Shown here: positions 1-33,929 of the stretch, piece by piece | Numbering within the stretch: the stretch's first letter is position 1 | Layout: every line of letters begins with the position of its first letter | Assembly: GCA_018607905.1 (NCBI GenBank) | Contig: JABBAP010000007.1 | Span: forward strand, 1 to 33,929 | Source of the DNA: Paracoccaceae bacterium | Lineage (GTDB): Bacteria > Pseudomonadota > Alphaproteobacteria > Rhodobacterales > Rhodobacteraceae | Length of the DNA: 33,929 bases | Reading direction: 5' to 3' | Position numbers and translations under genes: made by a program | Notes under the pieces: generated by a model | The model's input: the letters and a program-made list of their open reading frames with translations, nothing else | Database searches by the model: none | Told to the model about the DNA's origin: nothing

Positions 1-53
1 GAAAACCGTTGAGGTTAACGCCTCCCAGGGTTCGAATCCCTGTCTCTCCGCCA
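1..53 (+). tRNA. tRNA-Ser, 3' part (5' end outside window)
   Basis: Bases 26-42 form a T arm (CAGGG stem, TTCGAAT loop, CCCTG stem). The acceptor 3' strand TCTCTCC, discriminator G and encoded CCA follow at 43-53. The long variable arm (GAGG at 11-14 pairing with CCTC at 21-24) is the class II feature that marks Ser/Leu/Tyr tRNAs, and the acceptor end fits Ser. Bases 1-2 (GA), followed by AAA and the stem strand ACCGT, look like the last two anticodon bases. That would make the anticodon NGA, reading UCN codons. The anticodon call is inference because base 34 lies outside the window. Confidence 0.88.
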
Positions 54-60
54 CTTTAAG

Positions 61-87
61 CAATTGTTATTGAAGAATTGTTTTCTT
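61..87 (+). terminator. weak candidate terminator after tRNA-Ser
   Basis: CAATT at 61-65 can pair with AATTG at 76-80, followed by TTTTCTTT. The stem is only 5 bp and all but one pair is A-T, so this is suggestive only. Its place right behind the tRNA is the main support. Confidence 0.3.
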
Positions 88-447
88 TGAAGGCATTGTG
101 AATCGAACAAGATTGGCCGTGCCAAATTTCTGAATTTCTTGCTTAAATTGTCCTTAAATGCAGCTCATTTACCACCAACCTCTGTTCGGTGAATTGTGCG
201 ATGTCGTTTTAGCTTGCGAAGGGAATCTAAATTAACGGTGCCGCGCGATTTGGCAGTCGCTAATGCACTCAATGAATATTAATAGCTTCTTTCCGAAGAT
301 CCTTGCGCAGCGGCGGGTTATTTCATCGATTGTTAGGTAAAGCCCTAGCGTTGATTTTTTGAAACTATATAGGTTTCGAGGGATTTACCTTCAAAGACAT
401 CAACAAGTCCCAGATCGTTTAGGCGCTAACCTTCATTGCAAATAAAA
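88..447. other. intergenic stretch without recognisable gene
   Basis: I find no reading frame in this stretch that resembles a known protein on either strand, and no obvious structured RNA. It separates the tRNA-Ser from the 3' end of the decayed purine operon. The only pattern noticed is a TTAA-N7-TTAA site at 143-157. Confidence 0.5.
143..157. promoter_or_regulatory. CtrA-box-like sequence
   Basis: TTAA-ATTGTCC-TTAA matches the TTAA-N7-TTAA consensus of the alphaproteobacterial cell-cycle regulator CtrA. No intact gene lies next to it. About one such match is expected by chance in a window of this size and AT content, so function is doubtful. Confidence 0.2.
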
Positions 448-487
448 AACCGCCGAACAGGGCCTTGAATTCAAGTTATGGTCGGTT
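448..487 (-). terminator. candidate Rho-independent terminator of the decayed purine operon
   Basis: On the minus strand AACCGACC (487-480) pairs with GGCGGTT (454-448) with one bulged A. The loop holds its own palindrome, CTTGAATTCAAG (464-475). A T run (449-444) follows the hairpin. It begins about 20 bases past the stop codon of the adenine deaminase relic, where the terminator of that operon should be. Confidence 0.45.
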
Positions 488-508
488 CCATTCGACGAAC
501 GTGTCCAG

Positions 509-805
509 TTAGGATTGCAAGTCAACGAATTCTTTTGCAACGTCGACTACCAGTTTTACACTGATCAAACCAGCAACAAGGTGCGTAAGTCTGGAGACAA
601 CTTTGTAGTCCGTAACAACAATTTGCCCGCCCTGCATTTCACACAACGTGTTTGCGGCGGGAGCCATGTCAACGGGATCGCGTCAAAATACAGTAGTAAG
701 GTTATGGCTGTCATGTGCAACGGTCGTTCCATACGCGCCACGCCCTGTGCTCCAATTTGCTATTAACGCAACCCGTATCAGCTTGTTACGACCGTAACGA
801 AGGCA
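509..805 (-). pseudogene. adenine deaminase, C-terminal relic
   Basis: Translating the minus strand from about 805 down to the TAA at 511-509 gives one frame with a single internal stop (TGA near 671). It reads like the C-terminal part of adenine deaminase. Visible features are GTTVAHDSHNL (the family's conserved AHDSHN motif), then DPVDMAPAANTL, GGQIVVTDYKVV, and VAGLISVKLVVDVAKEF where intact enzymes have the PIAGLMSD-type motif. The N-terminal metal-binding amidohydrolase part is gone. Adenine deaminase turns adenine into hypoxanthine. Upstream the frame runs straight into nucleoside hydrolase-like residues, so a deletion seems to have joined the two genes. The identification rests on motif memory, not on a database search. 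Confidence 0.72.
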
Positions 806-1203
806 AACAGCCATGCGGATCAGGCGCGTAATGGTTTGGGCAAGATCAAGATGTGATTGCAACAGCGGTGCTATCTTGACGAGTGGGCCGATTGCTAAGA
901 TGACTCGTCGTTCTTAGTTTTGTGCCGCGCACCCGAGCCCCAAGGGCTGTGATGGCATCTTTAACACGATCTAAAGTGCCGCCATTTGGCAGATATTGGC
1001 CAGAACTTTGCCCGCAGCACCTCCCCCGTACAAATTGCCAAGTCAAATTCATAAGTCCGCGGCGCCCCTAGCGCGTTTGCCACCATTTGATTCAACGGTG
1101 TTTTGCCCGCCACGATTGAAACGCCAGCGACACGCGCACGCATCACCAGAAACGCCCACAGATCATCAAATCCAAAATCGATTTCGTCCCAGAATTCGCT
1201 CAT
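805..1203 (-). pseudogene. nucleoside hydrolase (IUNH family), frameshifted and truncated relic
   Basis: The minus frame starting with ATG at 1203 shows EIDFGFDDLWA, close to the Ca-binding DxDxGxDD motif of inosine/uridine-preferring nucleoside hydrolases, then VAGVSIVAGKTPLNQ and VANALGA. These match the first ~50 residues of the family. Near 1030-1040 the similarity moves to another frame (DRVKDAITALGARVRGTKL). It shifts again near 845 to a segment resembling the LGPLTNIA region (LDLAQTITRLI). The last two thirds of the protein is missing. Such enzymes split ribonucleosides into base and ribose, which fits the neighbouring adenine deaminase relic. The ATG overlaps the TGA of the upstream ATPase relic (ATGA), a typical operon junction. 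Confidence 0.72.
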
Positions 1204-1421
1204 GCGCTAAACGGTCTTGCGCTCGACTGTGGCATTTCCAAGCGCAACGGCGCGTATAGGTTTGACCGCGGTTCATCTAGCAGCAACCCCTTTGACTCCA
1301 TCACCAAAGAGTGCGCTAACGCAACGCATTGTTGTTGGCCCTCTGACATTTCAGCAAGTTTGCTTGATTCAAATGCGATTAGACCAATAAAGGCAATTCC
1401 TGCATCGGTTAGTGCACTAAT
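1199..1421 (-). pseudogene. ABC transporter ATP-binding subunit, internal fragment
   Basis: One open minus-strand stretch encodes EMSEGQQQCVALAHSLVM, a degenerate ABC signature (normally LSGGQQQRVALARALV). LLLDEPRSNLYAPLRLEM follows, a Walker B and D-loop region (normally LLLDEPLSNLDA). The Walker A half is absent, and everything after the D-loop is lost before a TGA that overlaps the next ATG. The type resembles the ATPases of polyamine-like importers (PotA/MalK group). It sits between a permease relic and a nucleoside hydrolase relic, as expected for an uptake operon. It is non-functional because both the nucleotide-binding P-loop and the H-loop are missing. Confidence 0.75.
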
Positions 1422-1439
1422 TTTGGTTTAGGTCATCGG

Positions 1440-1860
1440 TACCATGGATCCCTCAAAATGGCGGGTGTGATATACGCCGTTAACGCACCGTGAAAACAAG
1501 CGTGCCATCATTGACCAAACCTTCTTTAGTGAGCGGCAAGATGACTTTGAAAAAGACTAGAAGCCAATTTGTGCCTAAGGCAAGCGCCGCAGGAATAACG
1601 CCACGTGGGGTATTTTCCATCGCAGACAGTAGTGAGAATATCATCAAATGCATGAAAAGCTGCAACGGACCAAGGAAGATCCAGTTCGTTGAAAGTAGGC
1701 AAATGGGGATTTCAGACAGGCCAAGCCCAACGATCGTATCATTCACGATTTCTGCGCGCTCCAGATTACCGATCCATGTACAGGTTCGGGCTTCAAGCGA
1801 GACCAATTACGATAAAATGACAAGTCTTAACACCCACCCACGCGCATTGGATGCCATTGA
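1440..1860 (-). pseudogene. ABC transporter permease (PotB-like), relic
   Basis: The minus frame shows ERAEIVNDTIVGLGL, then hydrophobic segments, and then ENTPRGVIPAALALGTNW with FFKVILPLTKEGLV. This is the EAA loop through which such permeases contact the ATPase. The expected continuation (ALTAYITPAILRDPW, compare the family's LGAYVTPALLGGP) is found one frame over, beyond a stop near 1480. A second stop lies at about 1809-1807, upstream of which the frame still looks hydrophobic (VLRLVILS). The N-terminal membrane segments and the extreme C-terminus are missing. It is followed immediately by the middle of an ATPase gene, so a large deletion removed the rest and any second permease. Confidence 0.75.
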
Positions 1861-1862
1861 TG

Positions 1863-1988
1863 TTAGGCAGGGCTGTATTCCCAGTTAGCTTTATCTAGCA
1901 AATCCATCAGGCTGATATTTTCTATAAAATCAGCGCGATACACAATTGAACTGGCACAGCACGTATAACCAACCACAAAATTCCCACT
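1863..1988 (-). pseudogene. possible solute-binding protein fragment
   Basis: A 41-codon open minus stretch contains SSIVYRADF and SLMDLLDKANW. These recall the segment of PotD-type periplasmic binding proteins where a Tyr-x-Thr-Asp strand precedes a 'SWADL(W/L)DP' motif. Its place between the regulator relic and the permease relic is where a binding-protein gene would be expected. The match is short and could be coincidence. Confidence 0.35.
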
Positions 1989-1994
1989 GACTAG

Positions 1995-2895
1995 TTCTTA
2001 TGCAGCTGCATAAAGTTTGCTCTGGTTTGACAATTCGGCAAGGTTCGCTTGAATTGGATAAGTCGGTCGATTGCTAGGCTGGCAATTTTTTCGACATCTT
2101 GCACCATGGCCGAAAGTTTAGGATGCCTTTTCGTGGGGAAAGGCAGATCATCAAATCAAGTAAGGCTGACATCGCGCGGAGCAGCGATTCCAAATCCCAT
2201 AAGATGAGAATGGACAAGTGGCGACAAAAAATCAGTTGCGGTCATGATGGCGGTAGCACCAATTTTGATCGCCAGGATAAGCAGTTTAATGCCGTCCGCG
2301 ACCCAATAACATTGCACGCTTTTAGGTATTGGAAACCCTTGGTGCATGCCGTCTACACGATCCTGTTGCACTTCTGAAACGCAGTCCTTCGCCCAGGATC
2401 ATTAGATGGGTGAGCCTCAGATTTCCAACATGTTCGGCAATCATCTTGTGCCATCCGTATGATCGGCGCTGTCAAGATTATAGGCGGCGATGATGGTCAC
2501 CGTTTAAACACGTTGTAACCAAGGTGCAGTGCCTTTTCGGGGGCACGATCATTCGGTCATTAACGCCCTGTTCAGCAGCTAATCGATTGCTTGTGTTTAC
2601 TCGTCGGGACTACTCCGTGAATCCGCAAAAAGAATGCCGAACTAAATATCATCTGCCGCCAAGGACAAATGCTGCTCGACGTTTGGGAAAAGTGGGTTGC
2701 TTAGATCGGGCATCACTAACCCTAGGATACTCATTGCTGAGCGCGCCCTGCAGGGCGTGGACGGGAGCCAAGATCGCTCGCGTACTTCTTTATCCGCTCT
2801 ACCATTTCTGGTGTAACGCGACCTTTGCTGGTTAAGATATTCTCGCCAGTGTCGACAGACACGCCTTTGCATTCGGCTTTCTTTATATATTGGTA
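1995..2895 (-). pseudogene. LacI-family transcriptional regulator, relic with many stops and frameshifts
   Basis: Nearly the whole protein can be pieced together on the minus strand. The helix-turn-helix and hinge region is at 2880-2735 (GVSVDTGENILTSKGRVTPE, then MVERIKKYASDLGSRP). After a frameshift comes ILGLVMPDLSNPLFPNVEQ at about 2730-2675, the start of the effector domain. FGILFADSRSSPDE and AIDxLL follow with stops between them. In another frame are MIAEHVGNLRLTHLMILGEG and then VQQDRVDGM. Near 2240-2170 lies GATAIMTATDFL, then PRDVSLT-stop-FDDLPF and LSAMVQDVEKIASLAIDRLI. I count at least eight in-frame stops and several frame changes. It probably controlled the decayed transporter operon downstream. 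Control of the adjacent dehydratase is also possible. Confidence 0.82.
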
Positions 2896-3115
2896 ATGAT
2901 GATCGCCCCCGATCCCAAAATTTTAGGTAAGCACGCGGGAGCGATTCAACAAATTTGATAAATGAATTAACGTCAGGGGACTTCTTCGGTCGTAATACAA
3001 CGAACCGAAAAGCCGTTGAAATTGCGAAGTAATAAACGCGCAACTTTGCCGGTCGCGTCGCAAAGTTGGGTTCGTAAAAGGATCCGCCTTTAGGGGGTCG
3101 ACCTTCAAATTTGGA
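2896..3115. other. gap between dehydratase stop and LacI relic
   Basis: I recognise no protein remnant in these 220 bases in any frame. This is where the promoter region of the former LacI-led operon would have been, or the 3' flank of the dehydratase gene. Confidence 0.4.
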
Positions 3116-4915
3116 TTAGTGATTGTTACGTGGGATGTGTTTTTGCGCAATCCGTTGGTATTTCGGGGCGTCGCGCAGGGTCATGCCTTCGGAAAACGGT
3201 CCTGTCAATTCTCGGAAATATTGCTGCCACGGCGATTGGCTTTCTGGGGATGCATAGCCGCCTGCAGCTTGCAAAGCATCATGGCGCGCAGCAATTTCTG
3301 TCTCGTCCACGATCATATTTACGGTGCAGGCATTCAGATCAATTCGGACGCGGTCGCCGTTTTGCAGGATCGCAAGGTTACCGCCTGCGGCCGCTTCGGG
3401 GGATGCGTTCAAAATTGAGGGCGAGCCTGACGTGCCAGATTGACGTCCATCGCCAATGCAGGGCAGTGATGTTATGCCCTTTTTAAGCAGATAATTTGGT
3501 GCACGCATGTTCACGACCTCTGCGCCGCCTGGGTATCCAAGCGGACCAGCACCGCGCATAAAAAGCATCGAGTTTTCTGTAATGTTCAGTGACGGATCGT
3601 CGATCATTTTATGAAAATGCTCTGGCCCGTCAAATACGATGGCTGACCCTTCAACCGCATTGAGATCGTCTGGGGCAATGAGGTAGCGATTGCGAAATTC
3701 CTCCGAGATTACAGAGGTCTTCATAATAGCGCTTTCAAAGATGTTACCCGTTAAATTGATAAAGCCGGCTTCGGGCAACATAGGGGCAGAAACTGGCCAA
3801 ATTACATCGGTATTCTCGATTTCGACTGCCGCGCAATTTTCGGCCATTGTACGTCCGTTTGCGGTGACAACATCAGGATGTGGAAGTAAACCCGCGCGAA
3901 TTAATTCACCAGTGACCGCTGGAACCCCGCCGGCACGGTGGTAATCTTCGCCTAAGTATTCGCCAGCAGGCTGCAAATTCACCATCAGAGGGACTTTATG
4001 GCCAATGTCTTGCCAATCTTGGTTATCGAGCGGCACATTTAGATGGCGCGCAATAGCGTTTAGATGGATCGGAGCATTAGTTGATCCACCAATGGCAGAA
4101 TTGATAACGATGGCGTTTTCGAACGCTTCGCGGGTCATAATATCCGATGGTTTTTGATCATCCCAAACCATATCAACAATGCGACGCCCTGTTTGATAGG
4201 CCATTTGACCCCGCTCACGGTAAGGGGCTGGAATGGCGGCAGAGCCAGGCAATTGCATGCCAAGGGCCTCGGCCAAAGAATTCATCGTGCTGGCCGTACC
4301 CATTGTGTTGCAATACCCCGTCGAGGGCGCCGAAGAGGCAACTAATTCGACCATCTCGTCGTCATTAATTTCGCCTTTGGCATGGAGTTCGCGTGCCGTC
4401 CACATGATGGTGCCAGAACCCGTGCGTTTTCCTTTGTACCACCCATTCAACATCGGGCCGACGGAAAATGCGATGGCTGGAATGTTCACTGTGGCCGCGG
4501 CCATCAAAAGCGCTGGTGTAGTTTTGTCACAACCGATGTTTAAGACAACTCCATCGATGGGGTACCCAAAAAGAGTTTCAACAAGCGACAAATAGGCCAA
4601 ATTACGATCTAACATCGCCGTGGGCCGCTTTCCTGTTTCTTGGATGGGATGCACTGGGATTTCGATCACTGTGCCACCTGCGGCGATCACGCCGTCGCGC
4701 ACACGCTTGCTCAGCTCGATATGGTGGCGGTTACAAGGCGATAGATCGCTGCCTGTCTGGGCGATGCCAATGATTGGTTTTCCTGATGTTAACTCTTCGC
4801 GTGTTAGGCCGTAATTCAAATATCGCTCCAGATAAAGTGCAGTCATTTCCATGTCATCTGGGTTGTTGAACCAAGTTTGGGAACGTAAATCGGTTGTTTT
4901 TTTGGCTTTAGTCAC
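3116..4915 (-). CDS. IlvD/Edd-family sugar-acid dehydratase (D-xylonate dehydratase-like)
   Basis: This intact 599-residue enzyme belongs to the IlvD/Edd dehydratases. These remove water from sugar acids or dihydroxy-acids to give 2-keto-3-deoxy products, using an Fe-S cluster and Mg. Cluster cysteines are visible in SDLSPCN (C61), IGCDKTTP (C129) and [13 protein letters not shown] (C202). [13 protein letters not shown] carries the catalytic serine region. The opening [12 protein letters not shown] and the ending in RNNH resemble Caulobacter XylD more than IlvD or Edd, which suggests xylonate or a similar aldonate as substrate; that is inference. I prefer the GTG at 4915: it gives the family's usual N-terminus and has AAGG upstream. 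An ATG at 4936 would add seven residues and has no ribosome site. No other pathway gene is nearby, and a dead LacI regulator lies just downstream. Confidence 0.88.
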
Positions 4916-5085
4916 GATGAAATGAACCTTTATCATTATGTTGGATCTAGAGTGCCGCCATTAGCGGGATTGGTAAAGACTGGAATGACGAAAGTGCGAA
5001 ACATTCGTTTGAATATTCTGTGCTGTTCGTGTGTTATCCCAATAACGCGCTATGAGTTGGACAATAAATACCAAAGGAATCTTAC

Positions 5086-5586
5086 ATGTTATTTTCACCT
5101 TCTAAAATCACAGCGCTCGTTGGGGTGGCATTGTTGTTGTCTGCGTATTCAATTTCGGCGCAAAGCACGGCTGAAACTGAAACGAGCGACGATGCCAAAG
5201 TTGAAACGCCAATTGTTGAATCGGAAACTACTGTTGATGACGCAACTGCAGAAACGGTGATCGCGGTGATTACTGGTGATGTGAAAAAGGGTAAGAAAGT
5301 CTTTAAGAGATGCAAAGCTTGTCACAAAGTTAAAGAAGGAAAGAATGGTGCGGGACCGAGTCTTTACAAAGTTATTGGACGTGAGGCCGCAAAAAACGAC
5401 GGGTTTAAATATTCCACTGCAATGTCAGAATCTGGTTTGACGTGGGATGTGGCAACCTTAACGGAATACTTGAAAGCGCCAAAAAAACTGGTGCCCAAAA
5501 CAAGTATGTCGTTTGCTGGCTTGAAAAAAGACAAAGATATTGAAAACGTGATTGCGTATCTAGATGATGTTTCCAACCAAGAATGA
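5086..5586 (+). CDS. class I c-type cytochrome, exported
   Basis: The 166-residue protein starts with a signal sequence (about residues 1-25, ending near SISAQS). A linker of roughly 40 residues rich in Thr, Glu, Asp and Val follows, and then a single haem-c domain. CKACH (C76-H80) is the covalent haem site. M141, in KTSMSFAG, is the likely sixth iron ligand. The size and the GPSLYKVIGR segment fit cytochrome c2/c550-type electron carriers of the periplasm. AGGA stands seven bases before the ATG. It is divergent from the dehydratase and convergent with the bactofilin gene, with a shared terminator in between. Partner enzymes cannot be read from the context. Confidence 0.9.
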   Translation: MLFSPSKITALVGVALLLSAYSISAQSTAETETSDDAKVETPIVESETTVDDATAETVIAVITGDVKKGKKVFKRCKACHKVKEGKNGAGPSLYKVIGREAAKNDGFKYSTAMSESGLTWDVATLTEYLKAPKKLVPKTSMSFAGLKKDKDIENVIAYLDDVSNQE

Positions 5587-5602
5587 CAGCAAACTCAAAT
5601 TG

Positions 5603-5635
5603 AAAAGGGCCCTGAACTTCTGAGCCCTTTTCGTT
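5603..5635. terminator. Rho-independent terminator, probably bidirectional
   Basis: AAAAGGGC (5603-5610) pairs with GCCCTTTT (5624-5631) around a 13-base loop. The A and T runs at either end let it work for the cytochrome gene (plus) and for the converging bactofilin operon (minus). Confidence 0.75.
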
Positions 5636-5657
5636 CCGTACAAACCAATTTGTAGCT

Positions 5658-6173
5658 TTAAGTCGCTGTTTTCGGGATTGGTTTTGTGTCAGATTTTGAG
5701 TTAAGCGGATCTTCTTGACGTTGGACAGACCCTTCGAAATGCGCGCCGCTTTCGATGGCGATCGTTTTATGGATGATGTCACCTTCTACCCGCGCGCTTG
5801 ATGTGAGGCGTACCTTTAAGCCACGTACGCGTCCTATGACACGGCCATTCACGACAACATCGTCTGCTACGATTTCGCCTTCAACTGTGGCACCTTCACC
5901 GACTGTCAAAAGGTGGGCGCGAATGTCACCTTTGATCTTGCCTTCGATCTGGATGTCACCTGTTGTTTTTAGGTTCCCAGTGATTGTCAGGTCAGTAGAG
6001 AGCGCAGATGCAGGCGGTTTGGCCTTTGGCGGCGCTGCTGGGGCAGGGGCGGCTGATGATGCCGGTTTTGCCGCAGGTGCTGTCGCTGCTGGCGGCATTG
6101 TCGCCGCTGGCTTGTTTGCATCCGCCGCGGGATCGGATTTGTTTGTTTCGCTGATTTTGTTTTTAGAAAACAT
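5658..6173 (-). CDS. bactofilin family protein
   Basis: The 171-residue protein has an Ala/Pro/Lys-rich N-terminal tail (about residues 15-58). The central domain (about 60-150) has repeating short hydrophobic/Gly strands such as GNLKTTGDIQIEGKIKGDI and VEGEIVADDVVVNGRVIG. This is the right-handed beta-helix pattern of bactofilins (DUF583). Bactofilins polymerise without nucleotide into filaments at the inner membrane and recruit cell-wall enzymes. The gene starts 11 bases inside the end of the upstream M23 peptidase gene, so the two are translationally coupled. Paired bactofilin and M23 genes are known to act together in cell-shape control in several bacteria. Confidence 0.92.
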   Translation of the reverse strand: MFSKNKISETNKSDPAADANKPAATMPPAATAPAAKPASSAAPAPAAPPKAKPPASALSTDLTITGNLKTTGDIQIEGKIKGDIRAHLLTVGEGATVEGEIVADDVVVNGRVIGRVRGLKVRLTSSARVEGDIIHKTIAIESGAHFEGSVQRQEDPLNSKSDTKPIPKTAT

Positions 6174-7500
6174 TTCGTGCTGCCTTCATGTATTTAGAGG
6201 GGTTAACTGCTTTTCCATTAATGCGCACTTCGTAGTGAAGATGCACGCCGGTGGACCGGCCCGAGTTGCCCATATCACCAATTCGTTCCCCGCGCGAGAC
6301 CCTTTGTCCCAGCTTGACCCGAATTTTGTTCATATGGGCGTAATAAGTTTCGTAACCACGGATGTGGCGGATTTTTACCAATCGTCCGTAGCCGCTTTGA
6401 CGTCCTGCGAAGGTGATGACGCCGTCACCTGTAGCGACGATGGCTGTACCACGTGCGCCAGCCAGATCATGGCCTTTGTGCAATCGGCGGCCGCCAGTTT
6501 TGGGATCGCTACGGTACCCAAAACTTGAGGTATGGCGATATCCACCACGCACTGGAAACGCGAGCGGAAGTTTTTCGACAGCTAATTTGGTTAAGCCAAC
6601 TCGGTCCAGCCGATCAAAAAGATCCGATGTCTTAGGCGACAAGGTCCCAGCGGCAACGCCTTTTGTTGAGATGGACAGGGCAGTAAGCGGGCCACCCGTA
6701 CCAGAATGGGATTTGCGCAACTCGTTGATGAGGCTGTCTTTGTTTATGCCAGCGTTGCTAAGCGCGCGCTCTAACGGGCCCAAGGTTACATTTACGGCCT
6801 GTTCAAGATTGGCAAAAATACGGGCGTTACGCTGTTGTTGTAACAGGTGCTCGTTCGACATTTCTGCCATTTGGCCATACAAATCGGTTGCAGTTGTTTC
6901 CAGATCGTCGCGCTGCGCGACTGTGTTTTTCAAAGCCCGGGTCAAATGTGACAATGTATCTTCATTGTCTTCTGCGCCACCGAGTTTGGTGTTCAGGCTG
7001 CCCGTGACCGCCTGCATTTCTGACAGAATAGAATCAGATTGCTTCTGCGCAACATCCCGCTCTTTGATCGCAACTTGCAATTTCTTTTGCATGATGTTGA
7101 GGCCGGTTGCCAGTTCGCGGCGTTCCTCCTCGGCCTGAAGCAGTTCGCTTTGCTGTAAAGAAATCTGTTCCAGTGCGATGTAAAACCGATCTTGTGCTGT
7201 TTGGGTTTCAAGCGCGCGCTGATCGCGTTCTTGGCTTAGCTCGTTCAAACGGGCTTCGTAGGCGCGTTGCAAAACTTCGGCTTGTTTTGTGTCTGATCGT
7301 GCTGAAATATGGTCAATCAAAAGCGCAGAGGTCGCAATAACCGACCAGCATACCCCAATAGTAATAAGGGCGCCTGCGGTCGCTTGAAGCAGCGGCGTCG
7401 CTCGGAAGTACCGAGTGGTGCGCTCTGTCCGCATGTAAATGCGTTGTTCGGGCACATGACGTGCCAAAAGAGCGTTTATTTTTTCAAACGGTCCGTTCAT
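6163..7500 (-). CDS. M23-family cell-wall endopeptidase with membrane anchor and coiled coil
   Basis: The 445-residue protein has a short cytoplasmic head, one membrane helix (about residues 38-62), a long heptad-like charged region (about 65-170), and a C-terminal LytM/M23 domain. The zinc site is complete: HKGHD (H341, D345) and HLH (H420, H422), with FGYRSDP and GDMGNSG as further family marks. It should cut peptide crosslinks in peptidoglycan on the periplasmic side. The N-terminal part resembles the DUF5930 region of Rhodobacterales M23 proteins. The ATG at 7500 has GAGGG upstream; an upstream extension to 7569 lacks a ribosome site. It is the first gene of a two-gene operon with bactofilin. 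Confidence 0.93.
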   Translation of the reverse strand: MNGPFEKINALLARHVPEQRIYMRTERTTRYFRATPLLQATAGALITIGVCWSVIATSALLIDHISARSDTKQAEVLQRAYEARLNELSQERDQRALETQTAQDRFYIALEQISLQQSELLQAEEERRELATGLNIMQKKLQVAIKERDVAQKQSDSILSEMQAVTGSLNTKLGGAEDNEDTLSHLTRALKNTVAQRDDLETTATDLYGQMAEMSNEHLLQQQRNARIFANLEQAVNVTLGPLERALSNAGINKDSLINELRKSHSGTGGPLTALSISTKGVAAGTLSPKTSDLFDRLDRVGLTKLAVEKLPLAFPVRGGYRHTSSFGYRSDPKTGGRRLHKGHDLAGARGTAIVATGDGVITFAGRQSGYGRLVKIRHIRGYETYYAHMNKIRVKLGQRVSRGERIGDMGNSGRSTGVHLHYEVRINGKAVNPSKYMKAARNVF

Positions 7501-7577
7501 GAATTTTCCCTCTGCCTCTGTATTCTCGCACCCTTTTCCGGGGCCATTTTTAGGCTTATTTAAGAACACGTTATGGG

Positions 7578-7622
7578 TTTACAAAAACTGAGGCAGCCGC
7601 GCAAGAAATTCCTGCGCCGCTG
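7578..7622 (-). terminator. candidate Rho-independent terminator of the bcp-DUF455 operon
   Basis: CAGCCGCGCA (7594-7603) pairs with TGCGCCGCTG (7613-7622) at nine of ten positions. On the minus strand the hairpin is followed, after six bases, by TTTTT (7586-7582). It starts 34 bases past the DUF455 stop. Confidence 0.5.
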
Positions 7623-7655
7623 GCAGTAAATCGCGCATTTTTGCGCAGTGTGACG

Positions 7656-8468
7656 TTATTGGACTGCCATTGGCCAATAAAAATCCAAGGGAATTCCAGC
7701 TTCTGCTCGTTTTTCATCGTTGAACGGTGGCTTTAGTCCACCGTGGAAATATTGTTCGACAAGACGGTGAAATTCGACCTTCGGGTCCTTGTTGTGACGA
7801 CCACACAGAAAGTGGAACCATTTTGATCCATAGGCCACATGGCCAACTTCCTCCGCGTAGATAATTTCAAGCGCGGCAACGGTCTCTTTGTCTTTGAACG
7901 ACTTAAATTGCTGGATCATATTGGGCGTCACATCTAATCCGCGGGCTTCTAGGACCATAGGAACGATTGCCAAACGCCCCATGAAATCGCCGGCCGTGTC
8001 TTGGGCTGCCCGCCACAACCCAGCGTGGGCTGGAAAGGCACCGTAAAATGATCCCATTGCTTCAAGGCGATCCACTAACAAATTGAAATGTTTACTTTCT
8101 TCGTCGGCGGCTTTTACCCAATCATCAAAATAACCCATTGGCATGTCTGTATTGGAAAAGCGTGGAATAATGTCCCAGTGCAGATCAACGGCGTTCAATT
8201 CAATATGCGCGATGGCGTGAATCAATGCGCACCGACCATCAGGGCTCCCTAACTTTCTGTGAGGAACTTCGTTTGGCGGCAAGAGGTCTGGTTTTGCCGG
8301 TCGCGCGGGATCATTTGGAGGCTGGCTGTTACCAATATCCAACGGTGTTCCTGCCTCTTTCATTTTGAACCAAAGGGCTGCCGCTGCGTGGGATTTGGCG
8401 GTTTTCTCGCGCCCATCGGCAGTGTTCAGCACGCTACAGGCGAGTTCTGTGAGGGTTGGTTGGTTCAC
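7656..8468 (-). CDS. DUF455 ferritin-like protein
   Basis: The 270-residue protein has the layout of DUF455, a ferritin-like diiron family of unproven function. Candidate metal ligands are seen in HAIAHIELNAVDLHWD, ADEESKHF and EIIYAEEVGHVAYG, the Glu/His-bearing helices of a four-helix bundle. Length is typical. It starts with GTG, whose last bases overlap the TGA of the upstream bcp gene (GTGA), so the two are co-translated. Pairing with a peroxiredoxin hints at an oxygen- or peroxide-linked role, but that is inference. Confidence 0.87.
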   Translation of the reverse strand: MNQPTLTELACSVLNTADGREKTAKSHAAAALWFKMKEAGTPLDIGNSQPPNDPARPAKPDLLPPNEVPHRKLGSPDGRCALIHAIAHIELNAVDLHWDIIPRFSNTDMPMGYFDDWVKAADEESKHFNLLVDRLEAMGSFYGAFPAHAGLWRAAQDTAGDFMGRLAIVPMVLEARGLDVTPNMIQQFKSFKDKETVAALEIIYAEEVGHVAYGSKWFHFLCGRHNKDPKVEFHRLVEQYFHGGLKPPFNDEKRAEAGIPLDFYWPMAVQ

Positions 8469-8926
8469 GCTGATTGTACCGCGTCAAGCACAGCCTCTAC
8501 ATGATTAGGCACTTTGACCTTGTTCCATTTGTGTGTGATCACGCCGTCGCCATTGATCACAAAAGTTGCGCGCTCAATGCCCATGTACGTCTTGCCGTAC
8601 ATGTTTTTTTCCACCCAGACGCCCATATCTTCGCAAAGTGTGCCGTCTTCGTCAGATGCTAACGCGATGCCTAACGCATGTTTCGCAACGAATTTGTCGT
8701 GGCTTTTGACGCTGTCTTTGGACACGCCTAAAATTTCAGCACCCGATGCCTGAAAATCTGCCAGATGTTGTGTGAATGATATGCTTTCTGTTGTGCAACC
8801 AGGGGTGTCGTCGCGAGGATAAAAGTACATCACGAGTGTTTTGCCTGCATAATCCGCAAGGGATACAACGCCTCCGCCATCTCGTAGTAAAGTAAAGTTA
8901 GGCGATTTTTCTCCGATTTCGGGCAT
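8465..8926 (-). CDS. bcp: thioredoxin-dependent peroxiredoxin, Bcp type
   Basis: The 153-residue protein has the AhpC/TSA fold of Bcp/PrxQ peroxiredoxins. YFYPRDDTPGCTTE contains the peroxidatic cysteine C44, and the C-terminal VPNHVEAVLDAV is typical of the group. It reduces hydrogen and organic peroxides in the cytoplasm with electrons from thioredoxin. The resolving cysteine that E. coli Bcp has five residues on is a serine here (S49, between E47 and F51 in TESISF). C98 is the only other cysteine, so the enzyme is either 1-Cys or resolves through C98. It is transcribed divergently from the YhdP-like gene. Confidence 0.93.
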   Translation of the reverse strand: MPEIGEKSPNFTLLRDGGGVVSLADYAGKTLVMYFYPRDDTPGCTTESISFTQHLADFQASGAEILGVSKDSVKSHDKFVAKHALGIALASDEDGTLCEDMGVWVEKNMYGKTYMGIERATFVINGDGVITHKWNKVKVPNHVEAVLDAVQSA

Positions 8927-9056
8927 TTGTCCCCCTAAGTGACGAAAATTTGTTACGCTAAGCCTATGGTTTGGCAGCTACTTATCCTAAATAGGGTGGA
9001 GCCGTGGAATTCAAGCGCGGAATACTGTTGTAAGCTTTGAAAAGAGCGGAGTTGAT

Positions 9057-12000
9057 TTGATCTGGATCAGGCATTTTTTGGTGGCATCACTGGCTATTCT
9101 GATGGCAGGTATCGTATTGACGGTTCTGGCAATTGGTGTGGTGACCGTATTGCTCCAACGCGGGCCACTTGAATTACCTCAACTGCGCTCTTCTGTTGAG
9201 GATCGTATAAATACCCAAATAAAGAACCACGACGTGAAGATCGGAAGCATCGCTTTGATGTCGAGCGAATCGGGAATCGGAAACCGTGTTCTTTTGAAGG
9301 ACGTTGTCGTTTTAGGGGAAAATGGGGAGCAGTTGATGGCAGTGCCAGAATTGCGTACGCGGTTTTCCTTGCTTGATTTGGTGAATGGGCGAATAGCACC
9401 CGAGGACGTTTCGATAATTGGCACTGAGTTATCCTTGGAGCGAGATGAGAACGGCACGATTAGTCTTTTTGGATCAGGCAAAGGCGTCGAATCTGGTTCG
9501 AATTTTTTAGAGCTGTTTGATGCGCTCAATGAGCAATCAGGTTTGGCCGCATTGACAAGTGTAGAGCTTGAAAACACGCGTGTTACGTTTCGCGATCGTA
9601 TGACCGAACGAGGATGGGTGTTGGATAATTCGGCACTGTCGATAACGCGCGACGGCGAAACAGTTTCTGGTAGGGCAGTTTTGGAATTGGGCGAAACGGG
9701 CCGCAATGTTCAACAATCTGCAACAATGATCTTGAACGCGACCTATTTGCTGGGTTCAGAAACTGCCTCCGTTTCATTTCAATTCTCGGATGCATCGCCA
9801 ACAGAAATTGCAGATCTTTTCCAAGCGTTTGATTGGTTGCGAAATCTTGATACCCAATTATCTGGGTCTGTGCGCGCCGACTTGTCTGGGGATGGCAAGT
9901 TGGGGAATTTGCACGGTGTTTTGGAAATGGCCGAAGGAAAATTGACCGAAACGCCAACCAGCCAACCAATCCAATTTAGCACTGCTAAAGTTTATTTTGA
10001 TTACGACCCGGTCTCCGATGCTTTGAACCTCGAACAAGTTGAATTGAAAACGAGTTCTGGAGGCGTTCGTGCCAGCGGCTTTGTTGAGCTACAGCGAAGC
10101 GAAGCTGGGACAGTTCTTTCGATGGCGGGGCAATTACGGCTGCGCGATATTCTTATTCAACGCCCCGATCTTTTTGATGCTGACGTAATTTTACCGGAAG
10201 CAGCACTTGATGCGAGGTTGTCGTTTTCGCCGTTAAAAATTGACGTCGGGCGGTTAACAATTTTCGACAAAGATAGCGTCGTAAAGATTTCAGGAATCTC
10301 AGAAGCGACAGATGCGTTTTGGAACAACAGCTATGACGTGGATATCGACAAGATGAATGTCGCACGTCTGAAACAGCTGTGGCCAATACCCGTGGTTGAT
10401 AAGACCCGCAGCTGGGTCACGGAGAATGTATTTGCAGGCCAGTTTGTCGGGTTTTCTGGCGGTTTTCGGACCGAAAAGGGCAAGCCAGAATTTGCCTTTA
10501 ATTTTGGGCTTGAGAAAGCCAACTTTAGATACGTCAATAAACTGCCGCCTTTGGAAGAAGGCGATGGGTTTGGATACCTGACCGACAAAGATCTCCGTCT
10601 CGATCTAAGTTCTGGTTACGTTGTGGCGCCAAACGGTTCTAAGATCGATGTTGCTGGAACTGGTTTGTTTATTCCTGACATCAATGCGCACCCGACACCT
10701 GGTGAGATTACCTTTCATGCCAAAGCAAGTTTGCAAGCAGCGTTAGAGTTGTTGAACGTGGAGAAGTTTAAGTTTCTGGATAAAGTTGGGCTTGAGCCTA
10801 ACCTCGGCAAAGGGGCCGTTTTAGTCAGCGGTTGGTTCAAATTGCCGTTAGCAAAAGACGCTAAAACAGAAGATGTAGAGATGGAGCTGAACGCACAGTT
10901 GTTGAATGTACGTTCCGAGGTTTTGATAAAAGATCGCGTTTTAACATCTCGCAGGTTGGATGCTTTCATTACACAAGATGGGATTAAATTGGCAGGTGAA
11001 GCGAAGCTGGATTCCGTTCCTTTAAGCGCGATTTGGGAACAATCATTTGATAAGGATCAAAAGCAAAGCAAGATTGCTGCGAAAGTGAACATCACGGATA
11101 AAAATCTTCGTGCATTTGGAATTATTTTGCCAACTGGAACGCTCGCGGGCTCTACACCTGCGTCGGTCGACGTATCGCTGAAACGCGGGCAAGCGCCCAG
11201 TTTTCAACTGAGCACCAACCTTTTTGGGGCATCGTTGCGTATTCCGGCGCTTAGCTGGGCCAAAGCAAAAAATACAAAAGGTCAGTTTACAATCGCAGGG
11301 ACGTTGGATCGTCAAATAGACATAGGTGATCTGTCGTTTAGTGCACCAGGGCTAAAGGCGACGGGAACACTTGATCTGAACCCAAACAACAGCTTGAAAC
11401 AGGCCCGTTTTTCATCGGTAGATGTTGGAAACTGGTTGAGCAGTTCTGCGGTCCTTACTCCAAAAGGCAAGGGGCAAACTGATATAAGCGTAAATGGGGG
11501 AACAGCAGACCTTCGCTTTCTTGGCGGTGAGGAAACATCGAGCAGTGGTGGTAGAAATAATAGCAATTCAACGATAAAACTCGCTTTGGACCGTGTCCGC
11601 ATAACCAATGAATTGTCGCTGACGAATTTTTCTGGACAGCTTAACACTAAAAAGGGTCTACGGGGTACTTTCGTGGGGCGAGTGAATGGCAGTACGCGAA
11701 TAGACGGCCAGTTGTTTCCTCAGAAATTCGGTACTGCAGTAGAGTTAACGAGTAAGGACGCTGGCGGCGTCATGGCATCGGCCGGATTGCTTACGAACGC
11801 GCGTGACGGTGATTTACGGGTGGTTTTGGTGCCGCGTTCTGGCAAAGGAAATTACGATGGCACGCTGGATGTTAAGAGAACTCGGATAAAAGATGCATCA
11901 GCGATGGCGGCGCTTTTGAACGGAATTTCGCTTGTGGGCGCGTTGCAGCAGCTTGAAGGTGAAGGAATCCATTTCTCGACAATCGAAGGCCAATTCAAAT

Positions 12001-12323
12001 TGCGAGAGAACGGTGTGAAACTTGAGAACATTAGCGCTGTTGGTCCGTCAATTGGGATGACCTTGGATGGTTGGTATGACACGCGAGCGAAATCCGTAGA
12101 CTTTGAAGGTGTCATAACTCCGTTATACGCCGTGAATGGTGTATTTGAGCGGATTTTTGGGGCTTTGGTTGGGCGCCGCAAGGGCGAGGGAATGTTCAGT
12201 TTCACCTATCGAATGCGGGGCTCTGCGGCAAAACCCAAAGTAAAAGTGAACCCGTTGTCGATCCTGACCCCTGGCGCTTTCCGCGAGATTTTCCGCCAAA
12301 AACCGCCTGTGCCGCCGTCGTAG
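9057..12323 (+). CDS. YhdP-like AsmA-superfamily protein (DUF3971/AsmA C-terminal)
   Basis: The 1088-residue protein has one N-terminal membrane helix (about residues 4-35) and a very long periplasmic part made of beta-rich repeats. The mid region resembles DUF3971, and the last ~250 residues (ISLVGALQQLEGEGIHF, VGPSIGMTLDGWYD) match the AsmA-like C-terminal domain. AsmA-like proteins such as YhdP and TamB bridge inner and outer membranes and are implicated in moving phospholipids outward. The start is a TTG at 9057 with CGGAG a few bases upstream; the first in-frame ATG would cut into the membrane helix. queA follows after about 50 bases. Confidence 0.85.
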   Translation: MIWIRHFLVASLAILMAGIVLTVLAIGVVTVLLQRGPLELPQLRSSVEDRINTQIKNHDVKIGSIALMSSESGIGNRVLLKDVVVLGENGEQLMAVPELRTRFSLLDLVNGRIAPEDVSIIGTELSLERDENGTISLFGSGKGVESGSNFLELFDALNEQSGLAALTSVELENTRVTFRDRMTERGWVLDNSALSITRDGETVSGRAVLELGETGRNVQQSATMILNATYLLGSETASVSFQFSDASPTEIADLFQAFDWLRNLDTQLSGSVRADLSGDGKLGNLHGVLEMAEGKLTETPTSQPIQFSTAKVYFDYDPVSDALNLEQVELKTSSGGVRASGFVELQRSEAGTVLSMAGQLRLRDILIQRPDLFDADVILPEAALDARLSFSPLKIDVGRLTIFDKDSVVKISGISEATDAFWNNSYDVDIDKMNVARLKQLWPIPVVDKTRSWVTENVFAGQFVGFSGGFRTEKGKPEFAFNFGLEKANFRYVNKLPPLEEGDGFGYLTDKDLRLDLSSGYVVAPNGSKIDVAGTGLFIPDINAHPTPGEITFHAKASLQAALELLNVEKFKFLDKVGLEPNLGKGAVLVSGWFKLPLAKDAKTEDVEMELNAQLLNVRSEVLIKDRVLTSRRLDAFITQDGIKLAGEAKLDSVPLSAIWEQSFDKDQKQSKIAAKVNITDKNLRAFGIILPTGTLAGSTPASVDVSLKRGQAPSFQLSTNLFGASLRIPALSWAKAKNTKGQFTIAGTLDRQIDIGDLSFSAPGLKATGTLDLNPNNSLKQARFSSVDVGNWLSSSAVLTPKGKGQTDISVNGGTADLRFLGGEETSSSGGRNNSNSTIKLALDRVRITNELSLTNFSGQLNTKKGLRGTFVGRVNGSTRIDGQLFPQKFGTAVELTSKDAGGVMASAGLLTNARDGDLRVVLVPRSGKGNYDGTLDVKRTRIKDASAMAALLNGISLVGALQQLEGEGIHFSTIEGQFKLRENGVKLENISAVGPSIGMTLDGWYDTRAKSVDFEGVITPLYAVNGVFERIFGALVGRRKGEGMFSFTYRMRGSAAKPKVKVNPLSILTPGAFREIFRQKPPVPPS

Positions 12324-12371
12324 TGGGTAAATGCTCTTGCACTATCAAACGGCTTTGGGCATTTGCGCCTT

Positions 12372-13430
12372 ATGAACCTGTCTGATTTTGATTTCGAATT
12401 ACCTGAACGACTGATTGCGCTGCGGCCAGCTAAGCCGCGGCCTGCATCCCGTTTACTTGTTGTACAAAATGACGTTTTTGAGGATCAACATTTTTTCGAT
12501 CTTCCTAAATACTTACGTGCCGGTGACCGATTAGTCCTAAACGATACCAAAGTGATTCCTGCTCGAATAAGCGGTATGCGGCGGCGTTTTTCGGACCAAG
12601 GAGAAACTTTTGCCAAGATTGACGTGACGCTTTTGTCGTTAGACGGGCAGGGCGATTGGCTGGCGCTTGCTAAACCTGGACGTCGCGTAAAAGAAGGCGA
12701 GACGATCGTTTTTTCCCCGGATCTTTGCGCTGAAGTCCAAAGCAAAGGCGCCGATGGAATCAAGCTGCGTTTTTCACAATCGGGCCCAGAGTTCGATGCG
12801 GAACTTTCGCGATTGGGTGAGATGCCCTTGCCACCTTACATTGCATCAAAACGGGCAGCTGATGCGCAAGATATCGATGACTATCAAACCGTTTTTGCAC
12901 AACACTCTGGTGCGGTTGCCGCTCCGACTGCATCTTTGCATTTTGATCAAACGGTGTTGGATCAGTTGTTTCAGATAGGCGTCACCATTTCCAAAGTAAC
13001 TTTGCATGTGGGGGCAGGAACATTTCTTCCAGTTAAAACTGACGATGTAAGTGCGCATAAGATGCACGCAGAATGGGGCCGAATTGATGATGTTGCTGCT
13101 GCTGAAATCGCGCAAACAAAGGCTGCAGGAGGACGGATCATCCCCGTTGGTACCACTGCATTGCGCCTTCTGGAAACTGCTGCGCTAAAAACGGGCAAGA
13201 TCGCACCTTGGGCGGGGGAAACCGACATTTTCATCAAGCCTGGATTTGAATTTGCAGTTGCGGATGGATTGATTACAAATTTCCATCTGCCAAAATCAAC
13301 ATTGATGATGTTGGTAAGCGCGTTGCTCGGTACGCAACAAATCAAAGATATTTATGCCCATGCAATTACCCAAAATTACCGATTCTTTTCGTATGGCGAC
13401 AGCTCTTTGTTATTGCCAGACAGGTCGTAA
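12372..13430 (+). CDS. queA: tRNA preQ1(34) S-adenosylmethionine ribosyltransferase-isomerase
   Basis: The 352-residue protein matches QueA over its length: [15 protein letters not shown] at the start, [42 protein letters not shown] and [16 protein letters not shown]. The enzyme moves the ribosyl group of SAM onto preQ1 in the wobble base of tRNAs for Asn, Asp, His and Tyr, giving epoxyqueuosine. The ATG at 12372 gives the usual N-terminus; an in-frame TTG nine bases earlier is also possible. No other queuosine gene is in the window. Confidence 0.96.
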
Positions 13431-13512
13431 ACGGCACGCGCTGGTCGTGATTGAAACGATGGTACAGGCTCGAATCTCCTAAGGATGGGCAAACAGGAAA
13501 CGGAATTGTTCG

Positions 13513-14781
13513 ATGGGTTACGTTCTAAAAAGCTCCTGGGCTTTGCTTCTAGGAATGTTCTTGCTGATGCTAGGCAACGGCGTGCAAGGCACATTACTGG
13601 GTATTCGTGGTTCGCTTGAAGGATTCAGTGCGGGCAGCATGTCCTTGATCATGTCCGGTTACTTCATCGGCTTTTTGGGCGGATCACGGTTGGCGCCGAC
13701 CTTGATCCGAAATGTTGGGCATGTTCGGGTGTTCGCTGCACTGGCGTCATTCGTGTCCGCCGCATTGATCCTTTATGCGGCACTTCCCAATGAATATGTT
13801 TGGTTCCTCCTCCGTGTGCTTGTCGGGTTCTGCTTTTCTGGCATTTATGTGGTTGCTGAAAGTTGGCTTAATGACAGCGCAACAAATGAAACACGTGGGC
13901 AAGCGTTGTCGGCCTATTTGATCGTTCAAATGATGGGGATTGTGGCGGCGCAGTGGTTGCTAAACTTTGCGGACGTCGGCGGGTTTATCTTGTTCATTAT
14001 CATATCCGTAGCCGTTTCACTATCGTTTGCGCCAATTTTGCTTTCTGTTAGCCCGGCACCTGTGTTTCAAACGACCAAACCAATGAGTTTGCACCAATTG
14101 TACGTTGCTTCACCATTGGGTGTCGTGGGCACCTTTCTTTTGGGCGGTATTTTTTCGGCTTTGTTTGGGATGTCGGCAGTGTATGGAACTGAAAAAGGGA
14201 TGAGTGTCGGCGAAATCTCATTTTTTGTAGGCATCATTTATATTGGTGGCATGCTGTTACAATATCCAATTGGTTGGGTGTCGGACCGGATGGATCGCCG
14301 CCTTTTGATTATTGGCATTACTGTGATTGGCGGTTTCGCGAGCTTATTTGCCTTTGCCGCGGCAAGCAGCCTTACCGTTTTGCTGATTTGTTGCTTTATT
14401 ATCGGTGGCGTTGCGAATCCGCTCTACTCGTTGTTGTTAGCTTACACGAACGATTTTTTAGAACATGAAGACATGGCCGCTGCATCCGGAGGCCTTATTT
14501 TTGTCAGTGGAATCGGCGCGATTTCTGGCCCAATAGTTGTCGGCTGGATGATGGGAGCATTCGGCGCGGACAGCTTCTTTTTGTACATTGCGGTCCTACT
14601 ATTCGTTACGTCGATCTATGCATTTTATCGGACATTCCAACGCCAGGCACCAAGTGTGGATGACACGGCAAGCTATCAACCCGTGTTTGCGTCAGCGTCG
14701 CCAGTAGTTGTCGAGGTCGCGCAAGAATGGTCGATCGATACAGAGTTGGAAGCAGAAGAAGAGGCTGCAAATGCGCCTTAG
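13513..14781 (+). CDS. major facilitator superfamily transporter
   Basis: The 422-residue protein has about twelve hydrophobic segments between residues 5 and 385 and the loop signature GWVSDRMDRRLLI between helices. It resembles the YcaD-like MFS group common in alphaproteobacteria (first helix LLGMFLLMLGNGVQGTLLG, AESWLND after helix 4). The substrate is unknown. The last ~40 residues are hydrophilic and acidic and probably form a cytoplasmic tail. It lies 82 bases after queA without a clear terminator, so read-through is possible. Confidence 0.88.
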   Translation: MGYVLKSSWALLLGMFLLMLGNGVQGTLLGIRGSLEGFSAGSMSLIMSGYFIGFLGGSRLAPTLIRNVGHVRVFAALASFVSAALILYAALPNEYVWFLLRVLVGFCFSGIYVVAESWLNDSATNETRGQALSAYLIVQMMGIVAAQWLLNFADVGGFILFIIISVAVSLSFAPILLSVSPAPVFQTTKPMSLHQLYVASPLGVVGTFLLGGIFSALFGMSAVYGTEKGMSVGEISFFVGIIYIGGMLLQYPIGWVSDRMDRRLLIIGITVIGGFASLFAFAAASSLTVLLICCFIIGGVANPLYSLLLAYTNDFLEHEDMAAASGGLIFVSGIGAISGPIVVGWMMGAFGADSFFLYIAVLLFVTSIYAFYRTFQRQAPSVDDTASYQPVFASASPVVVEVAQEWSIDTELEAEEEAANAP

Positions 14782-14806
14782 CGCAACAATTAGTAACTTT
14801 TGCTGT

Positions 14807-14829
14807 AATAAAATGAAATTTTATTAAAA
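14807..14829 (+). terminator. AT-only perfect hairpin after the MFS gene
   Basis: AATAAAAT (14807-14814) and ATTTTATT (14818-14825) form a perfect 8-bp stem with a three-base loop. It contains no G-C pair and is followed by A rather than T, so on the plus strand it is a poor terminator. Confidence 0.25.
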
Positions 14830-14901
14830 AGCAGTTGACGTAGGATCAAACTCGGAACAACGCTGTAAATATACTTTGGGGGCTCTTTGTCGGAGGAACA
14901 A

Positions 14902-15480
14902 ATGGACAAAGCGCGAGCGATTATTGAGTTTTGGGTTAACGAAGTTGGCCCAAGTGGATGGTATCTAGGCACCGATGCGTTGGATCAATCAATTCGTGAC
15001 AAATTCATGGATGATTGGGAAGCTGCAAAGACTGGTGCTTATGATGGCTGGGCAAGATGTCCTGAAAAATCACTAGCATTGTTAATTCTGTTGGATCAGT
15101 TTCCACGGAACATGTTTCGTGAAGACCCAAGAGCCTTTGCGACGGATAAAAAAGCACGTGAAGTTGCGAGCGTTGCTATCGAGCAAGGATTCGACAAGCG
15201 CAACGATGAACCCCAACGGCAGTTTTATTATATGCCGTTTATGCATTCGGAATGTTTGCAACACCAGGAACGCAGTGTTCGCCTGATCAAGGACCGTCTG
15301 CCAGAATCGGGTGCAGGCAACATTCTTCATGCAAAGGTTCACCGCGAGGTAATCCGCACTTTTGGCCGTTTTCCATATCGTAACGGTGCGTTGAGCCGAA
15401 CAAGTACGCTTCAAGAGCAGAAGTTTATGGAAGATGGCGGTTACGCCGCGATCAGCAAGAAAATTGAAAAAGCCGCTTAG
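14902..15480 (+). CDS. DUF924 family protein
   Basis: The 192-residue protein matches DUF924, an uncharacterised alpha-helical family. Marks are the start IIEFWVNEVGPSGWY, LALLILLDQFPRNMFR, FYYMPFMHSE and HREVIRTFGRFPYRN. GGAGG stands five bases before the ATG at 14902, which decides that start over a TTG fifteen bases earlier. Function is unknown, and the family has been compared to tetratricopeptide-like helical folds. It precedes lpdA by 100 bases, but lpdA has its own promoter candidate. Confidence 0.87.
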   Translation: MDKARAIIEFWVNEVGPSGWYLGTDALDQSIRDKFMDDWEAAKTGAYDGWARCPEKSLALLILLDQFPRNMFREDPRAFATDKKAREVASVAIEQGFDKRNDEPQRQFYYMPFMHSECLQHQERSVRLIKDRLPESGAGNILHAKVHREVIRTFGRFPYRNGALSRTSTLQEQKFMEDGGYAAISKKIEKAA

Positions 15481-15518
15481 AAACGCACCTTAGCTTTTTG
15501 TTTGCTGCACTTGCGACT

Positions 15519-15547
15519 TTGATGGAAATGTAGCATTCTTGTAAAAT
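15519..15547 (+). promoter_or_regulatory. sigma-70-like promoter candidate for lpdA
   Basis: TTGATG (15519-15524) and TAAAAT (15542-15547) are separated by exactly 17 bases and lie about 35 bases before the lpdA start. Both boxes are close to the TTGACA/TATAAT consensus. Confidence 0.5.
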
Positions 15548-15580
15548 AGTTCAATGTTGAACCAATTTTGTGAGGATGCA

Positions 15581-16975
15581 ATGGCCGACACTCAGTTTGA
15601 TATGATCATTATCGGAGCGGGACCGGGCGGATACGTCTGTGCCATCCGTGGTGCGCAGAACGGCCTAAAGATTGCAATCGTTGAACGCGAACATCTTGGC
15701 GGCATTTGTTTAAACTGGGGGTGTATCCCGACAAAAGCGATGCTGCGCTCCTCCGAAGTGTTTCACTTGATGGAGCGGGCAAAGGAATTCGGTCTGACTG
15801 CCGACAAGTTTGGCTATGATTTGGACGCTGTCGTGAAGCGGTCACGCGGTGTTGCCAAACAATTGTCGGGCGGCGTTGGGCATCTTCTCAAGAAGAACAA
15901 AGTCACCGTTGTTATGGGCGCTGCGAAACTCGCGGGGAATGGCAAGGTCGTTGTCATAACGGACAAAGGCGAAGAAACGCTCACTGGTAAATCTATTGTT
16001 GTCGCCACGGGCGCGCGCGCGCGTGAGTTGCCGGGGCTAGAGGCCGACGGCGAACTGGTGTGGACATACAAGCACGCCCTGAACCCGCCACGCATGCCCA
16101 AAAAGTTGTTGGTGATTGGGTCAGGTGCGATTGGTATTGAATTTGCCAGTTTTTATAACACGCTGGGCACTGACACGACCGTTGTTGAAGTGATGGATCG
16201 CGTTCTACCTGTTGAAGACGCTGAAATTTCGAAGCTCGCGAAAAAGCAGTTTGAAAAACAAGGCATGAAGATCATGGAGAAATCTATGGTCAAGAAACTG
16301 GACCGTACGAAGGGCAAAGTAACCGCGCATATCGAGGTTAAAGGCAAAGTTGAACAATTTGAATTCGACACAGTGATTTCCGCTGTTGGGATTGTCGGCA
16401 ATGTTGAAGGTTTGGGCATGGAAGAGCAGGGCATCAAGATTGACCGCACCCATGTAATCACAGATGAGTTCTGCCACACTGGTGTTGACGGTGTTTTTGC
16501 CATCGGAGATATCGCTGGCGCGCCGTGGTTGGCGCATAAAGCCTCTCATGAAGGAGTGATGGTTGCGGATCTGGTCGCAGGAAAACATGCACATCCTGTT
16601 AAACCAGAGAGCATCGCAGGCTGTACCTATTGCCATCCACAAGTTGCCAGCGTCGGGATGACTGAAGCAAAAGCCAAAGAGGCGGGTTTAGATATTAAAG
16701 TTGGCCGTTTCCCGTTCATTGGCAACGGTAAAGCGATTGCGCTTGGTGAACCCGAGGGTTTGGTCAAAACTATTTTTGATGCAAAAACAGGCGAATTGCT
16801 GGGTGCCCATATGATCGGCGCCGAGGTGACCGAGCTTATTCAGGGCTATGTAATTGGCCGGCAATTGGAAACGACGGAACAAGATTTGATGCAAACCGTG
16901 TTCCCACATCCAACGCTATCTGAAATGATGCACGAAAGCGTTTTGGACGCCTATGGCGGCGCGATCCACTTTTAG
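15581..16975 (+). CDS. lpdA: dihydrolipoyl dehydrogenase (E3)
   Basis: The 464-residue FAD enzyme has the N-terminal dinucleotide fold (IIGAGPGGYVCAIRG) and the redox disulfide in GGICLNWGCIPTKA (C43, C48). The second dinucleotide fold is VIGSGAIGIEFA, FAIGDIAG binds FAD, and FPHPTLSEMMHE holds the active-site His-Glu pair at the dimer interface. It reoxidises dihydrolipoamide on the E2 subunits of pyruvate and 2-oxoglutarate dehydrogenases and of branched-chain complexes, producing NADH. GAGG five bases upstream supports the ATG at 15581 over an earlier in-frame ATG at 15554. E1 and E2 genes are not nearby; lipA follows by 36 bases. Confidence 0.96.
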   Translation: MADTQFDMIIIGAGPGGYVCAIRGAQNGLKIAIVEREHLGGICLNWGCIPTKAMLRSSEVFHLMERAKEFGLTADKFGYDLDAVVKRSRGVAKQLSGGVGHLLKKNKVTVVMGAAKLAGNGKVVVITDKGEETLTGKSIVVATGARARELPGLEADGELVWTYKHALNPPRMPKKLLVIGSGAIGIEFASFYNTLGTDTTVVEVMDRVLPVEDAEISKLAKKQFEKQGMKIMEKSMVKKLDRTKGKVTAHIEVKGKVEQFEFDTVISAVGIVGNVEGLGMEEQGIKIDRTHVITDEFCHTGVDGVFAIGDIAGAPWLAHKASHEGVMVADLVAGKHAHPVKPESIAGCTYCHPQVASVGMTEAKAKEAGLDIKVGRFPFIGNGKAIALGEPEGLVKTIFDAKTGELLGAHMIGAEVTELIQGYVIGRQLETTEQDLMQTVFPHPTLSEMMHESVLDAYGGAIHF

Positions 16976-17011
16976 ATAGACGGCAAAAGACAGCACAAAG
17001 GCCATGACGAC

Positions 17012-17965
17012 ATGCGAGACCTGAAAATACCTGCCGAACGTCACCCTGAAAAGGCGCGCAAACCTGACAATGTTCAGCCCAGAAAGCCGAGCTGGATTCG
17101 GGTGAAAGCGCCAACATCCAAAGGTTATTTTGAAACGCGCAATATTATGCGTGAAAATAACCTTGTCACGGTGTGCGAAGAAGCTGGTTGCCCAAATGTT
17201 GGCGAATGTTGGTCGCAGGGGCACGCCACCATGATGATCATGGGCGAAGTCTGCACGCGAGCCTGTACGTTCTGCAATATTGCCACGGGTAAACCGCCCG
17301 AAGATCTAGATGTATTTGAACCAGGTCGTGTGGCTGCTGCGGTGAAAAAACTGGGGTTGAAACACGTTGTTATCACGTCAGTGGACCGCGACGATGTAGA
17401 AGATGGCGGTGCCGAACATTTCGCCCAAACCATCCGCGCAGTTCGCAAACAATCGCCGTCGACCACGATTGAAATCCTGACACCAGACTTTATTCGCTGT
17501 GATGACAAAGCGTTAGAAGTTGTGGTTGAGGCGCGACCAGATGTGTTTAATCACAATCTTGAAACTGTTCCGGGCCTGTATCCAGAAGTGCGCCCAGGCG
17601 CGCGGTATTTCCATTCGTTGCGTCTTTTGCAACGGGTAAAAGAACTTGATCCATCCATGTTCACCAAATCTGGCATAATGGTTGGCCTTGGTGAAGACAA
17701 GCAATCCGTCATGCAAGTGATGGATGACATGCGCGCGGCAGACATCGATTTCATGACCATCGGACAATACCTGCAACCAACGCCGAAACACCACGTTCTG
17801 GATCGTTTTGTCACGCCCGAAGAATTTGCAGTTTATGAGAAAACTGCCTTCAGCAAAGGCTTTTTGATGGTTTCAGCCACACCGCTGACACGTTCATCCT
17901 ATCATGCTGGGGATGATTTTGCCCGCTTGCGGGATGCTCGGATGAAAGCTTTGGGTCGCGCCTAA
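17012..17965 (+). CDS. lipA: lipoyl synthase
   Basis: The 317-residue radical-SAM enzyme carries both iron-sulfur sites. The auxiliary cluster motif is [12 protein letters not shown] (C55, C60, C66) and the radical-SAM motif is CTRACTFC (C81, C85, C88). The C-terminal RSSYHA serine that ligates the auxiliary cluster is present. It inserts two sulfur atoms into octanoyl groups on lipoyl domains. It follows lpdA closely and probably shares its transcript. This links synthesis of the cofactor with the enzyme that reoxidises it. Confidence 0.97.
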
Positions 17966-18080
17966 TACACGGCCTTTTGGCTTCTTTTTTCTACAAATAC
18001 TTACTTTCTGACCCTTGCGATCAAAAGCGAGCGCTAATTCTGTAAATTGGCCTTTCCATTTTCATACTTCCGTGGGATAG

Positions 18081-19574
<1,494 letters not shown>

Positions 19575-20747
19575 ATGACACCCGCTGCGCGATATGCCGT
19601 TGCGATAGATATTCTGGATGATTTCCTAAACGGGGAACCTGCGGAAAAATCGTTATCTAATTGGGCTCGTAAAAATCGGTATGCTGGCAGTAAAGATCGG
19701 GCGGGCGTGCGTGATATTGTTTTTGATTGCCTTCGCAACTTGCGCAGTTTTGGGGCGCAAAGTGGCATTGAAGGCGGGCGTGGTATCGCCATTGGACATT
19801 GCCTAGCGTTAAACATTGATCCTGCAGACATGTTTTCGGGCGTGGGATATGCGCCAAGCGCGCTGTGTGAGGACGAAATTATTTCAATCGCTCAATCAGG
19901 CGTTTCCACACTCTTTGAAAAAGCAAACCTGCCTGATTGGGTCTGTGAAATCATAAAAGTGGACTGGAAAGGCGATTTTGAACAGATCACCCGCTCGTTG
20001 AGCAATCGTGCCCCTGTGGATTTGCGCGTAAATTTGGCTAAAGCGTCAATCGACTCCACAATTGATGTGCTGGCGCGTGAAGATATCATTGTGGAGCGTG
20101 TTACGACGGTTTCTACGGCATTGCGTGTGGTGCAAAATCCTCGGCGAGTCGCCGGATCAACAGCTTTTGCACAAGGTTTTGTCGAGTTGCAAGATTCCGC
20201 GTCGCAAGCGGTGATCGGTTTGCTGGGTATTCAGGCGGGCATGCGTGTGCTCGACTATTGTGCTGGCGGGGGCGGGAAAACCCTCGCTATGGCTGGCTCA
20301 GCGCAAGGTGCAAATTTTGATGCTTGGGATATCAGCCAGGCCCGCCTTGCGCCGCTGGAAGATCGAGCAAGACGAGCAGGGGTAAAAGTACGTCTTCTAG
20401 ATACCCCCCCGATGCCAGCAGTCTATGATCTGGTTTTGGTCGATGCACCGTGTTCAGGATCTGGGTCATGGCGGCGGAACCCAGATGGGAAATGGCGGTT
20501 AACCCAAGAACGGCTGTTGGAATTGCAAACTTTGCAGGCAGAGGTGTTACGGGCTGCATCAAAAAATGTAAAAGCGGGTGGCACGCTTGCTTATGCGACG
20601 TGTTCAATTTTCAAACGAGAAAATGGTCAACAGGTTGAAGCATTTCTAGCGCAGAGCCCTGATTTTTCATTGATAAAAGACCAAGAATTTTACATCGGTG
20701 AACCAAGTGACGGATTTTATTGCGCTATTTTAGAAAAACAACTGTAG
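19575..20747 (+). CDS. RsmB/NOP-family RNA cytosine-5 methyltransferase
   Basis: The 390-residue protein has an N-terminal NusB-like/RNA-binding part and a C-terminal class I methyltransferase domain. VLDYCAGGGGKTLAMAG (about 225-241) binds SAM. DAPCSGSGSWRRNPDGKW contains C293, and TCSIF contains C343, the two cysteines used by m5C RNA methyltransferases. It probably modifies 16S rRNA in the manner of RsmB, though a tRNA target cannot be excluded. Its ATG abuts the guaB stop with no gap, implying coupled translation. Confidence 0.92.
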   Translation: MTPAARYAVAIDILDDFLNGEPAEKSLSNWARKNRYAGSKDRAGVRDIVFDCLRNLRSFGAQSGIEGGRGIAIGHCLALNIDPADMFSGVGYAPSALCEDEIISIAQSGVSTLFEKANLPDWVCEIIKVDWKGDFEQITRSLSNRAPVDLRVNLAKASIDSTIDVLAREDIIVERVTTVSTALRVVQNPRRVAGSTAFAQGFVELQDSASQAVIGLLGIQAGMRVLDYCAGGGGKTLAMAGSAQGANFDAWDISQARLAPLEDRARRAGVKVRLLDTPPMPAVYDLVLVDAPCSGSGSWRRNPDGKWRLTQERLLELQTLQAEVLRAASKNVKAGGTLAYATCSIFKRENGQQVEAFLAQSPDFSLIKDQEFYIGEPSDGFYCAILEKQL

Positions 20748-20825
20748 CGTGTGATCTTAGATGTGTTACCATCTTAGGTGCGAATAAAGGGGTGGAGTTT
20801 TAATCATCAAGCCTGGGGAGGCTTC

Positions 20826-22598
20826 ATGACTACGATTAAAATTTCACAATACGTCACGTTTGTGGCGCTTGTTTGGATTGCATGCGTAAGCCTGTTTTTG
20901 TTTTGGGTACTGCCCGATACGTTACTTCGCTTTGGCATGATTACGTTTCTAAGTGGCTTTGCTTTGGTGGCAGTTTGCCGTATAAAACTTTCGCCCGTTG
21001 TCGAAGACCTAAACGTCGAAACAGCCGAACTTTCGCAAAACGACGTTTCACCGATACCAACGGGCGTTGAACAGGTGAGTAATCCCCTGACTGAATTGCA
21101 AATTGCGCAAAAGGTGCAAAGCCTGTTTGATCGGTTGCCCATTGCAATGGTTCATATCGACAGTAATGGGCGTATTGAGCAAACCAATGCGGCGGCGCGC
21201 GACTTTCTTCAATTGGAACCTGCTGAAACACCACTTTTTCAAACTTTAGTAGAGGGTTTAGGGCGGAGTGTTAGCGCATGGATGCAGACGGCTCGCGATA
21301 ATAACACAGTCAGCAAACCTGAGATGGTACAGGTAAAGCGCAGCAAAACCGAAGCGATTCTTCAGGTATCGTTGATGCCACCACCTGTTGATGGACATGG
21401 TGGTTTGATAGCAACCCTGTCGGATGCGACCGAACTAAAGTCTTTAGAAGCGCAATTTGTACAAAGTCAAAAAATGCAGGCAATTGGCCAATTAGCAGGC
21501 GGAGTTGCGCATGACTTTAATAATTTGCTGACCGCAATTTCGGGGTATTGTGATTTGCTTCTTCTTCGCCATGAAAAAGGAGATCAGGACCACGCAGATC
21601 TAATCCAAATCACGCAAAATGCAAACCGTGCGGCAGCCCTTGTTGGGCAATTGTTAGCGTTTTCGAGAAAACAAACGCTTACGCCACAAGTTCTATCCGT
21701 CAATGAAACACTGTCAGAACTTACACATTTGCTCAGTCGATTGTTGAGTGAAAAGGTTAAAATGGTGGCGGAATATGGCAAAGATCTGCCCTGTGCGTTT
21801 GTGGATGGGCGGCAGTTAGAACAAGTTATTATGAATCTCGTTGTGAACGCCCGCGATTCGATGCCCGATGGTGGCGAAGTGACAATTCGCAGTGGCATGC
21901 AGATTTTCGAAGCCAACAAACGTATGCACCGAGTTGTCGTTCCGAAAGGAAAATACGTCACTATTTCTGTGGCTGACACGGGGTGCGGCATTCGCGCAAA
22001 ACATCTTGAAAAGATATTCGAACCCTTCTTTTCTACCAAAGATGTCGGCGAAGGCACCGGGCTTGGGCTGTCGATGGCTTATGGAATTGTTAAGCAAACA
22101 GGAGGCTTCATTTTTGCCGAAAGCGATGTGGGCAAGGGGTCTGAATTTTCGATTTATTTGCCGGCCCATGAGGGCAGTGTGTTGCCTGTCGAGCCAAAGA
22201 AACGAGGTAAAACAGGGCATTCGAAGTCGCTGAACGGGCTCTCGATTCTTTTGGTTGAAGACGAGGCACCTGTTCGAACATTCGCGTCACGCGCACTGGC
22301 AATGCAGGGCGTACGGGTGACTGAGGCAGATTCAGCCGAGGTCGCGCTTGAAAAGCTCTCCGATCCAGATCTTTTCGTGGATATCATTGTCTCTGATGTG
22401 GTGATGCCCGGCATGGATGGGCCAACGTGGGTGGCCAAAGCAAAGGAAACGCGCCCAGATGTTAAAGTGATCTTTGTGTCTGGGTATGCCGAAGAGAATT
22501 TTACAACTGAATACGGCGAAATCTCGAATGCATGTTTTTTACCTAAACCATTTTCGCTTAAGCAATTGATCGAATTGGTGCGCGAATTGGCAGGCTAA
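20826..22598 (+). CDS. cckA: cell-cycle hybrid histidine kinase CckA
   Basis: The 590-residue protein has two membrane helices near the N-terminus (about 8-28 and 34-52). A PAS-like domain (about 95-205) follows. The kinase core has the H-box GQLAGGVAHDFNNLLTAISG (H229), the N-box NLVVNARDSMPDGG, G-boxes ADTGCGI and GEGTGLGLSMAYGIV, and the C-terminal receiver domain has LLVEDE and IIVSDVVMPGMDG (D524). SRKQTLTPQVLSVNE is typical of CckA. In Caulobacter CckA feeds phosphate through ChpT to CtrA and CpdR. GGGAGG just upstream supports the ATG at 20826 over an in-frame GTG 48 bases earlier. Its stop overlaps that of the converging gene by four bases. Confidence 0.95.
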   Translation: MTTIKISQYVTFVALVWIACVSLFLFWVLPDTLLRFGMITFLSGFALVAVCRIKLSPVVEDLNVETAELSQNDVSPIPTGVEQVSNPLTELQIAQKVQSLFDRLPIAMVHIDSNGRIEQTNAAARDFLQLEPAETPLFQTLVEGLGRSVSAWMQTARDNNTVSKPEMVQVKRSKTEAILQVSLMPPPVDGHGGLIATLSDATELKSLEAQFVQSQKMQAIGQLAGGVAHDFNNLLTAISGYCDLLLLRHEKGDQDHADLIQITQNANRAAALVGQLLAFSRKQTLTPQVLSVNETLSELTHLLSRLLSEKVKMVAEYGKDLPCAFVDGRQLEQVIMNLVVNARDSMPDGGEVTIRSGMQIFEANKRMHRVVVPKGKYVTISVADTGCGIRAKHLEKIFEPFFSTKDVGEGTGLGLSMAYGIVKQTGGFIFAESDVGKGSEFSIYLPAHEGSVLPVEPKKRGKTGHSKSLNGLSILLVEDEAPVRTFASRALAMQGVRVTEADSAEVALEKLSDPDLFVDIIVSDVVMPGMDGPTWVAKAKETRPDVKVIFVSGYAEENFTTEYGEISNACFLPKPFSLKQLIELVRELAG

Positions 22599-23206
22599 TC
22601 AATGTCTGTTGCAGGGCGCAATCGGTCATAAATTTCGTAATCTGGCGCCAGTATTTTTTTGAGTTCGATGCGCAATTTTGGGCTTAAATCCAGCTCTGCT
22701 TTCGGAGACTGATTGGCACGACCTAGTTGAAATTGTTTGCCAATACGATTTTGCAAAAACCGCACAAGCCCGTCGATATCATCATACCGAAACAAATGGC
22801 TCATCCCAACATCGCCATTTTTGTCGGACATGAATTTTGCTTGCGATCCGATCCGTGCAAAAGGTTTGGGATCATCTGACAGGTAACTTTCGATGAATTG
22901 ATCAAAACTAATGTCGGCAGTCGAGTTTTTAGATCCCTTTAGTTCAGCACGGGATCGGTAGCGATACCAACTGCCAAGCCATTCAGTAGGTTCGCGGATC
23001 ACGGCGACCGTATCAGGTTCATCCCCAGTTAGGGACATAATGAAGGGTTCTAGCAGGCGTTGATATTTGCGATAGGGCGTGTGTTTGGCATTTGGTACTT
23101 TGGATATGCGAATATCGCAGGTTGTTCCCAACGCCATCTCAATTGAAGTCGAAGCCGTTTTAGGCGTCGCAAAGAAAACCAGTTTTTCTTTGAGGAAAAC
23201 CATCAT
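22595..23206 (-). CDS. small P-loop sulfotransferase-like protein
   Basis: The protein of about 203 residues begins with a strand and loop FFATPKTASTSIE, which resembles the 5'-phosphosulfate-binding loop of PAPS-dependent sulfotransferases. VIREPTEWLGSWYRYRSR resembles their 3'-phosphate-binding region (R-x-P...S). LFRYDDIDGLVRFL is a further conserved strand. Such genes are common next to cckA and recA in Rhodobacterales and are sometimes mislabelled gamma-glutamyl kinase. Substrate is unknown. Several starts are possible (23227 TTG, 23224, 23206 and 23203 ATG), none with a good ribosome site. The 23206 start gives the family's usual beginning. Confidence 0.75.
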   Translation of the reverse strand: MMVFLKEKLVFFATPKTASTSIEMALGTTCDIRISKVPNAKHTPYRKYQRLLEPFIMSLTGDEPDTVAVIREPTEWLGSWYRYRSRAELKGSKNSTADISFDQFIESYLSDDPKPFARIGSQAKFMSDKNGDVGMSHLFRYDDIDGLVRFLQNRIGKQFQLGRANQSPKAELDLSPKLRIELKKILAPDYEIYDRLRPATDID

Positions 23207-23297
23207 TTTCGAATATTTACCCATCAAACGAATTTTAAAACACTACTGTTTACCATTCATAAAGGTTCCTAGCCAATTGTGAAATTGAAAATTTTAC

Positions 23298-23328
23298 TTG
23301 ATATGTTTTCATTTTGTTCTCATATAGG
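23298..23328 (+). promoter_or_regulatory. recA promoter candidate
   Basis: TTGATA at 23298-23303 is a good -35 box. A -10 box lies in CATATAGG (23321-23328) at 17-19 bases spacing. It overlaps the first LexA-like site and lies just upstream of the second, as expected for an SOS promoter. Confidence 0.5.
23305..23319 (+). promoter_or_regulatory. imperfect LexA (SOS) box, upstream copy
   Basis: GTTT-TCATTTT-GTTC differs by one base from the alphaproteobacterial SOS consensus GTTC-N7-GTTC. It lies within the -35/-10 spacer of the recA promoter. Confidence 0.5.
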
Positions 23329-23335
23329 TAAATAA

Positions 23336-23350
23336 GAACAAGAGGCGAAC
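23336..23350 (-). promoter_or_regulatory. LexA (SOS) box of recA
   Basis: GAAC-AAGAGGC-GAAC is an exact match, on the reverse strand, to GTTC-N7-GTTC, the LexA-binding sequence known from Rhodobacter and other alphaproteobacteria. It lies about 84 bases before the recA start, near the expected transcription start. Confidence 0.8.
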
Positions 23351-23433
23351 ATCCCCGTGTGGCGAACCAATGTTCAAAACACACTAGCAGCGATTGCCGA
23401 TGTACTGGCAATGTGAAATAACGGAGACGAAAC

Positions 23434-24522
23434 ATGGCGACGAACTTACTCGATAAGACAGAAAGAAAGTCAATGGATAAGCAAAAAGCACTCGAATCTG
23501 CGCTTGGTCAAATCGAACGTCAGTTCGGCAAAGGTTCGATCATGAAATTGGGCGATAACCCCATTATGGATATCGAAGCCACGTCAACTGGGTCAATCGG
23601 GCTTGATATTGCGCTTGGTATAGGTGGTATTCCCAAGGGACGGATTATCGAAATCTACGGCCCTGAAAGTTCGGGCAAAACGACGCTAACATTGCATGCT
23701 ATTGCGGAAGAGCAAAAAACAGGCGGTGTTTGTGCGTTTGTAGATGCGGAACACGCGCTTGATCCGACATATGCCAAAAAATTAGGCGTTAATCTGGATG
23801 AGTTATTGATTTCCCAACCCGACGCAGGTGAGCAAGCGCTCGAAATCACAGATACGCTGGTACGTTCTGGTGCGGTTTCTATGGTTGTGGTCGATTCTGT
23901 AGCGGCCCTTACGCCAAAGGCAGAACTTGAAGGCGATATGGGCGATCACCAAGTTGGCGCGCAGGCTCGTTTGATGTCTCAGGCGATGCGCAAACTGACG
24001 GGATCAATCAGCAAATCCAAATGTACTGTTATCTTCATCAACCAAATCCGTATGAAAATCGGCGTGATGTTTGGCTCTCCTGAAACTACTTCAGGCGGCA
24101 ACGCGTTGAAATTTTACGCCTCTGTTCGTTTGGATATACGCCGTATTGGTGCGATCAAAGACCGCGAAGAAATTGTTGGCAATGCCACCCGCGTAAAAGT
24201 TGTGAAAAACAAAGTGGCGCCGCCGTTCAAGCAAGTTGAGTTTGATATCATGTACGGTGAAGGCATTTCAAAGCGGGGCGAATTAATCGACCTTGGCGTG
24301 AAAGCCGGCATCGTTGAAAAATCTGGCTCTTGGTTCTCTTATGGGGATCAACGGATCGGGCAGGGGCGTGAAAACGCAAAGACCTTCCTGAAAGACAATG
24401 CTGGCGTCGCATGGGAAATCGAAGACAAAATCCGCGCGTCACACGGGCTTGAGTTTGATATGCCAAAGCCAGAAATCGAAGCCGTAAAGGCGAGCGATGG
24501 AGACGATGTGCTGGAAGTCTAA
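23434..24522 (+). CDS. recA: recombinase RecA
   Basis: The 362-residue protein is RecA throughout. Walker A is GPESSGKT (residues 76-83), [10 protein letters not shown] carries the catalytic Glu region, and [14 protein letters not shown] is Walker [15 protein letters not shown] and [11 protein letters not shown] form the DNA-binding loop region. It makes ATP-dependent filaments on single-stranded DNA, drives strand exchange and triggers LexA self-cleavage. The ATG at 23434 has GGAG upstream; a second in-frame ATG at 23473 would give a shorter N-terminus. The upstream SOS boxes show LexA control, and a strong terminator follows. Confidence 0.98.
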
Positions 24523-24543
24523 ATTCAGCCAAATTCGTTGAAC

Positions 24544-24576
24544 ACGCCGTGGATGCAAATCCGCGGCGTTTTTGTT
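24544..24576 (+). terminator. Rho-independent terminator of recA
   Basis: ACGCCG-T-GGAT (24544-24554) pairs with ATCC-G-CGGCGT (24559-24569) around a GCAA tetraloop, with a T-G wobble in the middle. A T-rich run follows. Confidence 0.85.
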
Positions 24577-24650
24577 TGTACTGTGGACAGTTGAGGCATG
24601 CGCGGTATAACCACGCTCAGACCTAATTTCATCTGTTTGAGGACATGACA

Positions 24651-27302
24651 ATGGCTGGCGTAAACGATATCCGCTCCACCTTTCTTTCGTATTTTGAAAA
24701 GAATGGCCACGCCGTCGTGGACAGCTATCCGCTAGTACCGCGCAATGATCCGACTTTGATGTTTGTGAACTCTGGTATGGTGCAGTTTAAGAACCTGTTC
24801 ACAGGTGTTGAAACCCGCGATTATAAACGGGCAACCTCTGCGCAAAAATGCGTACGTGCAGGGGGTAAGCACAACGATCTGGATAATGTTGGGTATACGG
24901 CGCGCCATCATACGTTTTTTGAAATGTTGGGTAACTTTTCTTTTGGAGATTACTTCAAAGAAGAAGCGATCCCATTTGCGTGGAAATTGATCACCGAAGA
25001 TTTTGGCATTGATAAATCACGGTTGGTCACAACGGTGTACCACACCGACGACGAAGCCTATGAAATGTGGAAGAAACTTGGCGTACCCGAGGATCGTATC
25101 ATTCGCATCGCTACGTCTGACAATTTCTGGCAGATGGGACCAACTGGCCCTTGTGGACCGTGTACCGAGATTTTCTACGATCACGGCGAACATATTTGGG
25201 GTGGCCCTCCTGGTTCAGCTGATGAAGACGGCGATCGGTTCATCGAAATCTGGAACGTCGTTTTCATGCAGAACGAGCAATTCGCAGACGGCACCATGAC
25301 CGCGCTTGATATGCAATCCATTGATACGGGTATGGGGTTGGAACGGATTGCGGCATTGCTTCAGGGCAGTCACGACAATTACGACACCGACCTGTTCAAA
25401 GCTTTGATCGAGGCGTCCGCGCAGGGGACCGGCGTTGATCCGTATGGCGATCAAAATGTGCATCACCGCGTGATCGCGGATCACCTGCGCGCCACATCAT
25501 TCTTGATTGCAGACGGTATTTTGCCTTCCAATGAGGGGCGCGGCTATGTTCTGCGCCGCATTATGCGCCGCGCCATGCGGCACGCGCATTTGCTTGGATC
25601 ACAAGATCCGCTGATGCATCGCCTTGTTCCGGAACTGGTGCGCCAAATGGGGCAAGCCTATCCAGAGCTTGGCCACGCTCAATCCATGATCGAAGAAACA
25701 TTATTGCAAGAAGAAACCCGTTTCAAAACGACACTGGATCGCGGCTTAAAACTTCTTGATGCAGAACTTGAGGGTATGGATGAGGGGGCTTCCCTTGATG
25801 GAAAAACGGCTTTCAAACTGTATGACACCTATGGTTTTCCATTGGATTTGACCCAAGACGCATTGCGCGAAAAAGGCGTTGAAGTAGACACAGACGGCTT
25901 TGATGCGGCGATGAATGCGCAAAAAGAAAAGGCGCGTGCCGCTTGGTCTGGCTCGGGTGAAGCTGCAGATGAAAGCGTTTGGTTTGAAATCGCCGACAAA
26001 AATGGCAGCACAGAATTTCTGGGCTACGATACCGAAGTGGCCGAGGGGCAAATTCTGGCTGTCATCGTCGACGGTAAGCCGACCGACAGCGCCTCTAAAG
26101 GTGCAAGCGTGAATCTTGTGCTGAACCAAACACCTTTTTATGCGGAGCGCGGTGGTCAAGTTGGCGATATGGGTGTTGTGAAAACAGCCAATGGCCTTGT
26201 TACGATTACGGACGTTAAGAAAAAAGCAGGCATCTTTGTTCATATCGGTGATGTCACCGAAGGTGTCATCACAACGGGTGAAGCCGCTGAACTGACTGTT
26301 GATCATACACGCCGCTCTGCTATTCGGGCGAACCATTCAGCAACACACTTGTTGCACGAAGCCTTGCGTGTTTCTCTTGGTGATCATGTGGCACAGCGCG
26401 GATCGTTGAATGCAGAGGATCGCTTGCGGTTTGATTTCAGCCATTCCAAAGCGATGAGCGCTGATGAATTGGCGCAAGTCGAAAAAGATGTGAACACCTA
26501 TGTTCGCCAGAATACGCCAGTCGAAACGCGGATCATGACCCCTGATGACGCCCGTGATCTGGGTGCGCAGGCGTTGTTCGGGGAAAAATACGGCGACGAA
26601 GTGCGCGTCGTTTCAATGGGTCGCCAAGACGGGTCGGGCAAAGGCACGGATGGGAACACATATTCGTTGGAATTGTGTGGCGGTACGCATGTACGCCGCA
26701 CGGGTGACATCGGCTCGTTTGTGGTGCTGAGCGAAAGTTCAACGTCATCTGGAATACGTCGAATCGAGGCTCTGACTGGGCAAGCGGCGCAGGATTATCT
26801 GCGCAGACAGGATACGCTTTTGACCGAAGCAGCACTTGTATTGAAAGCGCCATCCTCTGAGGTTCCAAATAGGATCAAAACCTTGCAGGACGAACGCAAA
26901 CAAATGCAAAACGAGATTGCAGAACTGCGTAAACAGGTTGCGATGGGCGGCTCTGGCGCTGGTTCAGATGCCGAAACCATAAATGGTGTTCCATTTCTGG
27001 GGCAAATCCTTGCGGATGTACCGGGCAAAGACCTGCGCGGCCTAATTGACGAACATAAAAACCGCATGGGATCAGGCGCGATTGTGTTGATTTCAGGTGC
27101 GGGCGGAAAGGCGGCAATTGCCGCTGGCGTCACAGATGACTTGACGCCGACGCTTTCTGCCGTTGATTTGGTCAAAGCAGCTGCCGAGGCACTTGGTGGT
27201 AAAGGGGGCGGTGGCCGTCCTGACATGGCGCAAGCAGGTGGCCCATCAGCAGACAATGCTGATGCCGCCTTAGATGCAGTGCGCAAAATTTTGGAGAGTT
27301 AG
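24651..27302 (+). CDS. alaS: alanyl-tRNA synthetase
   Basis: The 883-residue protein is a full-length class II AlaRS. The aminoacylation core begins with [11 protein letters not shown] and contains [18 protein letters not shown] and [13 protein letters not shown]. The editing domain zinc motifs are HSATH (562-566) and CGGTH (676-680). The C-Ala end has the Gly-rich [20 protein letters not shown] lies eight bases before the ATG at 24651, which makes it a better start than the ATG six bases earlier. It charges tRNA-Ala and clears mischarged Ser and Gly. Two DUF1330 genes follow at once, probably on the same transcript. Confidence 0.97.
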
Positions 27303-27304
27303 AA

Positions 27305-27589
27305 ATGGCTGTTTATACAATGGCACATATTGATGTGCAAAATGACGAAGAATACGCCAAATACGCCGTGTTGGCTGGCCCAGCCGTCGAAAAATTCGGC
27401 GGCAAATTTCTGGCACGTGGCGGCGAAACAGTTGTGATGGAAGGCCAAGGCCGTGCACGCAATGTGATCATCGAATGGCCTGACATGGATACTGCCAAAG
27501 CGTTCTATAACAGCCTAGATTATCAAAAAGCTTTGGGTCATGGGATTCCTGCCGCAGATCGCGATTATCTGTTTGTGGAGGGCGTGTAA
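27305..27589 (+). CDS. DUF1330 family protein, first copy
   Basis: The 94-residue protein belongs to DUF1330, small proteins with the dimeric alpha/beta-barrel (ferredoxin-like) fold. Marks are the start MAHIDVQNDEEYAKY, KFGGKFLARGG, and DMDTAKAFYNSLDYQ. No catalytic function is established for the family. It starts two bases after the alaS stop and ends in TAATG, overlapping the start of a second copy. By hand alignment without gaps, 41 of 94 residues are identical between the two copies, so they are an old tandem duplicate that may form a heterodimer (inference). Confidence 0.87.
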   Translation: MAVYTMAHIDVQNDEEYAKYAVLAGPAVEKFGGKFLARGGETVVMEGQGRARNVIIEWPDMDTAKAFYNSLDYQKALGHGIPAADRDYLFVEGV

Positions 27590-27873
27590 TGGCCGCCTAC
27601 GTGATTGCCCAAATCGAAGTCACCAATGCCGACGAATATATGAAATACGCCAGCCAAACGGTTGCATGCGCAGAAAAATTTGGCGGAACCTTCCTTGTCA
27701 AAGGTGGTGCTGCAGAATGGATCGAAGGCACAGGTTTTGATCGCAATGTGGTTATTCAATTTGACAGCGTTGAAGCAGCAAAGACGTTTTACAACTCGGA
27801 CGAATACCAAGCTATTCTCCCGATTGCTTTGAACAATTCGAACCGCTCTATGGTTTTGGTTCAAGGCGTCTAA
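27589..27873 (+). CDS. DUF1330 family protein, second copy
   Basis: This 94-residue paralogue of the preceding gene has IAQIEVTNADEYMKY, KFGGTFLVKGG and EAAKTFYNSDEYQ in the same places. The stretch from residue 22 to 28 and the C-terminal 15 residues differ most, so the two may bind different partners or ligands. Its ATG shares the last A of the upstream stop codon, so it depends on translation of the first copy. trmJ starts six bases after its stop. Confidence 0.87.
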   Translation: MAAYVIAQIEVTNADEYMKYASQTVACAEKFGGTFLVKGGAAEWIEGTGFDRNVVIQFDSVEAAKTFYNSDEYQAILPIALNNSNRSMVLVQGV

Positions 27874-27879
27874 GACCTG

Positions 27880-28653
27880 ATGTCTGGCACGGATCACGCA
27901 CAAGCACTGGATTGGGGCGGGCCGCAACCAGCTATCATTCTGGTGGAACCGCAAATGGGCGAAAACATCGGAGCGGCGGCCCGTGCCATGTGGAATTTCG
28001 GGCTAGAACGGATGCGTATCGTCAATCCGCGTGATGGCTGGCCGAACCAAAAGGCTGTGACCATGTCTTCGGGCGCAGCGCGCGTAATTGACAATGTGCA
28101 AGTCAAGAACACCACCGCTGAGGCGGTAGAGGATCTGCATTATGTCTTTGCGACAACCGCGCGGGATCGTGACCTAACAAAACCTGTGGTGACGCCAGAA
28201 CGGGCAATGGAACAAGCCCGTGCAATGGTGGCTGACGGGCAAAGTGTGGGCATTTTGTTTGGACCAGAACGATCTGGGTTGGAAAACTCCGATATTGCCC
28301 GTGCAAACGCCATTATTTCTGTCCCAGTGAACCCAGCTTTTGCCAGCCTAAACCTTGCGCAATGTGTGCTTTTGCTGGCCTATGAATGGCGCAGGCATGG
28401 TGCGGATGTTATTCCCGAAGTGCAAGAAATGGCCGGCGCAAGACGTGCTGAAGGCATTGAAATCCAGAAATTAACCGAGATTTTGGAAGCGCGGTTAGAT
28501 GCTGTTGGGTTCTTTTGGCCTGATCATAAAGCGGACAGCATGATCACAACACTGCGCAACATGATTTCGCGCTTGCCATTAACAGAGGCTGACGTGCGGA
28601 TCTTTCACGGCATCATTAAATCATTGGCCGAAAAGCACCCAAAATCCCGCTAG
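27880..28653 (+). CDS. trmJ: SPOUT-family tRNA 2'-O-methyltransferase, TrmJ type
   Basis: The 257-residue protein has the SpoU/TrmH fold. IILVEPQMGENIGAAARAM is motif 1, GILFGPERSGLENSDI is motif 2, and ISVPVNPAFASLNLAQCV is motif 3 with the trefoil knot that binds SAM. The order and the C-terminal helical extension fit TrmJ, which methylates the ribose of residue 32 in tRNAs. It is the last gene of the alaS-DUF1330-DUF1330-trmJ run. Confidence 0.9.
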   Translation: MSGTDHAQALDWGGPQPAIILVEPQMGENIGAAARAMWNFGLERMRIVNPRDGWPNQKAVTMSSGAARVIDNVQVKNTTAEAVEDLHYVFATTARDRDLTKPVVTPERAMEQARAMVADGQSVGILFGPERSGLENSDIARANAIISVPVNPAFASLNLAQCVLLLAYEWRRHGADVIPEVQEMAGARRAEGIEIQKLTEILEARLDAVGFFWPDHKADSMITTLRNMISRLPLTEADVRIFHGIIKSLAEKHPKSR

Positions 28654-28726
28654 GCGCGCGTCCTTTGGGCGTTGAAATGATAGTAAACGCGGCCTAGATT
28701 ATCGATTAAGAAACAAGAGGCCGGCT

Positions 28727-29863
28727 ATGAGCAAGCAACGCAGCATTTTTGAAGACGTCGCAACGGATAAACCTGTCGATGAAACACCCAAAGGTGGTTT
28801 GATTGATGCAGGAAAAACAGGCGCACGCCGAGCGATTTCCGCTTGGTTGCTTGTGATGTTTGCGCTTGTTGTATGCATGATCATTGTCGGTGGATTAACC
28901 CGTCTTACCGATAGCGGCCTGTCGATCACTGAGTGGAAACCCGTTACTGGAGCCGTTCCGCCGATGAGCGAGACCGTTTGGCAGGAGGAGTTCGCCAAAT
29001 ACAAAGAAATCCCTGAATATCAGTTGCAAAACAAAGGTATGAGCCTTGCTGAGTTCAAAACCATTTACTGGTGGGAATGGGGCCATCGCCAGCTTGGCCG
29101 CATTGTTGGTTTTGTTTGGGCGCTTGGGTTTTTCTATTTCATAGTACGACGCCAAATTCCAAAGGGCTGGACGGGCAGGCTCGTTCTTGTCGGCGCATTG
29201 GGCGTCCTACAGGGCGCAATCGGTTGGTGGATGGTGTCCTCTGGCCTTGAAGGACGCATGCTTGACGTCGCATCCTATCGCCTTGCCACGCATCTGGGCT
29301 TGGCTTTTGTCATTTTGGGCACGTTGATTTGGTTTGCGTGGCAACTTCGGCAATCTGAAATGGATTTGTTCCAACGCCGTCGGAACCAAGAAAAACGGCA
29401 TGTCACGCTCGCAACTGTGCTGCTGGTATTGGTGTTTTTACAAATCCTGAGCGGCGCTTTGGTGGCGGGAATTGACGCGGGGCGTGGGTATATTGATTGG
29501 CCTATGATGAATGGGGAGTTCCTCCCTTCCGAGAGCTTTGATTACGTTCCGTTTTGGTCAAACTTCTTTGAAAACCCTGCTTTGGTGCAATTCAACCACC
29601 GCCTTTTGGGCTATATCACATTAGCTGCGACGCTCTACCTCTGGTATTCATCTCGTGGCTCGGCTATTGTTGCGACACGGCGTGCATTCGTTTGGGTTTT
29701 GGCAGCAGTCTTGGCACAAATGGCGTTGGGGATCATTACGGTTCTGAACGCGGCACCTTGGCAATGGGCGATCCTACATCAGTTGGGTGCCATTATTGTG
29801 ATTGTCTGTGTCTTGAACGCCCGTTTTTTAGCGCTTTATTCAAAAGCGCAAACACTTAGATAG
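28727..29863 (+). CDS. ctaA: haem A synthase (COX15/CtaA type)
   Basis: The 378-residue membrane protein has about eight hydrophobic helices. The four family histidines lie in WGHRQLGR, ATHLGLA, FNHRLLGY and ILHQLGAI. IVGGLTRLTDSGLSITEWKP is the typical opening after the first helix. It oxidises the C8 methyl of haem O to make haem A for aa3-type cytochrome oxidase. The N-terminus has about 35 hydrophilic residues before helix 1, as in other alphaproteobacteria. The carboxypeptidase gene follows after 15 bases. ctaB and other oxidase genes are not in the window. Confidence 0.95.
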   Translation: MSKQRSIFEDVATDKPVDETPKGGLIDAGKTGARRAISAWLLVMFALVVCMIIVGGLTRLTDSGLSITEWKPVTGAVPPMSETVWQEEFAKYKEIPEYQLQNKGMSLAEFKTIYWWEWGHRQLGRIVGFVWALGFFYFIVRRQIPKGWTGRLVLVGALGVLQGAIGWWMVSSGLEGRMLDVASYRLATHLGLAFVILGTLIWFAWQLRQSEMDLFQRRRNQEKRHVTLATVLLVLVFLQILSGALVAGIDAGRGYIDWPMMNGEFLPSESFDYVPFWSNFFENPALVQFNHRLLGYITLAATLYLWYSSRGSAIVATRRAFVWVLAAVLAQMALGIITVLNAAPWQWAILHQLGAIIVIVCVLNARFLALYSKAQTLR

Positions 29864-29878
29864 TCAGAGGCTGACAAA

Positions 29879-31366
29879 ATGAATTCGAAATCTGCTTACG
29901 CTGCTCTTTCTGAGCATTTTCGCGATGTTGTTGCGCTAGGTCAAATTTCTGGCTTGCTCGGCTGGGATCAAGAAACCATCATGCCTTCTGGCGCGGCGGC
30001 ACAGCGTGCCGAATGGATGAGCACGCTTGAAAAAGTCGGCCATGCGCAGCGTACGGACCCACGCATTGCCGATTGGCTTGATGCGGTTAATCCCGACGCC
30101 TTAACGCAGGCCGAGGCGGCAAATGTGCGCCTTATTACCAATCAATTTGAGCGCCAATCAAAAGTGCCAAGTGCGCTTGCAACGCAGATTGCGCGCGTCA
30201 CATCTCAAGCTCAAGGCATCTGGGCCAAAGCGCGTGAAGCGAACGATTTCTCTGCGTTTCAAGACGTGTTAACCGAAGTGCTTGATCTACGCCGCCAAGA
30301 AGCAGCAGCCTTGGCCGATGGCGGTAATTTGTATGACGCCCTACTTGAAGATTACGAACCTGGCATGCAGGAACCTGAATTGGCTGCATTGCTGGGCGGT
30401 TTGCGTGATGGCTTGGTAGGATTGCGCGAAAAGGCAGTAAACAGCGGCACGGAAATTCCAATGTTATCGGGCAGTTTTTCGCGTGATCAACAGACCATGA
30501 TTGCACGCGAATTGGCGACTGCGTTTGGCTATGATTGGAAACGTGGGCGGCTTGATTTTTCTGTTCATCCGTTTTCCTCGGGCAGTTTTAACGACGTGCG
30601 CATCACGACGCGCGTGTCTGAAGAAGACCCGTTCAACTGCTTTTATTCCACAATCCATGAAGTTGGACATGCTGCGTATGAGCAAGGCATTGATCAAAGC
30701 TATGGTTTGTCCATGTTAGGGCGCGGTGTTTCGATGGGCGTGCACGAGAGCCAAAGCCGTATTTTGGAAAACCAACTGGGGCGCAGCCGCGCGTTTACGG
30801 GCTATTTGTTCCGTCGAATGCGCAATGTTTTTGGTGATTTCGGGATTGATGATGAGGATACGTTTTACAGCGTCGTGAACCGAATGAACCGTGGCTACAT
30901 CCGAACTGAGGCAGATGAGGTTCAGTATAACTTGCATGTTTCGCTTCGCTTTGATCTGGAACGCCAAATGATATCAGGTGATCTGGAAGTTGCAGATTTA
31001 GAATCCGCTTGGAACGAACGGTTTGAAGCTGATTTCGGGTACCCAGTCGACAAACCATCAAACGGCGTGTTGCAAGATGTGCATTGGTCGGTTGGCTTAT
31101 TTGGGTATTTTCCAACGTATTCGCTGGGCAATATCTATGCAGGTGAATTGTATGGTAAGCTGTCAGTTGAAGTGCCGAACCTACACGATGATTTAGGGCA
31201 GGGGAAAACACAGGACGCTTTGGCTTGGTTGGGGCAAAACATTCACCAACATGGCAGCCTTTATGAACCCCGCGACACAATTAAGCGCGCAGTTGGTCAT
31301 GCGCCAACGGCTGCTCCTTTGCTCGCTTACCTGAATAAAAAGTTCAGTAATATTTACGGGCTTTAA
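29879..31366 (+). CDS. M32-family metallocarboxypeptidase (Taq type)
   Basis: The 495-residue protein is a Taq/thermostable carboxypeptidase homologue. The zinc motif is STIHEVGHAAYEQG with H260 and H264. GVSMGVHESQSRILENQLG contains the third-ligand glutamate region, and the family segments HPFSSGSFNDVRITTR and TEADEVQYNLHV are present. It trims C-terminal residues from peptides in the cytoplasm. Length is typical of the family. It follows ctaA closely, so co-transcription is likely even though no functional link is known. It converges on the crotonase gene with a 9-base gap. Confidence 0.93.
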   Translation: MNSKSAYAALSEHFRDVVALGQISGLLGWDQETIMPSGAAAQRAEWMSTLEKVGHAQRTDPRIADWLDAVNPDALTQAEAANVRLITNQFERQSKVPSALATQIARVTSQAQGIWAKAREANDFSAFQDVLTEVLDLRRQEAAALADGGNLYDALLEDYEPGMQEPELAALLGGLRDGLVGLREKAVNSGTEIPMLSGSFSRDQQTMIARELATAFGYDWKRGRLDFSVHPFSSGSFNDVRITTRVSEEDPFNCFYSTIHEVGHAAYEQGIDQSYGLSMLGRGVSMGVHESQSRILENQLGRSRAFTGYLFRRMRNVFGDFGIDDEDTFYSVVNRMNRGYIRTEADEVQYNLHVSLRFDLERQMISGDLEVADLESAWNERFEADFGYPVDKPSNGVLQDVHWSVGLFGYFPTYSLGNIYAGELYGKLSVEVPNLHDDLGQGKTQDALAWLGQNIHQHGSLYEPRDTIKRAVGHAPTAAPLLAYLNKKFSNIYGL

Positions 31367-31375
31367 ATTATAAAG

Positions 31376-32170
31376 TTAGTCTTGCGTCCAATTTGCGGAG
31401 CGCTTTTCCAAAAATGCCGCGATGCCTTCTGCGGTGTCGCGAAACATCATGTTGTTTGCCATTACATCCCCAGTATAGGCGTAAGCCTCCAGCAGTGGCA
31501 TTTGCAGTTGCTCGTAAAATGCTTGTTTGCCTACTTTTACCGCAGCCCCAAGTTTGGACGCAACCAACGAGGCCAATGCGCTTGTCTCAGAATCTAAATC
31601 GGCAGTTTCTACTACGCGATTAACCAATCCAAGTTCCATTGCCTTTGATGCGGTAACAAAATTACCAGTTGTTAGCATTTCAAACGCGAGTTTGCGCGGG
31701 ATATTGCGCGATAAAGCGACCATGGGTGTGGAACAAAACAGCCCGATATTCACGCCGTTCACGCCAAACTTGGTTTCGGTATCCGTAACTGCCATGTCGC
31801 AACTCGCCACCAACTGACATCCAGCCGCCGTAGCTAACCCATGAGGTTGGCAAATCACTGGTTGTGGCAATTTTGGGATGGTCGTCATCATCCTGGTGCA
31901 TTTGGCAAACAGATCGAGGAAATACTGCTTCCCACCATCTTCTGCTTGCCGTGCGGCTGTCATCTCTTTCAGATTATGCCCCGCGCAAAACGCTTTGCCA
32001 GACCCGCGCAATATTACCACGCGGGTGCTTTTGTCTTCCATCAGATCGTCGAATTGGGTTTGCAAGGCAGAAATCATGTCCTCTGACAAAGCATTCAATG
32101 TTTTTGGCGTATTCATTGTCAGTGTCGCAACGCCATTTGCATCTTCGCGGATTAGGATGTCATTCGTCAT
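31376..32170 (-). CDS. enoyl-CoA hydratase/isomerase-like protein (ECHDC3-like)
   Basis: The 264-residue protein has the crotonase fold. FCAGHNLKEM supplies the first oxyanion-hole NH and PHGLATAAGCQL the second, with GVNIGLFCSTP next. Classical hydratases have two catalytic glutamates. Here the first position is Q119 (AAGCQLVASCD) and the second falls in a Gly/Asn segment (FGVNGVNIG). GVNIGLFCSTP is shared with the ECHDC3 subgroup, whose reaction is unclear. It may bind acyl-CoA without acting as a hydratase. The gene is divergent from the PaaI-like thioesterase gene, and both suggest acyl-CoA handling. Confidence 0.88.
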   Translation of the reverse strand: MTNDILIREDANGVATLTMNTPKTLNALSEDMISALQTQFDDLMEDKSTRVVILRGSGKAFCAGHNLKEMTAARQAEDGGKQYFLDLFAKCTRMMTTIPKLPQPVICQPHGLATAAGCQLVASCDMAVTDTETKFGVNGVNIGLFCSTPMVALSRNIPRKLAFEMLTTGNFVTASKAMELGLVNRVVETADLDSETSALASLVASKLGAAVKVGKQAFYEQLQMPLLEAYAYTGDVMANNMMFRDTAEGIAAFLEKRSANWTQD

Positions 32171-32239
32171 TGGTTTTCTCTTGTCTGGGCATCACATTTC
32201 ACCCAAACCTTAACCAAGACAGCAGACTGAGGGAAGACT

Positions 32240-32662
32240 ATGGCCTTAAAAATGACGATCAATGAGCTAAGCACGTTCATGGAAGAGGCATTCCCGCAAG
32301 TTAAAGACGACTTTGTGATTGAAGACCTTCAAGACACAGAAATTACGGTGCGTCTGAAAGTGACGGAAAAACACTTGCGTCCTGGGGGCACTGTGTCTGG
32401 CCCTTCAATGTTTGGATTAGCTGATGTGTGTTTCTATTTGATCATTTTGGGCAATATTGGCCCCAAAGCCCTGACCGTGACGACAAATTGTTCGATTGAT
32501 TTCATGCGTAAACCCGCGTCTAAAGATATGATCGCCAAGGCGCGCTTGCTAAAACTCGGTAAGGCACTCGCTGTCGGGGATGTGCTTTTGTATTCAGAAG
32601 GGAATGAAAAGCCTGTTGCCCATGCAAATGTCACGTATTCCATCCCACCGAGTGATAATTAA
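32240..32662 (+). CDS. PaaI-like hotdog-fold thioesterase
   Basis: The 140-residue protein matches the PaaI/YdiI thioesterase fold. LRPGGTVSGPSMFGLADV sits at the active-site helix where PaaI-like enzymes carry their catalytic acid, here the Asp of LADV. LTVTTNCSIDFMRKP is the central strand pair. GKALAVGDVLLYSEG and KPVAHANVTYSIP are the later strands. It probably cleaves an acyl- or aryl-CoA in the cytoplasm. It is divergent from the ECHDC3-like gene by 69 bases and ends in a terminator-like hairpin. Confidence 0.87.
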   Translation: MALKMTINELSTFMEEAFPQVKDDFVIEDLQDTEITVRLKVTEKHLRPGGTVSGPSMFGLADVCFYLIILGNIGPKALTVTTNCSIDFMRKPASKDMIAKARLLKLGKALAVGDVLLYSEGNEKPVAHANVTYSIPPSDN

Positions 32663-32687
32663 TGGGGTAATATGATACCGCATTTTT
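32662..32687 (+). terminator. candidate terminator of the thioesterase gene
   Basis: ATGGGGTA (32662-32669) pairs with TACCGCAT (32676-32683) at seven of eight positions around a six-base loop. Four T follow directly (32684-32687). It begins at the stop codon. Confidence 0.5.
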
Positions 32688-32727
32688 AACAAGCTGTTTT
32701 TAAACGTTTAATTGTAAATTTTGGCGT

Positions 32728-32755
32728 TTGACATGGCGCTACAACCCTTTAAAAG
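32728..32755 (+). promoter_or_regulatory. promoter candidate of rplM-rpsI
   Basis: TTGACA (32728-32733) is a perfect -35 box. TAAAAG (32750-32755) at 16 bases spacing is the best -10 candidate. Transcription would start near 32762, giving a leader of about 55-60 bases. Confidence 0.6.
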
Positions 32756-32770
32756 CACAATCAGAATTCA

Positions 32771-32794
32771 AGCGAGGCCGTGTGGCTTCGTTTT
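32771..32794 (+). promoter_or_regulatory. leader hairpin in front of rplM
   Basis: AGCGAGGCC (32771-32779) pairs with GGCTTCGTT (32784-32792) around a GTGT loop, and the T run 32791-32794 overlaps the base of the stem. It lies between the promoter and the start codon, so it is either an attenuator or a binding site for a ribosomal protein. Autoregulation through L13 leaders is known in other bacteria, but this particular structure is not one I recognise. Confidence 0.5.
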
Positions 32795-32818
32795 CACTTC
32801 CTGATTGGGACTAAATCG

Positions 32819-33286
32819 ATGAAAACTTTCTCAGCTACTCCTGCTGACATCGACAAGAAATGGATCATCATCGACGCTGAAGGCGTGGTGTTGGGTCGTT
32901 TGGCGTCGATTGTAGCAATGCGTTTGCGCGGCAAACACAAAGCGTCATTCACACCTTCAATGGACATGGGCGACAACGTTATTATCGTCAATGCCGACAA
33001 GGTGCAGTTGACTGGTAAAAAACGCACAGACAAAATTCACTACTGGCACACTGGTCACCCAGGTGGGATCAAACAGCGTACAGCTGGTCAAATCCTCGAA
33101 GGTAAGCACCCAGAGCGTTTGGTGACAAAAGCTGTTCAACGTATGTTGCCAGGTGGCCCATTGTCCCGTCAGCAAATGACAAACCTTCGCGTTTATGCAA
33201 GTGCAGAACACCCGCACGAAGCACAGAACCCAACAGTTCTCGACGTCAAAGCGATGAACCCTAAAAACACGCGGAGCCAGTCATGA
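32819..33286 (+). CDS. rplM: 50S ribosomal protein L13
   Basis: The 155-residue protein matches L13: [53 protein letters not shown] and [15 protein letters not shown]. It binds 23S rRNA early in large-subunit assembly. The ATG at 32819 gives the usual N-terminus; an upstream in-frame GTG inside the leader hairpin is rejected. The ribosome site is weak (GGGA eight bases away), which would fit translational control. The stop overlaps the rpsI start (ATGA). Confidence 0.97.
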
Positions 33287-33786
33287 GCGACGAAATCAAA
33301 TCATTGGACGACTTGAAAGACGCTGTAGAAGCATCTGACATCGTTGTAGAAGCCGCCGTAGAAGCAGCGCCAATCACACGCGAAGCAGTTCGCGATGAAT
33401 TGGGCCGTTCCTATGCAACTGGCAAACGTAAAGACGCGGTAGCCCGTGTTTGGATCAAACCAGGTTCTGGCAAAGTGGTCGTGAATGGCAAAGAGCAAAA
33501 CGTTTATTTTGCACGCCCTGTTCTGCGTCTGATCTTGGCTCAACCATTCGAAGTTGCTGGCGTTGTTGGCGAATTCGATGTGATGGCAACAGTTAAAGGC
33601 GGCGGTTTGTCTGGCCAAGCTGGTGCGGTTAAGCACGGTATCTCCAAAGCATTACAGCTTTATGAACCAACGCTTCGCGCACCATTGAAAGCCGCTGGCT
33701 TCCTGACACGCGATGCGCGTGTTGTTGAACGTAAGAAATACGGTAAGCGCAAAGCGCGTCGTAGCTTCCAGTTCTCCAAGCGCTAA
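33283..33786 (+). CDS. rpsI: 30S ribosomal protein S9
   Basis: The 167-residue protein has the S9 core ([39 protein letters not shown]) and the basic tail [16 protein letters not shown] that reaches the P-site tRNA. An acidic extension of about 40 residues precedes the core, as is usual in alphaproteobacteria. It is co-translated with rplM through a four-base overlap and followed by a strong terminator. Confidence 0.97.
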
Positions 33787-33816
33787 GTTTGAACCTTCGA
33801 ATTTACCATATAAAAC

Positions 33817-33847
33817 AAAGGGTTGCGTATTTCGCAGCCCTTTTTTT
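33817..33847 (+). terminator. Rho-independent terminator of rplM-rpsI
   Basis: AAAGGGTTGCG (33817-33827) pairs with CGCAGCCCTTT (33833-33843) over eleven positions with one T-G wobble, around a TATTT loop. A run of seven T follows the GC-rich core. Confidence 0.9.
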
Positions 33848-33881
33848 GTGCGTAGCAGAATTGCAGCAGACGCAGTATGTG

Positions 33882-33910
33882 TTGACGTTATGGTTTAGCG
33901 ATTTTAGCAT
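33882..33910 (+). promoter_or_regulatory. promoter candidate for a gene beyond the window
   Basis: TTGACG (33882-33887) and TAGCAT (33905-33910) are spaced by 17 bases, just after the rpsI terminator. No reading frame starts before the window ends. Confidence 0.4.
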
Positions 33911-33929
33911 ATCTGTAGCGTTTTAGGTT

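Follow-up and report, generated by a model that had tools for sequence, protein, structure and literature searches.

A decayed operon with a probable role in nucleoside use beside a tRNA-Ser gene in a Paracoccaceae bacterium

Introduction

The closest annotated counterpart of the locus described here is a plasmid-borne operon of Loktanella salsilacus (NZ_CP072995.1, NZ_CP072993.1), whose annotation gives, in order, a LacI-type regulator, a solute-binding protein, two permeases, an ATPase, a nucleoside hydrolase and an adenine deaminase. All seven genes are annotated in two L. salsilacus strains, and all seven are found in the same order on pSymB of Sinorhizobium meliloti and in Ensifer adhaerens, for which the records read carry no annotation. 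Among related proteins, Atu4426 has been reported to deaminate adenine (PMC12133300), and LacI-family local regulators of the AdeR, HpxR and UriR groups have been assigned to nucleoside utilisation (PMC4052901). We found no literature on the binding protein of the S. meliloti operon.

The stretch of DNA analysed here, referred to as the window, comprises all of contig C18 (33,929 bases) from the draft genome of a Paracoccaceae bacterium, an assembly of 3.17 Mb in 76 contigs that is 95.88% complete. Near its left end, on the minus strand between positions 360 and 2865, lies what is almost certainly the remnant of a decayed operon of this type. The relic shares six gene types, their order and their strand with the L. 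salsilacus operon, which, together with that of genome G038, is closest to it by sequence (58% identity over the aligned pieces). Unlike the relic, the L. salsilacus operon is unbroken, possesses a second permease and resides on a plasmid with different neighbours. The S. meliloti and E. adhaerens operons are more distant, at 40% and 42% identity over the pieces. The relic regulator has in common with the AdeR, HpxR and UriR groups its LacI family and, probably, its nucleoside context, a resemblance that does not by itself make it an AdeR. Our preferred explanation, to which we assign a probability of roughly 85%, is that the operon was gained horizontally from a Loktanella-like source, was dispensable to its new host and decayed.

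Homology and gene order of the relic

The seven L. salsilacus proteins were compared by tblastn with positions 1-3115 of the window, with 100 dinucleotide shuffles serving as the background. Six of the seven genes were recovered, collinear with the annotated operon, and the best piece for each scored about 56 bits or more, as against a maximum of 27.3 bits for any of the seven proteins in the 100 shuffles. All matches lie on the minus strand: lacI at 2865-2057 (199 and 53 bits), the binding-protein gene at 2051-1847 (56 and 26 bits), the PotB-like permease at 1866-1454 (139 and 28.5 bits), the ATPase at 1427-1233 (77 bits), the nucleoside hydrolase at 1203-812 (64, 38 and 29 bits) and the C-terminus of the adenine deaminase at 823-360 (141 and 37 bits). 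The secondary pieces of 26, 28.5 and 29 bits are close to the shuffle level and were counted through their position in the gene order only. The PotC-like permease found no match of its own in 1-3115, its sole hit being a 33-bit cross-match to the PotB piece.

With frameshift-aware alignment added to tblastn, the lacI-type pseudogene spans 2036-2865 and retains residues 12-296 of 325. It is followed by remnants of the solute-binding protein gene (1847-2051, residues 97-165 of 339, both ends gone), of the PotB-like permease gene (1434-1866, residues 84-229 of 273), after which the expected PotC-like permease is missing, and of the ABC ATPase gene (1233-1427, residues 110-174 of 337, both ends gone). 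Last come the nucleoside hydrolase (812-1203, residues 1-151 of 302, C-terminal half gone) and the adenine deaminase (360-859, residues 426-588 of 588, amidohydrolase part gone). Neighbouring pieces overlap a little where their alignments end. As the first detectable lacI residue, residue 12, falls at 2865, the start of this gene would be expected near 2898.

The Pfam profiles point the same way at varying strength. Among ten stop-free pieces of the relic, ABC_tran was found once and Adenine_deam_C twice above the curated cut-offs (the former in the ATPase piece), BPD_transp_1 (E 6e-4) and IU_nuc_hydro (E 1e-4) were found below them, and LacI (E 0.14) and Peripla_BP_3 (E 0.09) were not significant; one piece gave unrelated weak matches only and two gave none. 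A plasmid search with positions 1-3200 gave 56 matching records, all of them covering 80% of the query or less. Two L. salsilacus plasmids ranked first, with 69% identity over 36%, and the others came mostly from Sinorhizobium.

These results bear out the gene identities, order and decay that the preliminary description had read from the minus strand, and they turn its "possible" binding protein into a confirmed one of 69 residues. Its list of six genes stands, with no mention made of the second permease, which the intact operon has and the relic lacks. Its extent of 509-2895 was about right at the right end and wrong at the left, where the relic reaches 360. The relic is real and ordinary in kind, and relatives share its layout.

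Lesions and relaxed selection

Lesions were counted in a frameshift-aware alignment to the L. salsilacus proteins over 842 aligned residues, using penalties of our choosing. In total the pieces contain 11 in-frame stops and 11 frameshifts, distributed as five and five in lacI, one and one in the binding-protein gene, one and two in the permease, none and two in the hydrolase, and four and one in the deaminase. The ATPase piece has neither, and is disabled by its missing ends only. Each of the six genes is therefore disabled by stops, frameshifts or missing ends, as had been proposed. The intact L. salsilacus operon occupies 7,327 bp (2849-10175 of locus L004) and the relic 2,506 bp, such that about 4.8 kb are missing by comparison.

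Relaxed selection was assessed by codon position over 836 in-frame codons, with L. salsilacus as the nearest sequence and G263 as the third taxon. At positions 1, 2 and 3 the relic branch has distances of 0.265, 0.222 and 0.610, and the branch to L. salsilacus 0.093, 0.037 and 0.438. A model in which the relic branch is the sum of a functional part, proportional to the L. salsilacus branch, and a neutral part equal at all positions puts the neutral substitutions at 0.19 per site; its predicted value for position 1 of the relic is 0.276. The relic codon positions thus fit a functional phase followed by neutral drift. Relaxed selection was found in all seven three-taxon comparisons (831-837 in-frame codons), over which the neutral part ranged from 0.05 to 0.19, a rough estimate with position 3 near saturation. 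The GC content of the relic by codon position, 0.546/0.415/0.490 in a codon set that is partly out of frame, resembles that of four host genes; the L. salsilacus operon, at 0.624/0.435/0.590, lies above it.

Two alternatives would spare the relic the status of a decayed operon. The first is that the fragments still function, perhaps as truncated proteins or a regulatory RNA, and minus-strand open reading frames of 108 and 133 aa do run over the permease and regulator pieces. However, the relic branch shows an excess of first- and second-position changes, the ATPase piece lacks both ends, the hydrolase is reduced to one half, the deaminase has lost its amidohydrolase part, and the window contains no Rfam match at gathering scores. 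We regard retained function as very improbable. The second is that the breaks are sequencing or assembly errors, as might be suspected of a relic near a contig end and known from the one assembly examined. Yet errors would have to account for missing kilobases and for an excess of replacement changes, while in the rest of the window, scanned from 3116 on, the genes with Pfam matches are open; for those genes this agrees with the earlier statement that everything from 3116 onward is intact and that poor sequence is not the cause. This explanation is hardly credible.

Intact operons in other genomes

A search of 295 sampled family genomes with the L. salsilacus permease (E 1e-80) matched 11, and in all 11 the operon is present in the same order, with seven of seven genes in nine genomes and six of seven above 38% identity in two. 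Of the 102 gene segments compared from 15 operons, 101 are free of internal stops. The remaining segment, lacI of G093 (L058 2516-3466), has one, which could reflect a second instance of early decay or a sequence error.

Within the genus of the host, a DNA-only search with the relic, which can miss diverged copies, found matches in 6 of 33 genomes, one of them the host's own. Of the five others, only G008 has an operon, consisting of six stop-free genes on a 9.6-kb contig; the remaining four matches are short stretches inside other ATPase genes. A search of genome contigs with the relic permease piece returned 50 pattern matches and no confirmed relative.

The locus beside tRNA-Ser

The left border of the relic interval is a tRNA-Ser(tga) gene, the 3' part of which occupies positions 1-52 on the plus strand at the contig end, as judged by alignment to the complete tRNA-Ser genes of G020 and G028. 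The window copy is the sole match to the tRNA-Ser pattern in the host genome, and ARAGORN made no call. The right border is an intact IlvD/Edd-type dehydratase gene (3116-4936, minus strand) that lies in the same place in G020 and G028. Only 7 of the 33 genus genomes, the host among them, give a strong match to the dehydratase, a gene that may likewise have been transferred or retained patchily. A dehydratase with 78% identity is also present in two metagenome-assembled genomes labelled Rhizobiaceae.

The interval between the bactofilin gene and tRNA-Ser appears to be a tRNA-adjacent site of variable content. The neighbouring DUF455 gene is present in 26 other genus genomes; its locus was examined in 12, five of which provided the tRNA-Ser locus. 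In the other seven, the stretch taken lacks both a tRNA and any operon match above 38% identity, and in four genomes that have the dehydratase (G032, G001, G003 and G027) the stretches taken contain neither the tRNA nor the neighbouring window genes. In G020 and G028, the dehydratase is followed by an intact flavin oxidoreductase of 416-417 aa and then by tRNA-Ser, and operon hits in this interval are weak and scattered (best E 0.003), amounting to no credible trace. In G004, G002 and G012, a cytochrome c, identified by Pfam in G004, and another protein that has no Pfam match lie between bactofilin and tRNA-Ser, with no operon remnants at E 0.01.

The content between bactofilin and tRNA-Ser thus differs by lineage (L026 8083-9336; L031 1044-2291; L068 4824-6686), taking three forms: dehydratase with flavin oxidoreductase, cytochrome c with the unmatched protein, and dehydratase with the operon relic. 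The host has a flavin oxidoreductase elsewhere (G000:C53:12837-14081) that is 76% identical to the G020 interval copy. The G020 gene adjoining the tRNA was not found in the host. The gene after it does have a host counterpart, which lies at the beginning of contig C16, a position consistent with a contig break at the tRNA. The DNA of 56-365 and 2856-3116, on either side of the relic, found no match among the 14 loci tried.

Origin of the operon

An operon tree was built from in-frame codons (838 columns, 16 rows). In this tree the relic, on a long branch, is sister to L. salsilacus plus G038 with 98% bootstrap support, or 96% with some lacI codons out of frame. Forcing it outside the seven nearest family copies costs 69 units of log-likelihood and is rejected by both the AU and SH tests. 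Two further placements are rejected by AU and not by SH: the relic outside L. salsilacus plus G263 (0.007 and 0.43, respectively) and the relic beside G263 (0.041 and 0.46).

The operon tree is at odds with the host tree, which is built on one gene, alanyl-tRNA synthetase, and has supports of 34-49 at several nodes among other genera. By this gene the host is 85-87% identical to G020, G028, G002, G004 and G012, and 72% identical to G038, the carrier of an L. salsilacus-type operon. The host tree splits the host's group from the other genera, whose own branching is poorly resolved. The intact copies of G038 and G263 stand together in the operon tree and apart in the one-gene host tree.

The opposing history would have the operon ancestral to the genus and inherited vertically, to decay here and be deleted or replaced in sister lineages. 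Several observations accord with it: G020 and G028 share the dehydratase border and hold another gene that might have taken the operon's place, an operon of the same kind exists in one congener, G008, and the SH test retains some other placements of the relic. Nevertheless, G008 is the only one of the five other genus genomes with DNA matches (33 searched) to have the operon, and both AU and SH reject forcing the relic beside the G008 copy (delta lnL 285) or outside the seven nearest family copies. In the next clade (G004, G002, G012), moreover, different genes occupy the interval. We therefore consider ancestral descent unlikely.

Gain followed by decay is likelier than the loss of an ancestral gene set, because the relic groups with L. 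salsilacus while grouping with the congener G008 is rejected, and because none of the five comparable relatives has the operon at tRNA-Ser. Horizontal acquisition by the host lineage is, in our estimation, reasonably probable. The operon would most likely have arrived from a Loktanella-like source and settled in the variable tRNA-Ser interval, where stops, frameshifts and internal deletions then broke it down. The preliminary description had anticipated an intact cluster in relatives at the same place; the intact cluster exists, only not there. The synteny it looked for between tRNA-Ser and the dehydratase is absent from the five comparable relatives, whose unrelated genes are an outcome that it had itself named as refuting; the homology stands.

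No mobility genes were seen among the ten Pfam-scanned pieces, and no tRNA-end repeat is among the listed repeats (1-3150). An IS110-family transposase gene (L004 152-1384) lies about 1.5 kb from the L. salsilacus plasmid operon and represents a possible means of movement.

Function of the operon and its dispensability

The intact L. salsilacus proteins indicate what the operon may have done. The deaminase matches Atu4426 (PDB 3NQB) over residues 5-587 (E 5e-196) and falls below the TIGR01178 cut-off (366 vs 472.5 bits); of this Atu4426-type enzyme the relic retains the C-terminal part only. The hydrolase belongs to the inosine-uridine hydrolase family, with RihC as its best match, below the RihC cut-off. 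The importer parts match Pot and Phn models, also below the cut-offs, and the binding protein shows a PotD/PhnS-type likeness, has no Bmp among its Pfam matches and is closest to PDB 4edp, a structure listed without a substrate.

It is the enzymes of the operon that suggest a nucleoside as the substrate of its ABC system. The source operon would have combined a LacI-type regulator, a PotABCD-like ABC importer, a nucleoside hydrolase and an Atu4426-type adenine deaminase, and when intact it most likely imported adenosine-type nucleosides. The hydrolase would then release the base from ribose, the deaminase would convert adenine to hypoxanthine, and the LacI regulator would control the operon.

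The preliminary description had suggested that the lineage lost this salvage route while keeping guaB. The latter gene is indeed present and intact at 18120-19574 of the window. A lost capacity, on the other hand, is not established, because intact genes for import, hydrolysis and deamination remain elsewhere in the host genome, and a route acquired and then lost fits better. An intact adenine deaminase on contig C8 scores above the TIGR01178 cut-off, a cluster on C49 encodes a PfkB kinase, a nucleoside hydrolase, a Bmp-type binding protein, an ATPase and two permeases, and a second nucleoside hydrolase on C68 is nearest to RihA, below the RihA cut-off. Redundancy with these retained genes is a plausible reason for the decay, and these intact host genes, unrelated to the operon, probably made it dispensable. 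More tentatively, at somewhat less than even odds, the intact operon of Rhodobacteraceae and rhizobia may encode an adenine-nucleoside importer of PotD/PhnS type, not Bmp type, and pass from lineage to lineage, the host lineage having gained it and then discarded it since the Bmp-type system sufficed.

The relic opens no new principle. With six of the seven genes still recognisable and an unbroken relative for comparison, it clearly illustrates an operon in the course of decay, and how unrelated host genes can explain an operon's dispensability. Beyond this, it draws attention to a conserved seven-gene operon for which the imported substrate is testable in the intact relatives. Finally, the host C49 cluster (L034 8162-15622) includes an unexpected member, a 2OG-Fe(II) oxygenase encoded between the hydrolase and the Bmp binding protein.
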